From: Pseudomonas vranovensis DSM 16006
Lineage (GTDB): Bacteria; Pseudomonadota; Gammaproteobacteria; Pseudomonadales; Pseudomonadaceae
DNA: 64,000 nucleotides
Direction: 5' to 3'
Assembly: GCF_000425805.1 (NCBI RefSeq)
Contig: NZ_AUED01000003.1
Location: forward strand, 496,001-560,000
Shown here: in pieces, positions 1 through 64,000 of the stretch
Numbering within the stretch: position 1 is the first letter of the stretch
How the letters are laid out: every line of letters starts with the position of its first letter
Notes under the pieces: generated by a model
Told to the model about the DNA's origin: nothing
Databases searched by the model: none
What the model saw: only the letters and a program-made list of their open reading frames with translations
Program-made: the position numbers and the translations under genes

Positions 1-198
1 GGAGTGTTCGTGGTGCTGCGCTGGCCGCTCGAGAAACGCGCCAAGGCCCGTCGTGAGCAGGCCGAGGCCGCCGCCAAGCGCGATGCCGAAGAGGCCGTGG
101 CCGATGCACCGATGGCCGCCGAGAGACGCGACCGTTATCGCAACCCGCCCGAAGCACCGTTGGGCGGTAGCCGTTCGCGGGTCGAGCCGCGCTTGTAG
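1..198 (+). CDS. C-terminal end of an unidentified protein (truncated by window start)
   Basis: The open frame enters from before the window and ends at the TAG at 196-198. The first residues visible (VFVVLRWPLE) look like the end of a membrane segment. They are followed by a charged Ala/Arg/Glu-rich tail and a polar end (RNPPEAPLGG) of the kind that hangs from an inner-membrane protein into the cytoplasm. Only about 65 residues can be read, so I do not recognise the family. The amidotransferase gene starts 23 bp downstream on the same strand, so the two are probably cotranscribed. Confidence 0.55.
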   Translation, partial: GVFVVLRWPLEKRAKARREQAEAAAKRDAEEAVADAPMAAERRDRYRNPPEAPLGGSRSRVEPRL

Positions 199-221
199 CC
201 ATTTGCCCGGGAGCAGCCAGA

Positions 222-995
222 ATGTGTGAACTGTTGGGCATGAGCGCCAATGTACCCACCGATATCGTCTTCAGTTTCACCGGGCTGATGCAGCGCGGTG
301 GACGTACCGGCCCGCACCGCGACGGCTGGGGCATCGGATTCTACGAAGGCCGTGGCCTGCGTCTGTTCCAGGACCCGGCAGCCAGTTGCGAATCGGAAGT
401 GGCCAATCTGGTCCAACGCTACCCGATCAAGAGCGAAGTGGTGATCGGCCATATTCGCCAGGCCAACGTCGGCAAGGTCTGCTTGTCCAATACCCATCCT
501 TTTGTACGCGAGCTTTGGGGACGCAACTGGTGTTTCGCCCACAACGGCCAGTTGGGTGAATTCAAGGGCCAGGCCACGTTCTACCGCCCCATTGGCGACA
601 CCGACAGCGAAGCGGCCTTCTGCGACCTGCTCAACCGCATCCGCGAGGCGTTCCCGGAGCCGGTGGAGGCTGAAGTGTTGTTGCCGGTGCTGGTCGAGGC
701 CTGCGCCGAATACCGTGGCAAGGGTGTGTTCAATTGCCTGCTCAGCGATGGCGACTGGCTGTTCTGCTTCTGCTCGACCAAGCTGGTGCATATCACCCGG
801 CGCGCACCGTTCGGGCCGGCGCGGCTCAAGGATGTCGACATGATCGTCGACTTCCAGGCCGAGACCACCCCCAACGACGTGGTCACCGTGATCGCCACCG
901 AAGCGCTGACCGAGAACGAGACGTGGCAGCGCTACGAGCCGGGCCAGTGGGCGCTGTGGCGCCGTGGTGAATGCATCGCCCAGGGACAACGCTAA
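222..995 (+). CDS. Class II glutamine amidotransferase (YafJ-like)
   Basis: A 257-residue stand-alone glutaminase domain of the N-terminal nucleophile type. Cys2 becomes the catalytic N-terminus once Met1 is removed (MCELLGM). Family landmarks are present: RDGWGIGFYEG near residue 35, HIRQANVG around 75, and NTHPF with FAHNGQLG around 90-110, which forms the glutamine-binding pocket. It would hydrolyse glutamine to glutamate and ammonia. No synthase domain is fused and no acceptor partner lies next to it, so the substrate receiving the ammonia is unknown. The DUF2937 gene follows after 10 bp, suggesting one transcript. Confidence 0.88.
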   Translation: MCELLGMSANVPTDIVFSFTGLMQRGGRTGPHRDGWGIGFYEGRGLRLFQDPAASCESEVANLVQRYPIKSEVVIGHIRQANVGKVCLSNTHPFVRELWGRNWCFAHNGQLGEFKGQATFYRPIGDTDSEAAFCDLLNRIREAFPEPVEAEVLLPVLVEACAEYRGKGVFNCLLSDGDWLFCFCSTKLVHITRRAPFGPARLKDVDMIVDFQAETTPNDVVTVIATEALTENETWQRYEPGQWALWRRGECIAQGQR

Positions 996-1005
996 GGGAT
1001 AGCCC

Positions 1006-1527
1006 ATGTTCAGAAGTTACCTGCGGTTGTTGCTGTTTACCTTCGGGTTGCTGGTGGGGGTGCAGGTACCTGGCCTGATCAACGACTACAGCCAGCGGGT
1101 CGAAGCGAAACTGCTTGAATCGCGCGAGGGTCTCAAGGGCTTCGAGGACACCGCCCGGCGCTTTTTCAATGGAGACCTGCAAGCGCTGGTGCGCCACTAC
1201 CGCAGCAGTGACGACCCGGTGTTCAACAGCGACGCCAACAGCATCGACAGCCTGCTGATCCGCAATCGCCTGCTCGAACGGGAATGGCAAATCCTCCAGG
1301 GGCCATGGCTGGAGCGCACCTGGCATGTGCTGGTACAGGCCGACAGCCAGCTGCGCGAGGAAACCCTCAAGGGCTACAACTACCAGATCCTCCTGGCACC
1401 CGAAGCCCTGGCCTGGGGCCTGAGCTTCGCCTTGTTGCTGGCCCTGAGCATTGAAAGCCTCTTGCTGCTGTTCGGCTGGGTGGCCCTCGGCGGGCGGCGC
1501 AAAGCGGTGAAAGAGAGCTGGCGCTAA
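1006..1527 (+). CDS. DUF2937 family membrane protein
   Basis: A 173-residue protein with a hydrophobic N-terminal segment (about residues 5-25, LRLLLFTFGLLVGVQVPGL). A charged, probably helical periplasmic domain follows, then a C-terminal membrane segment at about 138-162 and a short basic tail. This two-anchor layout with a middle domain fits DUF2937, a family without known function. The start is 10 bp after the amidotransferase stop. Its stop overlaps the stop of the convergent LysR gene by 4 bp (1524-1527). Confidence 0.75.
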   Translation: MFRSYLRLLLFTFGLLVGVQVPGLINDYSQRVEAKLLESREGLKGFEDTARRFFNGDLQALVRHYRSSDDPVFNSDANSIDSLLIRNRLLEREWQILQGPWLERTWHVLVQADSQLREETLKGYNYQILLAPEALAWGLSFALLLALSIESLLLLFGWVALGGRRKAVKESWR

Positions 1528-2435
1528 ACCAGCTTGATGCGCTGGGGACCAGCATCTGCGGCATAACGCTCCAGTACGTTGCGACACAGCGCCACCACTT
1601 CGTCTACCAGTTCGACCCCGGTCTGCCAGGCCACCACCAACTCCAGGCTCGGCGGTTGCTGCGCTAGCGGCAGCAGGGTCAGTTCCCCTCGCGCCAGTTC
1701 CTCGCTGACCAGCGCCGGGGGCAGGGCGCCGATGCCGAAGCCATCGCGCAGCAGACGGGTAATCGCCGCCACCGAGTTCACGCAGTTCAGCCGTGGCGCA
1801 CTGACGCCTTCGGCCTGGAGCAGGCTGAGCACCTCCTGGTGTGGCCGGGAGTTTTTCGAGAAGGTCACGATGCGCTCGCGGGCAAGCTCGGCGAGGGAGG
1901 CATAGTCGCGGTTGTAGATCGACTGGCTGGCCACGATCCAGCCCATGGGGTAGCGCGCCAAGTCCAGGCTGCGGATCGATTCCTGGCGCAGAAGGTCGGT
2001 TTGCAGAATTACATCGAGAAAGCCTTTTTGCAGCTGTTCGCGCAAGTTGAGCGCAGTATCGGCGATCAATTCGATTTCAACCTGCGGGTAGCGCTCCATC
2101 AGTTCCGACACCAGCGGGCTCATCCAGGTATGGATAACCGTGTCCATTACACCCAGGCGAATCCTGCCGACCTTGGCCCGGTCGCTGTCCAGCGATTGCT
2201 TGAGCGCCTTGGCCGTGTCGAGCATCTGCTCGGCGTATTCGAGCACCTTGCTGCCTTCGGGCGTCAGGCTGACCCCACGGGAATCGCGCAGCAACAGCTT
2301 GACCCCAAGGTCGGCCTCCAGCGCAGCGATGCGGCTGGAGATCGAGGCCTGGGTGGTAAAGAGCTTTTCGGCGGTCAGGCGAAAGCTCTTGAGCCGGGCG
2401 ACCCAGACGAAGGTTTCGAGGAACTTGAGGTTCAT
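1524..2435 (-). CDS. LysR-family transcriptional regulator next to the pxp operon
   Basis: A 303-residue LysR regulator. The winged helix lies at residues 1-60 (MNLKFLETFVWVARLKSF, then TQASISSRIAALE) and an effector-binding domain of about 200 residues follows. The frame is open further upstream, but the ATG at 2435 places the helix-turn-helix at the usual N-terminus. The gene is divergent from the MFS-pxpABC unit across 142 bp, the standard LysR arrangement. It therefore probably controls 5-oxoproline uptake and hydrolysis, with that compound or a relative as inducer; this last point is inference from position. Confidence 0.85.
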   Translation of the reverse strand: MNLKFLETFVWVARLKSFRLTAEKLFTTQASISSRIAALEADLGVKLLLRDSRGVSLTPEGSKVLEYAEQMLDTAKALKQSLDSDRAKVGRIRLGVMDTVIHTWMSPLVSELMERYPQVEIELIADTALNLREQLQKGFLDVILQTDLLRQESIRSLDLARYPMGWIVASQSIYNRDYASLAELARERIVTFSKNSRPHQEVLSLLQAEGVSAPRLNCVNSVAAITRLLRDGFGIGALPPALVSEELARGELTLLPLAQQPPSLELVVAWQTGVELVDEVVALCRNVLERYAADAGPQRIKLV

Positions 2436-2526
2436 GGTGCGCTCACTGATCAAATTTTTCTTATGCCAGACCGCTGGTTTTTCTCGTTGGACGGCGATGC
2501 GCACCCATCGAAAAATGACAGTCAGG

Positions 2527-2554
2527 TTGCGACAAAGATCGTCGCCTTTAAAAC
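2527..2554 (+). promoter_or_regulatory. Candidate sigma-70 promoter for MFS-pxpABC
   Basis: TTGCGA at 2527-2532 and TAAAAC at 2549-2554 are separated by 16 bp. They lie 23 bp before the MFS start codon, inside the 142-bp intergenic region shared with the divergent LysR gene. The hexamers are moderate matches, as expected for an activator-dependent promoter. I found no convincing LysR box. Confidence 0.3.
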
Positions 2555-2577
2555 AATACCAACAAGCTGAGGCAACC

Positions 2578-3864
2578 ATGAACCCATCGGGCGTGCAGCA
2601 ACAGGTCAAAACCAGATCGGTGGCGGGTCCCTTCGACTGGTACCGCAACATCAACAAGCAAGAACGACGGACCTTCTGGAGCTGCAAGATCGGCTACGGC
2701 CTCGATGGCATGGACACCCAGATGCTCAGCTTCGTCATCCCCACCCTGATCGCCCTGTGGGGCATCACCACCGCCGAGGCCGGGCTGATTCACACCAGCA
2801 CTCTGATCGCTTCGGCGCTGGGCGGCTGGATCGCCGGCATCCTCTCCGACCGCATCGGCCGGGTACGCACCCTGCAATTGACCGTGCTGTGGTTTGCCTT
2901 TTTCACCTTCCTCTGCGGCTTTGCCCAAACCTACGACCAACTATTGATCGCCCGCACTCTGATGGGCTTCGGCTTCGGCGGCGAGTGGACTGCCGGCGCC
3001 GTGCTGATCGGTGAAGTCATCCGTGCCAAGGACCGCGGCAAGGCGGTGGGCATGGTGCAGTCCGGCTGGGCCATTGGCTGGGGCCTGACGGCGATTCTGT
3101 ACGCGGTGCTGTTCACCTGGCTGCCGCCTGAAGACGCCTGGCGCGCCCTGTTCCTGCTGGGTATCGTGCCGGCGGTGTTCGTGATTTTTGTCCGTCGCCT
3201 GGTCAAGGACCCGGAAGTTTATCGACTGGCCAAGGCGGCGGAAAAAACCGAAGCGCCGTCGCACTTCTATGAAATTTTCGCCCCTGGCATGCTCTTCACC
3301 ACCGTCCGCGCCTCGCTGCTGACCACTGGCGCCTTGGGCGGTTACTACGCCATCACCTCCTGGCTGCCGACCTTCCTCACCAACGAACGTGGCCTGAGCG
3401 TATTGGGCACGGGCGGCTACCTGGCCATGGTGATCGTCGGCTCATACGTCGGCTACGTGATCAGTGCCTACCTCACCGACCTGTTGGGGCGCAAAAAGAA
3501 CTTCATCCTATTCGCCGTGGGCTCGTTCATCATCGTGCTGCTCTACACCCAGATGCAGGTCAGCGATGGCGTGATGCTGTGGCTGGGCTTCCCGCTGGGC
3601 TTCTTCGCCTCGGGCATTTTCAGCGGCATGGGGGCATTCCTGACCGAGCTGTTCCCCACTCGTATTCGTGGTTCGGGGCAGGGCTTTTGCTACAACATCG
3701 GTCGCGCCGTGGCGGCACTCTTCCCGCTGCTGATCGGCATGCTCAGCCAGAAGGTCCCGTTGGGGCTGGGTATCGGCGGCTTTGCGGCAGTCAGTTACGG
3801 TGTGGTAATTCTGGCGGCACTGAGCCTGCCGGAAACCCGCGGCAAAGAACTTGAAGCCCAATAA
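2578..3864 (+). CDS. MFS transporter, probable 5-oxoproline (or related acid) importer
   Basis: A 428-residue major facilitator of the aromatic acid/sugar-acid H+ symporter type, with twelve predicted membrane segments. Signatures include [13 protein letters not shown] in the first helix, [17 protein letters not shown] between helices 2 and 3, and [17 protein letters not shown] in helix 4. The start is the ATG at 2578; the frame is open further upstream but that part reads through the LysR promoter region. pxpABC begins 25 bp after its stop, so import of 5-oxoproline (pyroglutamate) is the natural guess. The substrate cannot be read from the sequence. Confidence 0.82.
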
Positions 3865-3889
3865 GGCCGAGCCTGAAGGAGTGCCACAC

Positions 3890-4642
3890 GTGAGCCGCCT
3901 GCTATTGAATTGCGACATGGGTGAAAGTTTCGGCAGCTGGACCATGGGCCTGGATGCCCAGGTCATGCCGTTTGTCGATTGCGCCAACATTGCCTGCGGT
4001 TTTCACGCAGGCGACCCTGGCATCATGCGTCACACCGTGGGCCTGGCCGTGGCCAGCAAGGTGCGCATCGGCGCGCACCCGGCGTATCAGGACCTGGTCG
4101 GTTTCGGCCGTCGTTCCATGGCCTGCAGCGCCGAAGAAATCCGCGACCTGCTGCACTACCAGATCGGCGCGCTGGACGGCATCTGCCGTACCCAGGGCAC
4201 CCGCGTTACCTACGTCAAACCCCATGGCGCGTTGTACAACGACATGATGGCCGACCCGCAGAAGCTGCGTGCGGTGCTCCAGGCCGTGGCCGAGTACGAC
4301 CGGCAACTGCCGCTGATGCTGATGGCCACCGCCGATAATAGTGCGGCCCAGACGCTGGGCGACGAGTACGGCGTGCCGCTGTGGTTCGAGGCCTTTGCCG
4401 ACCGTGCCTACGACGCCGCCGGGCGCCTGGTGTCGCGGCGCCTGCCGGGTGCGGTACACCACGATCCGGCAACGATTGTCGACCAGGCCTTGCGCCTGGC
4501 CCGTGGCGAGCCCCTGGTCGCGGTCGATGGCAGCGAACTGCGCCTGCAAGCCCAGACCCTCTGCGTACACGGTGACAACGACAGTTCAGTGGCCGCGGTC
4601 CAGCAGATCCGCCAGGCCCTCGATGCGCAGGTGGCGTCATGA
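3890..4642 (+). CDS. pxpA: 5-oxoprolinase subunit PxpA (LamB/YcsF family)
   Basis: PxpA acts with PxpB and PxpC to hydrolyse 5-oxo-L-proline to glutamate at the cost of ATP. The 250 residues match the usual family length. Metal-site motifs of the polysaccharide-deacetylase-like fold are visible: [11 protein letters not shown] at residue 4, [14 protein letters not shown] around 30-45 and [13 protein letters not shown] around 65. I take the GTG at 3890, nine bases after AAGGA, rather than an upstream TTG inside the MFS gene, because it gives the canonical N-terminus. The stop overlaps the pxpB start as ATGA. Confidence 0.93.
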
Positions 4643-5343
4643 CCTATCGCATTGAAACGGTGGCCATTGACTGCCTGATGGTGCGGCTGTTCGACGCCAT
4701 CGATGAAACCAACATGCCGTGGATGCTTGCCGCCAGCCAGCGCCTGCGGGCGGTATTCGGCGAGTACCTGATCGACCTGGTGCCGTCGTATACCACGGCA
4801 ATGGTGCATTTCAACCTGCTGCAGTTGTCGCCAGGGCAGGCCCGGGTGCTGGTTCGCGAGGCACTGGAAAACCTGCAGCCGGACAACGGCAGCGGCGGGC
4901 GCCAGCACGAGATCCCGGTATGGTACGACCCCAGCGTCGGGCCGGAGCTGAGCCTGCTGGCCGAGCGTTGCCACACTTCGGTGGCCGACATCGTGCGCCG
5001 CCACAGCGAGCGCGAGTACCAGGTGTTCGCCCTGGGCTTCGCCCCAGGCTTTGCCTTCATGGGCCTGGTCGAAGAGGCGTTGGCGGCGCCGCGCCTGGCC
5101 ACGCCACGCAAGCGCGTTGCCGCCGGCAGTGTGGGCATCGCCGAGCGTCAGACGGCAGCCTACCCGGCGGTGTCGCCCGGTGGCTGGAACCTGATCGGCC
5201 GCACCCCGAGCAAACTGTTTGACCGCGAGCGTGACGGTTACAGCTTGCTGCAGCCGGGCGACCGGGTGCGCTTCGTGGCGGTGGATCGCGCCACCTTCAT
5301 CAATCAGGGCGGCGACGATACGCCACTGGAGGCGCAGCCATGA
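4639..5343 (+). CDS. pxpB: 5-oxoprolinase subunit PxpB
   Basis: A 234-residue protein of the allophanate hydrolase subunit 1 family, the N-terminal half of the KipI/KipA-type pair. Diagnostic stretches are [18 protein letters not shown] near residue 130 and [18 protein letters not shown] near 155, leading into [15 protein letters not shown]. It forms the catalytic complex with PxpC and takes 5-oxoproline from PxpA. Start and stop overlap the neighbouring pxp genes by 4 bp, indicating translational coupling and equal synthesis. Confidence 0.93.
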
Positions 5344-6257
5344 GCCGCTTGATGATCGAGGCCAGCACGCCGCTGTGCCTGTTGCAGGACGCCGGGCGCT
5401 TTGGCGTGCGTCACCTGGGCGTGACCCAGGGCGGCGCGCTGGACTGGGTGTCGATGCGCTGGGCCAACTGGCTGCTGGGCAATGCCGCCGATGCCGCTGT
5501 GGTAGAGATAACCTTGGGTGGTTTCAGCCTGGTGGCGGAGCAGGACTGCTGCCTGGCCCTGGCCGGTGCCGACCTGGATGCACGCATCGACGGCGAGCCG
5601 CTCAAGCCCTGGTCCAGTTTCGTACTCGGCAAGGGCCAGCGCTTGCGCCTGAACCAGCCGTTGCAGGGCGCGCGGGCCTACCTGGCGGCGCCCGGTGGTT
5701 TTCACGCACCCCAGGTGCTGGGCAGTTGTGCCAGCGTGGTACGTGAGGAGCTGGGTGGGCTGGACGGCCTGGGTTCGACCCTGCTCAAGGGACAGCACCT
5801 GGCTTACAGCGGCCAGGCAGCCGGCGGGCGGGAAGTGCCCCAGGCAATGCGTGTGGACTTCACCCGCAACAGCCTGGACCTGGTGCTGGGTGCTCAGGCG
5901 GGTGATTTCAGCGGCATGAGCCTGTTCGAAGTGTTCAATCGCGACTGGACGTTGGACAGCCGCGCGGATCGCATGGGTATGCGCTTGCTGGGACCGGCCT
6001 TGCAGTATCAAGGGGCGCCGATGATTTCCGAGGGGATTCCGTTGGGCGCCGTGCAGGTGCCGCCGGACGGGCAGCCGATCGTGTTGCTCAATGATCGCCA
6101 GACCATTGGCGGGTATCCGCGGTTGGGGGCGTTGACGCCGCTGGCATTGGCGCGGCTGGCGCAGATGTTGCCGGGGAGCGTGGTGCGGTTTGTGCCAGTG
6201 GTTCAGGACCTGGCCTGGCAAGAACAACGGGCATTTTTGCAGCGCTTCGCAGAGTGA
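5340..6257 (+). CDS. pxpC: 5-oxoprolinase subunit PxpC (biotin-dependent carboxyltransferase family)
   Basis: A 305-residue protein of the allophanate hydrolase subunit 2 family. The N-terminal signature DAGRFGVRHLGVTQGGALDW and the later PVVLLNDRQTIGGYPRLG-like stretch near residue 250 are typical. Automatic annotation often calls it a biotin-dependent carboxyltransferase, but the contiguous pxpA and pxpB genes point to 5-oxoprolinase. It is the last gene of the operon; a repeat element follows at 6304-6374. Confidence 0.92.
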   Translation: MSRLMIEASTPLCLLQDAGRFGVRHLGVTQGGALDWVSMRWANWLLGNAADAAVVEITLGGFSLVAEQDCCLALAGADLDARIDGEPLKPWSSFVLGKGQRLRLNQPLQGARAYLAAPGGFHAPQVLGSCASVVREELGGLDGLGSTLLKGQHLAYSGQAAGGREVPQAMRVDFTRNSLDLVLGAQAGDFSGMSLFEVFNRDWTLDSRADRMGMRLLGPALQYQGAPMISEGIPLGAVQVPPDGQPIVLLNDRQTIGGYPRLGALTPLALARLAQMLPGSVVRFVPVVQDLAWQEQRAFLQRFAE

Positions 6258-6303
6258 TTGCGGGGCGGGCCCGCACCTTGTGGAACCACGACCGCTGTGC
6301 GGC

Positions 6304-6374
6304 CGATCGCAGGCTATTGCCAGCGGCTACATCGGTAATCTGTAGCCGCTTGCCGAGGTATGGGGCTGCGATCG
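6304..6374. repeat. Imperfect inverted repeat, REP-like element between convergent genes
   Basis: Nested dyad. Outer arms are CGATCGCAG at 6304-6312 and CTGCGATCG at 6366-6374. A perfect 10-bp inner stem is formed by AGCGGCTACA at 6322-6331 and TGTAGCCGCT at 6341-6350. It sits in the 148-bp gap between pxpC and the convergent VWA gene. The sequence differs from the other REP copies of this window, so it is probably a second pseudomonad REP family. It may act as a bidirectional terminator or an mRNA stabiliser. Confidence 0.6.
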
Positions 6375-6405
6375 ACTGCGCAGCAGTCGCCATTGCCCGA
6401 CGAGG

Positions 6406-7584
6406 CTACTTGGACAAGAACCGCATCCCTTCTTCCAGTCCGCGCAAGGTCAACGGGAACATCCGGTCCTCCACCAGTTCGCGCACGATGTTGGTCGAGG
6501 CGGTGTAGTTCCAGGTTTCCTTGGGGTACGGGTTGATCCAGATGAGCTTCTTGTACTTCTCCATGAAGCGCTGCATCCACACATAACCGGCTTCTTCGTT
6601 CCAGTGCTCGACGCTGCCGCCCGGCTGGGTGATTTCGTAGGGCGCCATGGCTGCGTCGCCGACGAAGACCACTTTGTAGTCGGCGCCGTACTTGTGCAGC
6701 AGGTCCATGGTCGAGGTACGTTCGGAGGTGCGGCGCAGGTTGTTCTTCCACACCGACTCGTAGACGAAGTTGTGGAAGTAGTAGTACTCCAGGTGTTTGA
6801 ACTCGGTCTTGCAGGCCGAGAACAACTCTTCGCAGATCTTCACGTGGGCGTCCATCGAGCCGCCGATGTCGAACAGCAGCAGCAACTTGACGCTGTTGCG
6901 CCGCTCCGGTCGCATCTGGATGTTGAGCAGGCCGGCATCGCGGGCCGTGTGGTCGATGGTGCCGTCGATGTCCAGTTCTTCGGCCGCGCCCTGGCGGGCG
7001 AACTTGCGCAGGCGGCGCAGGGCCAGCTTTATGTTGCGTGTGCCCAGCTCGACCTGGTCGTCGAGGTTCTTGTACTCGCGCTGGTCCCAGACCTTGACCG
7101 CCTTGCCCTGGCGCTTGCCGGCATCGCCGACGCGAATGCCTTCGGGGTTGAAACCACCCGAACCGAACGGGCTGGTGCCGCCGGTGCCGATCCACTTGTT
7201 GCCACCGGCATGGCGTTCCTTCTGTTCTTCCAGGCGCTTCTTGAATTCTTCGATCAGCTTGTCCAGGCCACCCAGGGACTGGATCTGCGCGCGCTCCTCA
7301 TCGGTCAGGGAGCGCTCGAATTCCTTGCGCAACCAGTCTTCCGGAATCAGGGCCTCCAGGTGTTGGTTGAGGTTTTCCAGGCCCTTGAAGTAGGCCGAGA
7401 AAGCACGGTCGAACTTGTCGAAATGCCGCTCGTCCTTGACCAGGATCGCCCGTGACAAGTAGTAGAACTCGTCCATGTCGGCAAAGGTGACTCGCTGCTT
7501 GAGCGCATTGAGCAGATCAAGCAACTCGCGCACCGATACCGGCACCTTGGCGGCGCGCATTTCATTGAACAGATTGAGCAGCAT
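6406..7584 (-). CDS. VWA domain-containing protein (CoxE-like), partner of MoxR
   Basis: A 392-residue cytoplasmic protein with a charged helical N-terminal half and a von Willebrand A domain from about residue 235. The metal-ion site reads DIGGSMDAH, where the first Ser of the usual DxSxS is Gly. A CoxE-type domain of this kind pairs with a MoxR AAA+ ATPase, and the moxR-like gene lies directly upstream in transcription with a 17-bp gap. Such pairs assemble or insert metals into client enzymes, or remodel complexes. No client gene is next to it here. Confidence 0.85.
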   Translation of the reverse strand: MLLNLFNEMRAAKVPVSVRELLDLLNALKQRVTFADMDEFYYLSRAILVKDERHFDKFDRAFSAYFKGLENLNQHLEALIPEDWLRKEFERSLTDEERAQIQSLGGLDKLIEEFKKRLEEQKERHAGGNKWIGTGGTSPFGSGGFNPEGIRVGDAGKRQGKAVKVWDQREYKNLDDQVELGTRNIKLALRRLRKFARQGAAEELDIDGTIDHTARDAGLLNIQMRPERRNSVKLLLLFDIGGSMDAHVKICEELFSACKTEFKHLEYYYFHNFVYESVWKNNLRRTSERTSTMDLLHKYGADYKVVFVGDAAMAPYEITQPGGSVEHWNEEAGYVWMQRFMEKYKKLIWINPYPKETWNYTASTNIVRELVEDRMFPLTLRGLEEGMRFLSK

Positions 7585-7601
7585 GGCAATTGCCCCCAGG
7601 C

Positions 7602-8447
7602 TCAGCGGTTACCGCGACGGCTCATGAACGCCAGGCGTTCAAGCAGTTGCACATCCTGTTCGTTCTTCACCAAAGCGCCGGCCAGCGGCGGGATAGCCTT
7701 GGTTGGGTCGCGTTCACGCAGCACCGCTTCGCCGATGTTGTCGGCCATCAGCAGTTTGAGCCAGTCGACCAGCTCGGAGGTAGACGGCTTTTTCTTCAGG
7801 CCCGGTACCTTGCGCACGTCGAAGAACACGTCCAGCGCTTCACTGACCAGGTCTTTCTTGATGTTGGGGTAGTGGACATCGACGATTTTCTGCAGGGTGT
7901 CGCGGTCGGGAAAGGCGATGTAATGGAAGAAACAACGGCGCAGGAAGGCGTCGGGCAGTTCTTTTTCGTTGTTGGAGGTAATGATGATGATCGGGCGCTG
8001 CTTGGCCTTGATCGTCTCGTCGGTCTCGTAAACGTAGAACTCCATCTTGTCCAGTTCCTGCAACAGGTCGTTGGGGAACTCGATGTCGGCCTTGTCGATT
8101 TCGTCGATCAGCAGGATGACCCGCTCCTCGGACTCGAACGCCTCCCAGAGCTTGCCTTTCTTCAGGTAGTTGCGCACGTCGTGGACTTTGTCCACGCCCA
8201 GCTGCGAGTCACGCAGGCGGCTGACCGCGTCGTACTCGTACAAGCCCTGGTGAGCCTTGGTGGTGGACTTGATGTGCCAGGTGATCAGCTTGGCGCCAAA
8301 GGACTCGGCCAGCTGTTCGGCGAGCATGGTCTTGCCGGTGCCCGGCTCGCCCTTGACCAGTAGCGGTCGCTCCAGGGTGATCGCCGCGTTGACTGCCAGT
8401 TTCAGGTCGTCTGTGGCGACGTATGCGCGGGTGCCTTCGAACTTCAT
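7602..8447 (-). CDS. MoxR-family AAA+ ATPase
   Basis: A 281-residue AAA+ ATPase. Walker A is GEPGTGKT at residues 33-40, Walker B is VILLIDEIDKAD near 110, and sensor 1 is ITSNNEKELPDAFLRRC. The ATG at 8447 is preceded by AGAGGAT at good spacing; an upstream in-frame start would add 19 residues lacking a ribosome site. MoxR proteins are hexameric chaperone-like ATPases that work with VWA-domain adaptors, and the VWA gene follows 17 bp downstream on the same strand. Confidence 0.9.
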   Translation of the reverse strand: MKFEGTRAYVATDDLKLAVNAAITLERPLLVKGEPGTGKTMLAEQLAESFGAKLITWHIKSTTKAHQGLYEYDAVSRLRDSQLGVDKVHDVRNYLKKGKLWEAFESEERVILLIDEIDKADIEFPNDLLQELDKMEFYVYETDETIKAKQRPIIIITSNNEKELPDAFLRRCFFHYIAFPDRDTLQKIVDVHYPNIKKDLVSEALDVFFDVRKVPGLKKKPSTSELVDWLKLLMADNIGEAVLRERDPTKAIPPLAGALVKNEQDVQLLERLAFMSRRGNR

Positions 8448-8545
8448 GAACCGATCCTCTAACGTAGCGCCGGGGTACATGGCCCCTGGCGGAAAAATTG
8501 TCATGCACGACTATAACGCGGGCTCTGGCTGGCTGGGAACGCAGG

Positions 8546-8572
8546 CGCCTCATTCAGTCTCTGAATGAGGCG
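8546..8572 (-). terminator. Strong hairpin after the DUF748 gene
   Basis: A perfect 12-bp stem (CGCCTCATTCAG at 8546-8557 and CTGAATGAGGCG at 8561-8572) with a 3-nt loop. It lies 13 bp past the stop of the minus-strand DUF748 gene and about 100 bp before the moxR start. It has no T tract, so it may be a weak terminator or a transcript-end protector. Confidence 0.5.
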
Positions 8573-8584
8573 TCACGTCGTGAC

Positions 8585-9673
8585 TCAGTCAGACTTGGGC
8601 GGCGGTTGTTCATAGCGTGCGTTGAATGCCTGGATGAAGCCGTTACGCAGGATCTGCAAAAACGCTTCGAAGGCGCTGATGTCGCTTTTATGCACGCTGC
8701 CACTCAATTCCACCCGGGTGGCGAACTGGTTCTTGCGCTGGTTCTTGAGGACGGTTTCGCTGCCGCCCACCAACGCCTCCCAGATCGACCGGAACAAGCC
8801 TTTGTCTTCCTCCTTGACGTCCTGCTGCCAGTTGAACACATCGACGTCGCGCAGCAAGGGCTTGATATAGCCGTTGAGCCGGCCTTTTTGTGCTTCGGCT
8901 TCGATAACCAGGTCACCGTGGCCGGCATTGAAGTCGAACTTGCCGTAGGCACTGGCAAAGTCATTGAGTTGGCGCAGCTGTATACCGCTGGCGCGCAGGC
9001 GGAACTGGAAATCGTCGAAGTCGCTGAACGGGTCGAAAGTGGCGCTGCTTTGCACACTGGCATCGCCCAACACCCTGGCCTTGCCCTCGAAGCGGGCATC
9101 GCGCCGGCCCTTGTGGTCCTGGACGTTGGTCAGGTTGCGGATGCTGGCATCGAGCTGTGTGGCCTTGAGGTTGACCGGCGGCTTGGAATTGAAATTGCGA
9201 AAGGTCAGGGTACCGTTGTCGATACGCACTTCGTTGAGGGTGATGGGCACCAGCTTTTCCAACTGTTGGCGCCAGTCAGTGCCCTGGCCGGTCTGGGATG
9301 CCTGTTTGCTGGGGCCGTCGACGAAATTGAGTTCCGGGCGCATGAACGCCACCTCGGCGACCACTGCGTGGTCATACCATAGCGACCGCCAGCTCACCGA
9401 CAAGTCGATCAAGGGGGCCTGGAGAAAGGGTACGGGTACCTTGCCCGTGGTCTTGACGATGGTCAGGCCGTTGATCTTGTATGCGCCGCGCCACCAGGCC
9501 AGGTCGACGTCGGTGACCTGGCCGCGGTAGTCGCCCATGTCGGCGAGCTTGTCGTTGAGGTAGTCGCGCACCAGCCAGGGCAGGGCGAAGTGCAGGCTGA
9601 CCAGCAACAGCACAATGGCGAGCAGCCCCCACAAGGGCCAGCGATAGCGGCGTTTCATTGGCGGTATTTCCAT
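8585..9673 (-). CDS. DUF748/AsmA-like envelope protein
   Basis: A 362-residue protein with one N-terminal membrane anchor (about residues 12-32, WPLWGLLAIVLLLVSLHFAL). A long beta-rich periplasmic part follows, with the DUF748 pattern (VDLAWWRGAYKINGLTIVK, IDNGTLTFRNFNSKPPVNL, GKFDFNAGHGDLVIEAEAQKG). Related AsmA/DUF748 proteins are implicated in outer-membrane maintenance or lipid transport, but this member's role is unknown. An internal ATG at 9658 (MKRRYRW) is an equally good start. It is divergent from cysK. Confidence 0.78.
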   Translation of the reverse strand: MEIPPMKRRYRWPLWGLLAIVLLLVSLHFALPWLVRDYLNDKLADMGDYRGQVTDVDLAWWRGAYKINGLTIVKTTGKVPVPFLQAPLIDLSVSWRSLWYDHAVVAEVAFMRPELNFVDGPSKQASQTGQGTDWRQQLEKLVPITLNEVRIDNGTLTFRNFNSKPPVNLKATQLDASIRNLTNVQDHKGRRDARFEGKARVLGDASVQSSATFDPFSDFDDFQFRLRASGIQLRQLNDFASAYGKFDFNAGHGDLVIEAEAQKGRLNGYIKPLLRDVDVFNWQQDVKEEDKGLFRSIWEALVGGSETVLKNQRKNQFATRVELSGSVHKSDISAFEAFLQILRNGFIQAFNARYEQPPPKSD

Positions 9674-9791
9674 GAGGGGTATAGATCGATTGACTCCTGT
9701 CGATCGCGTCGGTTCGTTGTATGTGGACGCACTGGCGCGGCGGGCTTACCCTTGAAGTTTTCCGTCCGCTGCATAATTAAGGACCCCTGCC

Positions 9792-10766
9792 ATGAGCCGT
9801 ATCTTCGCTGACAACGCGCACTCCATCGGCAATACGCCGCTGGTGCAGATCAATCGCATCGCCCCTCGTGGCGTGACCATCCTGGCTAAGATCGAGGGCC
9901 GTAACCCGGGCTACTCGGTCAAGTGCCGGATCGGCGCAAACATGATCTGGGATGCCGAAAGCAGCGGCAAACTCAAGCCAGGCATGACCATCGTCGAGCC
10001 GACCTCGGGCAACACCGGCATTGGCCTGGCCTTCGTCGCCGCCGCCCGTGGCTACAAGCTCCAGCTGACCATGCCGGCCTCGATGAGCATCGAGCGCCGC
10101 AAAGTGCTCAAGGCGCTGGGTGCCGACCTGGTGCTGACCGATCCGGCCAAGGGCATGAAAGGTGCCATCGAAAAGGCTGGCGAGATCGTCGCCAACGATC
10201 CGGCCAAGTACTTCATGCCTGCCCAGTTCGATAACCCGGCCAACCCGGCGATCCACGAGAAAACCACCGGCCCCGAGATCTGGAACGACACCGACGGCGC
10301 CGTGGATGTGCTGGTGGCCGGCGTCGGTACCGGTGGCACCATCACCGGTGTGTCGCGCTACATCAAGCAGACCCAGGGCAAGGCGATCCTGTCGGTGGCC
10401 GTGGAGCCGATCACGTCGCCGGTCATCACCCAGGCCCGCGCCGGTGAAGAGATCAAGCCCAGCCCGCACAAGATCCAGGGTATCGGTGCCGGTTTCGTGC
10501 CGAAGAACCTCGACCTGTCGCTGGTCGACCAGGTCGAGTTGGTCAGTGACGATGAGTCCAAGGCCATGGCCCTGCGCCTGATGCAGGAGGAGGGGATCCT
10601 TTGTGGTATCTCCAGTGGTGCGGCGATGGCAGCGGCCGTGCGCCTGGCGGAAAAACCCGAGATGCAGGGCAAGACCCTCGTGGTGATCCTGCCCGACTCG
10701 GGTGAGCGTTACTTGTCGAGCATGCTCTTCAGTGACCTGTTCACCGACCAGGAGAACCAGCAATAA
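9792..10766 (+). CDS. cysK: Cysteine synthase A (O-acetylserine sulfhydrylase)
   Basis: A 324-residue PLP enzyme making cysteine from O-acetylserine and sulfide, the last step of sulfate assimilation. The N-terminus [12 protein letters not shown], the PLP lysine in [11 protein letters not shown] near residue 42, the substrate loop TSGNTG near 70 and the glycine-rich [10 protein letters not shown] near 178 are all canonical for CysK. AAGGA precedes the ATG by 8 bases. No other sulfur gene lies nearby, and it appears monocistronic. Confidence 0.95.
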
Positions 10767-10839
10767 AGCGCCTTGGCGCTGACTCGGGACAATAAGTGCC
10801 CCGCGTGCTTTGTTGCACAATCCTTAACACTGAATGCTG

Positions 10840-10862
10840 GCCCCGGTTATTTTTACCGGGGC
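10840..10862 (+). terminator. Hairpin downstream of cysK
   Basis: An 8-bp GC-rich stem (GCCCCGGT at 10840-10847 and ACCGGGGC at 10855-10862) around a 7-nt T-rich loop, 74 bp after the cysK stop and 68 bp before the next gene. The sequence after the stem is only weakly T-rich, so termination efficiency is uncertain. Confidence 0.5.
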
Positions 10863-10929
10863 TGGATCGGTTTATGATGCTCGATTAATCCGGCAGTGAT
10901 GGCCTGATCGAAATTCCAAGGAGTGTTGC

Positions 10930-11865
10930 ATGACTGTTTCCTTTGTCGCCAAGGCAGGTGTATTGCTGCTGTTTTTCGGCAGTACGCTGTATGTTCACCT
11001 GCGCGGCAAGGCGCGTTTGCCAATGTTGCGCCAATTCGTCAATCATTCGGCGCTGTTCGCCCCGTACAACGCCTTGATGTACCTGTTCTCCGGCGTACCG
11101 TCCAAGCCTTACCTGGACCGCACCCGCTTTCCCGAGCTCGATGTGCTCAAGGACAACTGGCAAGTGATCCGCGAAGAGGCCATGCACCTGTTCGACGAGG
11201 GTTACATCCGCGCTGCGGAGAAAGACAACGACGCAGGCTTTGGCTCGTTCTTCAAGAAGGGCTGGAAGCGCTTTTACCTCAAGTGGTACGACAAAGCGCT
11301 ACCGTCGGCCGAGGCGTTGTGCCCCAGGACGGTCGAGCTGGTCAACAGCATCCCCAACGTCAAGGGTGCGATGTTTGCCTTGCTGCCGGGTGGCAGCCAC
11401 CTGAACCCGCATCGTGATCCGTTTGCCGGCTCCCTGCGCTATCACCTGGGGCTTTCGACGCCCAACTCCGATCACTGCAGGATCTACGTCGACGGCCAGC
11501 CCTATGCCTGGCGCGACGGTGAAGACGTGATGTTCGATGAAACCTATGTTCACTGGGTGAAGAACGAAACCGAGACTACCCGGGTGATCCTGTTCTGTGA
11601 CGTCGAACGCCCGCTCAGCAGCCCGCTGATGACCCGTATCAACCGCAAGGTCAGTGCTTTCCTGGGCCGTGCCACGGCGCCGCAGAACACCGACGATGAG
11701 CGCGTCGGCGGGATCAACCAGGCCTATGCCTGGAGCAAGCGCTTCAGCACTGTCATCAGCAGCCGGGTCAAGCAGTTCAAACGTGCCAATCCAAAGGCCT
11801 ACCGGGTATTGCGTCCGGTGTTGGCGGTGGTGGTGGCCTACCTGCTGTATCACTGGTTGTTCTGA
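10930..11865 (+). CDS. lpxO: Aspartyl/asparaginyl beta-hydroxylase family, LpxO-type lipid A hydroxylase
   Basis: A 311-residue Fe(II)/2-oxoglutarate dioxygenase. The iron-binding H-x-D is in NPHRDPFAGSLRYHLGLSTP (about residue 157), and the distal His plus the 2-oxoglutarate Arg are in HWVKNETETTRVILFCDVERP. Membrane segments at both ends (residues 5-22 and the last 20, ending YLLYHWLF) match LpxO. LpxO hydroxylates the secondary acyl chain of lipid A at the inner membrane face. Pseudomonads can carry more than one LpxO paralog and I cannot say which this is. GGAGTG stands 7 bases before the ATG. Confidence 0.8.
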   Translation: MTVSFVAKAGVLLLFFGSTLYVHLRGKARLPMLRQFVNHSALFAPYNALMYLFSGVPSKPYLDRTRFPELDVLKDNWQVIREEAMHLFDEGYIRAAEKDNDAGFGSFFKKGWKRFYLKWYDKALPSAEALCPRTVELVNSIPNVKGAMFALLPGGSHLNPHRDPFAGSLRYHLGLSTPNSDHCRIYVDGQPYAWRDGEDVMFDETYVHWVKNETETTRVILFCDVERPLSSPLMTRINRKVSAFLGRATAPQNTDDERVGGINQAYAWSKRFSTVISSRVKQFKRANPKAYRVLRPVLAVVVAYLLYHWLF

Positions 11866-11868
11866 TCG

Positions 11869-11918
11869 CATCGCGGGGCACGCCGTTCCCACTGTGGGAG
11901 CGGGCTTGCCCCGCGATG
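11869..11918. repeat. REP element
   Basis: Inverted arms CATCGCGGGGCA (11869-11880) and TGCCCCGCGATG (11907-11918) contain the pseudomonad REP core, with a small inner dyad (CCCACTGTGGG). It starts 4 bp after the lpxO-like stop. Its right arm also supplies the -35 hexamer of the promoter proposed at 11906-11934. Confidence 0.8.
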
Positions 11919-11934
11919 AAGTCGCCGTTATATT
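11906..11934 (+). promoter_or_regulatory. Candidate sigma-70 promoter for the leader-EamA transcript
   Basis: TTGCCC at 11906-11911 and TATATT at 11929-11934 are separated by 17 bp. The predicted transcript start is near 11941, about 26 bases before the leader-peptide ATG. The -35 lies inside the REP arm, so the repeat appears to have been co-opted as promoter sequence. Confidence 0.45.
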
Positions 11935-11966
11935 CAGACACAGTTCACCTCACCGAAGACCTGCCC

Positions 11967-12098
11967 ATGCCAGCTTCCCCGCTCACCACTGTATTTGCCA
12001 CCGCGCCCGACGCGGTTGTAGTCGTGCGTGGGAATCAGCAGCCGGCCATGATCAGCCACTACCCACCACCTGTCAGTAGCGTGGTAGTGCTGGGCTGA
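11967..12098 (+). CDS. Putative valine-rich leader peptide (IvbL-like) of an attenuator
   Basis: A 43-codon ORF with two branched-chain clusters: VVVV (codons 17-20, four different Val codons) and VVVLG at the very end (12081-12095), plus a PPP triplet. The stretch TAPDAVVVVRGN resembles the E. coli ilvBN leader peptide IvbL as I recall it (TAPSAAVVVVR, then GNAP). A terminator-like hairpin follows 47 bp after the stop, ahead of an EamA transporter gene. The ribosome site is weak (GAAG). An in-frame ATG at 11916 would add 17 residues but has no ribosome site and would lie before the predicted transcript start. Confidence 0.55.
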   Translation: MPASPLTTVFATAPDAVVVVRGNQQPAMISHYPPPVSSVVVLG

Positions 12099-12190
12099 GC
12101 GGCCAATCGCTGCGTCCCATCACACCTGCATCCTCTACTGAACACGGTTGACTGCCCGTAGCGGGCAGCACCGTTCGGCTTTTCTGCCCG
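12083..12190 (+). promoter_or_regulatory. Attenuator-like set of competing hairpins upstream of the EamA gene
   Basis: Hairpin 1:2 has its 5' arm on the VVVLG codons: GGT 12083-12085 with ACC 12124-12126, GTG 12087-12089 with CAC 12121-12123, TGGG 12091-12094 with CCCA 12116-12119, and AGCG 12098-12101 with CGCT 12108-12111. The terminator is CTGCCCG 12152-12158 with CGGGCAG 12162-12168, extended by CGGT 12145-12148 with ACCG 12170-12173, then CTTTT at 12179-12183. Competing pairings for the 3' arm are GCTGC(gt)CC at 12109-12117 and a second CTGCCCG at 12184-12190. Paired by eye only. Confidence 0.5.
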
Positions 12191-12207
12191 AATTACAGGT
12201 GGCACTC

Positions 12208-13098
12208 ATGTTTGCTCTATCGAAAGAATCCGTGGCCTCGGCGGCCACCACCAGCCTGTTTGTCCTGCTCTGGAGTAGCGGGGCGATCGTTTCCAAGTTG
12301 GGCCTTGCCCATGCCAGTCCTTTTGCCTTTTTGTTGCTGCGTTCGGCCCTGGCCCTGTGTGGCCTGTTGCTGCTGGCGCCGTTGCTCAAACTGCGCTGGC
12401 CGCGCGGACGGGGCGGGGTGTTGCAGGCACTGGCCACCGGTGCCGTACTGCTGGGCGCCTACCAGATTTTCTACCTGCTGGCGCTGAACACCCAGGTGAC
12501 CCCCGGCATCATGGCTACGGTCATGGGCGTGCAGCCGATCCTCACCGTGGTACTGATGGAGCGCCAGCGTTCCTGGAGCCGGCTGTTCGGCCTGGGTCTG
12601 GGATTGAGCGGGTTGATCATGGTGGTCTACCAGGGCATCGGCCTGGGCGGCATTTCCCTGGCCGGGATGCTGTTTGCCTTGTTGGCGCTGGTGAGCATGA
12701 CGTTTGGCTCGATCATGCAGAAGCGCATCACCGACAACCCGATGGGCACCTTGCCGTTGCAATACATGGCCGGGTTGCTGATGTGTTCGTTGTTTGCACC
12801 CTTCCAGCCACTGCAGGTGGAAATGACGGCCGGCTTCATTGGCGCCTTGCTGTGGATGGGGCTGGTGGTGTCGTTGCTGGCGACCTTGCTGTTGTACCGG
12901 CTGATCGCCCGAGGCAACCTGGTCAATGTCACCAGCCTGTTCTACCTGGTACCGGCGGTGACGGCGGTGAAGGACTACCTGATCTTCGGTAACCGCCTGG
13001 CGGCATTGAGCGTGCTGGGGATGGCGCTGATCGTGATCGGCTTGCTGTTTGTGTTTCGCAAGTCGGCGCTGAGTGCCGGGCAACTGCAGGCCGATTGA
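12208..13098 (+). CDS. EamA/DMT family transporter behind the leader peptide
   Basis: A 296-residue inner-membrane protein with ten predicted helices in two EamA repeats (FVLLWSSGAIVSKLGLAHASP at the N-terminus; second repeat from about residue 150). DMT proteins mostly export metabolites such as amino acids. The ATG at 12208 has AGGTGG at 6-base spacing; an upstream TTG in frame would run through the terminator hairpin. The valine/leucine-rich leader upstream suggests regulation by branched-chain amino acid supply, so those or related compounds are candidate substrates. That is inference. Confidence 0.85.
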   Translation: MFALSKESVASAATTSLFVLLWSSGAIVSKLGLAHASPFAFLLLRSALALCGLLLLAPLLKLRWPRGRGGVLQALATGAVLLGAYQIFYLLALNTQVTPGIMATVMGVQPILTVVLMERQRSWSRLFGLGLGLSGLIMVVYQGIGLGGISLAGMLFALLALVSMTFGSIMQKRITDNPMGTLPLQYMAGLLMCSLFAPFQPLQVEMTAGFIGALLWMGLVVSLLATLLLYRLIARGNLVNVTSLFYLVPAVTAVKDYLIFGNRLAALSVLGMALIVIGLLFVFRKSALSAGQLQAD

Positions 13099-13103
13099 GC
13101 TGT

Positions 13104-13133
13104 TCGCGGGGCAGGTATCGACTTGCCCCGCGA
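13104..13133. repeat. REP element between convergent EamA genes
   Basis: TCGCGGGGCA at 13104-13113 pairs with TGCCCCGCGA at 13124-13133 around a 10-nt loop. It lies between the stops of two convergent transporter genes (13098 and 13137), where it could terminate or protect both transcripts. Confidence 0.75.
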
Positions 13134-13136
13134 TCT

Positions 13137-14021
13137 TCATTTACTGGCTGGCTTGAGCACCAACCAAAGCGCCACCGCAATCAACAACCCACCCCACAGG
13201 TGTGCCATCGACAATGGTTCATCCAGCAACCACGCCCCCCACAACACACCAAAGGCCGGAATCATGAAGGTTACAGTGGTGGCCTTGACCGGACCAATCT
13301 CGCTGAGCAGGCGGAAGTACAGAATGTACGCAAACGCCGTGCAGACCAGCCCCAACCCCAGTAGCGATAGCCATACATCCCAGCCACCCCAGCTCGCAGG
13401 CGGGGCAGTCAGCACGCTGTAGCCAAACAACGGCAACAGCAGCAGGGTTGCGCCCAACATGCTGCCCAACGCCGACAGGCGACTGTCCAGGCCGCCCGCC
13501 TGGTCAAGCCAGCGCCGGGCCAGAAAGCCGGCAAAGCCATAACAGGTGGTCGCCGCCAGGCACGAGATCGCGCCTTGCAGCAGGCTTTGGTCAAATGCCA
13601 CCGGCCCCGCGCCACTGAGAATGCCGACGCCGAACAGACCGAGGAAGATGCCGCAGAGTTTGGCCAGAGTCATGGGTTCACGAAAGAACAGCGCGCCAAT
13701 CAACACGCCCATCAAGGGCGTCGTGGCATTGAAGATGGCCGAGTAACCGGCTGGCAGCACTTGCGCCGCGACGGAATACAGCGTGGCCGGAATCCCCGAA
13801 TTGATCATGCCCAGCACCAGGCAGGCCTTGAGCTTGCCGTTGAAGTCCCAACGCACGCGCAGCAGGGCGAGGATCACCATCAACCCGGCGCAGGCGATGG
13901 ACACGCGAAAGAAGGCCGTGGGCAGTGTGCCGAGCACGGGTGCGATGATGCGCATGAACAGGAAACTTGCGCCCCAGACAGCGGCAAGAATCAACAGGCG
14001 GGTAATGGCGATGGGGGTCAT
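13137..14021 (-). CDS. EamA/DMT family transporter
   Basis: A 294-residue protein with ten predicted membrane helices and the EamA repeat signature (ILAAVWGASFLFMRIIAPVLG near the N-terminus and a second repeat from about residue 150). It is convergent with the preceding EamA gene but clearly different in sequence, so this is not a recent tandem duplication. Substrate unknown; export of small metabolites is typical of the family. GGAT lies upstream of the ATG at 14021. Confidence 0.85.
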   Translation of the reverse strand: MTPIAITRLLILAAVWGASFLFMRIIAPVLGTLPTAFFRVSIACAGLMVILALLRVRWDFNGKLKACLVLGMINSGIPATLYSVAAQVLPAGYSAIFNATTPLMGVLIGALFFREPMTLAKLCGIFLGLFGVGILSGAGPVAFDQSLLQGAISCLAATTCYGFAGFLARRWLDQAGGLDSRLSALGSMLGATLLLLPLFGYSVLTAPPASWGGWDVWLSLLGLGLVCTAFAYILYFRLLSEIGPVKATTVTFMIPAFGVLWGAWLLDEPLSMAHLWGGLLIAVALWLVLKPASK

Positions 14022-14205
14022 GGGCTATCCGGGTCCTTTTGGGCAGGGCGCGAGTTTACGCCAGAACCTTTGGCCGCCTCTCTCCCTTTCTTGCGCTTGA
14101 ATTGCGCCGGGGAGAATTTGGCCGATACAGACGGGCCAACAGGCTTTCCCTGGCATCGGCGACTGGCTAAGCTCAGGCTTCGACATTCCCGCAGAGGTCT
14201 GATGT

Positions 14206-15921
14206 ATGCCCCAGCAATGGCCGGCCGCCGATATCGCCCGGATGATCCTCGATGGCTTCGACGATTACCGTGAGCATTTTCGCCAGATCACCATCGGCGC
14301 CCGCGCCCGCTTCGAGCAGGCGCAGTGGCAGCAGATCCAGAGTGCTTCGGCCGCACGGATCAACCTCTACGAAGAAAAGGTCAGCGAGGTCAGTGGCTGG
14401 CTACGCCAGGCATTCGAGGCCGACGTGCTGCTGGACGTGTCGCTCTGGCCGCTGGTCAAGAGCGCCTACATCAGCCTCATCGACCCACGGTTGGACGATG
14501 AACTGTCGGAAACCTGGTACAACTCGATCTTCTGCAGCCTGTTCAGCCATGACCTGATCAGCGACGGCTGCATGTTCATCCACACCACTCGGCCGTCGCT
14601 GCGCAGTCACGAGCGCGCGGCGCAAACCCGCACTTACCGCCCCCAGGGCAGCCTGGGCAGCGTGCTGGGGCAGATCTTTGCCGACTACGGTTTCGATGTG
14701 CCCTACGGTGACTTGCAAGGCGATCTGGTCCGCCTCCAGGCGCAGCTGCGCGAAAGCCTGCCCGACTGGGTCTGCAAGGACCCGGCCCTGGCGGTGGAAC
14801 TGTTTTCGCCGGTGCTTTACCGCAACAAGGGGGCCTACCTGGTGGGGCGGCTGTTCACCCAGGACGAGCAATGGCCACTGGTGATCCCGCTGCTGCACCG
14901 CGAAGGCCATGGGATCGAGATCGATGCGCTGATCACCGACGAAGCCGATGTGTCGATCATCTTCTCGTTCACCCGTTCCTATTTCATGGTCGATGTGCCG
15001 GTGCCGGCCGAGTTTGTCGGTTTTCTCAAGCGCATCCTGCCAGGCAAGCACATTGCCGAGCTGTACACCTCGATCGGTTTCTACAAGCATGGCAAGTCGG
15101 AGTTCTACCGGGCGCTGATCAATCACCTGGCTGGAACCGACGATCGCTTCATCATGGCCCCCGGAGTGCGTGGCATGGTGATGAGCGTGTTTACCCTGCC
15201 GGGTTTCAATACCGTGTTCAAGATCATCAAGGACCGATTCTCGCCGTCCAAGACCGTCGACCGAGCCACGGTGATCGAAAAGTACCGGTTGGTGAAAAGT
15301 GTCGACCGGGTCGGTCGCATGGCCGATACCCAGGAGTTCTCCGACTTTCGCTTTCCCTTGAGCAAGTTCGAGCCCGAATGCCTGGCCGAGTTGCTGGAGG
15401 TGGCGCCCTCGACGGTGGAAGTGCATGGCGACACGGTGCTGGTGCGACACTGCTGGACCGAGCGGCGCATGACGCCGCTGAACCTCTATCTGGAGAATGC
15501 CAACGATGCCCAGGTGCGCGAGGCCCTGGAAGACTACGGCCTGGCCATCAAGCAGTTGGCGGCGGCGAACATCTTTCCGGGCGACATGCTGCTGAAGAAC
15601 TTCGGCGTTACCCGCCATGGTCGGGTGGTGTTCTACGACTACGACGAAATCTGTTTTCTTACCGAGGTCAACTTCCGCTACATCCCGCCGCCTCGCTATC
15701 CGGAGGACGAAATGTCCGGTGAGCCCTGGTATTCGATCGGGCCGCACGACGTGTTCCCCGAGGAGTTTCCGCCGTTCCTGTTTGCCGACGGCGGCCAGCG
15801 GCGGTTGTTCAGCCAGTTACATGGCGAACTGTACGACGCCGACTACTGGAAAAGCCTGCAGGACGCGATTCGCGGCGGCAAGGTGATCGACGTGTTCCCC
15901 TACCGGCGCAAGGCCCGGTAG
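14206..15921 (+). CDS. aceK: Isocitrate dehydrogenase kinase/phosphatase
   Basis: A 571-residue AceK, the bifunctional enzyme that phosphorylates and dephosphorylates isocitrate dehydrogenase and so divides carbon between the TCA cycle and the glyoxylate shunt. Conserved stretches include [36 protein letters not shown] (nucleotide loop) and [25 protein letters not shown], the kinase catalytic and metal segment. Unlike the enterobacterial aceBAK operon, aceK stands alone here. It agrees with growth on fatty acids, whose activation genes lie 18 kb away. Confidence 0.95.
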
Positions 15922-15980
15922 GCGCTGGCTTACTGTAGGAGACGTCGCACCGCCGCTCCTGCAGCAAACCACCTCCCCAA

Positions 15981-16850
15981 TCAGCCTTTCATGCACTTCA
16001 ACTCACTGAAGTCCTTGCGCACCTGGTCCAGCTTTTGTTCCAGGTGCGTACGTTGCTGCTCGCTGCTCTGGGCCATCAGGTCCACAAGCAATTGCCGGGC
16101 AGCTTTTTCCGTGCGCTGGTAGGCCTGGCGGTATTCCGGTGTCCACAGGCTTTCCCGGTTCTTGAGCAGGCGTACCAACTGTGGCTCGAAGGCGTCAGTG
16201 TGGCGCTGGTCCATCGCGGCACTGAAGTGCGCCTGCCAGTTGGCCCGGTTGGCGATCCACTGGCGGTTCTGTTCACCCAGCCCCTGTGACCAGGTCATGA
16301 TCCGCAGCCGCTGTTGTGAGCTGAGCTCGCCCAGCCATGGCGTGAGGCGTTTTTCCATGCGCTCGACGCGTTGTTCGATCTGCCGCGCCAGGGGCGTTTT
16401 CACATACTTTGCCTGGCGCTCACTGATGTCTTCGGCAAAGGCCTGGCGCATCTCGTGGACCTGTTCATCGTCCATCGCCCGCAATAGCTGGGCTGCCGAA
16501 GGGGTGATCTGGTCGGCCACTTTGGCGATCGCCTGTTTCGCTTCCTGGGTGCGCAGTTGCAATTGCTGGTCGGTTACCTGGTTGTCGGCGACCATCTGTC
16601 GGACTTCGTCGATCCAGGTCAGGTAGCCCGGCAGCTGCGTGCGGCAATGCCACGCCAGGTGCTGCTTGAGGCGTTGGTTGAGCCAGGTTTTTTGCTGGCG
16701 GTTCATGTTCAGGTAGTCGTTCAGCGACCAGGGCACCAGCATATCGAGGTTGCGGTAGGCGAGGTCGATACGGCTGCAGGCCAGCACCAAGAGGGCCGGC
16801 AGGACCAGTAGCAGGAGGGTGCGCAAGTACTTGGGCAGGCAGGCGTACAT
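15981..16850 (-). CDS. DUF6279 family lipoprotein
   Basis: A 289-residue lipoprotein. The signal peptide runs to a lipobox ending LVLAC with the lipidated Cys25. The mature part is almost wholly helical and charged, with a first block SRIDLAYRNLDMLVPWSLNDYLNMNRQQ and WLNQRLKQHLAWHC, as in the DUF6279 family common in pseudomonads. Function unknown. The gene stands alone and is divergent from cvfB. Confidence 0.8.
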   Translation of the reverse strand: MYACLPKYLRTLLLLVLPALLVLACSRIDLAYRNLDMLVPWSLNDYLNMNRQQKTWLNQRLKQHLAWHCRTQLPGYLTWIDEVRQMVADNQVTDQQLQLRTQEAKQAIAKVADQITPSAAQLLRAMDDEQVHEMRQAFAEDISERQAKYVKTPLARQIEQRVERMEKRLTPWLGELSSQQRLRIMTWSQGLGEQNRQWIANRANWQAHFSAAMDQRHTDAFEPQLVRLLKNRESLWTPEYRQAYQRTEKAARQLLVDLMAQSSEQQRTHLEQKLDQVRKDFSELKCMKG

Positions 16851-16996
16851 GAGCGAATCCTTGCGAGGGCTTGCTTGAATTTATAGAACAGCGCGCGGCA
16901 CCCCGGTTCCTTTTTACCGATGGGTAGCCAACGGCGACCGGGCGGTGTGGCCGGTTCGGGTGTAGAATGCCGGGCTCGCAACGAGGATTTCCGGAA

Positions 16997-17833
16997 ATGG
17001 CTTTAGTTGGGCGTTACAACAGTTTGCAAATCGTGAAACACACGGACTTCGGCCTGTACCTGGACGGCGGCGCGGATGGTGAAATCCTTCTGCCCAACCG
17101 CTACATCCCCAAGGACACGCCCACCGAGGTCGAAGACTGGCTGAACGTTTTCGTGTACCTGGACAGCGAAGACAAGCTGATCGCGACCACCGAAAAGACC
17201 AAGCTGCAGGTCGGTGAGTTCGCCAGCCTCAAGGTCAAGGAAATCAACAGCATCGGTATCTTCCTGGATTGGGGCTTGCCCAAGGACCTGCTGATGCCGT
17301 ACTCCGAAGAAAAACGCCAGATGCGCCAGGGCGAGTATTGCGTGGTGCATGCCTACCTGGACAAGCGCACCCGTCGGATCACCGCCACCGCGCGCCTGGA
17401 CCGCTACCTGGACAAGGTGCCGGCCACCTACGCGCAAGGCCAGGAGGTTGATTTGCTGGTGGTCGAAGAAACCCCGATGGGTTTCAAGGCGATCATCAAC
17501 AACAAGCACTGGGGCCTGATTCACAAGAACGAAGTGTTCAAGTTCCTGCGTTCGGGCAAGCAGGAGAAGGGCTACATCAAGGAGATGCGCAGCGACGGCA
17601 AGATTGCCTTGAGCCTGCAGCCCCTTGGCCAGGACCTGGCCAACAGCCTGCACGACAAGATCCTGGCCAAGCTCAAGGACGCCAATGGCGTGCTGCCGGT
17701 AAGCGACAAGAGCGATCCACAGGCGATCAGCGACTTGTTCGGGGTCAGCAAGGGCAACTTCAAGAAAGCCATCGGTGCCTTGTACAAAGATGGCCGTATC
17801 GTCATCCACGCCGACCGCATCGAGCTGGTTTGA
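16997..17833 (+). CDS. CvfB-like S1 RNA-binding protein
   Basis: A 278-residue cytoplasmic protein with tandem S1-type domains (MALVGRYNSLQIVKHTDFGLYLDGG; GEFASLKVKEINSIGIFLDWGLPKDLLMP; a third near residue 145) and a C-terminal winged helix (ISDLFGVSKGNFKKAIGALYKDGRI). This order is that of CvfB/YitL, described in Gram-positives as an RNA-binding virulence regulator; its role in Pseudomonas is undefined. GGAA lies just before the ATG at 16997. The stop abuts the stop of the convergent downstream gene with no gap. Confidence 0.85.
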   Translation: MALVGRYNSLQIVKHTDFGLYLDGGADGEILLPNRYIPKDTPTEVEDWLNVFVYLDSEDKLIATTEKTKLQVGEFASLKVKEINSIGIFLDWGLPKDLLMPYSEEKRQMRQGEYCVVHAYLDKRTRRITATARLDRYLDKVPATYAQGQEVDLLVVEETPMGFKAIINNKHWGLIHKNEVFKFLRSGKQEKGYIKEMRSDGKIALSLQPLGQDLANSLHDKILAKLKDANGVLPVSDKSDPQAISDLFGVSKGNFKKAIGALYKDGRIVIHADRIELV

Positions 17834-18217
17834 TCAGGCCTGGCGAAAGCCTGCAAAGTTCAGGTTCTCGCCGCCCGGACGCAGGTCCTGGAGCATCGAG
17901 TCGCGGTCTGCGCTCAGCGCCAGGCTGATGGTGGAGCGCCGCTTGCCGGGGTGGCGCACTTCCATCTTCTCCAGATGGGCCTTCAAGAAATTCACCGGCA
18001 CCTTCAGGTGCTGCAGTTCGTCGGTCTCGGGCGTGTGCAGCAGCAGGTTGACCCAGTCAGCCGCGTCTTTTTTCAGCACCAGCTTTACCGGCACATCGAA
18101 CCACCACAGGCTGCGCTTGGTGTCGAGCACGGCAAACAGGGTGTTGTCGCTGGAAAGTACCGGTCTTTCCAGTTCCTGGTTGCGACGGGCAATGGCGGTG
18201 GGTTTGTCGAGTTTCAT
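17834..18217 (-). CDS. Conserved hypothetical protein
   Basis: 127 residues, soluble, without signal peptide or membrane segment. The stretch NTLFAVLDTKRSLWWFDVPVKLVLKKDAADWVNLLLHT and the end DLRPGGENLNFAGFR look like a compact mixed alpha/beta fold. I do not recognise the family. Codon use matches the neighbours. It is convergent with cvfB (adjacent stops) and probably a single-gene unit. Confidence 0.7.
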   Translation of the reverse strand: MKLDKPTAIARRNQELERPVLSSDNTLFAVLDTKRSLWWFDVPVKLVLKKDAADWVNLLLHTPETDELQHLKVPVNFLKAHLEKMEVRHPGKRRSTISLALSADRDSMLQDLRPGGENLNFAGFRQA

Positions 18218-18291
18218 GCAGGTTCCTACGGGTGACGCTTGAAAGGTCGCTCATTGTGCTGGGATTGGCCTGAAACATAAAGCAGCCAGAT

Positions 18292-18320
18292 GCGCCGCTT
18301 GCCAGCCTGGCAAGCGGCGC
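18292..18320 (-). terminator. Perfect 12-bp hairpin after the beta-helix gene
   Basis: GCGCCGCTTGCC (18292-18303) and GGCAAGCGGCGC (18309-18320) form a perfect 12-bp stem with a 5-nt loop, 10 bp past the stop of the minus-strand beta-helix gene. Only a weak T-rich stretch follows on that strand. Confidence 0.55.
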
Positions 18321-18330
18321 TCGCTCTGTT

Positions 18331-19836
18331 TCAGCGGTTGGCGTGGCCCACGGAAGCCGAGAGTGGCTGGCTCAAGGGCGAGGTGGCGCCATCGGCGCGG
18401 GTGACGGTTGCGGTGAAGGAGCCGAACGTCGTGCCTTGCTCCAGCACATAGTCGAACTGACCCTGGCCCTTGGCATCGGTGGCGACCAGGGACTCGCCCA
18501 GGTAGTGCTCGGCTTCAGCGCTCTGGGCCTGTTGATTGGCGAACACTTCTACCCGCAGCAGGCTGTCAGGTTCGCCGTTCACGGTGCCGCGGAGGCGATT
18601 GCCTTTGAGGGCGGTCAGCAGCGGAGCTGGCTGATTGTGATTGGGCATCGGCTGGCAGCCCTTCACCTGCGCCTCGTCGCTGCAGATGATTGCCCGGTTG
18701 TTGCCCGACTGATCGACCCCGATGCCGCGCGAACCCTCATAGAGGGCATGCTCGATGGCCGGAACACCGAAGACGATGGCGCCGGTCTGCTGCTTGGCCA
18801 GGCATGAACCTCCGGCCTGGCAGCGGCGGATGTCCAGGTTGTTGTTCCAGATCTGGTTGGCACTGAGACGGTTGCTGGTGGAGGTAGGCTCCGGGCGCAG
18901 GGCAACGCCGATACGGTTGCCGTGGATCTGGTTGCCGTCGAGGATATTGCCCGCGCCGCTGACGCTCACGCCAATGGAGTTGCCGGTGAAGGTGTTGGCA
19001 CCCAGGTAGTTGCGCTGTCCCCAGTTGATCTGCAAACCGTCGGAGTAGTTCTCGAAGCGGTTGCGCACCACGCTGTTGTCATTGCCCCAGAGAATCTCGA
19101 TGCCCTGGGACGGCTCCGGGTTGGCGGCGGTGGAGCGGAACAGGTTGTCGGCCACCAGGTTGAACGCCGCGCCACGGGTCAACTCCAGGCCGTCGCCGTT
19201 GTCGATCAACTGGTTGCGCAGCACCTTGTTGTTATTGGTGGTGGTGGCGGTTGGATTGCCCTGGCCATCGTCGCCGGTGAGCATGATGCCGGCACCGCCC
19301 TTGTTGGCAAGGATGCGGTTGTCCTGAATCACGTTGTTGCTGGCGCGGTTGATCAGGATGCCGATGCAGAAATTGCGCACCTCAAGGCCCGAGATGCTCA
19401 CGCCACGGGTATCACGCAGGACCAGGCCGGGACCGGTGGTGGTGCGCACGTTGGTGCCGAACTGGCCGGCCACTGCGCCAGGGCACGCCTGGGTACCGTC
19501 ACCGATGATGTAGGCCGAACCGTCGATGGCAATGAATTGTCCCGTGCGCGGCCATGCGCTGCCCTCGATACTCACCGGCCCCTGGATTGCTGGCAACGGT
19601 GATGTCGGCTTGATTACATAGGGCGCCTTGCCCACCGGGCGTATCTCGATCCGGAACTGGCCGGGGTTCTGGTTGTTGCGCTCGATCGCCCAGCGCAGGC
19701 TGCCAGGTTGCAGGTCATCGACATAGCGATCCACCACCAGCGTGGTCAACGCCGGTGCCGGTGCGGCGGCAGTGGCGCTAAAGGGCAGGGCAGACAGGGG
19801 CAGCAGCAGGGCTGCCAACAAAGGCATGACACGCAT
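18331..19836 (-). CDS. Secreted right-handed parallel beta-helix repeat protein
   Basis: 501 residues from the ATG at 19836, which gives a clear signal peptide (MRVMPLLAALLLPLSALPFSATAAAP). An N-terminal cap domain (VVDRYVDDLQPGSLRWAIERNN) is followed from about residue 140 by a series of 20-25-residue coils with Asn ladders (ASNNVIQDNRIL, NNNKVLRNQLIDN, FNLVADNLFRS, NSVVRNRFENYSDG). This is the NosD/pectate-lyase-type beta-helix. A C-terminal immunoglobulin-like region (LRGTVNGEPDSLLRVEVFANQ) follows. It is periplasmic or exported; a carbohydrate-active or surface role is possible but no catalytic residues can be assigned. Confidence 0.8.
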   Translation of the reverse strand: MRVMPLLAALLLPLSALPFSATAAAPAPALTTLVVDRYVDDLQPGSLRWAIERNNQNPGQFRIEIRPVGKAPYVIKPTSPLPAIQGPVSIEGSAWPRTGQFIAIDGSAYIIGDGTQACPGAVAGQFGTNVRTTTGPGLVLRDTRGVSISGLEVRNFCIGILINRASNNVIQDNRILANKGGAGIMLTGDDGQGNPTATTTNNNKVLRNQLIDNGDGLELTRGAAFNLVADNLFRSTAANPEPSQGIEILWGNDNSVVRNRFENYSDGLQINWGQRNYLGANTFTGNSIGVSVSGAGNILDGNQIHGNRIGVALRPEPTSTSNRLSANQIWNNNLDIRRCQAGGSCLAKQQTGAIVFGVPAIEHALYEGSRGIGVDQSGNNRAIICSDEAQVKGCQPMPNHNQPAPLLTALKGNRLRGTVNGEPDSLLRVEVFANQQAQSAEAEHYLGESLVATDAKGQGQFDYVLEQGTTFGSFTATVTRADGATSPLSQPLSASVGHANR

Positions 19837-20068
19837 CGTAGGACTTCCACAATCGGCTGTTGTTTTTATCGCAGCGGTACACAAGGCCTGCCGCGCTGTT
19901 GCGAATTCTAAGGGAAGCCCTCGCCAGTCGGCGGCAGGGTGCAGCGAATCGGGGCGGTATTCGCCCGCTGTTTGGCCGTCGGGCAAATAATTGAAACTCC
20001 CGAACAAGGCCACAGGTCCATTGACTGTCGACTCTGACAGCCCGTTTTTCCCCTTCAGGAGAACTCCT

Positions 20069-20248
20069 ATGAGTGGCACCAAAGATAAAGTCAAAGGTAT
20101 GGCCAACGAAGCGGTCGGTAATGTCAAACAAGGTATTGGCAAAGCCACTGACAATGAGCGCCTTCGCGCCGAAGGCGAGTTGCAGGAACGCAAGGGTGAA
20201 GCCCAGCAGGTGGTCGGCAAGGTCAAGGATGCGGTGAAGAAGCCTTGA
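20069..20248 (+). CDS. CsbD family stress protein
   Basis: A 59-residue, highly charged, helical protein with the CsbD pattern (DKVKGMANEAVGNVKQGIGKATDNERLRAEG...QERKGEAQQVVGKVKDAVKKP). AGGAGA stands before the ATG at 20069. CsbD-like proteins are abundant under general stress, but their mechanism is unknown. The 232 bp upstream between this gene and the divergent beta-helix gene hold no other ORF that I trust. Confidence 0.88.
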   Translation: MSGTKDKVKGMANEAVGNVKQGIGKATDNERLRAEGELQERKGEAQQVVGKVKDAVKKP

Positions 20249-20338
20249 TCGATGCCAGTGACGAATCACGGCGGCCACCTGGAGTGGCCGTTGTGCTATC
20301 TGCAGCAATCAATCGAAACTTTGGCGCGATCGTCGTTT

Positions 20339-20358
20339 AGACTTTACTGCAGACTTTA
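20339..20358 (+). repeat. Short direct repeat AGACTTTA x2 upstream of yihY
   Basis: AGACTTTA occurs at 20339-20346 and again at 20351-20358, a 12-bp period, immediately before the ribosome site of the 10-codon minicistron. It may be a regulator site or part of the promoter; no clear -10/-35 pair could be assigned. Confidence 0.35.
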
Positions 20359-20374
20359 GTGAGGAGCCTTTTCC

Positions 20375-20407
20375 ATGACCCTCGAACGGCGAAAGGAGAC
20401 GCTATGA
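20375..20407 (+). CDS. Putative 10-codon coupling minicistron before yihY
   Basis: ATG at 20375 is preceded by GAGGAG (20361-20366). It encodes [10 protein letters not shown] and stops with the TGA at 20405-20407, which overlaps the yihY ATG at 20404 as ATGA. The Shine-Dalgarno for yihY (AAAGGAG) lies inside the minicistron. The arrangement fits translational coupling: ribosomes finishing the short frame reinitiate on yihY. There is no evidence that the peptide itself has a function. Confidence 0.45.
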   Translation: MTLERRKETL

Positions 20408-21390
20408 TTTTCCCCGACCTGCGCGGCTTGCCCTTGCACCGCGTGCTGGTGCGCACCGTCAAGGAGTTTCTCGATGACGAGATGTCCACCTATGCGTCGG
20501 CACTGGCCTACCAGATGCTGTTTTCGCTGTTCCCCTTCCTGCTGTTCCTGATCGCCCTGATCGGCTTTTTGCACTTGCCGGACTTCTTCTCCTGGCTGCG
20601 GCTGCAATCTGAGCTGGTATTGCCGCCCCAGGCGCTGGAGCAGGTGAACCCTGTGATCGACCAGTTGCAGCAGTCCAAGGGCGGCTTGCTTTCAGTAGGT
20701 ATCGTGATCGCCCTGTGGACGGCCTCGGCCGGTGTGCGGCTGATGATGAGCGCAATGAACGCGGCCTACGACGTGATCGAAGGGCGCCCGGTCTGGAAGC
20801 GCATTCCCTTGTCGATCTTCTACACCGTGGGTATCGCCGGCATGTTGCTGGCAGCGGCGGCGCTGATGGTACTGGGCCCGCAGGTGATGGAGTGGATCGC
20901 TTCGCAGATCGGCATGCAGGAATTCATCGTCACCTTGTGGACGGTGTTGCGTTGGCCGGCAATTATCATTCTGATGATGGTGGCAGTGGCATTGATTTAC
21001 TACGTGATGCCGGACGTGAAACAGGAGTTTCGTTTTATTACCCCGGGCTCGGTACTGGCCGTGGTGGTATGGATACTGGCGTCATTGGGGTTTGGTTATT
21101 ACGTCAAGACGTTCGCCGACTACAACGCGATGTATGGCAGCATCGGTGCAATTATCGTGTTGCTGCTGTATTTCTATATTTCTGCCGCGGTTTTGTTGCT
21201 GGGGGCGGAAATGAATGCCGTGATCGAGCATCTGTCTGCCGAAGGCAAGAACCCCGGTGAAAAAGAGGCCGGTGAGGATGCCCATGAACATGATAAAAAG
21301 CATGTTTCCGGGTTGGGGCGTGATCATTCGCTTGACCACCCGGCCACGCCCGAAGGCGAACCCTTGAGTCGAACTTCCCATGATTCGTGA
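20404..21390 (+). CDS. YihY/BrkB family inner-membrane protein
   Basis: 328 residues with six predicted transmembrane helices and the family signature in the first third ([32 protein letters not shown], then [20 protein letters not shown]). A hydrophilic His/Glu-rich C-terminal tail of about 50 residues is cytoplasmic. It was formerly annotated as ribonuclease BN, which is incorrect for this family; the true function is unknown. The end overlaps the deformylase start by 11 bp, so the two are cotranscribed. Confidence 0.85.
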
Positions 21391-21919
21391 CATTCTGAAA
21401 ATGGGCGATGAGCGCTTGCTGCGCATCGCCCCGCCAGTGCCGGCGCAACTGATCGGCAGTGCCGAACTGGACCAGTTGATTGCCGACATGTTCGAGACCA
21501 TGCGTCACGTGGGCGGCGTTGGCCTGGCCGCGCCGCAGATCGGGGTCGACCTGCAGCTGGTGATCTTCGGCTTCGAGCGCAGCGAGCGTTATCCGGATGC
21601 CGAACCTGTGCCGCAGACGATCCTGCTCAATCCGGTCATTACCCCGTTGGGTACTGAAGTGGAAGAGGGCTGGGAAGGCTGTCTGTCGGTGCCGGGCTTG
21701 CGCGGGGTGGTGCCGCGTTACCGACGCATCCATTATGCCGGGATCGACCCTCAGGGCCAGGTGATCGACCGCCTGGCCGAAGGCTTTCACGCACGGGTGG
21801 TGCAGCACGAGTGCGATCACTTGATCGGGCGGTTGTACCCCTCGCGTATCCACGACTTCAACAAGTTCGGCTATACCGACGTGCTGTTCCCCGGCCTGGA
21901 CTCCGCCAGCGACGACTGA
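21380..21919 (+). CDS. def: Peptide deformylase (probably a second, non-housekeeping copy)
   Basis: A 179-residue metalloenzyme removing the N-formyl group from nascent proteins. All three catalytic motifs are intact: [18 protein letters not shown] (metal Cys) and QHECDHLIG (two metal His and the catalytic Glu). It is not beside fmt, where the housekeeping def normally lies, so it is probably a paralog. It starts within the last 11 bp of yihY and overlaps the convergent GNAT gene by 49 bp. Confidence 0.88.
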
Positions 21920-22323
21920 TTGCGGGCCATCGCCAGCAACGGTTTGCTGCGCTGATAGCGGGCCAGGCGTTCGCCCAGCGCCGCCGGCAAGTGCATGCAA
22001 GGGGCGAAACCCAGGCGGTTGTAGAAGTGCTGCAGATCCGGGTGGCAGAACAGCCACACCGTCCCTTGAGCAGAGTGCAGCGCCGCCTCCAGCAGGTGGC
22101 GGGCGATCCGCTGTCCGCGCCAGGGCGTGGCCACCCATAAGCCGGTCAACCAGTGCCCTCCTGTGACAGGGCTCAGGCACAAGGCGGCAACGATATCATC
22201 GGCGCGGGCCACCCAGAGTTGTCCGTCGGTGGCTGCGCGCATGGGCGAATGCTGGCTTTTATAGAATTTGTTGAGCAGTGGCCGCTCGAGGCCAGTCAGC
22301 GGGCAGTAGCGAAGCGAAGGCAC
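21871..22323 (-). CDS. GNAT family N-acetyltransferase
   Basis: 150 residues with a GNAT core: beta strands around [21 protein letters not shown], the acetyl-CoA loop [19 protein letters not shown] (R-G-Q-R-I-A) and the final FYNRLGF motif. The substrate is unknown. Its last 49 bp overlap the end of the convergent deformylase gene, so the C-terminal tail ([13 protein letters not shown]) is encoded antisense to it. Confidence 0.82.
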
Positions 22324-22402
22324 CGAAAATCTCCTGCGGGGGCTCTGGTCCGGGCTTGTACACCGGTGCAGTCAGGCTGTCGAGGGGCACCGCCCTTGCC
22401 AT

Positions 22403-22421
22403 TGTTACGATTACGGTAACA
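22403..22421. promoter_or_regulatory. Palindrome TGTTAC-N7-GTAACA in a divergent intergenic region
   Basis: Perfect 6-bp arms (22403-22408 and 22416-22421) in the 285-bp region between the GNAT gene (minus) and the DUF2790 gene (plus), about 80 bp before the GNAT start. It has the size and symmetry of a dimeric regulator site; the regulator is unknown. Confidence 0.4.
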
Positions 22422-22608
22422 GTGATTGTCTGGCGCAGGGCTTAAAGCCATCATCCCAAGTTGTAAACTACCCCTGTCCCACGCAGAACATAAACAGTGG
22501 GATCGGTACTTCGTGTTATGTCGTGTGTGATTGATATAACAACTTCTCCGCGCCCCTGTTGGCCAATGAAGTCAATCGATTAGTTTGATTGCTTTGCAGG
22601 CTTATACG

Positions 22609-22866
22609 ATGAAAAGTTTAATGGTGCTTGCCCTGGTGGGGGTGTCTTCCTTTGCCATGGCTGATGAAATCAACACCGCAGCGGTACAACCGGCTGTCGA
22701 ACAGTATGACTACACCCAGGACCTGGATATTGCCAAAGTTATCAACTTGTCGACCATTCCCAATGTCTGTGAAGTTGTGCCGGCGACCATGACCTATGAA
22801 GACCACCACGGTCAGCGTCACACCATAGAATACCGCGCCATGGGCAGTGGTTGCAGTAACGGTTGA
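22609..22866 (+). CDS. DUF2790 family small periplasmic protein
   Basis: 85 residues from the ATG at 22609, with a clean signal peptide (MKSLMVLALVGVSSFAMA, cleavage before DE). The mature part carries the family core YDYTQDLDIAKVINLSTIPNVCEVVPATMTYEDHHGQRHTIEY cut here into two recognisable blocks: LDIAKVI and the VCEVVPATMTYEDHHG stretch. DUF2790 proteins are numerous in pseudomonads and I recall some being copper-responsive. No copper box was identified upstream. The 285 bp before it hold regulatory dyads but no other gene. Confidence 0.85.
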   Translation: MKSLMVLALVGVSSFAMADEINTAAVQPAVEQYDYTQDLDIAKVINLSTIPNVCEVVPATMTYEDHHGQRHTIEYRAMGSGCSNG

Positions 22867-22937
22867 TTGATGGTGGCGCGAGCGTTAACCGCGTTATTGT
22901 CAAAACCACCTGCAATAACGAGACCTGACCCTGGTGT

Positions 22938-23999
22938 CTACGGAGCCTCACGCTCCAGCAACTGGCGCTTGCGTTCCACGCCCCAACGATAGCCCGACAA
23001 GTTGCCGTCACTGCGCACCACTCGGTGGCAGGGAATGGCAACGGCCAGGCTGTTGGCTGCACACGCCTGGGCTACGGCACGCACTGCCTTGGGAGCGCCG
23101 ATACGCTGGGCGATTTCTGCGTAACTGGCGGTAGTGCCAGGCGGAATCGTGCGCAATGCCTGCCACACGCGTTCCTGAAAAGCGGTGCCGCGCAAGTCCA
23201 GCGGCAGGTCCAGGCCGATGCCCGGAGTTTCGACCAGCCCCACCACCCTGGCCACCAGGGTTTCAAACGAAGCGTCTGCGCCCAGCAGGTTGGCCTTGGG
23301 GAATTTGTCCTGGAGGTCCTGCAGCAATGCTTGCGGGTCATCACCCAGCAGGATCGCGCAGATCCCTCGTTCACTTTGCGCCACCAATATCGCCCCCAAC
23401 GAACACTGACCGATGGCAAAGCGGATATCGGTATTGACGCCGCCATCGCGGTAAGCCCCCGGCGTCATGCCCAGGCGCGCGTTGCTGGACTCGTAGAAGC
23501 GGCTATTGGAGTCGAAGCCGGCCTCGTACAGGGCGTCGGTGATCGTCGAAGACTGCTGCAACTGCTTGCGCACCTTGCGCGCCCGGTGGGCCGAGGCGTA
23601 GGCCTTGGGCGTGAGCCCGGTGACGGCTTTGAACACCCGGTGAAAATGAAACGGACTCATGGCCAGTTGCGCGGCCAGTTGGTTCAGGCTCGGAGCCGAC
23701 TCGGCGCTTTCGATCAACTGGCAGGCACGGGTGATTTGGGTGCGGTGCTGTTCGGCCATTCGGGTCTGGTCTGCGCCCCGGCGTCTGCTCGGGCGATAAC
23801 CGGCAGCTTCGGCTTGCGCCGGGGTGTCGAAAAACTCGACGTTTTCGATTCGCGGCAGCCGCGAGCTGCTGCTGGGGCGGCAGTACACACCGGTGGTACG
23901 CACCGCGTAGACAAAGTCCCGGTCGGCTGCCGGGTCGCGCGCCACGACGGCTTGCCAGCGTGGATCGGATTCGCTGATACGGGGTTTGCCCTGGTTCAT
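22938..23999 (-). CDS. ada: Ada: O6-methylguanine-DNA methyltransferase / AraC-type regulator with degenerate N-terminal zinc site
   Basis: 353 residues in the Ada order: phosphotriester domain (1-80), AraC helix-turn-helix (about 85-180) and methyltransferase (about 190-353) with the acceptor Cys324 in AIPCHRVV. It repairs O6-methylguanine by suicidal transfer. In E. coli four cysteines (38, 42, 69, 72) bind zinc in the first domain. Here only Cys40 (VYCRPS) remains; the others read Ser44, Ser71 and Arg74 (YRPSRRR). Methylphosphotriester sensing is therefore probably lost or altered, while guanine repair should work. It follows alkA on the same strand after 76 bp. Confidence 0.9.
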   Translation of the reverse strand: MNQGKPRISESDPRWQAVVARDPAADRDFVYAVRTTGVYCRPSSSSRLPRIENVEFFDTPAQAEAAGYRPSRRRGADQTRMAEQHRTQITRACQLIESAESAPSLNQLAAQLAMSPFHFHRVFKAVTGLTPKAYASAHRARKVRKQLQQSSTITDALYEAGFDSNSRFYESSNARLGMTPGAYRDGGVNTDIRFAIGQCSLGAILVAQSERGICAILLGDDPQALLQDLQDKFPKANLLGADASFETLVARVVGLVETPGIGLDLPLDLRGTAFQERVWQALRTIPPGTTASYAEIAQRIGAPKAVRAVAQACAANSLAVAIPCHRVVRSDGNLSGYRWGVERKRQLLEREAP

Positions 24000-24075
24000 G
24001 CCGATAGTCTCTTGGTGAGGGTCGATACGTTCAGGTTAGAGCGGACCGGTTGCAGAAAAACTCCGGGTCTTGCGT

Positions 24076-24699
24076 TCAAACTCGCGTGTTCGGCACGCGC
24101 CACAGGTACCAGGCGGCAACGGTGCGAAAGGGCTGCCAGGCCTGCCCGAGCTCGATCATCTGCCGGCGGGTGGGCTGGGCATCGAGCCCCTGCAGCCGAC
24201 GGTAGCCCTCGCGCACGCCAAAGTCATCGGCCGGGAGGATGTCCATGCGCTCCAGGGTGTAGATCAACAGCATCTCCACTGTCCAGCGACCGACGCCGCG
24301 CAGGCTGACCAGGCGTTCGATCAGTTGCTCATCCTCCAGAGCCATCGCCTGCTGGTGATCCGGTACCACACCGTCGATCCGGGCCCGGGCGATGCCCTGA
24401 ATGGTCGCAAGCTTGCTGGCGGAAAAGCCACAGGCCCGCAGTTGTTCCGGGGTGGTCGCCATTACCTGTGCCGGACTTGGAAAATCGCACCCCGGATACA
24501 ACGCAATGAACCTGCCCAGAATCGCGTCGCCGGCTTTGACATGCAACTGCTGGTAGGCGATAGCGCGCACCAGCGCCTGGTAGGGGTCGCGGTGCGGCAA
24601 AGGTTTATGCAGGCATGGGCCGATGGCCTGCACATGCAAAGCCCAGCGCGGGTCCAGTGCGGCGAGAAATGCCTCTGCCTGGCGATAGCAATCAGTCAT
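24076..24699 (-). CDS. alkA: DNA-3-methyladenine glycosylase II (AlkA-type)
   Basis: A 207-residue HhH-GPD glycosylase excising alkylated purines. The helix-hairpin-helix and catalytic region read LRGVGRWTVEMLLIYTLERMDILPADDFGVREG, with the active Asp in the DD pair. The N-terminal AlkA beta domain is missing, as in the short bacterial/yeast Mag1-like enzymes. Its start overlaps the stop of the MocR gene as ATGA, and ada follows, so two alkylation-repair genes share a transcript with a PLP-dependent regulator. Confidence 0.88.
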   Translation of the reverse strand: MTDCYRQAEAFLAALDPRWALHVQAIGPCLHKPLPHRDPYQALVRAIAYQQLHVKAGDAILGRFIALYPGCDFPSPAQVMATTPEQLRACGFSASKLATIQGIARARIDGVVPDHQQAMALEDEQLIERLVSLRGVGRWTVEMLLIYTLERMDILPADDFGVREGYRRLQGLDAQPTRRQMIELGQAWQPFRTVAAWYLWRVPNTRV

Positions 24700-26042
24700 T
24701 GCGTCTCCATGGCCTGCGCCACGCGCTCAAGGCCCTGTTTGAGTTCGGCGCGGCTGCTGGCTGCCGACAGGCTGATGCGAATGGCCGGCAGATCGTTCTG
24801 TTTTACCGCAAACACCTCGGCCGGTACCACTTCCACGGCGTTAGCCCTGCAACGTGGCACCAGTGTCTGTGCCGGTTGCGGGCAGCTCACCCATATATGC
24901 GGTGAAGGGTGTTGGCTGTAGAGCCGCTCACTGCCGAGGATCTTGCGCGCCAGGCGCCAGCGCTGTCCCATCTCTTCACGTTGCCAGGCCAGTCGTCGCG
25001 CCGTCGTGCCATCGGCGATCCAGCGACAGGCAATGTGCAGGTTGAGCGGCGAAACCTGCCAGTGGGTTGCCTGGGCATGGGGATCGACCTTGGCCAGCAG
25101 CGGCGGGTCGGCGACGATCCAGCCCAGGCGCAAGCCGGCACCCACCGTTTTGGACAGGCTGCTGACCAGGACGCTCTGCTGGCCGAGCAGTGCCCACAGC
25201 GGCGCCTGGTCGGTCAGCGCGCCGTACACATCATCCTCGATCAGCAGCAGGCCATGACGAAGCACCACTTGGGCAACAGCGTGCTGGCGCTCGAGCCCCA
25301 TGCAGGCGCCGGTGGGATTCTGCAGGCTGGGCGTGAGCACCAGCACCCGGGCGCCGGTGGCACGCGCGACGCGGTCCAGGTCGTCCGGGAGGATGCCCTG
25401 GTGATCCTGAGCCACACCGTGCAACGGCAGGCGCAGCTGGCGGCAGGCGGCCTTGATGCCCGGTGCGGTGAGGGATTCAACCAATACCGGCTCGCCGGGC
25501 TGGCACAGCGACAGCAGCAGACTGAACAGCCCTTGCTGGGCTCCGCCACATAGCAACAGCTGATCGGCGTTCAATTGCAGGCCGCGATTGGCCAGCCAGG
25601 CGGCGCCTTGCACCCGGGCCAGCAGCAGCGCTTCGGCGCTCAGGTAACGGTCCAGGCTGCGCACCTCGCCGGCGTGCAGCAAGGCGTGCAAGGTGCGCTC
25701 GATATCGTTGTTGTCGGGGTCTATCACCGGGACGTTGGTCGACAGGTCGATCAAGCCCGGTTGCAGGTGACGTTGCTTGAGGTGAAACAGCGTGGCTTCC
25801 TTGCTGCCGGCCAGCACGTAGGTGCCGCGCCCCACCTCGCCGCTGACCAGGTGGCGGGCAGCAGCTTCGCGGTAGGCCTGCTGGGTGGTGCTGGGGTTGA
25901 GTCCCAGGTTCCACGCCAGGCGTCGTTGGGGTGGCAGGCGTTCGCCGACTTTCAGCTCACCCCCCTCGATGGCGGCAGCAATGGCCTCGACCAACGCCAG
26001 GTAACGCGGCTGGTCATTGTCGGGCAGGGTAGGAGTCCACAT
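24696..26042 (-). CDS. MocR-type regulator (GntR helix-turn-helix fused to aminotransferase-like domain)
   Basis: 448 residues. A GntR winged helix at about 10-75 (YLALVEAIAAAIEGGELKVGERLPPQRRLAWNLG has the GntR spacing) is joined by a linker to a class I aminotransferase fold. The PLP lysine lies in SSLSKTVGAGLRLGW. MocR proteins bind PLP and usually control an adjacent gene of amino acid or PLP metabolism from direct-repeat operators. It is divergent from a PLP-dependent threonine dehydratase-like gene across 87 bp, and such a repeat is present there. It also heads the alkA-ada run (ATGA overlap). Confidence 0.88.
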   Translation of the reverse strand: MWTPTLPDNDQPRYLALVEAIAAAIEGGELKVGERLPPQRRLAWNLGLNPSTTQQAYREAAARHLVSGEVGRGTYVLAGSKEATLFHLKQRHLQPGLIDLSTNVPVIDPDNNDIERTLHALLHAGEVRSLDRYLSAEALLLARVQGAAWLANRGLQLNADQLLLCGGAQQGLFSLLLSLCQPGEPVLVESLTAPGIKAACRQLRLPLHGVAQDHQGILPDDLDRVARATGARVLVLTPSLQNPTGACMGLERQHAVAQVVLRHGLLLIEDDVYGALTDQAPLWALLGQQSVLVSSLSKTVGAGLRLGWIVADPPLLAKVDPHAQATHWQVSPLNLHIACRWIADGTTARRLAWQREEMGQRWRLARKILGSERLYSQHPSPHIWVSCPQPAQTLVPRCRANAVEVVPAEVFAVKQNDLPAIRISLSAASSRAELKQGLERVAQAMETQ

Positions 26043-26048
26043 TTATTG

Positions 26049-26098
26049 TTGGCCATGCAATATAGGGTTTGGCCCATACAATGCGCCGGGGCTAGGAT
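26049..26098. promoter_or_regulatory. Direct-repeat operator and promoter between MocR and threonine dehydratase genes
   Basis: TTGGCCATGCAATA (26049-26062) is repeated as TTGGCCCATACAAT (26069-26082), 20 bp apart, about two helical turns on one DNA face. Direct repeats are the usual MocR operator form. The second copy supplies a -35 (TTGGCC 26069-26074) with a -10 TAGGAT at 26093-26098 after 18 bp, reading toward the dehydratase gene. Binding there would couple MocR to this promoter. Confidence 0.5.
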
Positions 26099-26129
26099 CA
26101 GGTCAAATCCACTGCTGCCGAGGTGTTCC

Positions 26130-27089
26130 ATGTTCGACCTGCCTGCCCTGCGCGACGCTGCCCGCCTGGTTCACGCCAGTGTGCCCGCCACCCCCCAGTA
26201 CGCCTGGCCACGGCTGGCCGAGCGGCTGGGTTGCCAGGTGTGGGTCAAGCACGAGAACCATGCACCCACCGGCGCCTTCAAGGTGCGCGGCGGCTTGCTT
26301 TATGTGCAGTGGTTGCTGGCGCACAAGCCAGGCGTTCGCGGGCTGGTCACTGCCACCCGTGGCAACCACGGCCAGAGCATGGCCCTGGCGGCGCGCAATG
26401 CGGGCTTGCCGATCATCATCGTCGTACCCGAGGGCAACTCGCGGGAAAAGAACGCGGCGATGCGGGCCCTGGGCGCGGAGTTGATCGAACACGGCGCGGA
26501 TTTTGACCAGTCCCGCGAAGAAGCGGCACGCCAGGCACAGCAGCACGGCTATGAAATGGTGCCGTCCTTCCATCCGCAGTTGGTACGAGGGGTGGCCACC
26601 TATGCGCTGGAACTGTTCGATGCTGTACAGGACCTGGATTGCGTGTACGTGCCCATCGGCATGGGCTCGGGCATCTGTGGGCTGATCCAGGCTCGCAACC
26701 TGCTGGGCCTGCGCACCGAAATTGTTGGCGTGGTCTCGACCGAGGCGGATGCCTTCGCCCAGAGCTTCGAGCAGGGCAACATCGTCACCACCGCCACGGC
26801 CAACACTTTCGCCGACGGCATGGCCTGTCGCATTCCGGTGCCAGAAACTTTCGACCTGGTCCGTGAGCATGCCGCCCGCATTGTCCGGGTCAGCGATGAA
26901 GAAATCGCCCAGGCCATGCGCATTTATCACGAAGACACCCACAACACCGCCGAAGGCGCTGGCGCCGCCGGTTTGGCCGCGCTGCTTCAGGAGCGCGAGC
27001 GCCAGCAGGGGCGTAAGGTGGCGGTGATCCTCAGTGGGGCCAATGTCGATCGAGCGCGGTATGCGCAGGTGCTGACGGGCCAGAGCTAA
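26130..27089 (+). CDS. Threonine/serine dehydratase-like PLP enzyme
   Basis: A 319-residue fold-type II PLP enzyme. Lys51 in HAPTGAFKVRGG is the Schiff-base residue, TRGNHGQSMA forms the substrate loop and GMGSGICGLI the phosphate-binding loop. Deamination of threonine or serine to the 2-oxo acid and ammonia is likely. No C-terminal ACT-like domain is present, so it is of the catabolic, unregulated-length type. The start at 26130 follows a moderate GAGG; upstream frame extension would cross the MocR operator. The LysE exporter follows after 77 bp. Confidence 0.85.
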   Translation: MFDLPALRDAARLVHASVPATPQYAWPRLAERLGCQVWVKHENHAPTGAFKVRGGLLYVQWLLAHKPGVRGLVTATRGNHGQSMALAARNAGLPIIIVVPEGNSREKNAAMRALGAELIEHGADFDQSREEAARQAQQHGYEMVPSFHPQLVRGVATYALELFDAVQDLDCVYVPIGMGSGICGLIQARNLLGLRTEIVGVVSTEADAFAQSFEQGNIVTTATANTFADGMACRIPVPETFDLVREHAARIVRVSDEEIAQAMRIYHEDTHNTAEGAGAAGLAALLQERERQQGRKVAVILSGANVDRARYAQVLTGQS

Positions 27090-27166
27090 GGCAATTTCTT
27101 CCAATACAGCCAAGGCAATTGCCGCTTTAATGGCGCCTGCCTTCAACGCTGTCTCTGGAACCCTCA

Positions 27167-27823
27167 ATGCCTTTTTCCAATGGTTTTCTTCTCAGCTTGT
27201 CACTGTGCCTGGATATCGGCATCGCCAATATCGCCATGATCACCCTGGCCATGCAGCGCGGTTTTCTGCAGGGCTTCTGGTTGGGCCTTGGCACGTGCGT
27301 GGGCGATCTGGTGTACGCCGTGGCGGCGCTGGCGGGGATGACCGTGCTGCTGCAGTTCGAGACGGTCCGCTGGGTGTTGTGGCTGGGCGGCTCGGTGTTG
27401 CTGGTGTGGTTTGCGGTCAAGATGCTGCTGGCGGCCTGGCGTGGGGAAGGCCATGTGCAGGCGGGCGAGGTGGTGGTGGAGTCGGCCTGGCGCGAGTTCG
27501 TTCGCGGGATCTTCCTGGCCATGTCTTCGCCCAGCGCGATTCTTTGGTTTGCCGCGGTGGGGGGCGTGCTGATCTCCCGCTCCGCGGGTGGCGGGGTGAT
27601 GGAAGCCGGGCTGTTTCTGTCCGGCTTTTTTGCCGCCGGTCTGCTCTGGTGCCTGTCGCTGTGCCTGATCGCAAGCCATGGCGGGCGACTGCTGGGTGAT
27701 CGGCTGCTGACGTGGTCGTATCTGCTTTCGGCGGCGATTTTCTGCTACTTCGCCGTCTATGTGATTGTCTCGGGCTACCGCGAATTCATCCTCGCCGTGC
27801 CCGCCGCCACAGCAGGTCTATAA
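27167..27823 (+). CDS. LysE family amino acid exporter
   Basis: 218 residues with six predicted membrane segments and the LysE/RhtB opening (FLLSLSLCLDIGIANIAMITLAMQRGF, a variant of the usual GPGP region: DIGIAN). It would export an amino acid or analogue using the proton gradient. Its place after a threonine/serine dehydratase suggests both relieve an excess of a hydroxy amino acid, but the substrate is a guess. Confidence 0.8.
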   Translation: MPFSNGFLLSLSLCLDIGIANIAMITLAMQRGFLQGFWLGLGTCVGDLVYAVAALAGMTVLLQFETVRWVLWLGGSVLLVWFAVKMLLAAWRGEGHVQAGEVVVESAWREFVRGIFLAMSSPSAILWFAAVGGVLISRSAGGGVMEAGLFLSGFFAAGLLWCLSLCLIASHGGRLLGDRLLTWSYLLSAAIFCYFAVYVIVSGYREFILAVPAATAGL

Positions 27824-27873
27824 TCAGTCGGGGCACCCGCGCGCAGGTGCCGTCCGGCCGGAGGATCTTCGAG

Positions 27874-27987
27874 ATGAAAGGTCTTGATGCGAAAAAGATG
27901 GCCAAGAAAAAGCCCCTGAAAACGGCTGACGAAAAACGTGCCGCCAAACGTGCCAAGCGCTCGGCAGGCAGTGGTTTTCTTCCTTAG
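27874..27987 (+). CDS. Very small basic protein (37 aa)
   Basis: MKGLDAKKMAKKKPLKTADEK opens a frame followed by RAAKRAKRSAGSGFLP, so over a third of residues are Lys/Arg. A strong ribosome site (GGAGGA, 8 bases before the ATG at 27874) and an intrinsic terminator 10 bp after the stop argue that it is expressed. I recall similar short Lys/Ala-rich proteins in other pseudomonads, with no known role; nucleic-acid or ribosome binding is conceivable. It lies 50 bp after the LysE gene. Confidence 0.65.
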   Translation: MKGLDAKKMAKKKPLKTADEKRAAKRAKRSAGSGFLP

Positions 27988-27996
27988 CAATGACCA

Positions 27997-28018
27997 GAGC
28001 CCCGTAAGGGGCTCTTTT
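27997..28018 (+). terminator. Intrinsic terminator (shared by convergent genes)
   Basis: GAGCCCC (27997-28003), GTAA loop, GGGGCTC (28008-28014), then TTTT. It ends the small basic protein transcript and may also serve the convergent AraC gene ending at 28021. Confidence 0.85.
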
Positions 28019-28020
28019 GT

Positions 28021-28809
28021 TCAGGGGCGCCGGAACGCGGCTGAGTAGGCGGTCGGGGTGACGCCCATGACCCTGCCAAACGCATTGATGAAATGGCTCT
28101 GGTCGTAGAAGCCCAGGCCCAGCGCCACATCCCTGGGGTGTGCGCCTGTGCGCAGCTGCTGACGCGCTTCGATCAGGCGCAGTTGCATGTGGTACTGCAG
28201 CGGCCCCAGGCCCCTGGCTTTTTTGAAGCAGCGCACGAAGTGAAATTTGCTCAGGCCCGCCGCGTGCGCCAGTTGTTCAAGCGTCAGGCGTTGATGCAGG
28301 TGGGCGCGCATCAGTGCCACGCTGCGTTCGATGGCCGGTGCCTGCTCACCAATGGCCGAGGGGGCCTGCTCAAACAGATTGGCCAGCAGCTGCAGCAAGG
28401 CTGCTTCTTGTTCGGCCGCTGTGTCAGCGCCGGCGAAGTCGATGATCGAACGGTACAACTCAGGTTGATGCAACACCCCTTGTGCAAAGGTCGGGCAACC
28501 GTGCCCAGGGCCGAGATTGTGCTCACGCATGATGCGTTGCAACGCGCTGATGTCCAGGTGCAGGCTGATGTACTCGACACCTTGCGGGCCGAACTCTGAC
28601 GCCTGCACCGCCAGCGGGTTGTACAGCGTCACAGCACCGACTGGCACCTCCAGGTGCTTGCCGTCGAGCCAGATCTGTTCGTGCCCGGCCAGGTTGGCGC
28701 CCAGCACCAGCTCATCATGGGTGTGCCGGGGAAAACTCGCGGCGCTGGCGCGCACCCATGACGATTCGACCAGGCCGCAGGCGTGCAGGGGTTCTGCGAT
28801 CAGTGTCAT
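28021..28809 (-). CDS. AraC family transcriptional regulator
   Basis: 262 residues from the ATG at 28809 (GGAA upstream); an in-frame ATG at 28824 would add five. An N-terminal cupin sensor (SFPRHTHDELVLGANLAGHEQIWLDG) is followed by the double helix-turn-helix of AraC from about residue 165 (LEQLAHAAGLSKFHFVRCFKKARGLGPLQYH, GLGFYDQSHFINAFGRVMGVTP). The divergent neighbour is a GyrI-like protein 102 bp away, a possible target. The ligand is unknown. Confidence 0.87.
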   Translation of the reverse strand: MTLIAEPLHACGLVESSWVRASAASFPRHTHDELVLGANLAGHEQIWLDGKHLEVPVGAVTLYNPLAVQASEFGPQGVEYISLHLDISALQRIMREHNLGPGHGCPTFAQGVLHQPELYRSIIDFAGADTAAEQEAALLQLLANLFEQAPSAIGEQAPAIERSVALMRAHLHQRLTLEQLAHAAGLSKFHFVRCFKKARGLGPLQYHMQLRLIEARQQLRTGAHPRDVALGLGFYDQSHFINAFGRVMGVTPTAYSAAFRRP

Positions 28810-28911
28810 GGGTTGATTCCGCATCGGAGCAATTGCGACTACGCTAGCGGACGACCCAGCTGCCCTGCAATGCCCGGGCAGGCCAACGATTCATTAAAGG
28901 AGGCAATGGAC

Positions 28912-29403
28912 ATGTCCATCCCGAATCACGTTGCAATCGAACCCGTGCGAATCGAAGAGGGCCAGGCCCTGGTCATCGCAGGCATGGGTGGACGTTTCAC
29001 GCAGTCCACGACCCACACCATTCCTGAATTGTGGCAGCGCTTCGAGCCGCACATCGGCCGGGTGGCCGGGCAGATCGGCGCGTACACCTACGGCGTGTGC
29101 TGCAACGCCGACGGCAAAGGCCATTTCGACTACATCGCCGGGGTGCAAGTGGAGGACGCCGAGGTATTGCCGGCCGATTTCCAGCATGTGCAGCTCAAGC
29201 CGCAGCGCTATGCGGTGTTCGAGCACCATGGCAGCGTCGAGAATCTCAAGGCGACGTTCCAGGCTATCTGGAATGACTGGTTGCCCACCTCTGGCGAGCG
29301 AGTTGCCCAGGCACCGGAGTTCGAGCGCTATGGCAAGGATTTCGATCCGTTCGATCGCCGCAGCGTGATGGAAATCTGGCTGCCACTGGAGCGGCGCAAC
29401 TAA
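28912..29403 (+). CDS. GyrI-like effector-binding domain protein
   Basis: 163 residues forming a single SOUL/GyrI-type domain: an N-terminal strand (VAIEPVRIEEGQALVIAGMGGRF), a central YTYGVCCNADGKGHFDYIAGVQV block and the closing FERYGKDFDPFDRRSVMEIWLPL. Stand-alone proteins of this type bind small hydrophobic or drug-like molecules. AAAGGAGG is 8 bases from the ATG at 28912 but only 2 from an ATG at 28906, so the later start is used. Divergent from the AraC gene. Confidence 0.82.
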   Translation: MSIPNHVAIEPVRIEEGQALVIAGMGGRFTQSTTHTIPELWQRFEPHIGRVAGQIGAYTYGVCCNADGKGHFDYIAGVQVEDAEVLPADFQHVQLKPQRYAVFEHHGSVENLKATFQAIWNDWLPTSGERVAQAPEFERYGKDFDPFDRRSVMEIWLPLERRN

Positions 29404-29419
29404 AAAAGTGACCCGGTAC

Positions 29420-29446
29420 TGTCGATTCCTCGCACCCTGATTCGAC
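29420..29446 (+). promoter_or_regulatory. Candidate ECF42-dependent promoter
   Basis: TGTCGA at 29420-29425, a 17-bp spacer, then CGAC at 29443-29446, 63 bp before the NTF2-like gene that opens the operon ending in the ECF42 sigma gene. From memory, published ECF42 target promoters have TGTCGA at -35 and CGA(T)C at -10. The operon would thus be autoregulated. Confidence 0.55.
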
Positions 29447-29508
29447 CACTTGTGAACGCGCCGAACTGTTCGGCGCCTGACACCTGTCGAATCGCAGAGG
29501 ACACGACC

Positions 29509-29943
29509 ATGAGCAGTGCCGCCGAAACCGAGATCCGCCAGCTGATAGAACGCTGGATCCCCGCCGTCCGTGCCCGAGACATTCCCGCCATCACCGCCCC
29601 ATACGCCGACGATATCGTCGCCTTCGATGCCGTAAAGGAACTGCAGTTCAAGGGCAAGGCCGCCTATAAGGCCCATTGGCAGGCCTGCATGGAGCATTGC
29701 CCCGGCGAGATGGTCTTCGAGATGGAGCAATTGCAGATCCACGCTACCCCGGAACTGGCGTTTGCCCATTGGCTCAATCGCTGTGGCCCGGGTGGGGAAG
29801 AGGGCGGCGAGGACAAGAGCTGCTATATGCGTGTAACCGTCGGCTACCAGCGTATTGGCGGGCAGTGGAAGGTCATTCATGAACACTGGTCGGCACCGTT
29901 CGATATGGAGACGGGCGCCGCGCTGTTCACGCTCAAGCCTTGA
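29509..29943 (+). CDS. NTF2/SnoaL-like protein
   Basis: 144 residues with the cone-shaped NTF2-like fold pattern: helix IRQLIERWIPAVRARDIPAITAPYADDIVAFDA, then strands ending RVTVGYQRIGGQWKVIHEHWSAPF. Such small stand-alone proteins bind or isomerise small molecules, or act as ECF partner domains (SnoaL-like domains occur fused to ECF41 sigma factors). It is the first gene downstream of the proposed ECF42 promoter. Gaps to the following genes are 87 bp and 19 bp, so one operon is likely. Confidence 0.8.
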   Translation: MSSAAETEIRQLIERWIPAVRARDIPAITAPYADDIVAFDAVKELQFKGKAAYKAHWQACMEHCPGEMVFEMEQLQIHATPELAFAHWLNRCGPGGEEGGEDKSCYMRVTVGYQRIGGQWKVIHEHWSAPFDMETGAALFTLKP

Positions 29944-30030
29944 ACTGAAAACGTCAACGGTTATGCCAAATCGCGCTTTCTCCGGGAGCGCGGACTGCAG
30001 CCATAGTGAGCATCTGCTGTGGAGACGACG

Positions 30031-30375
30031 ATGAAATACCTTTGCCTGGTCTACTGTGAAGAAGGTCTGCTGCACAGCCTGCCCGACAGCCCCGCCGATG
30101 CCGAGTGCATGGCCTATGCCGAGTCGATCCAGGGCAGCGGGCGGATGCTGGCCGCCGAAGCGCTCAAGCCTGTGCAGACGGCAACCACGGTGAGGATGCG
30201 CGGAGGGCGCATGAGCCTGACCGATGGGCCTTTTGCCGAGACCAAGGAGCAACTGGCCGGTTTCTATCTGGTCGATGCCCGTGACCTGAACGAAGCGTTG
30301 AATATTGCCAAGGGAATCCCTGCCGCCCGGGTCGGCAGTGTCGAAGTGAGGCCGATCCGCGAGCTCCAACCCTGA
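30031..30375 (+). CDS. DGPF/YCII-domain protein
   Basis: 114 residues from the ATG at 30031 (GGAG upstream). It carries the family signature in SLTDGPFAETKEQLAGFYLVDARDLNEAL near residue 70, split here as DGPFAETKEQL and GFYLVDARD. DGPF proteins are the characteristic genomic partners of ECF42 sigma factors. Their biochemical role is unknown, although the fold is related to YciI-like dimeric alpha-beta barrels. Confidence 0.87.
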   Translation: MKYLCLVYCEEGLLHSLPDSPADAECMAYAESIQGSGRMLAAEALKPVQTATTVRMRGGRMSLTDGPFAETKEQLAGFYLVDARDLNEALNIAKGIPAARVGSVEVRPIRELQP

Positions 30376-30394
30376 AACGAAGGAGAACAACAAG

Positions 30395-30880
30395 ATGAGC
30401 CTTCATCCACCAGGAACAGCGCAGCACGAGCTGTCCCTCACCCGCCTGATCGATGCACCTCGTCGCAAGGTGTTCCAGGCATGGACCGAGCCCGAGCTGC
30501 TGGCGCAGTGGTGGGGGCCCAACGGCATGACCACGCCCCTGTGCGAGATGCAGTTGTGGGTCGGGGGGCTGTTTCGCACGGTGATGCAAGCGCCAGACGG
30601 TACGGAATACCCGAACCAGGGCGTATTCCTGGAGATTGTCGCGCCTGAGCGTATTGTCTTTACCGATGCTTTCGGGCCCGGCTGGGTGCCATCGAACAAG
30701 GCCTTCATGACGGCGGTGGTGACCTTTGAAGACGTGCGCGGCAAGACCCAGTACACCGCACGCGCCTGGCACTGGAACGCTGCCGATTGCCTGGCCCATG
30801 AAGAAATGGGTTTTCATCGCGGCTGGGGCGAGAGCCTGGACCGGCTGGTGGCGCTGGTGACTACCCAGATGCCGGACTGA
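30395..30880 (+). CDS. SRPBCC (AHSA1-like) domain protein
   Basis: 161 residues of the START/Bet v1-like AHSA1 type: ELSLTRLIDAPRRKVFQAWTEPELLAQWWGPNGMT at the N-terminus and the final helix GWGESLDRLVALV. The fold has a hydrophobic ligand cavity. AAGGAG precedes the ATG. Its TGA overlaps the ATG of the sigma factor by one base (TGATG at 30878-30882), indicating coupling with the sigma gene. Such proteins recur beside ECF42 genes. Confidence 0.85.
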   Translation: MSLHPPGTAQHELSLTRLIDAPRRKVFQAWTEPELLAQWWGPNGMTTPLCEMQLWVGGLFRTVMQAPDGTEYPNQGVFLEIVAPERIVFTDAFGPGWVPSNKAFMTAVVTFEDVRGKTQYTARAWHWNAADCLAHEEMGFHRGWGESLDRLVALVTTQMPD

Positions 30881-32115
30881 TGGCGACGCAGGCGTTGGTA
30901 CGGGCCGAGGTCGAGTCGGTCTACAAGCGGGAGTCGCGGCGAATCCTGGCAACCCTGATTCGCTTGCTGGGGGATTTCGACCTGGCCGAGGAGGCCATGC
31001 ACGAAGCGTTTTTCGTGGCGGTCGAGCGTTGGCAGCGCGATGGCATCCCGGCCAACCCCCGGGCCTGGCTGGTGTCCACCGGGCGCTTCAAGGTCATCGA
31101 TGGGCTGCGTCGACGTGCGCGTTTCGACCGTTCCCAGGCGCAGTTGATGATGGCCCTGGAGGTGCAGGAGGACGATCAAGTGAATGTCGAGGAGCTGGAA
31201 GACGATCGTCTGCGCCTGATCTTCACCTGTTGCCACCCAGCGCTGGCCGCCGACGCCCAGGTACCGCTCACCTTGCGTGAGGTCTGCGACTTGACCACCG
31301 AGGAGATCGCCCGGGCCTTTCTGCAGAGCCCGGCCACCATTGCCCAGCGTATTGTACGGGCCAAGGCCAAGATTCGCGATGCGAAAATCCCTTATCAGGT
31401 GCCTACGCTGGCCGAGTTGCCCGAGCGACTCGATAGCGTCTTGCGGGTGATTTATCTGGTGTTCAACGAGGGCTATTCGGCGTCATCGGGCGACAACCTG
31501 ATGCGCAATGACCTCAGCGATGAAGCAATCCGCCTGGGGCGGTTGCTGCAGCAATTGCTGCCTGACCCGGAAGTGCTGGGACTGTTGGCCTTGATGCTGC
31601 TACAGGCCTCGCGACAGGCGGCGCGCAGTGATGAGCAGGGCGAGCTGATCGTGCTGGATGAGCAGGACCGCCGCTTGTGGAACCGCGCATTGATCGCCGA
31701 GGGCAGCCAGCTGGTGCAGCAGGCGCTGCGCAGTCAGCAGTTTGGGGTGTACAGCCTGCAGGCGGCGATTGCCGCTGTACACGCTGAAGCCGACAGTGCC
31801 GAGGAGACGGACTGGGAAGAGATTGTCGGTTTATACGATGCGCTGCTGCAGGGTTGGCCGTCGCCGGTAGTGGCGCTCAACCGTGCTGCGGCGCTGGCGC
31901 GGCGCGATGGTCCGGAAGTGGGATTGCAGGCGGTGGAGGCGATTCTGGCCAGCGGCCAGTTGCAGGACTATCACCTGGCCCATGCCGCCCGGGCCGAACT
32001 CTGTCGGCAACTGGGGCGGCTGGAGCAGGCGCGCGATGCGTACCAGACCGCCTTGGGCCTGACCCAGCAAGGCGCCGAGCGGCGCTTCATCGAGCGCCGC
32101 CTGAGCGAGCTGTGA
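30880..32115 (+). CDS. ECF42-type RNA polymerase sigma factor with C-terminal extension
   Basis: 411 residues, twice an ordinary ECF sigma. Region 2 lies at about 10-80 (ESRRILATLIRLLGDFDLAEEAMHEAFFVAVERW) and region 4 at about 110-165 (VPLTLREVCDLTTEEIARAFLQSPATIAQRIVRAKAKI). A helical, TPR-like extension of about 200 residues follows (DUF6596 type, with EGYSASSGDNLMRNDLSDEAIRLGRLL). This layout and the DGPF neighbour define ECF42, a class without an anti-sigma factor whose extension is thought to control activity. The inducing signal is unknown. Confidence 0.88.
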   Translation: MATQALVRAEVESVYKRESRRILATLIRLLGDFDLAEEAMHEAFFVAVERWQRDGIPANPRAWLVSTGRFKVIDGLRRRARFDRSQAQLMMALEVQEDDQVNVEELEDDRLRLIFTCCHPALAADAQVPLTLREVCDLTTEEIARAFLQSPATIAQRIVRAKAKIRDAKIPYQVPTLAELPERLDSVLRVIYLVFNEGYSASSGDNLMRNDLSDEAIRLGRLLQQLLPDPEVLGLLALMLLQASRQAARSDEQGELIVLDEQDRRLWNRALIAEGSQLVQQALRSQQFGVYSLQAAIAAVHAEADSAEETDWEEIVGLYDALLQGWPSPVVALNRAAALARRDGPEVGLQAVEAILASGQLQDYHLAHAARAELCRQLGRLEQARDAYQTALGLTQQGAERRFIERRLSEL

Positions 32116-32118
32116 ACC

Positions 32119-32589
32119 TTAGCCGATGGAGATCGGCGGCGGGCTTACCAGGTCGACGGTCTGCTGTTTGCGGGGGGCGAGGATCTGCGCTTCGCCATCG
32201 ACCACCAGCTCTTCGTTCTGGTTGAACACGCGGGTAGCGATGCGCACTTTGAACTTGGGCAGCTTCTCGAGGATTTCCAGGCGCACGGTGAGGGTGTCAC
32301 CAATCTTCACCGGCTTCTGGAAAGTCATCTGCTGACCCAGGTAGATGGTGCCAGGGCCGGGCAGCTCGCACGCGACGGCGGCGCTGATCAGCGCGCCACT
32401 GAACATGCCGTGGGCAATGCGTTCCTTGAACATGCTCTTGGCGGCGAACTCGGCGTCCAGGTGTACCGGGTTGTGGTCACCGGACATCGCTGCGAACAGC
32501 TGGATGTCACGTTCTTCGACGGTCTTGCTGAAACTGGCGGTCTGCCCGACTTCAAGGGCTTCGTAAGGCGTGTTGGTGACCTGGGTCAT
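32119..32589 (-). CDS. phaJ4: MaoC-family (R)-specific enoyl-CoA hydratase, PhaJ4-like
   Basis: A 156-residue single hot-dog domain. The hydratase-2 motif reads FAAMSGDHNPVHLDAEFA, giving the catalytic Asp and His. It hydrates trans-2-enoyl-CoA from beta-oxidation to (R)-3-hydroxyacyl-CoA, a precursor of medium-chain polyhydroxyalkanoate. Identification as PhaJ4 rests on my memory of the P. putida/P. aeruginosa neighbourhood (phaJ4 - lipase - fadD2 - fadD1), which is reproduced here. Convergent with the sigma gene, with a 3-bp gap. Confidence 0.82.
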   Translation of the reverse strand: MTQVTNTPYEALEVGQTASFSKTVEERDIQLFAAMSGDHNPVHLDAEFAAKSMFKERIAHGMFSGALISAAVACELPGPGTIYLGQQMTFQKPVKIGDTLTVRLEILEKLPKFKVRIATRVFNQNEELVVDGEAQILAPRKQQTVDLVSPPPISIG

Positions 32590-32625
32590 CGTTGGGGTTC
32601 CTGCATCTGGAAACGAGGTCGGCCG

Positions 32626-33570
32626 TCATTCGCTGCGGGCAGGGCGGCCAAGGGCCAACGCCTGCTCCAGCCAGTCGATGATCGCGGCCGTGACCTCGTC
32701 ACGGTTGGTTTCATTGAGCAGTTCATGCCGTGCCTTGGGGTACAGCTGCAACTGGACATGCTGGTTGCCGGCCAGGCGCAAGGCACCGGCCAGATCTTTC
32801 AGACGCTTGCCGGCACTGACCGGATCACATTCGCCGCCCATCACCAGAATCGGCAGGTTCGGATCGATCTGCTTGAGGTTGGCTGGCTGGCTGATTTGCT
32901 CAAGGCCCATCAGCAAGTCAATCCACAGGCGGTTGGTGCAGCGAAAGCCACACAGTGGGTCGGCGACATAGCGGTCAACCTCGGCGTTATCGCGGCTGAG
33001 CCAGTCGAACGGCGTGCGGTTGGGTTTGAAGGCCTTGTTGAATGAACCGAACGACAGCCATTCGATCAATGCACTGTGCCCCAATGGCCCCTGTCGCCAG
33101 GCTTCGAAACGGGCGATCACGCAGGCGGCGCGGTACAGCGCCGGTGGCTGGAAGTTGGAGCCGCTGAGAATGGCGCCCTGCAGGCTGGCGCCGTGGTGCA
33201 TCAGGTAGGCCTGGGCAATATAGCTGCCCATGCTGTGGCCGAAGATGAAGACCGGCGTGCCGGGGTACTGCTGGCCGATGTGCTGGCTGAGCAGGCCCAG
33301 GTCGTTGACCACCGCGCTCCAACCCTTGTGCGCGGCGAACAGGCCCAGGGTGCCGAGTTCGGCGCTACGGCCGTGGCCGCGTTGGTCATGGGCGATCAGG
33401 GCAAAACCTGCGGCGCTCAAGGCTTCGCCCAGGCGCTGGTAGCGTCCGGCATGCTCGGCCATGCCATGGGCCAGCAATACCACCGCCTTGATGGGCGTGC
33501 TCGGCAGCCATTGATAGACATACAAGCTGCAATGGTCGCTGGCCGGTAGCCAGAACGCGTCGTGATGCAT
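32626..33570 (-). CDS. Alpha/beta hydrolase, monoacylglycerol lipase/lysophospholipase type
   Basis: 314 residues. The oxyanion stretch is LLAHGMAEHAGRYQRLGEAL, the nucleophile elbow GHSMGS contains the catalytic Ser, and the late ARHELLNETNR has the catalytic His. The ATG at 33570 has AAGGA 7 bases upstream; the frame is open further but lacks a ribosome site. It should release fatty acids from monoglycerides or lysophospholipids, feeding the adjacent acyl-CoA synthetases. phaJ4 follows 36 bp downstream on the same strand. Confidence 0.85.
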   Translation of the reverse strand: MHHDAFWLPASDHCSLYVYQWLPSTPIKAVVLLAHGMAEHAGRYQRLGEALSAAGFALIAHDQRGHGRSAELGTLGLFAAHKGWSAVVNDLGLLSQHIGQQYPGTPVFIFGHSMGSYIAQAYLMHHGASLQGAILSGSNFQPPALYRAACVIARFEAWRQGPLGHSALIEWLSFGSFNKAFKPNRTPFDWLSRDNAEVDRYVADPLCGFRCTNRLWIDLLMGLEQISQPANLKQIDPNLPILVMGGECDPVSAGKRLKDLAGALRLAGNQHVQLQLYPKARHELLNETNRDEVTAAIIDWLEQALALGRPARSE

Positions 33571-33780
33571 GGCGGGTCCTTGTGCACGCAGATCGGTGGG
33601 GTGAGCACAGTGTATAACCCAAGCACAGAATTGAAGGGCGTCTACCAACAAGATTCACAATGTAAATGACAGCGCTTGGCATATTTGCCACCTGCGACAT
33701 ACCTGCTAACGTCGGCAAAGCACCTTCTTCGCCAAGCAGGCAAGGGGGCCGGAACGGCTCAGGTATGAGGACAAGAATAA

Positions 33781-35469
33781 ATGCAAGCTGATTTCTGGAA
33801 TGACAAGCGCCCCGAAGGCGTTTCTTCGCACATTGACATGAATGCTTACAAGTCTGTGGTCGAAGTATTCGAACGCTCTTGCAAGAAGTTTGCTGATCGC
33901 CCGGCGTTCAGCAACCTGGGGGTGACCCTGACCTATGCCGAACTCGAACGTCACTCTGCGGCCTTCGCCGCCTACCTGCAGCAGCACACCGACCTGGTGC
34001 CGGGCGACCGCATCGCCGTGCAGATGCCCAACGTGCTGCAGTATCCCATCGCCGTATTCGGTGCCTTGCGCGCCGGGCTGATCGTGGTCAACACCAACCC
34101 GCTGTACACCGCCCGCGAGATGCGCCACCAGTTCAAGGATTCCGGTGCGCGCGCGCTGGTGTACCTGAACATGTTCGGCAAGCTGGTGCAGGAAGTGCTG
34201 CCCGACACCGGCATCGAGTACCTGATCGAAGCGAAGATGGGCGACATGCTGCCAATGGCCAAGGGCTGGCTGGTCAACACCATCGTTGCCAAGGTCAAGA
34301 AGATGGTGCCCGACTACCAGTTGCCCCAGGCCGTGCGGTTCAAGGCTGCCTTGAGCCAGGGCCGAGGCCTGGTGCCAAAGCCGGTGGCCCTGAGTCTCGA
34401 CGACATCGCCGTGCTGCAGTACACCGGCGGCACCACGGGCCTGGCCAAGGGCGCGATGCTCACCCACGGCAACCTGGTGGCCAACATGCTCCAGGTTCTG
34501 GCTTGCTTCTCCCAGCACGGGCCTGACGGCCAGCGGCTGATCAGGGAAGGGCAGGAGGTGATGATCGCGCCGCTGCCGCTCTATCACATCTATGCATTCA
34601 CCGCGAATTGCATGTGCATGATGGTCACCGGCAATCACAACGTGCTGATTACCAACCCGCGGGATATCGGCGGTTTCATCAAGGAGCTGAAAAAGTGGAA
34701 GTTCTCGGGGCTGCTCGGGCTCAACACCTTGTTCGTGGCGCTGATGAATCACCCCGAGTTCAAGAACCTGGATTTCTCTGCCCTCAAGGTCACCAACTCG
34801 GGCGGCACCGCCCTGGTCAAGGCCACCGCTGAGCGCTGGGAAAGCATCACGGGCTGCCGCATCGTCGAAGGCTACGGGTTGACGGAAACCTCGCCGGTGG
34901 CCAGCACCAATCCCTACGGCCAACTGGCGCGCCTGGGCACGGTGGGCATTCCGGTGCCGGGCACGGGGTTCAAGGTGATCGACGATGAGGGCAACGAGCA
35001 GCCGCTGGGCGAGCGCGGCGAGCTGTGCATCAAGGGCCCGCAGGTCATGAAGGGCTACTGGCAGCACCCGGAGGCCACCGCCGAGGCCCTGGACAGCGAT
35101 GGCTGGTTCAAGACCGGCGACATCGCCGTGATCGACCCCGATGGCTTTACCCGGATTGTCGACCGCAAGAAGGACATGATCATCGTCTCGGGTTTCAACG
35201 TGTACCCGAACGAGATCGAAGAAGTGGTCATGAGCCATCCAAAGGTGGCCAACTGCGCAGTGATCGGCATTCCGGACGAGCGCTCCGGCGAGGCGGTGAA
35301 GTTGTTCGTGGTCGCGCGTGAAGGCGGCGTGAGCCTTGAGGAACTGAAGACCTACTGCAAGGCCAACTTCACCGGCTACAAGGTGCCCAAGCACATTGTG
35401 CTGCGTGACTCCTTGCCGATGACGGCGGTGGGCAAGATCCTGCGCCGCGAGCTTCGCGACATTGCCTGA
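33781..35469 (+). CDS. fadD2: Long-chain fatty acid-CoA ligase FadD2
   Basis: 562 residues. The ATP/AMP signature is YTGGTTGLAKGAMLTH, followed by YGLTETSP, the GWFKTGDIAVIDPDGF hinge region and the C-terminal Lys in MTAVGKILRREL. It activates fatty acids to acyl-CoA at the inner membrane as they enter, starting beta-oxidation. GAGGA lies 10 bases before the ATG. It is a tandem paralog of the next gene; its own promoter lies in the 210 bp shared with the divergent lipase gene. Confidence 0.9.
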   Translation: MQADFWNDKRPEGVSSHIDMNAYKSVVEVFERSCKKFADRPAFSNLGVTLTYAELERHSAAFAAYLQQHTDLVPGDRIAVQMPNVLQYPIAVFGALRAGLIVVNTNPLYTAREMRHQFKDSGARALVYLNMFGKLVQEVLPDTGIEYLIEAKMGDMLPMAKGWLVNTIVAKVKKMVPDYQLPQAVRFKAALSQGRGLVPKPVALSLDDIAVLQYTGGTTGLAKGAMLTHGNLVANMLQVLACFSQHGPDGQRLIREGQEVMIAPLPLYHIYAFTANCMCMMVTGNHNVLITNPRDIGGFIKELKKWKFSGLLGLNTLFVALMNHPEFKNLDFSALKVTNSGGTALVKATAERWESITGCRIVEGYGLTETSPVASTNPYGQLARLGTVGIPVPGTGFKVIDDEGNEQPLGERGELCIKGPQVMKGYWQHPEATAEALDSDGWFKTGDIAVIDPDGFTRIVDRKKDMIIVSGFNVYPNEIEEVVMSHPKVANCAVIGIPDERSGEAVKLFVVAREGGVSLEELKTYCKANFTGYKVPKHIVLRDSLPMTAVGKILRRELRDIA

Positions 35470-35480
35470 CGGCACGTGGT

Positions 35481-35543
35481 AGGAGCGGGCTTTCCCCGCG
35501 ATGAAGCCGATCAATTGGCCCATCGCGGGGCAAGCCCGCTCCT
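35481..35543. repeat. REP pair between fadD2 and fadD1
   Basis: Inverted 23-bp arms at 35481-35503 and 35521-35543 with one mismatch, separated by 17 bp, and containing the REP core. It begins 12 bp after the fadD2 stop, so it may protect or terminate the fadD2 transcript and separate it from fadD1. Confidence 0.85.
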
Positions 35544-35575
35544 GCGATTGCAGGTCTTTAGGTTTTTTACTCTAA

Positions 35576-35605
35576 AAATGACTATTAAATAATCAAGAGT
35601 CATTT
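35576..35605. promoter_or_regulatory. AT-rich dyad AAATGACT-N14-AGTCATTT upstream of fadD1
   Basis: Perfect 8-bp arms (35576-35583, 35598-35605) flank an AT-rich spacer, 163 bp before the fadD1 start. The base composition contrasts with the surroundings. A regulator site is likely; no known motif was recognised. Confidence 0.45.
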
Positions 35606-35673
35606 CCGTGACTGTTCGGGCTACTTTAGCTCTAGTCGACCCTTGGCAAAGCTGCTACTCTCGGCCCGCTTCC

Positions 35674-35702
35674 GATTACCTGGTTTGCAATAAACCGTAA
35701 TC
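35674..35702. promoter_or_regulatory. Nested dyad at the fadD1 promoter
   Basis: GATTAC (35674-35679) and GTAATC (35697-35702) enclose GGTTT (35682-35686) and AAACC (35692-35696) around a 5-nt centre, 66 bp before the fadD1 ATG. The half sites resemble, in reversed order, the GTTT/AAAC elements of the fatty-acid regulator PsrA, so a TetR-type fatty-acid sensor is a candidate binder. Confidence 0.45.
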
Positions 35703-35767
35703 TCATATCAATAATAATCGCATCGACTGCGGTGAAGAATTCGCTGTTGCTGGAGGAGTGGGCTTCC

Positions 35768-37465
35768 ATGATCGAAAATTTTTGGAAGGATAAGTACCCA
35801 GCCGGGGTTGCTGCGCAAATCAATCCCGACGAGTACCCGAATATCCAGGCAGTATTGAAACAGTCCTGCCAACGCTTTGCTGACAAACCCGCCTTTAGCA
35901 ACCTGGGCAAAACCATCACATACGGCGAGTTGTATGAGTTGTCGGGCGCCTTTGCCGCTTACCTGCAGCAACATACCGACCTGCAACCCGGCGATCGTAT
36001 CGCCGTGCAATTGCCCAACGTGCTGCAATACCCGGTCGCCGTGTTCGGGGCCCTGCGTGCAGGCCTGATCGTGGTCAACACCAACCCGTTGTATACCGCG
36101 CGGGAAATGGAGCACCAGTTCAACGACGCCGGTGCCAAGGCGCTGGTGTGCCTGGCCAACATGGCGCACCTGGCCGAGAAGGTGGTGCCCAAGACCCAGG
36201 TCAAGCACGTTATTGTCACCGAAGTGGCCGATATGCTGCCACCGGTAAAACGCCTGTTGATCAACAGCGTGATCAAGTACGTGAAGAAAATGGTGCCGGC
36301 CTACCACCTGCCCAAGGCCGTCAAGTTCAATGATGTGCTGAGCAAAGGCGCCGGCCAGCCGGTCAAGGAAGCCAACCCCGGCAGCAATGATGTGGCCGTG
36401 CTGCAGTACACCGGCGGCACCACAGGCGTAGCCAAGGGCGCGATGCTCACCCACCGCAACCTGGTGGCCAATATGCTGCAGTGCCGCGCGCTGATGGGCT
36501 CCAACCTCAATGAAGGTTGCGAGATCCTGATCACCCCGCTGCCGCTGTATCACATCTACGCCTTCACCTTTCACTGCATGGCGATGATGCTTATCGGCAA
36601 CCACAACATCCTGATCAGCAACCCGCGCGACTTGCCGGCGATGGTCAAGGAGCTGTCGAAGTGGAAGTTCAGCGGTTTTGTCGGCCTGAACACCTTGTTC
36701 GTTGCCCTGTGCAACAACGAAAACTTCCGCAAGCTGGACTTCTCGGCACTGAAAATCACCTTGTCCGGTGGCATGGCCCTGCAGATGAGCGTGGCCGATC
36801 GCTGGAAGGCGGTCACCGGTTGCGCCATTTGCGAAGGCTACGGCATGACCGAGACCAGTCCGGTGGCAACGGTCAATCCGGCCCAGCACAACCAGGTCGG
36901 CACCATCGGCATTCCCGTGCCTTCGACCCTGTGCAAGATCGTCGATGACGCCGGTACCGAATTGCCGTTGGGTGAAGTTGGCGAACTGTGCGTCAAAGGC
37001 CCGCAGGTGATGAAAGGCTACTGGCAGCGCCAGGACGCCACCAACGAGATCCTCGACAGCGAAGGCTGGCTCAAGACCGGTGACATCGCGCTGATCCAGC
37101 CGGACGGCTACATGCGCATCGTCGACCGCAAGAAAGACATGATCCTGGTCTCCGGTTTCAACGTTTATCCCAACGAGCTCGAAGATGTCTTGGCCGCATT
37201 GCCTGGCGTGCTGCAATGCGCGGCCATCGGCGTACCGGACGAGAAATCCGGTGAAGTGATCAAGCTCTTCATCGTTGCACGGCCGGGTGTGACCCTGACC
37301 AAGGAACAAGTGATGGAGCACATGCGTGCCAACGTCACCGGCTACAAGGTGCCGCGGTTCATCGAGTTCCGCGAGGCGCTGCCGACTACCAACGTCGGCA
37401 AGATCCTGCGTCGTGAGCTGCGTGATGAAGAGTTGAAGAAGCTGGGGCTGAAGAAGATCGCCTGA
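35768..37465 (+). CDS. fadD1: Long-chain fatty acid-CoA ligase FadD1
   Basis: 565 residues from the ATG at 35768, preceded by GGAGGAG. It has the same motif series as fadD2: YTGGTTGVAKGAMLTH, YGMTETSP, the GWLKTGDIALIQPDGY hinge and NVGKILRRELRDEEL at the end. In pseudomonads FadD1 and FadD2 differ in chain-length preference. The N-terminus (MIENFWKDKYPAGV) is typical of the Pseudomonas enzyme. It is separated from fadD2 by 298 bp containing a REP pair and two dyads, so the genes are probably transcribed independently. Confidence 0.92.
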   Translation: MIENFWKDKYPAGVAAQINPDEYPNIQAVLKQSCQRFADKPAFSNLGKTITYGELYELSGAFAAYLQQHTDLQPGDRIAVQLPNVLQYPVAVFGALRAGLIVVNTNPLYTAREMEHQFNDAGAKALVCLANMAHLAEKVVPKTQVKHVIVTEVADMLPPVKRLLINSVIKYVKKMVPAYHLPKAVKFNDVLSKGAGQPVKEANPGSNDVAVLQYTGGTTGVAKGAMLTHRNLVANMLQCRALMGSNLNEGCEILITPLPLYHIYAFTFHCMAMMLIGNHNILISNPRDLPAMVKELSKWKFSGFVGLNTLFVALCNNENFRKLDFSALKITLSGGMALQMSVADRWKAVTGCAICEGYGMTETSPVATVNPAQHNQVGTIGIPVPSTLCKIVDDAGTELPLGEVGELCVKGPQVMKGYWQRQDATNEILDSEGWLKTGDIALIQPDGYMRIVDRKKDMILVSGFNVYPNELEDVLAALPGVLQCAAIGVPDEKSGEVIKLFIVARPGVTLTKEQVMEHMRANVTGYKVPRFIEFREALPTTNVGKILRRELRDEELKKLGLKKIA

Positions 37466-37484
37466 TCGCTTCTGTGCAGGACAG

Positions 37485-37537
37485 TCGCGGGGCAAGCCCG
37501 CTCCTACAAACGTTGTAGGAGCGGGCTTGCCCCGCGA
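37485..37537. repeat. REP element with perfect 25-bp arms
   Basis: Arms at 37485-37509 and 37513-37537 are perfect inverted copies with a 3-nt loop, built on the pseudomonad REP core. It lies between fadD1 and the convergent oxidoreductase gene and could terminate both transcripts. Confidence 0.9.
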
Positions 37538-37548
37538 TGCTTTTGCGC

Positions 37549-38856
37549 TTAGCGCAGCTTCTCGAGCATCTGGTAATACCACATCCCCGCCGCCAACAAC
37601 GGATTGCCCAGCACATCGCCCATGGGCACCTTGATGTGCTTGCAGCCGGCAAACGTATCGTATTTCTCCAGCGTGCCGGTCAGGGCCTCGGCCATGATCT
37701 CGCCCATGATATGGCTGGTGGCAATGCCGTGCCCCGAATAGCCCTGGCAGTACCAGACGTTGTCTGACAGCTTGCCCAACTGCGGAATGCGGTTGACCAC
37801 GATGCCCATCGCGCAACTCCACTGGAACTCGATTGGCACACCCTTGAGCGCCGGGAAGGTACGTTCGATGCACGGGCGCAGTTCGCCGGCGATATCCCGC
37901 GAGTCACGCCCTGAGTAGTTGGCGCCGCCACCGAACAGCAGGCGGCCATCGGCGGTCAGGCGGTAGTAGTCGAGCACGAAACGGCAGTCGTACACCGCCA
38001 GGTCCTGGGGGTTGATCTGCGCAGCCAGCTCGCCCAGTGGTGCAGTGGTGACGATGCCACCCATGGCCGGGAAGATCTTGCCCTTGAGCTGGCGGTTTTC
38101 CAGTTTGTGGTACACGTCGCCCGCCAGCAGGATCTGCTTGGCTTCGACCCGCCCTTGGGACGTGACGATGGCAGGGTGTTCGCCGTGGACGATATCCAGC
38201 ACCTCGGAATTCTCGAAGATCAGCGCACCCAGACTGTGGGCAGCGCGGGCTTCGCCCAGGCACAAATTGAGCGGATGCAGGTGCAGGTTGCGCAGGTTCT
38301 TCAGGGCGCCCAGGTACAGCGGGCTTTGCAGGTGTTCGGCCATGTCGGCGCGATCCAGCAGTTGCACCTGATCGCCCATGCCGCGGCGCCGCGCCTCGGC
38401 CTCGAAAGCCTGCAGTTCTGTCATGTGCGAGGGCTTCATCGCTGCATGCAAATGGCCGCGCTTGAGGTCGCAGGCAATGCCGTAGCGCTCTACCCGTTGC
38501 TCGATGATCTGGTGGCCGCGCCAGCGCAGGTGCCAGATAAAGTCGTCCACCTCGTCGCCCAGCCTGTCGCGCATCTGCTTGCGCATGGCTTCATCGCCCG
38601 ACAGGCTGCCGGTGACCTGGCCACCGTTGCGCCCGCTGGCGCCCCAACCAATGCGGTTGGTTTCGACGATAGCGACCTTGAGCCCGCGTTCGGCCAGTTC
38701 CACGGCGCTGGCGACACCGGTAAAGCCGCCGCCGATAATCGCCACATCAACGTTTACCGTGCCCTTGAGGGTGGGGTACTGGGTAGCGTCGTTCAGGCTG
38801 GCGGTGTAGTAGGAAGCACTGCGCTGGGCGGTGCCGGTGTTCACGGCTGCGTTCAT
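37549..38856 (-). CDS. FAD-dependent oxidoreductase, gamma-glutamylputrescine oxidase (PuuB) type
   Basis: 435 residues of the DAO family. The FAD-binding fold opens with VDVAIIGGGFTGVASAVELAERG near residue 30, and GWGASGRNGGQVTGSLSGDE, the PuuB-like block, follows. The C-terminal end VWYCQGYSGHGIATSHIMGE contacts FAD. The ATG at 38856 has AAGGA upstream; an earlier in-frame start lacks one. It lies 29 bp after the glutamine synthetase-like gene. Together they fit the gamma-glutamyl route, in which the amine is glutamylated and then oxidised with production of H2O2. Confidence 0.83.
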   Translation of the reverse strand: MNAAVNTGTAQRSASYYTASLNDATQYPTLKGTVNVDVAIIGGGFTGVASAVELAERGLKVAIVETNRIGWGASGRNGGQVTGSLSGDEAMRKQMRDRLGDEVDDFIWHLRWRGHQIIEQRVERYGIACDLKRGHLHAAMKPSHMTELQAFEAEARRRGMGDQVQLLDRADMAEHLQSPLYLGALKNLRNLHLHPLNLCLGEARAAHSLGALIFENSEVLDIVHGEHPAIVTSQGRVEAKQILLAGDVYHKLENRQLKGKIFPAMGGIVTTAPLGELAAQINPQDLAVYDCRFVLDYYRLTADGRLLFGGGANYSGRDSRDIAGELRPCIERTFPALKGVPIEFQWSCAMGIVVNRIPQLGKLSDNVWYCQGYSGHGIATSHIMGEIMAEALTGTLEKYDTFAGCKHIKVPMGDVLGNPLLAAGMWYYQMLEKLR

Positions 38857-38885
38857 AAAAAATCCTTGGCGCAAAAATAAAGGGA

Positions 38886-40250
38886 TCAGGCCTGGGTCAG
38901 GTACCAGCGCCAGTCCTGTTCACCGACTTCGGCCATGAACTGACGGTACTCGGCGCGTTTGACCGCCAGGTAAACGCCGAGGAAGGCTTCACCGAACGCC
39001 TCGCGCGCCCAGCTTGAAGACTCCAGGGCCTTGAGCGAGGTCAGCCAGTCGGTGGGCAGCAGTTCCTTGGCCTGGGCATAGCCGTTGCCTTCGACCGGGG
39101 CGCCCGGGTCGAGCTGCTGGCGGATGCCGTGGTGGATACTGGCGAGGATCGCCGCTGCGGCCAGGTACGGGTTGGCATCGGCTCCGCAGATGCGGTGTTC
39201 GATATGCCGACTGTTGGCCGGGCCGCCCGGTACGCGCAGGCTCACGGTACGGTTGTCGACGCCCCAGGTCGGCGCCAGCGGTGCATAGCTGTTGGCCTGG
39301 AAGCGCCGGTACGAGTTGGCGTTGGGGCAGAACAACAGCAGCGAGTCGAGCAAGTGCTCGAGCATGCCGGCCACCGACTGGCGCAGCAGCGGGGTGCCGG
39401 CCTTGTCGTCGCTGGCGTAGAGGTTGTTGCCTTCGGCATCGGCCAGGCTCACGTGCATGTGCATGCCGGTGCCGGCCAGGTCGTCGAACGGCTTGGCCAT
39501 GAAGCACGCCTGCATGCCGTGCTTGTGCGCCACGCCTTTGACCAGGCGCTTGTAGCGCACCGCCTGGTCCATCGCCAGCAGTGCATCGCCGTGCTCCAGG
39601 GTGATTTCCACCTGGCCTGGGGCGTATTCGGAAATGGCGGTACGCGCCGGAATCCCTTGGGCCTTGCAGGCGGCATACAGGTCGGCGAGGAACGGCTCGA
39701 TCTGTTCCAGTTCGCGCAGGCCATACACCTGGGTACCGCGAGGGCGCCCGCCGTCGCTGTCGAGTGCCGGTTGCGGCCGACCATGGGCGTCGCGCTTCTG
39801 ATCGAGCAGGTAGAACTCCAGCTCGCACGCCATGACCGGGTGGTAGCCCTCGGCCTTGAGCGCATCGATCACCTTGACCAGCAGGTGGCGCGGGTCGGCG
39901 ATGGTCGCCGGCATGCCTTCGCTGGGGTGCATGCTGACCTGCACTGCGGCCGTGGGGATCTGCCGCCAGGGCAGGCGCACCAGGCTGTTTTCCAGCGGGT
40001 AGGCGCGGCAGTCGATATCGCCCACGTCCCACACCAGCCCGGAGTTCTCGACATCATCGCCATTGAGGGTCAGCCCGAGGATGGTGCTGGGCAGCGGCCG
40101 GCCGCTTTCATACACCGCCAGCAGTTCTTCGCGGTGCAGCAGCTTGCCGCGGGGCACGCCGTTGGCATCGAGGATGAACAGCTCGATCATTTCGATATCG
40201 GGGTTTTGTGCCAGGAAACTTCGGGCCTGCTCAAGGGGGGCAAATTGCAT
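38886..40250 (-). CDS. Glutamine synthetase-like gamma-glutamylpolyamine ligase (PuuA/SpuI type)
   Basis: 454 residues with the GS fold: an N-terminal beta-grasp domain (IEMIELFILDANGVPRGKLL) and a catalytic domain with ACELEFYLLD (metal Glu), GTGMHMHVSLAD (His) and RVPGGPANSRHIEHRICGADANPYL. In this family glutamate is joined to an amine such as putrescine rather than ammonia. Expression with the oxidase gene downstream supports polyamine catabolism. Which amine is used cannot be told. The 446 bp upstream hold no confident gene apart from a doubtful small ORF. Confidence 0.85.
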   Translation of the reverse strand: MQFAPLEQARSFLAQNPDIEMIELFILDANGVPRGKLLHREELLAVYESGRPLPSTILGLTLNGDDVENSGLVWDVGDIDCRAYPLENSLVRLPWRQIPTAAVQVSMHPSEGMPATIADPRHLLVKVIDALKAEGYHPVMACELEFYLLDQKRDAHGRPQPALDSDGGRPRGTQVYGLRELEQIEPFLADLYAACKAQGIPARTAISEYAPGQVEITLEHGDALLAMDQAVRYKRLVKGVAHKHGMQACFMAKPFDDLAGTGMHMHVSLADAEGNNLYASDDKAGTPLLRQSVAGMLEHLLDSLLLFCPNANSYRRFQANSYAPLAPTWGVDNRTVSLRVPGGPANSRHIEHRICGADANPYLAAAAILASIHHGIRQQLDPGAPVEGNGYAQAKELLPTDWLTSLKALESSSWAREAFGEAFLGVYLAVKRAEYRQFMAEVGEQDWRWYLTQA

Positions 40251-40346
40251 CGGGTGCTCGCTCGCGCCATCAGGCGCACAGGACTGTATTCGCCATCAGG
40301 CGACAGCCATCGACAAGGAAAGTCGGCCAGGGGTTGGCCGCACGGT

Positions 40347-40532
40347 TCAGTGCAGAGCGAGGCGAGTATCGGGTGGGCGGGCATGGCGGCAGTGCCACAA
40401 GGCCCAGAAGGCGAGAATGATATGAACCAGCGGGTTTTCGCCAGAGCGAGCCCGCACCTTCGGGAACGAAGGGCGCAACAGCGGGCGGGGCATACACAGG
40501 GGCGAAGTCATGCCTGGATACTCCCACGCCAA
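40347..40532 (-). CDS. Doubtful small ORF upstream of the glutamine synthetase-like gene
   Basis: 61 codons on the same strand as the ligase gene, with a short hydrophobic stretch (HIILAFWALWHC) and mainly G/C third positions (by eye). No good ribosome site precedes the ATG. It could be a small membrane peptide, a leader, or a chance frame. It lies within the otherwise empty 446-bp region 40251-40696. Confidence 0.2.
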   Translation of the reverse strand: MAWEYPGMTSPLCMPRPLLRPSFPKVRARSGENPLVHIILAFWALWHCRHARPPDTRLALH

Positions 40533-40696
40533 GGAAGGTTCATTAAATCAGCCTTTGTATACCTTCAGATCATCAACGGCTAAACATACTGGTCGCCACC
40601 CGCAACCGTGCCGAGCGGGGGCAAATCTGCGACAATCGCAGCCCTTCCTATGCCAATCATGAAAAAGCAGGCTCACCTGCACAACTAAAAGCCCCC

Positions 40697-43600
40697 ATGA
40701 CTGACCACGCTATCGATCAACTGCTGAAAAACCTCGACCACGCCATGATTGCCGAGCGCCACCGCCTGCGCCGCCAATTGCATGAATTGCGCAAGCGCCC
40801 GGACGAGGCGAAGTTGGCCCAATGGGTGGAGAAGGTCCAGGCGTCCTGCGCCCAGGTCACCGCGCGCAAGGCCAGTGTGCCGAGCATCCGTTACGACGAC
40901 AGCCTGCCGATTGCGGCCAAGCGGGACGAGATCAAGAAGGTCCTGGCCGAGCATCAGGTGTTGATCATTGCCGGGGAGACCGGCTCGGGCAAAACCACCC
41001 AGCTACCGAAAATCTGCCTGGAACTGGGCCGTGGCCAGCATGGCCTGATTGCCCACACCCAGCCACGGCGTATCGCGGCGCGCAGTGTGGCGACCCGGGT
41101 GGCCGAAGAACTCGGCACGCCGCTGGGGGCTTTGGTGGGCTATCAGGTGCGCTTTGAAGACCAGAGCGATGCCAACACCCTGGTCAAGCTGATGACCGAC
41201 GGCATCCTGCTGGCTGAAACCCAGCACGACCGTTTTCTCGAGCGCTACGACACCATCATTGTCGACGAAGCCCACGAGCGCAGCCTGAACATCGACTTCC
41301 TGCTCGGCTACCTGAAGACCCTGTTGCCGCGTCGCCCGGACCTCAAGGTGATCATTACCTCGGCGACCATCGACCTGGAGCGTTTTTCCAAGCACTTCAA
41401 CGATGCGCCGATCATTGAAGTGTCCGGCCGCACCTACCCGGTGGAAACCTGGTACCGGCCGCTGACCAGCGAGCAGGACGAGGAGGGCAACCGGGTCGAA
41501 GACGACCTGACGGTGGACCAGGCCATCCTCGCCACCCTCGACGAAATTGCCGCCTTCGAGCGCAGCCAGGGCAAGGGGCCGGGCGATGTGCTGGTGTTCT
41601 TGCCAGGTGAGCGCGAGATTCGCGACGCCGCCGAAATGCTGCGCAAGGCCCAGCTGCGCCACACCGAAATCCTGCCGTTGTATGCGCGCCTGTCGCCGGC
41701 CGAGCAGCAGAAGATCTTCCAGTCCCATCCGGGCCGTCGCGTGGTACTGGCGACCAACGTTGCCGAGACCTCGCTGACAGTGCCGGGCATTCGCTACGTA
41801 ATCGACAGCGGCACCGCACGCATCAGCCGCTACAGCTACCGCGCCAAGGTCCAGCGGCTGCCGATCGAGGCCGTGTCCCAGGCCAGCGCCAACCAGCGCA
41901 AGGGTCGCTGCGGGCGGGTGGAGCCGGGCATCTGCGTGCGCCTGTACAGCGAGGAAGACTTCAACGCCCGCCCGGTCTTCACCGACCCTGAGATCCTGCG
42001 CACCAACCTGGCTGCAGTCATCCTGCAAATGCTGCACCTGCGCCTGGGCGAGATCGACGCGTTCCCGTTCATCGAGCCGCCAGATGGCAAGGCTATCAGC
42101 GACGGCTTCAACCTGTTGCAGGAGCTCTCGGCGGTCAACCGCGAGAACCAGCTGACGCCGCTGGGCCGGCAACTGGCGCGCCTGCCGGTCGACCCGCGCC
42201 TGGGCCGCATGCTGCTCGAAGGTGCCAAGCAGGGCAGCCTCAACGAGCTGTTGATCGTCGCCAGTGCCCTGTCGGTGCAAGACCCGCGCGAGCGTCCGCC
42301 CGAGCGTCAGCAGTCTGCCGACCAGGCCCATGCCCAATGGAAGGATGTCGACTCGGACTTCGCCGCCCTGGTCAATCTGTGGCGTGGCTTTGAAGAGCAG
42401 CGCCAGGCCTTGACCGCGAGCCCCTTGCGCAACTGGTGCCGCAAGAACTTCCTCAATTACCTGCGCCTGCGTGAATGGCGCGATGCCCACCGGCAGTTGA
42501 GCCTGATCTGCCGCGACCTGCAGTTGAGCATCAACAAAGAACCGGCCGACTACCCGAGACTGCACAAGGCAATCCTTTCGGGCCTGCTCAGCCAGATCGG
42601 CCAGAAGACCGAGGACGGTGATTACCTCGGTGCGCGCCAGCGACGCTTCTGGGTGCATCCGTCGTCGGGGCTGGGGAAAAAGCGCCCGCAGTGGATCATG
42701 ACCGCAGAGCTGGTGGAAACCACCAAGCTGTATGCGCGCATGGTGGCCAAGATCGAGCCGGACTGGATCGAGCCACTGGCAGGCCACCTGATCAAGAAGA
42801 ACCACTTCGAGCCGCACTGGGAGAAGAAACGTGGCCAGGTGGTGGCCTTCGAGCAGGTCACGCTGTACGGCATGATCGTGGTCGGTCGGCGCCCGGTACA
42901 CTTCGGGCCGATCGACCCGGTGATGTCCCGCGAGCTGTTTATCCGCGAGGCGCTGGTGGGCGGCGAGATCCAGTCCAGGGCCAGGTGTCTGGCGGCCAAC
43001 CGGCAACTGCTCGAACAACTTGACGAGCTGGAGGCCAAGGCCCGTCGCCGCGACATCCTGGCCGACGAGGAAACCCTGTACGGCTTCTATGAAGCGCGCT
43101 TGCCGGCTGAAATCCACCAGACCGCCACCTTCGACAGCTGGTACCGGGTCAACAGCCAGAAAGACCCGCAGCTGTTGATAATGCGCGAGGAAGACGTGCT
43201 GGCTCGGGAGGCCAGTGAAGTGACGGCGGCGCAGTACCCCGACACCTTGCGCCTGGGCGAACTGAGCCTGGCCTTGAGTTATCACTTTGAGCCCAACCAT
43301 CCACGCGACGGCGTTACGGTGCGGGTACCGGCGCCATTGCTGCCGAGTCTGCCGGGTGAGCGTCTGGAATGGTTGGTTCCGGGCTTGCTCGAAGCCAAGT
43401 GCATTGCCCTGGTGCGCAACCTGCCCAAGGCCTTGCGCAAGAACTTCGTGCCGGTGCCGGACTTCGTCAAGGCCGCCCTGCAGCGCATGACCTTTGCCGA
43501 AGGCTCGTTGCCCCAGGCGCTGGGGCGTGAACTGCTGCGCATGACCGGGGCGCGGGTCAGTGACGAGGCCTGGGCCGAAGCGGCAGGCCAAGTGGACAAT

Positions 43601-44602
43601 CACCTGAAGATGAACCTGGAAGTGGTCGACGCCCGGGGCAAGTTCCTGGGTGAAGGTCGCGATCTTGCCGAGTTGACTGCACGCTTTGCCGCGGCAAGCC
43701 AGGCTGCGCTGGCGGTGCCGCAGACGGAAAAGAGTCAGCAACCGGTGCAGGCCAAGGCGTTTGCCCAGGTGGCCGAGACAGCGCAACAGAAGATTGCCGG
43801 CCTGTCGATGACGGTCTACCCAGCCTTGGTGGAAGAGAACGGCACGGTCAAGGAAGGGCGCTTCTCGACCCTGGCCGAGGCCGAGTTCCAGCACCGCCGC
43901 GCCTTGCAGCGGCTGTTGCTGCAGCAGTTGGCAGAGCCTGCCAAGTTCCTGCGCGGCAAGCTGCCGGGGCTCACTGAACTGGGCCTGCTGTACCGTGAAC
44001 TGGGGCGCATCGAGGCGCTGGTCGAGGACATCCTGCTGGCCAGCCTCGACAGTTGCATCCTTGAAGGTGAAAGTACCCTGCCTCGCGATGGTGCGGGCCT
44101 GGCGACGCTGGCCGAGCGCAAGCGCGGCAGCTGGACCGAGCACGCCGAGCGCCTGGCACGCCTGACACTGGAGATCCTCAAGCTCTGGCACGGCCTGCAA
44201 AAGCGCTTCAAGGGCAAGATCGACCTGGCCCAGGCCGTGGCACTCAACGATATCAAGCAGCAACTGGGCAACCTGGTGTACCCGGGCTTTGTCCGCGAAA
44301 CCCCGGGGGTGTGGCTCAAGGAGTTGCCGCGCTACCTGAAGGCCATCGAACTGCGCCTGGAGAAGCTTGGCAGCCAGGTGCAAAAGGACCGGGTGTGGAG
44401 CGGCGAACTGGGCAACCTGTGGACCCAATACAAGAGCCGCGCCGACAAGCATGCCCAGGAGGGCAAGCGCGATGAACAACTGACGTTGTACCGCTGGTGG
44501 CTTGAGGAATACCGGGTTTCACTGTTCGCCCAGCAGTTGGGTACCAAGGTGCCGGTTTCCGACAAACGACTGAGCAAGCAGTGGGGCCAGGTGGAAGCCT
44601 AA
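40697..44602 (+). CDS. hrpA: ATP-dependent RNA helicase HrpA
   Basis: 1301 residues, the E. coli HrpA length. DEAH-box motifs occur in order: GETGSGKTTQ (I, about residue 94), TQPRRIAARS (Ia), DEAHERS (II), ITSATID (III), TNVAETSLTVPG (V) and QRKGRCGRV (VI). HA2/OB domains and the long C-terminal HrpA domain (DUF3418) follow. It is a 3'-5' RNA helicase; in E. coli it rescues collided ribosomes and affects mRNA processing. It stands alone, with 168 bp before the next gene. Confidence 0.95.
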   Translation: MTDHAIDQLLKNLDHAMIAERHRLRRQLHELRKRPDEAKLAQWVEKVQASCAQVTARKASVPSIRYDDSLPIAAKRDEIKKVLAEHQVLIIAGETGSGKTTQLPKICLELGRGQHGLIAHTQPRRIAARSVATRVAEELGTPLGALVGYQVRFEDQSDANTLVKLMTDGILLAETQHDRFLERYDTIIVDEAHERSLNIDFLLGYLKTLLPRRPDLKVIITSATIDLERFSKHFNDAPIIEVSGRTYPVETWYRPLTSEQDEEGNRVEDDLTVDQAILATLDEIAAFERSQGKGPGDVLVFLPGEREIRDAAEMLRKAQLRHTEILPLYARLSPAEQQKIFQSHPGRRVVLATNVAETSLTVPGIRYVIDSGTARISRYSYRAKVQRLPIEAVSQASANQRKGRCGRVEPGICVRLYSEEDFNARPVFTDPEILRTNLAAVILQMLHLRLGEIDAFPFIEPPDGKAISDGFNLLQELSAVNRENQLTPLGRQLARLPVDPRLGRMLLEGAKQGSLNELLIVASALSVQDPRERPPERQQSADQAHAQWKDVDSDFAALVNLWRGFEEQRQALTASPLRNWCRKNFLNYLRLREWRDAHRQLSLICRDLQLSINKEPADYPRLHKAILSGLLSQIGQKTEDGDYLGARQRRFWVHPSSGLGKKRPQWIMTAELVETTKLYARMVAKIEPDWIEPLAGHLIKKNHFEPHWEKKRGQVVAFEQVTLYGMIVVGRRPVHFGPIDPVMSRELFIREALVGGEIQSRARCLAANRQLLEQLDELEAKARRRDILADEETLYGFYEARLPAEIHQTATFDSWYRVNSQKDPQLLIMREEDVLAREASEVTAAQYPDTLRLGELSLALSYHFEPNHPRDGVTVRVPAPLLPSLPGERLEWLVPGLLEAKCIALVRNLPKALRKNFVPVPDFVKAALQRMTFAEGSLPQALGRELLRMTGARVSDEAWAEAAGQVDNHLKMNLEVVDARGKFLGEGRDLAELTARFAAASQAALAVPQTEKSQQPVQAKAFAQVAETAQQKIAGLSMTVYPALVEENGTVKEGRFSTLAEAEFQHRRALQRLLLQQLAEPAKFLRGKLPGLTELGLLYRELGRIEALVEDILLASLDSCILEGESTLPRDGAGLATLAERKRGSWTEHAERLARLTLEILKLWHGLQKRFKGKIDLAQAVALNDIKQQLGNLVYPGFVRETPGVWLKELPRYLKAIELRLEKLGSQVQKDRVWSGELGNLWTQYKSRADKHAQEGKRDEQLTLYRWWLEEYRVSLFAQQLGTKVPVSDKRLSKQWGQVEA

Positions 44603-44724
44603 CCCCGGCAGTTGTGGCACACTTGGACGATATCCGCCGCGTCCCCCGGATTTTTCAGGGGCTGCGCGGCGCCAGAATCAAGTACAGCGCAGTGATCCCT
44701 GATTGGGGTCATTGCCAGATCAAC

Positions 44725-44742
44725 TTGGTACCTTGGTACCAA
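44725..44742. promoter_or_regulatory. Palindrome TTGGTACC-TT-GGTACCAA before the FabH-like gene
   Basis: An 8-2-8 perfect inverted repeat, 28 bp before the GTG start, so it overlaps the expected promoter or early transcript. Its symmetry and place suggest an operator for a repressor of the FabH-like gene. Confidence 0.5.
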
Positions 44743-44770
44743 TAAAAAACGACCGAACAGAGGAACGACC

Positions 44771-45892
44771 GTGCATAACGTCGTCATCAGCGGCACCGGC
44801 CTGTACACCCCGGCCAACAGCATCTCCAACGAAGAGCTGGTGGAATCCTTCAACGCCTATGTGCAGCAGTTCAACGCTGACAACGCCCAGGCCATCGAGC
44901 GCGGCGAAGTGCAGGCCCTGGCCGAGTCCAGCGCCGCGTTCATCGAAAAGGCTTCCGGCATCAAGAGCCGCTTTGTCATGGACAAGGCCGGTATCCTCGA
45001 CCCGCAGCGCATGGCGCCACGCCTGCCCGAGCGGTCCAATGATGAACCTTCGATCCTTTGCCAGATGGCCGTGGCGGCTGCCGAACAGGCGCTGGAACGC
45101 GCCGGCCGCACTGCCGCCGATGTCGACGCGGTAATCGTTGCCTGCTCCAACCTGCAGCGCCCATACCCGGCTATCGCCATCGAAGTCCAGCAGGCCCTGG
45201 GCATCAACGGCTTCGGCTTCGACATGAACGTGGCATGCTCCTCGGCCACCTTCGGCATCCAGACTGCCTGCAACAGCGTGCAGCTGGGCCAGGCTCGCGC
45301 CGTGCTGGTGATCAGCCCGGAAATCTGCACCGGCCACCTCAACTTCCGTGACCGCGACAGTCATTTCATCTTTGGTGATGCAGCCACTGCGGTGCTGGTC
45401 GAGCGTGCCGACCTGGCGACGTCGGCGCACCCGTTCGACATCGTCAGCACCAAGCTGCTGACTCAGTTCTCCAACAACATCCGCAACAACTTCGGCTTCC
45501 TCAACCGGGCGGCCGAAGAGGGTATCGGTGCGCCCGACAAACTCTTCGTCCAGGAAGGCCGCAAGGTGTTCCGCGAGGTCTGCCCGATGGTCGCCGAGCT
45601 GATTGGCCAGCACCTGGCCGAGAACAACCTCAACGTCAGCGACGTCAAGCGCTTCTGGCTACACCAGGCCAACCTGAGCATGAACCACCTGATCGTCAAG
45701 AAGCTGCTGGGCCGCGACGCCCTGGAAGAAGAAGCGCCGGTGATTCTCGATACCTACGCCAACACCAGTTCGGCCGGCTCAGTGATTGCACTGCACAAGC
45801 ACCAGGACGATCTGCCCAAGGGCTCGCTGGGTGTACTCAGTTCCTTTGGTGCCGGCTACTCGATCGGCAGCGTGATTCTGCGCAAGCGTTGA
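44771..45892 (+). CDS. Beta-ketoacyl-ACP synthase III-like (FabH family)
   Basis: 373 residues, longer than typical FabH (about 320). The triad is present: Cys in MNVACSSATFGIQTA, His in WLHQANLSMNHLI and Asn in YANTSSAGSVIAL. GTG start with GAGGAAC upstream. P. aeruginosa PA3286, which I recall as lying in the same hrpA/ECF/fadD region, condenses octanoyl-CoA from beta-oxidation with malonyl-ACP and so shunts degraded fatty acids into synthesis. This protein is probably its counterpart, but that rests on synteny from memory. Confidence 0.82.
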   Translation: MHNVVISGTGLYTPANSISNEELVESFNAYVQQFNADNAQAIERGEVQALAESSAAFIEKASGIKSRFVMDKAGILDPQRMAPRLPERSNDEPSILCQMAVAAAEQALERAGRTAADVDAVIVACSNLQRPYPAIAIEVQQALGINGFGFDMNVACSSATFGIQTACNSVQLGQARAVLVISPEICTGHLNFRDRDSHFIFGDAATAVLVERADLATSAHPFDIVSTKLLTQFSNNIRNNFGFLNRAAEEGIGAPDKLFVQEGRKVFREVCPMVAELIGQHLAENNLNVSDVKRFWLHQANLSMNHLIVKKLLGRDALEEEAPVILDTYANTSSAGSVIALHKHQDDLPKGSLGVLSSFGAGYSIGSVILRKR

Positions 45893-45953
45893 GTGCGGCT
45901 GTAACAAACCGCGCGGTTCACTGTCCATTGGGCTCGTTCAGGAAGAGGTGGCG

Positions 45954-46565
45954 ATGACGGTCGAGTCCGATGCACGCTTGCTTGAACGCCTGTTGCTCGG
46001 CGAGCAACAGGCGTTCAAGGAATTGGTGAGCACTTACCAGGGCGCCATGCGCGCCGTGGCTTATGCCATCCTCGGCAGCCGCCAGGCCGATGAAGCCGTG
46101 CAGGATGCCTGGCTGGCCGTGGTGCGCGGCTTGCCGGGCTTTCAGGGGCGCTCAAGCCTCAAGACCTGGCTGCTGACCATTACCGCCAACGCGGCCAAGA
46201 ATCGCTACAAGCAGAACCGCCGCGAAGTGCTGCTTGATGATCTCCCGTCCCCCCACGGCAGCGTCGGCGATGACCGGTTCGCCAGTGACGGTCATTGGCT
46301 GCTGGCGCCTCATGCCTGGCACCAGGACTCTCCAGAAGCGCTGCTGAGCCAGGACCAGTTGCGCGAATGCCTGGAGCACACCTTGCTCAGCCTGTCGCAG
46401 CTGCAAAGCAGCGTGCTGGTTCTGCGCGAGCGCCAGGGACTGGAACTGGAGGAGATCTGTAATCTTCTCGACATCTCGCTCTCCAATGTCCGCGTGCTGT
46501 TGCACCGGGCGAGGCTGAAGGTCTTCGCCACCCTGGAACACTTCGAGGAAACCGGCCAATGCTGA
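45954..46565 (+). CDS. ECF-type RNA polymerase sigma factor
   Basis: 203 residues. Region 2 lies at about 20-85 (QQAFKELVSTYQGAMRAVAYAILGSRQADEAVQDAWLAVV) and region 4 at about 140-195 (LSQLQSSVLVLRERQGLELEEICNLLDISLSNVRVLLHRARLKV). AGGAAGAGG precedes the ATG at 45954. The anti-sigma gene overlaps its end by 7 bp, so the pair is co-translated. The signal is unknown; the porin that follows, or the FabH-like gene before, may belong to its regulon. Confidence 0.9.
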   Translation: MTVESDARLLERLLLGEQQAFKELVSTYQGAMRAVAYAILGSRQADEAVQDAWLAVVRGLPGFQGRSSLKTWLLTITANAAKNRYKQNRREVLLDDLPSPHGSVGDDRFASDGHWLLAPHAWHQDSPEALLSQDQLRECLEHTLLSLSQLQSSVLVLRERQGLELEEICNLLDISLSNVRVLLHRARLKVFATLEHFEETGQC

Positions 46566-46798
46566 GCTGCAAGGACCTGGTCGCCCGCTCAAGCGATTAC
46601 CTGGATGGCCAACTGACCCTGGGCGAGAACCTGCTGGCACGCCAGCATCTGCTGTTCTGCAAGAATTGCCGGCGGTTCATCAAACAGATGCGCCTGGCCC
46701 AGGCGACGATCAAGGCACTGCCCGAAGCGCCGGTAGACGATGTCGATGAAATCGTCCAGCGCCTGACAGACGCCCGGCGCGAGCAAAAAAGCCGCTGA
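46559..46798 (+). CDS. Zinc-finger anti-sigma factor (zf-HC2)
   Basis: 79 residues containing the zinc-binding anti-sigma motif H-x3-C-x2-C in RQHLLFCKNCRRF (about residues 29-40), with an earlier Cys4 (LSCKDL) as fourth ligand. No membrane segment is present, so it is a soluble anti-sigma of the ChrR/RsrA type, likely sensing a cytoplasmic cue such as redox state. It overlaps the sigma gene by 7 bp. Confidence 0.88.
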   Translation: MLSCKDLVARSSDYLDGQLTLGENLLARQHLLFCKNCRRFIKQMRLAQATIKALPEAPVDDVDEIVQRLTDARREQKSR

Positions 46799-46833
46799 AA
46801 GCCCGCCCGGAGGCCCTGCAATGGGGCTTTCAG
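46795..46833 (+). terminator. Terminator after the ECF/anti-sigma pair
   Basis: CTGAAAGCCC (46795-46804) pairs with GGGCTTTCAG (46824-46833), a 10-bp stem whose 5' arm overlaps the anti-sigma stop codon. GCTTATTTCC follows. The long loop contains a smaller GC dyad. Confidence 0.6.
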
Positions 46834-46864
46834 GCTTATTTCCTTTCGAAGTAAAAAAGTTCCG

Positions 46865-46882
46865 TTGTCATAAAACATTTAT
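46865..46882 (+). promoter_or_regulatory. Candidate PHO box upstream of the OprP-like porin
   Basis: TTGTCATAAAACATTTAT matches 13 of 18 positions of the PHO box consensus (two CTGTCAT-type halves), the first half nearly perfect and the second weak. It is 114 bp upstream of a porin of the phosphate-selective family, the functional context expected for PhoB control. Confidence 0.45.
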
Positions 46883-46996
46883 ATAAAAGCCACTGATCTG
46901 ACATAAGCCCCCGCCAAGATTCCTCCCCAGCACAAGTGGCCCAAGCCGCGTGTTTTTCCAACATTATCAAGACCATAAAGTAGGGGAGCTTCTTCG

Positions 46997-48310
46997 ATGA
47001 TCCGTAAGCACTTCGCAGGTTTCGCAGCCAGCGCCTTGGCAATGGCCGTTACCGCCCAGGCTTTCGCGGGTACCGTGACCACCGACGGCGCCGATATCGT
47101 AGTCAAGACCAAAGGTGGCCTCGAGGTCGCTACCACCGACAAGGAATTCAGCTTCAAGCTGGGCGGTCGTATCCAGGCTGACTACAGCCGTTTTGACGGT
47201 TTCTACACCAACAACGGCAACACCGCGGACGCCGGTTACTTCCGGCGCGCCTACCTGGAACTGGGCGGCGTGCTGTACACCGACTGGGCCTATGCGATCG
47301 CCTACGACTTCTCGCACAACTCCGGCGGTGACAACCGCTCCGAAGATGGTTATTTCGACGAAGCGTCGCTGGCCTACAACGGCTTCAAGCCGGTCTCGAT
47401 CAAGGTTGGCCGTTTCGACCCTGAGTTTGGCCTGGAAAAAGCCACCAGCTCCAAGTGGGTCACCGCTCAAGAGCGTACCGCCGCGTACGACCTGGTCGAC
47501 TGGACCAACTCGCACAACGGCGGCATGGGCCTGCAGGCCTCCGGCAACGCCGGTGACTCGCTGTACGGTTCGGTCGGTGTGTTCGCCAAGGACGCTACCA
47601 ACCAAGACAAGGACGGCGACAGCACCAAGCAGTTCAACCTGCGCGGCGTCTTTGCCCCGATGCACGAAGCTGGCAACGTTCTGCACTTTGGCGTCAACTA
47701 CGCCCAGCGTGACCTCTCCGACACCGCGTTCGACGGCCGTATCCGCAGCCGCCTGGGCATGCGTGGCGTGAGCACCGATGGTGGCCAGGATGCCGGCAGC
47801 AACGGTAACCGCCTGACCCTCGGTGGCGCCAACAACTCCCCGGTCGGTTCCTACGACACCGACAAGGCGTGGAACCTGGAAGCCGCCTGGGCCATGGGCC
47901 CGTTCTCGGTACAGGGTGAATACATCAAGCGTGAAGTCGAAGCCGACAGCGCTGCCTTCTCCGACATCAAGGCCGACGGCTACTACGGTCAACTGGCCTA
48001 CACCATCACGGGTGAGTCCCGTGGCTACAAGCTGGGCAAATTCGACGCCATCAAACCGTCGAACAAGCAGATCGGTGCCTGGGAAGTCTTCTACCGCTAC
48101 GACCACCTGAGCGTCGACGACGACAACGGTGCGTTCGCCAACATCGACGACGTCGAAGCCAAGGTCCACAACGTGGGTGTGAACTGGTACGCCAACGAAT
48201 CGATCAAGCTCAGCGGCGTGTACGTCAAGGCTAATGTCGACAACGCCGAGAACGCTGCCGGCGACGACAGCGGCGACGGTTTTGTAATGCGCGCGCAGTA
48301 CGTGTTCTAA
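46997..48310 (+). CDS. OprP/OprO-type phosphate-selective porin
   Basis: 437 residues with a signal peptide ([24 protein letters not shown]). The mature part consists of alternating amphipathic strands of a 16-strand outer-membrane barrel ([68 protein letters not shown]), ending in aromatic Phe (MRAQYVF) as needed for BAM insertion. OprP and OprO are trimers passing phosphate and pyrophosphate. A possible PHO box lies upstream. It could equally be a related porin of broader specificity. Confidence 0.87.
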
Positions 48311-48340
48311 GCAACATCGCTCCTCATCCGTTAGATCTTC

Positions 48341-48366
48341 AGCCCCGCTCTGGCGGGGCTTTTTTT
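48341..48366 (+). terminator. Intrinsic terminator of the porin gene
   Basis: AGCCCCGC (48341-48348), TCTG loop, GCGGGGCT (48353-48360), then TTTTTT at 48361-48366. A textbook rho-independent terminator, 30 bp after the stop. Confidence 0.92.
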
Positions 48367-48394
48367 CGTCCGCATGAAGAGGCAGACTGCGCCC

Positions 48395-49519
48395 ATGCCC
48401 AACCTCATCCTGCCTCGCCTCGCCGACCTCACACCTGCCACCTGGGATGCCCTGGTGCCGGGGGAACAGCCATTTTTGCGCCATGCCTTCCTGAGCAGCC
48501 TGGAGGACAGCGGCAGCGTCAGCGGCCGTACCGGCTGGACGCCGGCCCATCGCCTGCTCACCGATGCCGCGGGACAGGTGCAGGCGGCCCTGCCGGCCTA
48601 TGTGAAAACCCACTCCTTTGGCGAATATGTCTTCGACCACGGCTGGGCCGATGCCTGTGAGCGGGCCGGGATTGCCTATTACCCGAAGCTGCTGTGTGCC
48701 GTGCCGTTTTCACCGGTCACTGGCTCACGCCTGTTGGGCGATGCCCACGCGTGTGGGACCTTGATCGATCTGCTCGGCGAGGCGCTGTTCGAGCAAGGGT
48801 TGTCTGGGGCGCATGTCAACTTCACCGATGAACAGGGTGATGCGGTGATGCGCAGCCGTGAAGGCTGGATGGAGCGCCTGGGCTGCCAGTTTCATTGGCG
48901 CAACCAGGGCTATCGGGATTTCCAGGACTTTCTCGACAGCCTCGCCTCCCGCAAGCGCAAGCAAATGCGCAAGGAGCGCGAGCAGGTGGCGGGGCAGGGG
49001 ATCGAATTTCGCTGGATGCGGGGTGATGAACTCAGTGAGGTGCAGTGGGATTTTGTCTTTGCCTGTTATGCCAACACCTATGCCGTGCGGCGGCGCGCGC
49101 CGTACCTGACGCGCTCGTTCTTCAGCTTGCTGGCCGAGCGCATGCCCACAGCGATCCGGGTGGTCATGGCGCGCCAGGCCGGGCGTGATGTGGCCATGGC
49201 ATTCAGCCTGGTCGGCGGCGACAGCCTGTATGGTCGGTACTGGGGCTGCCTGGATGAGTTCGACCGGCTGCATTTCGAGACCTGTTTCTACCAGGGCATG
49301 GACTTCGCCATTGCCGAGGGGTTGCAGCGCTTCGATGCCGGGGCCCAGGGCGAGCACAAGTTGATTCGCGGGTTCGAGCCGGTGATTACCCGGTCCTGGC
49401 ATTACCTGTTGCATCCAGGCTTGAGGCGGGCGGTGGAGGCGTTCCTGGAACAGGAGCGGGCGGGGGTGATGGCGTATGCAGAGGATGCGCGTACGGCGTT
49501 GCCTTATCGGCAGGTGTGA
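48395..49519 (+). CDS. GNAT/FemAB-like protein (DUF482)
   Basis: 374 residues from the ATG at 48395. An ATG at 48374 would add seven but abuts the terminator T run. Family landmarks are PFLRHAFLSSLEDSGSVSGRTGWTPAHRL, VNFTDEQGD, the Lys/Arg-rich SRKRKQMRKEREQV and the central YGRYWGCLDEFDRLHFETCFYQGMDFAI. DUF482 proteins have two GNAT folds as in FemX/FemAB peptidyltransferases, but no substrate is established. Confidence 0.8.
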   Translation: MPNLILPRLADLTPATWDALVPGEQPFLRHAFLSSLEDSGSVSGRTGWTPAHRLLTDAAGQVQAALPAYVKTHSFGEYVFDHGWADACERAGIAYYPKLLCAVPFSPVTGSRLLGDAHACGTLIDLLGEALFEQGLSGAHVNFTDEQGDAVMRSREGWMERLGCQFHWRNQGYRDFQDFLDSLASRKRKQMRKEREQVAGQGIEFRWMRGDELSEVQWDFVFACYANTYAVRRRAPYLTRSFFSLLAERMPTAIRVVMARQAGRDVAMAFSLVGGDSLYGRYWGCLDEFDRLHFETCFYQGMDFAIAEGLQRFDAGAQGEHKLIRGFEPVITRSWHYLLHPGLRRAVEAFLEQERAGVMAYAEDARTALPYRQV

Positions 49520-49529
49520 GGGCATTATC

Positions 49530-49597
49530 GCGGGGCAAGCCCGCTCCCACAGGCGCTGCCTGGACAGGGCATTGTGGTAGCGGGCGTGCCAGCGATG
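49530..49597. repeat. REP element, one arm degenerate
   Basis: A full REP arm at 49530-49553 faces a diverged copy at about 49575-49597. It sits between two convergent genes (stops at 49519 and 49613). The mismatched arm suggests an old copy. Confidence 0.65.
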
Positions 49598-49612
49598 AAC
49601 GCACAGCAGATT

Positions 49613-51445
49613 TCAGTCGATGCCCACAAACCCACCGGTCTGGTGATGCCACAACCGCGCATACAAGCCCTGGTGAGCCAGCAACTCGGCATGGCTGCCC
49701 ATCTCGGCAATGCGGCCCTTCTCGAGCACCACCAGGCGATCCATGCGGGCGATGGTCGACAGGCGGTGGGCAATGGCGATCACCGTCTTGCCTTGCATCA
49801 GGGTTTCCAGGCTCTCCTGGATCGCCGCCTCGACTTCCGAGTCCAGCGCCGAGGTCGCTTCGTCCATGATCAGGATCGGCGCGTTCTTGAGCAGTACCCG
49901 GGCAATGGCGATGCGCTGACGCTGGCCGCCCGACAATTTCACCCCACGCTCACCCACATGGGCATCGAAGCCGGTACGCCCCTGGGCGTCTGACAGCTGC
50001 GGGATGAACTCGTCGGCGCGGGCCCGGCGCACCGCCTCCCAGAGGTCTTCTTCACTGGCGTCCGGGCGACCGTACAGCAGGTTGTCGCGGATCGAGCGGT
50101 GCAGCAGGGAGGTGTCCTGGGTGATCATGCCGATCTGTGCACGCAGGCTGGCCTGGGTTACCTGGGCGATGTCCTGGCCGTCGATCAGGATGCGACCGCT
50201 CTCCAGGTCGTACAGGCGCAGCAGCAGGTTGACCAAGGTCGACTTGCCAGCACCCGACGGGCCGATCAGGCCGATCTTCTCGCCGGGACGGATCTCCAGG
50301 TTCAGGCCGTCGATGATCCGGCTGCCCTTGCCGTAGTGAAAGCCCACGTTCTCGAACTTCACTGCGCCGCGGTCGACCATGAGGCTCGGGGCGTTGGGCG
50401 AGTCGGTCACGCTGACCGGCTGGGCGATGGTCTGCAGGCCGTCCTGGACCATGCCGATGTTCTCGAAGATGCCGTTGACCACCCACATGATCCAACCCGA
50501 CATGTTGACGATGCGGATCACCAGGCCGGTGGCCAGGGCAATGGCGCCGACACTGATCAGCGACTGGGTCCACAGCCACAGCGCAAGGCCCGTGGTGCCG
50601 ACGATCAGCAGGCCGTTGAGGCTGGTAATGACCACGTCCATGCTGGTGACCACGCGGGCGGCCAACTGGGTTTTTTCGGTCTGCTCGCTGATGGCTTCGC
50701 GGGCGTACTGTTGTTCGTAGTCGGTATGGGCAAAGAGTTTGAGGGTGGCGATGTTGGTGTAGCCATCGACGATCCGGCCCATGAGCTTGGAACGGGCGTC
50801 GGAGGAGACCACCGCCCGGGCCTTGACCCGTGGCACGAAGTAATAGAGCGCGCCGATATAGCAGAGGATCCAGGTGATCAGTGGCAGCATCAGGCGCCAG
50901 TCGGCCTCGGCAAACAGCACCAGCGAGCTGATGGCATAGATCAGTACATGCCAAAGGGCATCCACCGCCTGCACCGCCGAGTCGCGCAGCGAGTTGCCTG
51001 TCTGCATGATGCGTTGAGCGATACGCCCGGCGAAGTCGCTCTGGAAGAAGTTCAGGCTCTGCTTGAGCACGTAAGTGTGGTTTTGCCAGCGAATCATGCT
51101 GGTCATGCCGGGGCTGATGGTCTGGTGGACCAGCAAATCGTGCAGGCCGACGAACACCGGCCGCAGGATCAGCGCCACCACCAGCATCCACAGCAGTTCA
51201 CCGGCGTGCTCGCTGAAGAAATTGATGTTCGGAGTGCCCTGGGCCAGGTCGATGATCCGGCTCAGGTAGCTGAACAGCGCCACTTCGATCAGTGCGCCAA
51301 CAAGACCGACCACCAGCAGGGCGGCAAAGCTTGGCCACACCTGGCGCAGGTAGTAGAGGTAGAACGGCAGCACCGTACTGGGCGGTGCTGCGCTGGGCGC
51401 TTCTCGGAAGATATCGATCAGCTTTTCGAAGCGGCGGAACAACAT
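49613..51445 (-). CDS. ABC exporter, fused permease and ATPase
   Basis: 610 residues from the ATG at 51445. Six membrane segments in the first 330 residues are followed by a nucleotide-binding domain with Walker A GPSGAGKST, signature LSGGQRQR, Walker B ILIMDEATSALD and the H-loop AIAHRLSTI. It is a half-transporter (type IV, MsbA/multidrug-like) that should work as a homodimer exporting lipids or drugs. No dedicated partner is adjacent, and ppiA lies upstream on the same strand after 65 bp. Substrate unknown. Confidence 0.88.
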   Translation of the reverse strand: MLFRRFEKLIDIFREAPSAAPPSTVLPFYLYYLRQVWPSFAALLVVGLVGALIEVALFSYLSRIIDLAQGTPNINFFSEHAGELLWMLVVALILRPVFVGLHDLLVHQTISPGMTSMIRWQNHTYVLKQSLNFFQSDFAGRIAQRIMQTGNSLRDSAVQAVDALWHVLIYAISSLVLFAEADWRLMLPLITWILCYIGALYYFVPRVKARAVVSSDARSKLMGRIVDGYTNIATLKLFAHTDYEQQYAREAISEQTEKTQLAARVVTSMDVVITSLNGLLIVGTTGLALWLWTQSLISVGAIALATGLVIRIVNMSGWIMWVVNGIFENIGMVQDGLQTIAQPVSVTDSPNAPSLMVDRGAVKFENVGFHYGKGSRIIDGLNLEIRPGEKIGLIGPSGAGKSTLVNLLLRLYDLESGRILIDGQDIAQVTQASLRAQIGMITQDTSLLHRSIRDNLLYGRPDASEEDLWEAVRRARADEFIPQLSDAQGRTGFDAHVGERGVKLSGGQRQRIAIARVLLKNAPILIMDEATSALDSEVEAAIQESLETLMQGKTVIAIAHRLSTIARMDRLVVLEKGRIAEMGSHAELLAHQGLYARLWHHQTGGFVGID

Positions 51446-51510
51446 GAACGGGGTAACTCCTGTCTGGTCGACCCAAAGGCCTTGGTTCACGTCCCTGTGA
51501 AACCTTGGGA

Positions 51511-52068
51511 TCAGTCGATGCGTTTGGCCGACTTGATGAATACCGGGTCAACCGGCACATCACGCATGCCTTTCTTGACGGTGGTTGGCGAGTTGACGAT
51601 CTGGTCGACTACATCCATGCCCTTGACCACTTTGGCGAACACGGCATAACCGGCATCGCGGCCCGGGTCGAGGAAGGCGTTGTCGGCCACGTTGATAAAG
51701 AACTGGCTGGTGGCCGAATTCGGGTTGGAGGTACGCGCCATCGACAGCGTGCCACGGGTGTTGTGCAGGCCGTTGCTGGCTTCGTTACGGATCGGGTCCT
51801 TGGTGGGCTTTTGCACCATTTGCTCGGTAAAGCCGCCACCCTGGGCCATGAAGCCTGGAATCACCCGGTGGAAAATGGTGTTGTTGTAGAAGCCGCTGTC
51901 CACGTATTGGAGGAAGTTCTTGCTGCTGATCGGCGCCTTGACCGGGTCCAGTTCCACTTCGATCTGGCCGAAGCTGGTGTCGAGCAGTACGTGAGGCGCC
52001 TTGTCGGCAGCCATCAGGCTGGTGGCGAAGACGACCGAGCAGGTGGCGAGCAGGAGTTTTTTCAGCAT
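51511..52068 (-). CDS. ppiA: Periplasmic peptidyl-prolyl cis-trans isomerase (cyclophilin)
   Basis: 185 residues. A signal peptide ([20 protein letters not shown]) is followed by a full cyclophilin domain: [29 protein letters not shown] with catalytic Arg, [22 protein letters not shown], and [14 protein letters not shown]. It speeds proline isomerisation of envelope proteins. The ATG at 52068 lies within the last 7 bp of the upstream hydrolase gene, so the two are coupled. Confidence 0.92.
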
Positions 52069-52874
52069 GGGCTCAATGTTCCTTGAGGGGTGGTGGACGC
52101 TGCCAGAAACTGCAGCAGCGTCTGATTGAAAACCTGGGGTTGGTCCAGCGGCGTAGCGTGCCGCGAATCCTCGATGACCGCCAGTCGTGCCTGGGGAATC
52201 AGGCTGACATAGCGTTCTTTCAGTTGTACCGGGGTGTAATCCTGGTCGGCGCTGATGACCAGGGTAGGACAGCGGATCTGCCCGATGCGTTCGCTGACGC
52301 CCCAACCGACAATGGCGTCGAAGCTCGATAGATAAGCGCGTTTGTCGTTCTTAGCCCAGCGCTCGGCCATCGTGCGTCGCAGGCTTGCCTGCTCGGGTTT
52401 GGGGAACAGGCGGGCAGCCAGGGCCTTGCCAATGGTTTCAAGGCTCAGTGCGCGGGCCATGGCCCAGCGCTTGGCCCACCAGACCCAGTCGCTGCGGGTG
52501 CGGCGCTTGACCTCGGGGGCACTGTTGACGATGCACAGGCTGCGCAGCATTTCGGGGTGGTCGACCGCAAACTGGAACCCCACCATGCCACCCATGGACA
52601 AACCCACCAGATGCACCGGGCCGGTTTGCAGGTGTTCGAGCAGGGCCAGCAGGTCGGCACTGAAGCTTGCGATGCTGTAGCGCTCGCGGGGCTTGTCGGA
52701 GCGCCCGTGGCCGCGGATATCCATCAGGATCACCCGGTAGTGCCGGGCAAGGGTTGGCACCTGCATTTCCCAGTCCTGGCAACTGGAGCCCAGGCCATGC
52801 AGCAGCACCAGTGGGTCGCCCTGGCCGTATTCCTCGTAGTGCAGCGAGCAACCTTCGTGTTCGAAATAGGCCAT
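52062..52874 (-). CDS. Alpha/beta fold hydrolase
   Basis: 270 residues of the epoxide-hydrolase/haloperoxidase-like group. The oxyanion region is [28 protein letters not shown] follows, the nucleophile elbow is GLSMGGMVG (catalytic Ser) and the catalytic His is in [11 protein letters not shown]. The substrate is not evident. It lies between the LysR gene (14 bp upstream) and ppiA (7-bp overlap), all on the minus strand, so LysR, hydrolase, PpiA and perhaps the ABC exporter form one transcript. Confidence 0.87.
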
Positions 52875-52888
52875 GGGCGTGATTCCTG

Positions 52889-53812
52889 TCAGGCTTGGGC
52901 GGGGGCGGCGAAGGGCACATCCAGCGGTGCGGTATCGAAGTTGCGCAGCAACTCGATGAGAATCTGTGTGGCCGGGCCCAGGGGTTTGTCCTTGTTGGAG
53001 TAAAGGTAGAACAGTGGATGACGGCTGCCACCCTGATCCAGCGACAAGGGCTTGAGGATGCCTTCGCGCAGCTCGCGCTCGATCAGGTGGCGCGGCAGCC
53101 AGGCAAAACCCAGGCCGCTGCTGACGAAGGTGGCGGCGGTGGCCAGGCTGCCGACCGTCCAGCGCTGTTCGGCACCGAGCCAGCCGACATCGCGCGGCTG
53201 GGCTCGTCCCGAGTCGCGGATCACGACCTGCAACTGGCTTTCCAGGTCCTGGAAGCTTAGCTCCCGTCCAAGGCGATGCAGGCTGTGGTCAGGGTGGGCG
53301 ACGGCGACGAACTCCACCGAGCTCAACTCGGTGCCCAGGTAGCCGGAGATATTGAAGCCGCTGATGGCAAGGTCGGCGATGCCTTCATGCAGCACCTCCT
53401 CGACCCCGGACAGCACCTCTTCGCGCAGCCGCACCCGGCAGCCACGGCTTTGCGGCATGAACGCACTCAAGGCGCGGACCAGGCGGGCATTGGGGTAGGC
53501 GGCATCGACCACCAGGCGCACTTCGGCTTCCCAGCCCTGTTCCATGTGATGGGCCAGGTCTTCGAGCTGGCTGGCCTGCTTGACCAGTTGCCGGGAGCGG
53601 CGCAGCAACACATTGCCGGCTTCGGTCAGCACCGCCTTGCGTCCGTCGATGCGCAGCAACGGCACGCCCAGTTGATCCTGCATGCGGGCCACGGTGTAGC
53701 TCACCGAGGATTGCGAGCGGTGCAGGGCTTCGGCCGCCTGGGCAAAACCACCGTGGTCGACCACCGCCTGAAGGGTCCGCCACTGATCCAGGGTAACGCG
53801 CGGCGCTTTCAT
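52889..53812 (-). CDS. LysR family transcriptional regulator
   Basis: 307 residues. The N-terminal winged helix (LDQWRTLQAVVDHGGFAQAAEALHRSQSSVSYTVARMQDQLG) is followed by an effector domain. It is divergent, across 49 bp, from a small secreted-protein gene, and azoR lies 520 bp away on the opposite strand. The T-N11-A style dyad before azoR (54266-54286) could be its target. The hydrolase gene follows it after 14 bp. Confidence 0.87.
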   Translation of the reverse strand: MKAPRVTLDQWRTLQAVVDHGGFAQAAEALHRSQSSVSYTVARMQDQLGVPLLRIDGRKAVLTEAGNVLLRRSRQLVKQASQLEDLAHHMEQGWEAEVRLVVDAAYPNARLVRALSAFMPQSRGCRVRLREEVLSGVEEVLHEGIADLAISGFNISGYLGTELSSVEFVAVAHPDHSLHRLGRELSFQDLESQLQVVIRDSGRAQPRDVGWLGAEQRWTVGSLATAATFVSSGLGFAWLPRHLIERELREGILKPLSLDQGGSRHPLFYLYSNKDKPLGPATQILIELLRNFDTAPLDVPFAAPAQA

Positions 53813-53861
53813 CTTCGGCTCCTGTTGTCCTAAGCTGGCGCTCTTTCATGGAGAGCGTCGT

Positions 53862-54179
53862 ATGAAGAAATGTTGTGCTGTATTGCTGGCCCTGCTTCCG
53901 CTCACGGCGCTGGCTTACCCCATCGATGTGGACAAGCAGCTGGACGGCGTCAAGGTCGACTACACCACCTATGACACTGACTACGACATGGGTTCGATCA
54001 CCCTGAACAACTACGGTGACGTGCCGGCCCAGTGCAAGGTCCGGTTCCAGAACGGCCCGGAGGCGCCTCGGGTGCGTCGGGTCCAGGTGCCGGCCAAGCA
54101 AAGCCGGGATGTCACCGCCAAATTCAATCGCAAGATCATCAAGCTGCGCATCACCCTGGACTGCAAACCTCAAGAGTGA
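53862..54179 (+). CDS. Small secreted protein of unknown function
   Basis: 105 residues with a signal peptide (MKKCCAVLLALLPLTALA, cleavage before YP). The mature domain, with two Cys, appears all-beta (VDYTTYDTDYDMGSITLNNYGDVPAQCKVRFQNGPEAPRVRRVQV). Proteins of this type have, as I recall, been mislabelled 3-phosphoglycerate kinase in databases. Nothing in this sequence supports a kinase, and the size excludes it. A periplasmic role is likely. Confidence 0.78.
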   Translation: MKKCCAVLLALLPLTALAYPIDVDKQLDGVKVDYTTYDTDYDMGSITLNNYGDVPAQCKVRFQNGPEAPRVRRVQVPAKQSRDVTAKFNRKIIKLRITLDCKPQE

Positions 54180-54265
54180 AAGGCGGCTCACGCCGTTCTT
54201 GAGGGTAGAGCATTGGGCTAATAAAACAAATTAACTGATAGGTTGCACCCAGATTTTACGCTTTT

Positions 54266-54286
54266 TAATCGATCGGTCACCGATTA
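54266..54286. promoter_or_regulatory. Nested palindrome upstream of azoR
   Basis: Outer arms TAATCG (54266-54271) and CGATTA (54281-54286), and an inner perfect dyad ATCGGT-C-ACCGAT (54272-54284). It lies 48-68 bp before the azoR ATG, where the promoter should be. It is suitable for a LysR or TetR-type regulator. Confidence 0.5.
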
Positions 54287-54333
54287 ATCTTACCTCCATC
54301 GACTGACCGCATTCGCCGATGGAGGCAAACCCA

Positions 54334-54933
54334 ATGTCCCGTGTACTTGTTATCGAAAGCAGCGCCCGCCAGCAGGACTCGATCTCCCGGCAACTGACCC
54401 GTGACTTTGTCAGCCAGTGGCAGGCGGCTAACCCGACCGACCCGATCACCCTGCGTGACCTGGCCGTGAACCCGGTGCCGCACCTGGATGCCAACCTGCT
54501 CGGTGGCTGGATGAAACCTGAAGACCAGCGCAATGGCGATGAACTGCAGGCCCTGGCCCGCTCCAACGAGCTGACCGATGAAGTGCTGGCTGCCGATGTG
54601 CTGGTGCTGGCTGCGCCAATGTACAACTTCACCATTCCGAGCACTTTGAAAGCCTGGCTGGACCATGTACTGCGTGCCGGTATCACCTTCAAGTACACCG
54701 AAACCGGCCCGCAGGGGCTGCTGACCGGCAAGAAGGCCTACATCCTCACGGCCCGTGGCGGCATCCATGCCGGCGCTTCCAGCGATCACCAGGAACCCTA
54801 CCTGCGCCAGGTGATGGCATTCATCGGTATCCACGACGTGACCTTCATTCACGCCGAAGGCCTGAACCTGGGTGGCGACTTCCACGAGAAGGGCCTGAAC
54901 CAGGCCAAGGCCCAGCTGGCTGCGGTGGCGTGA
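54334..54933 (+). CDS. azoR: FMN-dependent NADH-azoreductase
   Basis: 199 residues of the flavodoxin-like AzoR family. The FMN phosphate loop is IESSARQQDSISRQLT, LAAPMYNFTIPSTLKAWLDHVLRAG is the family hallmark, and ARGGIHAG contacts flavin. It reduces quinones and azo compounds by two-electron transfer, mainly as a protection against electrophiles. GGAGG precedes the ATG at 54334; an earlier in-frame start would include the ribosome site. Promoter dyad upstream, strong terminator downstream. Confidence 0.92.
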   Translation: MSRVLVIESSARQQDSISRQLTRDFVSQWQAANPTDPITLRDLAVNPVPHLDANLLGGWMKPEDQRNGDELQALARSNELTDEVLAADVLVLAAPMYNFTIPSTLKAWLDHVLRAGITFKYTETGPQGLLTGKKAYILTARGGIHAGASSDHQEPYLRQVMAFIGIHDVTFIHAEGLNLGGDFHEKGLNQAKAQLAAVA

Positions 54934-54982
54934 GCACACTGAATTTTCCCGCCTGACACCTGTTGCTCCTTTGGGTGTACCT

Positions 54983-55007
54983 GCCCGGTCTTTGACCGGG
55001 CTTTTTT
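54983..55007 (+). terminator. Intrinsic terminator of azoR
   Basis: GCCCGGTC (54983-54990), TTT loop, GACCGGGC (54994-55001), TTTTTT at 55002-55007. A textbook rho-independent terminator, 50 bp after the stop. Confidence 0.92.
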
Positions 55008-55080
55008 GTGCCTGAAGAGGCGGGCTTGCTCAGCGACAGGCGAGCGGATAAGGTCGCCGCCTCTACAGCAAGGGGCAACC

Positions 55081-55959
55081 ATGGGCTATTTATTGATCGT
55101 CGCGCTGATCCAGGCGTTTTCCTTCAGCCTGATCGGCGAGTACCTGGCCGGTCACGTCGACAGCTATTTCGCCGTGCTGGCGCGTGTGGTGCTGGCCGGG
55201 CTGGTGTTCCTGCCCCTGACCCGCTGGCGTCAGGTCGAGCCGCGCTTCATGCGCTCGATGCTGCTGATCGGCGCGCTGCAATACGGCATCACCTATGTGT
55301 GCCTGTACTTGAGTTTCAGGGTGCTGACGGTGCCCGAAGTGCTGCTGTTCACCATTCTCACGCCCCTGCACGTGACCCTGATCGAAGACGCCCTGAACCG
55401 GCGCTTCAACCCCTGGGCACTAGTGGCAGCGCTGGTCGCGGTTGGCGGTGCGGCAGTGATCCGTTTCGACAGTATCAGCCCGGATTTCTTCATCGGCTTC
55501 CTGCTGCTGCAACTGGCCAACTTCACCTACGCCGCCGGGCAGGTGCTGTACCGTCACTTGATCGCGCGCAACCCCAGCGACTTGCCGCATTACCGGCGCT
55601 TTGGCTATTTCTACCTGGGGGCATTGATGGTGGTGTTGCCGGCCTTCCTGGCTTTCGGCAACACCCAGCACCTGCCAAGCACCGATGTGCAGTGGCTGGT
55701 GCTGTTGTTCCTGGGGCTATGCCCGACGGCGCTGGGGCTGTACTGGTGGAACAAGGGCGCGTGCCTGGTGTCCGGCGCGACCCTTGCGGTGATGAACAAC
55801 CTGCATGTGCCAGTGGGGCTGTTGCTCAACCTGCTGATCTGGAACCAACACGAGCCCCTGGGCAGTTTGTTCATCGGCGGTGCGGTGATCCTGGCCTCAC
55901 TGTGGATCGGCCGTCTCGGCAGTCAGGGTGCGCTGCGGGCGGGGCAGGCTGGCCGGTAG
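55081..55959 (+). CDS. EamA/DMT family transporter (carboxylate/amino acid/amine type)
   Basis: 292 residues with ten predicted membrane helices in two EamA halves (YLLIVALIQAFSFSLIGEYLAG at the start, YWWNKGACLVSGATLAVMNN in the second). An exporter role is usual; substrate unknown. AGGGG precedes the ATG. The last 63 bp overlap the convergent mechanosensitive channel gene, so its C-terminal tail (RLGSQGALRAGQAGR) is encoded antisense to it. Confidence 0.85.
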   Translation: MGYLLIVALIQAFSFSLIGEYLAGHVDSYFAVLARVVLAGLVFLPLTRWRQVEPRFMRSMLLIGALQYGITYVCLYLSFRVLTVPEVLLFTILTPLHVTLIEDALNRRFNPWALVAALVAVGGAAVIRFDSISPDFFIGFLLLQLANFTYAAGQVLYRHLIARNPSDLPHYRRFGYFYLGALMVVLPAFLAFGNTQHLPSTDVQWLVLLFLGLCPTALGLYWWNKGACLVSGATLAVMNNLHVPVGLLLNLLIWNQHEPLGSLFIGGAVILASLWIGRLGSQGALRAGQAGR

Positions 55960-57201
55960 CAGGCCGGCACGCAGATCGTTGCCGCTCGGCTGCTGGTACA
56001 GGCTCAGGCCGAATTCCGGCATCACCGACAGCAAGTAGTCGAAGATGTCACCCTGGATGCGCTCGTAGTCGGCCCACACAGTGGTGCGGGTAAAGCAGTA
56101 GATTTCCAGCGGCACGCCCTGGGCAGTGGTCTGCATCTGGCGGACCATGCAGGTCATGTTCGGCTGGATCTCGGGGTGGCTCTTCAGGTAGGCCAGGGCA
56201 TAGGCGCGGAAGGTGCCGATGTTGGTCATGCGCCGGCGGTTGGCCGACATTTCGGCCACGTTGCCCTGGGCCTCGTTCCAGGCCCTGAGTTCACTGCGCT
56301 TGCGGCTCATGTAGTCGGTCAGCAGGTGGACCTGGCTCAGGCGATGTTCTTCTTCATCGGTCAAGAAACGTACGCCGCCGGCGTCGATGAACACGCTGCG
56401 CTTGATCCGGCGGCCGCCCGACTGCTGCATGCCTCGCCAGTTCTTGAACGACTCGGACATCAGGCGCCAGGTCGGAATGGAGACGATGGTCTTGTCGAAG
56501 TTCTGCACCTTGACCGTGTGCAGGGTGATGTCGACCACATCGCCATCGGCACCCACCTGGGGCATCTCGATCCAGTCGCCGACCCGCAGCATGTCGTTGC
56601 TGGTCAATTGCACGCTGGCCACGAACGACAGCAGGGTGTCTTTGTACACCAACAGGATGACCGCCGACATGGCACCCAGACCGGAAAGCAGCAACAGCGG
56701 CGAGCGGTCGATCAGGGTGGCGACGATGACGATGGCGCTGAACACGAACAAGACCATCTTGGCCAACTGCACGTAGCCCTTGATCGAGCGGGTGCGGGCG
56801 TGTTCGGTGCGGGCATAGATGTCCAGCAAGGCATCGAGCAGGGCCGAGATGGCCAGGGTCAGGAACAGGATGGTGAAGGCCAGCGCCACGTTGCCGAGAA
56901 AGTGCTGGCTGGTGGCATTGAGCTCGGGCACCAGTTTCAGGCCGAACTGCACCACCAGCGAGGGGGTGGTCTGGGCCAGGCGGTGGAAAACCTTGTTCTG
57001 GCGCAGGTCGTTGAGCCAGTGCAGCGGCGGTTGCCTGCCGAGCAGACGGGCGGCGTGCAGAATCAGAAAGCGCGCCACCCGGCCGAGTACCAGTGCGATG
57101 ACCAGCAACACCGTCAGGCCCAGGCCCGCGTGCAATACAGGGTGTTGATCGAGGGTGCCCCACAGGTCCAGGGCGTTTTGCCACATCTGTTGAATATCCA
57201 T
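55897..57201 (-). CDS. Mechanosensitive ion channel, YbdG-like MscS family
   Basis: 434 residues from the ATG at 57201. Five or so N-terminal membrane helices end in the MscS pore helix and beta domain (LLLLSGLGAMSAVILLVYKDTLLSFVASVQLTSNDMLRVGDWIEMPQVGADGDVVDITLHTVKVQNFDKTIVSIP read in blocks: GLGAMSAVILLVYKDTL and RVGDWIEMP). The extra cytoplasmic segment near residue 300 is typical of YbdG. It releases osmolytes on hypo-osmotic shock. A TTG start 24 bp upstream is possible; neither has a clear ribosome site. Confidence 0.87.
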   Translation of the reverse strand: MDIQQMWQNALDLWGTLDQHPVLHAGLGLTVLLVIALVLGRVARFLILHAARLLGRQPPLHWLNDLRQNKVFHRLAQTTPSLVVQFGLKLVPELNATSQHFLGNVALAFTILFLTLAISALLDALLDIYARTEHARTRSIKGYVQLAKMVLFVFSAIVIVATLIDRSPLLLLSGLGAMSAVILLVYKDTLLSFVASVQLTSNDMLRVGDWIEMPQVGADGDVVDITLHTVKVQNFDKTIVSIPTWRLMSESFKNWRGMQQSGGRRIKRSVFIDAGGVRFLTDEEEHRLSQVHLLTDYMSRKRSELRAWNEAQGNVAEMSANRRRMTNIGTFRAYALAYLKSHPEIQPNMTCMVRQMQTTAQGVPLEIYCFTRTTVWADYERIQGDIFDYLLSVMPEFGLSLYQQPSGNDLRAGLLPASLPRPQRTLTAETADPQ

Positions 57202-57346
57202 TGCCGTAGTGAAATTTGTCCGCAAACGTGAAAAGGAGGGTCATTAGAGCGCGGATTGGCGACAAGTTGCCAAAAGAATTCGGCGGCGACGCCGGAAAAC
57301 GTTACCCTATGCAACTGAATTTTTTGCACATGCCCGAGGTACACCC

Positions 57347-58672
57347 GTGTTTTCCCAATTCGCCCTGCACGAACGCCTGCTCAAAGCCGTGGACGAGCTG
57401 AAATTTGTCGAGCCGACCCCGGTGCAGGCAGCGGCCATTCCGCTGGCGTTGCAGGGACGGGACCTGCGGGTGACGGCGCAAACCGGTAGCGGCAAGACCG
57501 CAGCCTTCGTCCTGCCGATGCTCAATCGCCTGGTCGACCTCAAGCAGAAACGCGTCGAGATCCGCGCCCTGGTGCTGCTGCCAACCCGCGAGCTGGCCCA
57601 GCAGACTCTCAAGGAAGTCGAGCGCTTCGCGCAGTTCACCTTCATCAAGGCTGGCCTGATCACCGGTGGCGAAGACTTCAAAGAGCAAGCTGCCATGCTG
57701 CGCAAGGTGCCGGACGTGCTGATCGGCACTCCGGGTCGCCTGCTTGAGCAGCTCAATGCCGGCAACCTGCACCTGGAGCATGTTCAGGTCATCGTTCTGG
57801 ACGAAGCCGACCGCATGCTCGACATGGGCTTCTCCGAAGACGTCGAGCGCCTGTGCAACGAGTGTCCGAACCGCGAGCAGACCATGCTGTTCTCCGCCAC
57901 CACCGGCGGCGCCGGCCTGCGCGACATGATCGGCAAGGTATTGAAAGAGCCTGAGCACCTGATGCTCAACAGCGTCAGCCAGCTGGCCGAAGGTACTCGC
58001 CAGCAGATTATCACCGCCGACCACAACCAGCACAAAGAGCAGATCGTTCAGTGGTTGCTGCAGAACGAAACCTACGAAAAGGCGATCATCTTCACCAATA
58101 CCCGGGTCATGGCCGACCGCATCTACGGTCACCTGGTGGCCAAGGACTACAAGGCGTTCGTCCTGCACGGTGACAAGGACCAGAAGGACCGCAAGCTGGC
58201 GATCGAGCGGCTGAAGCAGGGCGGTGCGAAGATTCTGGTTGCCACCGACGTGGCCGCCCGCGGCCTGGACGTCGACGGCCTGGACCTGGTGATCAACTTC
58301 GACATGCCACGCAGCGGCGACGAATACGTTCACCGTATCGGCCGTACCGGCCGCGCCGGTAACGAAGGCCTGGCGGTCTCGCTGATCTGCCATGGCGACT
58401 GGAACCTGATGTCGAGCATCGAGCGCTACCTCAAGCAGAGCTTCGAGCGCCGGGTCATCAAGGAAGTCAAAGGCACCTACACCGGGCCGAAGAAGGTCAA
58501 GGCCTCGGGCAAGGCGGCCGGGGTCAAGAAGAAAAAGACCGACAAGAAGGGCGACAAGAAAGTCGCGGCCAAGCGCAAGCCGACGGCCAAGCCGAAGCCC
58601 AATGCACCGCTGGCCAGTGCCGATGGCCTGGCACCGCTGAAGCGTCGCAAGCCGGCACCGGCTGCGGAGTGA
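57347..58672 (+). CDS. DEAD-box RNA helicase
   Basis: 441 residues. Q motif FVEPTPVQAAAIP, Walker A AQTGSGKT, PTRELAQ, TPGR, DEAD (VLDEADRMLDMGF), SAT and HRIGRTGRAG are all in order. The last 70 residues are a Lys/Ala-rich disordered tail (KKVKASGKAAGVKKKK onward) for RNA binding. It is of the RhlE/SrmB type, involved in ribosome assembly or mRNA turnover. GTG start, with GAGGT 8 bases upstream. A perfect REP hairpin follows 8 bp after the stop. Confidence 0.92.
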   Translation: MFSQFALHERLLKAVDELKFVEPTPVQAAAIPLALQGRDLRVTAQTGSGKTAAFVLPMLNRLVDLKQKRVEIRALVLLPTRELAQQTLKEVERFAQFTFIKAGLITGGEDFKEQAAMLRKVPDVLIGTPGRLLEQLNAGNLHLEHVQVIVLDEADRMLDMGFSEDVERLCNECPNREQTMLFSATTGGAGLRDMIGKVLKEPEHLMLNSVSQLAEGTRQQIITADHNQHKEQIVQWLLQNETYEKAIIFTNTRVMADRIYGHLVAKDYKAFVLHGDKDQKDRKLAIERLKQGGAKILVATDVAARGLDVDGLDLVINFDMPRSGDEYVHRIGRTGRAGNEGLAVSLICHGDWNLMSSIERYLKQSFERRVIKEVKGTYTGPKKVKASGKAAGVKKKKTDKKGDKKVAAKRKPTAKPKPNAPLASADGLAPLKRRKPAPAAE

Positions 58673-58679
58673 TGCAATG

Positions 58680-58728
58680 ATCGCGGGGCAAGCCCGCTCC
58701 TACTGTAGGAGCGGGCTTGCCCCGCGAT
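58680..58728. repeat. REP element with perfect 24-bp arms
   Basis: Arms at 58680-58703 and 58705-58728 are perfect inverted copies with a single unpaired base between them. It lies between the stops of the convergent helicase gene and the small periplasmic protein gene (58672 and 58733), filling almost the whole gap. Confidence 0.92.
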
Positions 58729-58732
58729 AACG

Positions 58733-59002
58733 TCAGACCTGCTTCTCTGCTGTCCTCAATTCCTGCAACCGCTTGTCGATCAGCTGGCATTTGTCGGGCA
58801 GGTCCTTGCTGGCGCTGTCTAGCTTCATGCCTTTCAATTCTTCGTTGATCTCCTTGGCCTTCTGCGGATTCTGCTCCGTCAGTCGCGTGACCTCCTTGGC
58901 CAGTTCCTCGCGTTTTTCCGTGGCTTCCTCAAGCGTGCAGGCCCAGCTGGGCAGGGCCAGCAGCAGGCTGGCAGCGGCAGCGATGTTCAACAGGGGCTTC
59001 AT
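58733..59002 (-). CDS. Small periplasmic helical protein
   Basis: 89 residues from the ATG at 59002. A signal peptide (MKPLLNIAAAASLLLALPSWA, cleavage before CTLEEA) is followed by a charged coiled-coil-like helix (EATEKREELAKEVTRLTEQNPQKAKEINEEL) and a Cys in PDKCQLIDKRL. I do not recognise a named family. Two mature Cys could form a disulfide. Divergent from the next small gene. Confidence 0.72.
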   Translation of the reverse strand: MKPLLNIAAAASLLLALPSWACTLEEATEKREELAKEVTRLTEQNPQKAKEINEELKGMKLDSASKDLPDKCQLIDKRLQELRTAEKQV

Positions 59003-59122
59003 GGGCAGGGCTCCGTTGGCGTGCGTTATCCGGTTGAGGTGCCACAGGCGGGTAAAGTTCAGTCGAACCGCTGCCCCCCGCATCGGTCACAACCTTACAC
59101 ACCCTTGAGTGAGGCCATGCCG

Positions 59123-59515
59123 ATGATCACCTACGACTGGGACCTGATCGAACGCCTGCTGCATGAAGTGCAGAACGGCGCCGGTCACAGTTTTACCCCG
59201 CGCCCCTATGCCGAACAGCACGCCGCCGCCCTGGCCGCCAAGGGCGAGCCGGTACCGGAGCTGGATCACCTCAAGACCCGAGCGTGCGAGTACGAAAAGC
59301 TGCTGTTCGATCGCAGCTTCATTGAAAGCCGGCCCGAAGATCAGGGCGGCAACGGTGAAAACTTTGTGCTCACCGAGCGTGGCGCTCGCTTGCTCAGCCT
59401 GATCGACAGCAGCATTCCGGGCAATGACCATCCGCGCCAGGTACTCGATGAACAGGAAGACGCACTGGAGCCGACCTTGTTTGACCAGGTGGCGTCGCGG
59501 CCTCAAATTGCCTGA
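59123..59515 (+). CDS. Hypothetical protein, possibly DUF2513-like
   Basis: 130 residues from the ATG at 59123 (GAGG 8 bases upstream; an ATG at 59117 is too close to it). The start YDWDLIERLLHEVQNGAG, the central EYEKLLFDRSFIESRP and the later FVLTERGARLLSLI resemble the winged-helix layout of DUF2513 proteins, which are often phage or plasmid linked. No mobile genes are nearby. A DNA-binding role is possible but unproven. Confidence 0.62.
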   Translation: MITYDWDLIERLLHEVQNGAGHSFTPRPYAEQHAAALAAKGEPVPELDHLKTRACEYEKLLFDRSFIESRPEDQGGNGENFVLTERGARLLSLIDSSIPGNDHPRQVLDEQEDALEPTLFDQVASRPQIA

Positions 59516-59622
59516 GCACGACACAACGCTGGCATTGACCGTACAGCGGCGCTGATAATTGGCAACTGGATCCACAGCTGCCGAGACTCTGCCATGCCGT
59601 TCGCCAACAGCGGGTGCCCGCA

Positions 59623-60549
59623 ATGAGCGCCACCCGCCGCAACACTGATGCCTTCGCCCTGCAAATCATGCTGGTGCTGTGCCTGATCTGGGGCATCCAG
59701 CAAGTGATGATCAAACTGGCGGCCCCCGATATTGCCCCGGTCATGCAACAAGCCTTGCGGTCGGGAATGGCGGCGGTGCTGGTGGGGCTGTTGATGTGCT
59801 TTCGCGGGGGCTGGGACCAGGTCTCTCATACCTGGCGCGGCGGCCTGTTGGCCGGTGCGCTGTTCGGGCTGGAGTTCCTGTTCATTGCCGAAGGCCTGAA
59901 GCTGACGTCGGCAGCGCATATGTCGGTATTCCTCTACACCGCCCCGGTGTTCACGGCCCTGGGTTTGCATTTTTTGCTGCCGAGCGAGCGCCTGAGGCCC
60001 CTGCAGTGGTTGGGCATCGTGCTGGCCTTTGGCGGTATCGCCTATGCCTTTGCCGGTGGGGTGTCATTCGCCGATATGGACAGCCGCGTGCTCCTGGGCG
60101 ATGCCTTTGGCGTACTGGCAGGCCTGGCCTGGGGCGCGACCACGGTGGTTGTGCGAGGCTCACGGTTGTCCGAGGCGCCTGCGACCCTGACCTTGTTCTA
60201 TCAACTGGCGGTCGGTTTCGTCGGCCTGCTGTTGATTGCCGCGCTCAGCGGCCAGGTCACCCAGGTGCATTTCACCCCGATGTCGATTGGCAGCCTGTTG
60301 TTCCAGGGATTGATCGTTTCGTTCTTCAGTTACCTGACCTGGTTCTGGTTGCTGCGTCGCTACCTGGCCTCGAACCTGGCGGTGTTCTCTTTCATTACCC
60401 CGTTGTTCGGCGTGACCTTTGGTGTGCTGTTGCTCGGTGAGCCGTTGAGCCTGAACTTCGTGCTCGGGGCGGTCATGGTGTTGCTCGGCGTAACGCTGGT
60501 CAGCGCTGAGCAGTGGGTACGACGGCGCTTGCGCAGCCTGCTCGGTTAG
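59623..60549 (+). CDS. EamA/DMT family transporter
   Basis: 308 residues with ten predicted membrane helices (IMLVLCLIWGIQQVMIKLAAPDIAP in helix 1; second EamA half from about residue 160, VLAGLAWGATTVVVRGSRLSEAP). Export of a small metabolite is likely; substrate unknown. The ribosome site is poor, and a GTG at 59614 is an alternative start. Its end overlaps the convergent MFS gene by 50 bp. Confidence 0.84.
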   Translation: MSATRRNTDAFALQIMLVLCLIWGIQQVMIKLAAPDIAPVMQQALRSGMAAVLVGLLMCFRGGWDQVSHTWRGGLLAGALFGLEFLFIAEGLKLTSAAHMSVFLYTAPVFTALGLHFLLPSERLRPLQWLGIVLAFGGIAYAFAGGVSFADMDSRVLLGDAFGVLAGLAWGATTVVVRGSRLSEAPATLTLFYQLAVGFVGLLLIAALSGQVTQVHFTPMSIGSLLFQGLIVSFFSYLTWFWLLRRYLASNLAVFSFITPLFGVTFGVLLLGEPLSLNFVLGAVMVLLGVTLVSAEQWVRRRLRSLLG

Positions 60550-61675
60550 GCGCAGGGCGCAACAGCAAGGCGCCAGCCAGCATCAGGCCGCTGCCGGCAA
60601 CCACCAGCGCCGGCTGCAGGCTGGCGGCGAACTGAGTACTCAAGGCCGCCAGCAACGGGCCGCTGAGCTGGCCCAGGGCAAAGCAGGCGGTCAGCAAGCC
60701 GGTGTTGCGTTGGCTGGCCTGGGGCGATAGCTCTCGCAGCCGCTGCATCATCAACTGCATGCAGGCCAGAAACGGCATGCCACACAAGATCACTCCCAGG
60801 GCCAGGCTCGGCCCGCTGCCCAGCAGGCAGGCGAACACGCCGGCAGCTTGCAGCCACAGCGTTGCCATCAACCACTGTGAGGTGCTGCCCCAGTGTGGGC
60901 GGCGATAGCTGACCATCACCACACCCAGTGCCGCTGCCAGGCCGAACCCCGGCCAGAACAGGTCTGCCAGCCAATGCCCGTGAAACCGCGCGCTGGCCAT
61001 CTGTGACATGAACGTGGCCGGGATGATGTAGCCGATACCGTACAGCGCATAGATCAGGCCCAGGCGAGCAATGCCCCGCGTCGGCGTGGCCACGCTGGTG
61101 CTGGCAGGTGCCAGGGCCTGTGGCCGAGGCAGGAACGGCAGCACGGCCAGCAACATCAGCAGCGCGGTAGCGGCGTAGATCAGCCACAACGGCGCTGAGC
61201 CCAGGCCGTAGAGGTTGGAAAACAGCGCCAGCAATCCTGTGAGCATGATCCCCACGCCGGGCCCGGCGAACACCAGTGCGCCCAGGCGTTGCCGGTTGCT
61301 GGCCACCGCCAGTTGCTGGGTCAGGCTGGTGAGCATCACCAACACCCAGGCGCTGGCCACTCCGGTGCCGAAGCGCAGCAGCAGGTGGCTCCAGAAGTCA
61401 TGCGCCCACACAGAGGCCAGGGTCAGCGACACGCACAGCCACAAACCGCCGTGCAAGCGGGCGCGGACTTGCCCGGGGCGGCGGGCGAACATGGCGTCCA
61501 GCGCACCGAGCAGGTAACCCAGATAATTGGCGGCGGCAATCAGCCCGGCTGCGGTCAGGCTGATCTGCCCTTCGTTGAGCAGGTGCGGCAGCTGCGGGGT
61601 CAGGGCGAAGCGGCCGATGCCCATGGCCATCATCAGGGCGACAGCGCTGGCGAGCAGGCGAATGAACGGGGACAT
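60500..61675 (-). CDS. MFS transporter, YbfB/YjiJ family
   Basis: 391 residues with twelve predicted membrane segments. The start ASAVALMMAMGIGRFALTPQLPHLLNEGQISLT is characteristic of the YbfB/YjiJ group (GIGRFA.TP). The family functions as drug or metabolite exporters, poorly characterised. It is divergent from a LysR gene across 105 bp, suggesting control by that regulator. It overlaps the convergent EamA gene by 50 bp. Confidence 0.87.
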   Translation of the reverse strand: MSPFIRLLASAVALMMAMGIGRFALTPQLPHLLNEGQISLTAAGLIAAANYLGYLLGALDAMFARRPGQVRARLHGGLWLCVSLTLASVWAHDFWSHLLLRFGTGVASAWVLVMLTSLTQQLAVASNRQRLGALVFAGPGVGIMLTGLLALFSNLYGLGSAPLWLIYAATALLMLLAVLPFLPRPQALAPASTSVATPTRGIARLGLIYALYGIGYIIPATFMSQMASARFHGHWLADLFWPGFGLAAALGVVMVSYRRPHWGSTSQWLMATLWLQAAGVFACLLGSGPSLALGVILCGMPFLACMQLMMQRLRELSPQASQRNTGLLTACFALGQLSGPLLAALSTQFAASLQPALVVAGSGLMLAGALLLRPAPNRAGCASAVVPTAQR

Positions 61676-61727
61676 GGTCAGGTTCCTGAAACGGATTCGA
61701 TGACCGTCAGGCTACGAGTGATTGACT

Positions 61728-61742
61728 TTCAGAAAAATTGAA
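61728..61742. promoter_or_regulatory. Candidate LysR box between MFS and LysR genes
   Basis: TTCA-N7-TGAA at 61728-61742 contains a T-N11-A core with dyad symmetry, in an AT-rich patch of the divergent intergenic region. TTGACT at 61722-61727 and AATTAT at 61744-61749 (16-bp spacing) may form the lysR promoter across it. Confidence 0.4.
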
Positions 61743-61780
61743 TAATTATGATGAACTTGTTCTGTTCTGGAGAATGTTTC

Positions 61781-62674
61781 GTGGAGCTCAGCCAACTGCG
61801 GATCTTTCAGGCAGTCGCCGAGGAAGGCTCGATCACCCGCGCTGCGGAGCGCTTGCACCGGGTGCCGTCGAACCTGTCCACGCGCTTGCGCCAACTCGAA
61901 GAGCAACTGGGCGTCGAGTTGTTTCGTCGCGAACGCCAGCGCTTGCAGTTGTCGCCGGCAGGCAAGGTGCTGCTCGACTATGCCGGGCGCATGCTGGCGC
62001 TGCATGATGAAGCCTGTGCGGCGGTGCAGGGCGGGCAGCCGGCAGGCGATTTCGCGCTGGGCACGATGTACAGCACCGCGGCGATTCATCTGCCAGCGTT
62101 GCTGGCGCGCTATCACAAGGCGTATCCGGCGGTGAATCTGCAGGTGCAAGCGGCGCCCAGTGGTGAGTTGCTCGAAGGCCTGATCAGTGGTCGCCTGGAT
62201 GCGGCGCTGGTGGATGGCCCGCTGGCGCTGGCCGGGCTCGACGGTGTGCCGCTGTGCGATGAGACTCTGATACTGATCACGGAGCCGGATCATCCGCCGG
62301 TGCGCAGTGCTCAGGATGTCACTGGGCGGGCGGTGTTCACCTTTCGCCAGGGCTGTTCGTACCGCATGCGCCTGGAGGCCTGGTACGCACACGATCACGC
62401 GGCCATGGGCCGGGTGATGGAGATCGAGTCGTATCCGAGTATGTTGGCGTGCGTGATCGCCGGGGCGGGGGTGGCGCTGATGGCACAGTCGATGCTCGAC
62501 AGCTTGCCCGGACGTGAACGGGTTGCGGTGCACCGCTTGCAGGTACCCTTTGATCAGGCCACCACCTGGCTGATGTGGCGCAAGGGTATGCGGGGGGCGA
62601 ACCTGAGCGCCTGGATAGATCTGCAACAAGGGGAAACAGTTGCAGGGGCGGGCGAAGTGGCGGTCAGTGCTTGA
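61781..62674 (+). CDS. LysR family transcriptional regulator
   Basis: 297 residues from the GTG at 61781 (GGAG 8 bases upstream). Earlier ATGs at 61748-61751 would prefix an atypical peptide. The winged helix reads LRIFQAVAEEGSITRAAERLHRVPSNLSTRLRQLEEQLG. The probable target is the divergent YbfB-type MFS. The stop codon overlaps the ANR box at 62671-62684. I recall a LysR gene (PA1413) at this place in P. aeruginosa. Confidence 0.87.
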   Translation: MELSQLRIFQAVAEEGSITRAAERLHRVPSNLSTRLRQLEEQLGVELFRRERQRLQLSPAGKVLLDYAGRMLALHDEACAAVQGGQPAGDFALGTMYSTAAIHLPALLARYHKAYPAVNLQVQAAPSGELLEGLISGRLDAALVDGPLALAGLDGVPLCDETLILITEPDHPPVRSAQDVTGRAVFTFRQGCSYRMRLEAWYAHDHAAMGRVMEIESYPSMLACVIAGAGVALMAQSMLDSLPGRERVAVHRLQVPFDQATTWLMWRKGMRGANLSAWIDLQQGETVAGAGEVAVSA

Positions 62675-62684
62675 TCGAGATCAA
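62671..62684. promoter_or_regulatory. Perfect ANR/FNR box
   Basis: TTGAT-CGAG-ATCAA matches the FNR/ANR consensus TTGAT-N4-ATCAA at every fixed position. It overlaps the LysR stop codon and lies 114 bp before the 41-codon ORF. A -10-like TATGAT at 62735-62740 would put the box near -70. No class II (-41.5) -10 is clear. Confidence 0.75.
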
Positions 62685-62797
62685 ACTAGCCCCAACTTGT
62701 AGACCATGAGCATGCGTAAAGTACGACATAGGACTATGATCTGTATGAAGCATCGCAGGATTGAATCGCCGTGCAGGCTGACCCGTAAGGGGGAGTT

Positions 62798-62923
62798 ATG
62801 AGAAATAATCTGTTCAACTGGCTTCATGACCTGGCTGCGGCCCTGGGCTTGATTCCACCGCCGTTGCAGCCGGTGCCGATCCCCACCGATGAGGAGCAGC
62901 GCAAGCGCCAGCCTCGTCGCTAG
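62798..62923 (+). CDS. Small ORF (41 aa) in a probable oxygen-regulated small transcript (SicX/PA1414-like locus)
   Basis: Starts MRNNLFNWLHDLAAALGLIPPP and ends in a basic tail (EEQRKRQPRRR): an amphipathic helix, a proline stretch and a charged end. A strong ribosome site (AAGGGGGAG) precedes the ATG. A perfect ANR box upstream and hairpins downstream delimit a transcript of about 200 nt. In P. aeruginosa the PA1414 locus beside LysR gene PA1413 produces the low-oxygen small RNA SicX; position and regulation match from memory. Whether the peptide, the RNA or both are functional here is open. Confidence 0.65.
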   Translation: MRNNLFNWLHDLAAALGLIPPPLQPVPIPTDEEQRKRQPRR

Positions 62924-62934
62924 CGCCTGGCTCG

Positions 62935-62963
62935 GGCCGCCGCATCAGCTTGATGCGACGGCC
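62935..62963 (+). terminator. Hairpin ending the small transcript
   Basis: GGCCG and CGCATCA (62935-62947) pair with TGATGCG and CGGCC (62951-62963), a 12-bp stem with one C-A mismatch and a 3-nt loop, 11 bp after the small ORF stop. No T tract follows, so the end may be rho-assisted or stabilised. Confidence 0.5.
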
Positions 62964-62967
62964 ACCG

Positions 62968-62985
62968 CTGGCCTGATCAGGCCAG
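62968..62985. repeat. Perfect 18-bp palindrome at the symporter stop
   Basis: CTGGCCTGATCAGGCCAG reads the same on both strands and overlaps the stop codon of the convergent symporter gene (62977-62979). It may form part of a bidirectional termination region together with the hairpin at 62935-62963. Confidence 0.5.
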
Positions 62986-63999
62986 ATTCACTGCACCCGC
63001 CGTCCGGCGGGACATCAGGCTTACCACCACAAAGCTCACCAGCGCGATCGCCAGGCTGTAGTAGATCGGCGTGTTGGCATCCATCCCATCCTTGACCATG
63101 AACACCAGGGCGGTGACAAAGCCCAGGGTCATGCTGGTGATGGCGCCGGCGGTGGTAGCACGTTTCCAGTAGATCGCACCGATCAGTGGCACCAGCATCC
63201 CGCCTACCAGCAGGTTGTAGGCCAGGGTCAGGGCGCTGATAACATCTTCCACCACCAGGGCGATTCCCAGCACGGCAATGCCGGTCAGCAGGGTGAACAG
63301 GCGGTTGATGCCCAGGCTCGATTGTTTGCCGCCGCGCAGTTTTGGCAGCAGGTCTTCGGTGAGCACGGTCGAGGCCGCCAGCAGGCCGGCACTGGCCGTG
63401 GACATCATCGCTGCCAGGGCTGCAGCAATCACCAGGCCGCGGATGCCGTCAGGCAGGGCGGATTTGACGATGGCGGCGAAGGCGTTGTTGGCATTGCCCA
63501 GGTCCGGCAGCAGCACATGGGCGGTCATACCGATCACCGCACACACCAGGCCATAGATCACGCAGTAGATGCCTGCAGTGGTACCGGCGCGCTTGGCGAC
63601 TTTTTCGTCACGGGCAGTGAATACTCGCTGCCAGATGTCCTGACCGATCAGGATGCCGAAGAAGTAGATCAGGAAGTAGGTGATGATGGTGTCCCAGCCG
63701 ATGGTGGTCAGGCTGAAGCTCGATGCCGGCAGCTTGGCCACCAGCTCATCCCAGCCGCCTACGCGGTAGAGGCAGATCGGCAGCAGGACAAACATCAGGC
63801 CTACGGTCTTGATCACGAACTGGACGATGTCGGTCAGGGTCAGCGACCACATGCCGCCGATGGTCGAGTACACCACCACCACGCCACCACCGAGCAGGAT
63901 CGCAGCCCAGAATGGCATCTCGAACAGCACTTGCAGCACGGTGCCGATGGCCAGGGTCGAGGTCACGGCGATCATCAGTGCGTAAGCGAGCATGATCAC
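62977..63999 (-). CDS. Sodium:solute symporter, C-terminal part (truncated by window end)
   Basis: At least 340 residues of a solute:sodium symporter (SSS) with about nine visible membrane helices. Signatures are VYSTIGGMWSLTLTDIVQF, the FGILIGQDIWQRVFTARD loop and ALAAMMSTASAGLLAASTVLTEDL, the sodium-site region of SSS proteins. The N-terminus lies beyond the window. In P. aeruginosa a symporter of this family (PA1418) lies close to PA1413-PA1414, near guanidinobutyrase genes, as I recall; a guanidino compound or related substrate is possible but not shown here. Confidence 0.85.
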   Translation of the reverse strand: MIMLAYALMIAVTSTLAIGTVLQVLFEMPFWAAILLGGGVVVVYSTIGGMWSLTLTDIVQFVIKTVGLMFVLLPICLYRVGGWDELVAKLPASSFSLTTIGWDTIITYFLIYFFGILIGQDIWQRVFTARDEKVAKRAGTTAGIYCVIYGLVCAVIGMTAHVLLPDLGNANNAFAAIVKSALPDGIRGLVIAAALAAMMSTASAGLLAASTVLTEDLLPKLRGGKQSSLGINRLFTLLTGIAVLGIALVVEDVISALTLAYNLLVGGMLVPLIGAIYWKRATTAGAITSMTLGFVTALVFMVKDGMDANTPIYYSLAIALVSFVVVSLMSRRTAGAVNLA

Positions 64000-64000
64000 G

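Follow-up and report, generated by a model that had tools for sequence, protein, structure and literature searches.

A polyproline leader ORF carrying a conserved anti-Shine-Dalgarno sequence upstream of an EamA-family transporter gene in Pseudomonas: a candidate translational attenuator

Described leader systems and the layout of the locus

In attenuators of the ermC and catA86 type, a ribosome stalled on the leader in a drug-dependent manner exposes the sequestered ribosome-binding site (RBS) of a resistance gene. In E. coli, the valine runs of the leader peptide IvbL belong to the attenuator of ilvBN, in which a biosynthetic gene is controlled with a terminator. The leader considered herein precedes an EamA-family transporter gene in a window of 64,000 nt from Pseudomonas vranovensis DSM 16006. 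It resembles the former type in the proposed exposure of an RBS by a leader stall, whereas the drug dependence, resistance genes, and peptides of that type differ from it. It shares valine runs with IvbL; however, no strict terminator is conserved here, no biosynthetic gene is controlled, and the valine runs are not family-wide.

Among leaders of transporter genes, mgtQ, an ORF located between mgtC and mgtB in Salmonella, has been described in the available excerpts as a short ORF whose poor translation frees the sequestered RBS of the transporter gene (PMC8092293), which resembles the arrangement proposed here, in which a short ORF would control a sequestered RBS. According to the same excerpts, mgtQ differs in having 8 codons, in being driven by ribosome destabilisation at Asp/Glu, in serving a Mg2+ transporter from inside an operon, and in a single Pro that is unnecessary for its effects on translation (PMC8092293). 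The leader mgtP of Salmonella mgtCBR has three consecutive Pro codons and responds to proline limitation (PMC3641672, in excerpt). It and mgtL of mgtA are similar to the present leader as ORFs with proline codons located before a transporter gene, but differ in their transcriptional output (attenuation, with Rho for mgtL), and the excerpts of these papers do not describe their Pro codons as an anti-Shine-Dalgarno sequence (PMC3641672, PMC6460261, PMC11282234). Another Pseudomonas leader peptide, PA5471.1 of armZ in P. aeruginosa, reads trouble at the ribosome and leads to efflux; however, transcriptional attenuation of an anti-repressor gene has been proposed for it, and neither polyproline nor Shine-Dalgarno (SD) sequestration is described in the excerpts of that paper (PMC12057347). 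In the case of CruR from Bordetella, arrest on an upstream ORF controls a transporter operon, but through a CXXC copper sensor, a RAPP arrest motif, and Rho-dependent termination (PMC9426467, in excerpt).

As far as these systems are described in the excerpts available, none combines a polyproline stall site and an anti-SD sequence in the same codons before an EamA gene. No description of the EamA leader was recognised among the open-licence PMC papers listed, an absence that is weak evidence. The locus offers a widespread and readily testable case of putative translational attenuation in Pseudomonas, in which a candidate polyproline stall site overlies the anti-SD sequence of the transporter gene.

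Regarding the layout of the locus (Table 1), an lpxO-like gene (10930-11865; its match to NCBIfam LpxO is below the cutoff of that model) is followed by the promoter, the leader ORF, a 109-nt spacer, and the EamA gene. Pfam assigned the EamA product to the general EamA family alone, NCBIfam matches were below their cutoffs, and the PDB contained no sequence relative of it at E<=0.001. A second EamA-family gene (13137-14021, minus strand) is the convergent neighbour of the first.

Table 1. Coordinates of the leader locus within the window
Feature	Position	Strand	Basis
Sigma-70-like promoter TTGCCC-N17-TATATT	11906..11934	+	Motif scan; -10-type hexamer recurs in the genus
Leader ORF, 43 codons and stop	11967..12098	+	ORF list, homology, substitution pattern
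Tyr-Pro-Pro-Pro codons, proposed ribosome pause site	12060..12071	+	YPPP counts, substitution counts, excerpts of PMC4176338
Anti-Shine-Dalgarno sequence CCACCTGT within the Pro-Pro-Val codons	12066..12073	+	Complementarity, conservation, folding
Second long-range helix, 5' arm (CAGTAG)	12074..12079	+	RNAalifold; some pairs show compensatory changes
Second long-range helix, 3' arm (CTACTG)	12135..12140	+	RNAalifold
Inner GC hairpin between the helices (terminator stem of the sequence-only reading)	12145..12173	+	Predicted fold; strict terminator not conserved
EamA Shine-Dalgarno region ACAGGTGG, partner of 12066-12073	12195..12202	+	Complementarity, folding
EamA-family transporter gene	12208..13098	+	Pfam EamA, E 3.5e-20

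An earlier reading made from the sequence alone (hereafter, the sequence-only reading) had interpreted this region as an attenuator of the IvbL kind that responds to valine and terminates transcription. Its 43-codon ORF with VVVV and VVVLG and its promoter were both found as it had described them, and the presence of a leader ORF with conserved RNA structure before the transporter gene was upheld; its valine- and termination-based mechanism was not. In all 116 EamA-bearing loci of the genus set, the hexamer TATA(G/T)T was found in the 90 nt that precede the start codon of the leader, as opposed to a mean of 9.7 for shuffled segments, and -35 hexamers of the TTGC type were found in most relatives. 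Transcription presumably starts at approximately 11941. The -35 hexamer TTGCCC of the window originates from positions 11868-11927, which we take to be a REP-like palindrome of the Pseudomonas REP type. The stretch GGGCTTGCCCCGCGA is common to some relatives; others have a TTGC -35 hexamer without the REP-like stretch.

Conservation of the leader peptide and of its codons

A search with the 43-aa leader peptide yielded matches at E<=1 in 153 of 199 genomes of the genus, many weak matches being due to chance. From this search, 120 loci were taken up, and 116 remained after the removal of four without EamA. The leader ORF was present upstream of the EamA orthologue in all 116, a count that does not represent a fair frequency because the loci had been picked by the leader search; therefore, a second survey was started from EamA. 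The 80 named loci with the most similar EamA were all from Pseudomonas (best identity, 93%). A leader with YPP was present in 79 of them, the exception being that of P. soli (L254), in which PPP is kept without Tyr, and the pattern of anti-SD and SD was present in 76. The leaders of the genus set have 43-55 codons, end 76-116 nt before the EamA start, and are intact in 115 of the 116 loci; 79 of them, at less than 93% identity to one another, were retained as a non-redundant set. A frameshift was observed in the leader of L114 after HYP, inside the proline codons (HYPLLSAALWRRHQVLL), with the nucleotides CCTCCTGTC being retained.

Across the family, EamA was detected at E<=1e-30 in 44 of 119 genomes of the family. 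These gave 30 loci, 27 of which were tabulated (three being of the window's genus), and the 14 genomes that gave no locus are thus outside the family counts. In all 27 tabulated loci, EamA is preceded by an ORF with two or more Pro-Pro runs, and the rest of the peptide was barely recognisable. PPP was found in 26 of these 27 leaders and in 112 of the 116 genus leaders; among the 116, YPPP is present in 111, and two or more Pro-Pro runs are likewise present in 111. The second run has been lost in the window's own leader. Based on these comparisons, the leader ORF is real and conserved, and Pro-Pro runs are the most widely conserved feature of the peptide, which makes this leader an example of a peptide that loses nearly all sequence likeness and yet keeps its Pro-Pro runs. 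In the 27 family leaders, the last Pro-Pro run ends 2-6 codons before the stop and is usually preceded by Ala, Ser, Thr, Cys, or Tyr.

At greater distances, EamA matches at 1e-40 were obtained for 10 of the 244 genomes searched in the order, of which four belong to other families, and for 2 of 274 genomes in the class, one being the window's own. A profile search for the leader in the 244 genomes of the order gave matches at E<=0.1 in 34, and strong near-full-length matches were limited to the window's genome and one congener. The upstream ORFs of five EamA relatives from other families (L174-L178) contain a PP, and no clear complement of the SD was seen in them by eye. The leader matched no known protein family in Pfam at 1e-3 or NCBIfam at 0.1; Rfam 15 gave no match above the gathering threshold in 6 loci, and three sub-threshold matches within 11400-13400.

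The codons of the leader are under two layers of selection. Substitutions were counted at codon positions 1, 2, and 3 over a 115-taxon tree built from EamA, in which EamA itself averages 6.1, 1.9, and 16.2 changes. The codon before Tyr showed 0, 1, and 18 changes, the Tyr codon 0, 0, and 7, and the Pro codon preceding CCT 2, 1, and 10; amino acids that are held at His/Gln, Tyr, and Pro codons with drifting third positions point to coding selection on the leader. The following CCT and GTC codons showed only 0, 0, 1 and 1, 0, 2 changes, respectively, and are present in 78 and 75 of the 79 non-redundant leaders. This comparison shows selection on Tyr-Pro-Pro at the amino acid level and, at the nucleotide level, the freezing of CCTGTC, which varies less than any other element of the leader in the genus.

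The bases CCTGT in these Pro-Val codons are complementary to ACAGG of the EamA SD, and in the window the complement extends to 8 nt, with CCACCTGT and ACAGGTGG exactly complementary, a relationship that the sequence-only reading had overlooked. The Pro-Pro-Val codons are thus dictated in part by the anti-SD sequence itself. The pair between the third base of GTC and the base before ACAGG is absent in most relatives, in which that base is T; in three non-redundant leaders with GTG in place of GTC (L117-L119), the base is C and pairs.

A complement of 8 nt was the longest one upstream of 3 of 46 genes in the window, and is by itself not beyond chance. The longest complement between leader and SD averaged 7.71 nt across the 79 leaders and 7.52 nt across the 27 family leaders; synonymous shuffling reduced these averages to 5.94 nt (with no shuffled set above 6.28) and 5.79 nt, respectively. 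An exact complement of at least 7 nt was present in 17 of the 27 family loci, in two of which (L169 and L170) it precedes the likely start of the ORF. In one genus of the family (g116; L165, L169, L170, and L172), the SD has a local partner, ACCTGT just upstream of ACAGGT, and the Pro-Pro runs are kept.

Predicted RNA structure and ribosome positions

The region from just before the Tyr codon to the EamA start was folded with RNAalifold separately for two clades of leaders, clade 2 with 54 sequences and clade 1 with 20, five divergent leaders being excluded. The same architecture was obtained in both, namely, a closing helix between anti-SD and SD, a CAGUAG:CUACUG helix in which some pairs show compensatory changes, together with inner hairpins. 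In clades 2 and 1, respectively, 95.6% and 90.8% of alignment cells were paired, versus 31-55% and 41-48% with the partners slid, and the alignment energies were -100 and -96 versus minima of -66 and -67 for shuffled columns. The probability of pairing between leader and SD had a median of 0.97, and was greater than 0.5 in 58 of the 79 sequences and less than 0.5 in 21. Covariation across the orthologous regions of Pseudomonas was modest: in clade 2, 11 of 53 pairs had double changes, compared with at most 10 after shuffling, and in clade 1, 4 of 51 pairs had them, compared with at most 6 after shuffling and 2-6 in slid versions. The CTGCCC/GGGCAG stem, with which the alternative partners named in the sequence-only reading (12109-12117 and 12184-12190) would compete, was not common to all members of clade 1 in the alignment. 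The fold of the window sequence alone was unexceptional (z of -1.29). Accordingly, structure and complement are no more than expected by chance in a single sequence and exceed chance across relatives. The predicted folds suggest that the conserved output is the sequestration of the RBS of the transporter gene.

The cost of opening this RBS was computed with a 31-nt ribosome footprint masked at successive positions. In 40 of the sequences, the mean cost was 9.7 kcal/mol without a ribosome and 7.1 kcal/mol when the P-site was placed at Tyr+3; in the other 39, it was 10.4 kcal/mol without a ribosome and 7.5-7.6 kcal/mol for P-sites at Tyr+2 to Tyr+4; a ribosome at YPPPV was thus predicted to lower the cost by 2.6-2.9 kcal/mol. 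The corresponding values for the window were 6.6 at Tyr and 7.0 at Tyr+3, versus 9.6 when free. Examined codon by codon in the 39 sequences, the trough spans approximately Tyr-3 to Tyr+8, as for any ribosome on the anti-SD sequence; a smaller second dip (7.9 kcal/mol) was predicted in the 40 sequences with the ribosome near the ORF start (codon -27), and further dips were obtained for the window at -24, -21, +18, and +21 relative to Tyr. Because of the broad trough and these other dips, the opening cost does not single out PPP. The masking of YPP raised the mean unpaired probability of the SD only from 0.05 to 0.14 because other pairings remain, and in the window this probability did not rise (0.056 to 0.039).

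Candidate mechanism and alternative explanations

Considering the fall in opening cost at YPPP and reporter work in E. coli that ranks this motif with those causing strong EF-P-dependent stalling (PMC4176338, in excerpt), we propose that the transporter gene is kept off by sequestration and switched on by polyproline pausing. A translational attenuator released by ribosomes that pause on polyproline is the best explanation of the present findings, to which we assign a probability of approximately 0.6. Points that weigh against it are the small gain in SD accessibility on masking of YPP, the breadth of the trough and the other dips, the modest number of double changes, the 21 leaders with low pairing probability, the family loci that lack a complement of at least 7 nt, the position of the complement in L169 and L170, the loss of the second Pro-Pro run in the window, and the partial dependence of the Pro-Pro-Val codons on the anti-SD sequence. 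In this mechanism, an mRNA beginning near 11941 would carry the short leader ORF, the Pro-Pro-Val codons (CCACCTGT) would pair with the EamA SD approximately 125 nt downstream and, together with the CAGTAG:CTACTG helix, would close a branched structure. With its SD sequestered by leader codons, EamA would therefore be poorly translated by default. A ribosome paused on Tyr-Pro-Pro-Pro would cover the anti-SD sequence and cut the cost of opening the RBS, such that EamA is made; a pause at the proline codons would thus probably turn on production of the transporter. The sequence-only reading had also mentioned a stall at PPP; the motif proved to be conserved, and we infer the pausing itself, the translation of the leader, and the direction of control. 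Candidate triggers may include EF-P activity, the level of charged tRNA-Pro, or a ligand by which the arrest would be reinforced. If polyproline is the signal, the leader would be a natural reporter of the state of EF-P and a pointer to the cargo of EamA.

EF-P of P. aeruginosa is rhamnosylated by EarP (PMC13159725, in excerpt). On this background, it is possible, and we suggest it tentatively, that the leader acts as a family-wide sensor of polyproline translation, in which low activity of EF-P or low rhamnosylation of it by EarP would slow ribosomes at YPPP, unmask the EamA RBS, and induce the exporter. If so, EamA would be among the means with which the cell answers a failure of polyproline synthesis or the cause of that failure, and the peptide would be free to diverge while its Pro-Pro runs and the anti-SD sequence stay.

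An unlikely alternative to pausing on polyproline as such is that the nascent leader peptide senses a small molecule within the exit tunnel, which might be the substrate of the exporter or a ribosome-targeting drug, and that the resulting arrest at YPPP frees the EamA RBS. The partial conservation in the genus of the residues before YPPP (QQP at -8 to -6 and Ile at -3) is consistent with such an arrest, as is the response of the P. aeruginosa leader peptide PA5471.1 to ribosome-targeting antibiotics (PMC12057347, in excerpt). However, only the Pro-Pro runs, and not the residues upstream of them, are conserved outside the genus, and the QQPAMIS codons are predicted to pair with the start region of the leader itself, which could explain their conservation.

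We consider it improbable that translation of the leader governs transcription through a terminator, whether intrinsic or dependent on Rho, ahead of EamA, even though leader ORFs with Rho-dependent output have precedents in mgtL (PMC11282234) and CruR (PMC9426467), both according to excerpts. A terminator of strict definition was found in 1 of 20 clade 1 and none of 54 clade 2 sequences, and conservation centres on the pairing of the SD, neither of which fits termination as the conserved output. Under a loose definition, matches were found in 3 of 20 and 36 of 54 sequences, versus 0.75 and 4.85 after shuffling; therefore, clade 2 may have a weak terminator. In the window, the scan returned only two overlapping 5-pair stems (12160-12177), against a background of five matches on both strands of 1.2 kb where 1.0 was expected.

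Attenuation by the charging of valine (or valine and leucine) tRNA, as originally proposed for this locus, is very improbable, despite the abundance of valine. This residue accounts for 20.8% of the genus leaders versus 3-6% in the other five frames, VV is present in all 116 of them, and all 79 non-redundant leaders have at least two VV runs; furthermore, Val-rich ORFs are found ahead of EamA relatives from two other families, and the downstream VVV of the window is situated at the edge of the trough. However, VV runs are missing from 8 of the 27 family leaders, and at most of the Val positions Ala, Gly, Ile, Leu, or Phe can stand instead. Moreover, a ribosome on the upstream Val run left the mean opening cost at 9.4-9.7 kcal/mol versus 9.7 when free (40 sequences), and at VVVV in the window the cost was 10.1-10.3 versus 9.6, which argues against valine as the control signal. 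Kinship with IvbL likewise finds no support, since the form TAPDAVVVV is confined to near relatives of the window and is replaced elsewhere by APVAGMVV, AVNAGVVPC, or quite different peptides; amino acid attenuation of the IvbL type thus fails on family conservation, the position of VVVV, and the missing strict terminator.

An arrest peptide of the RAPP type or of the CruR class was rejected because neither R(A/G)P(P/G) nor CXXC occurred in any of the 116 genus and 27 family leaders (143 in all).

The Val-rich ORFs found ahead of EamA relatives outside the family (L176-L178, from two families within the order) are short and strongly Val-rich, with a single PP; the frame of L178, read from the DNA, has 21 codons.
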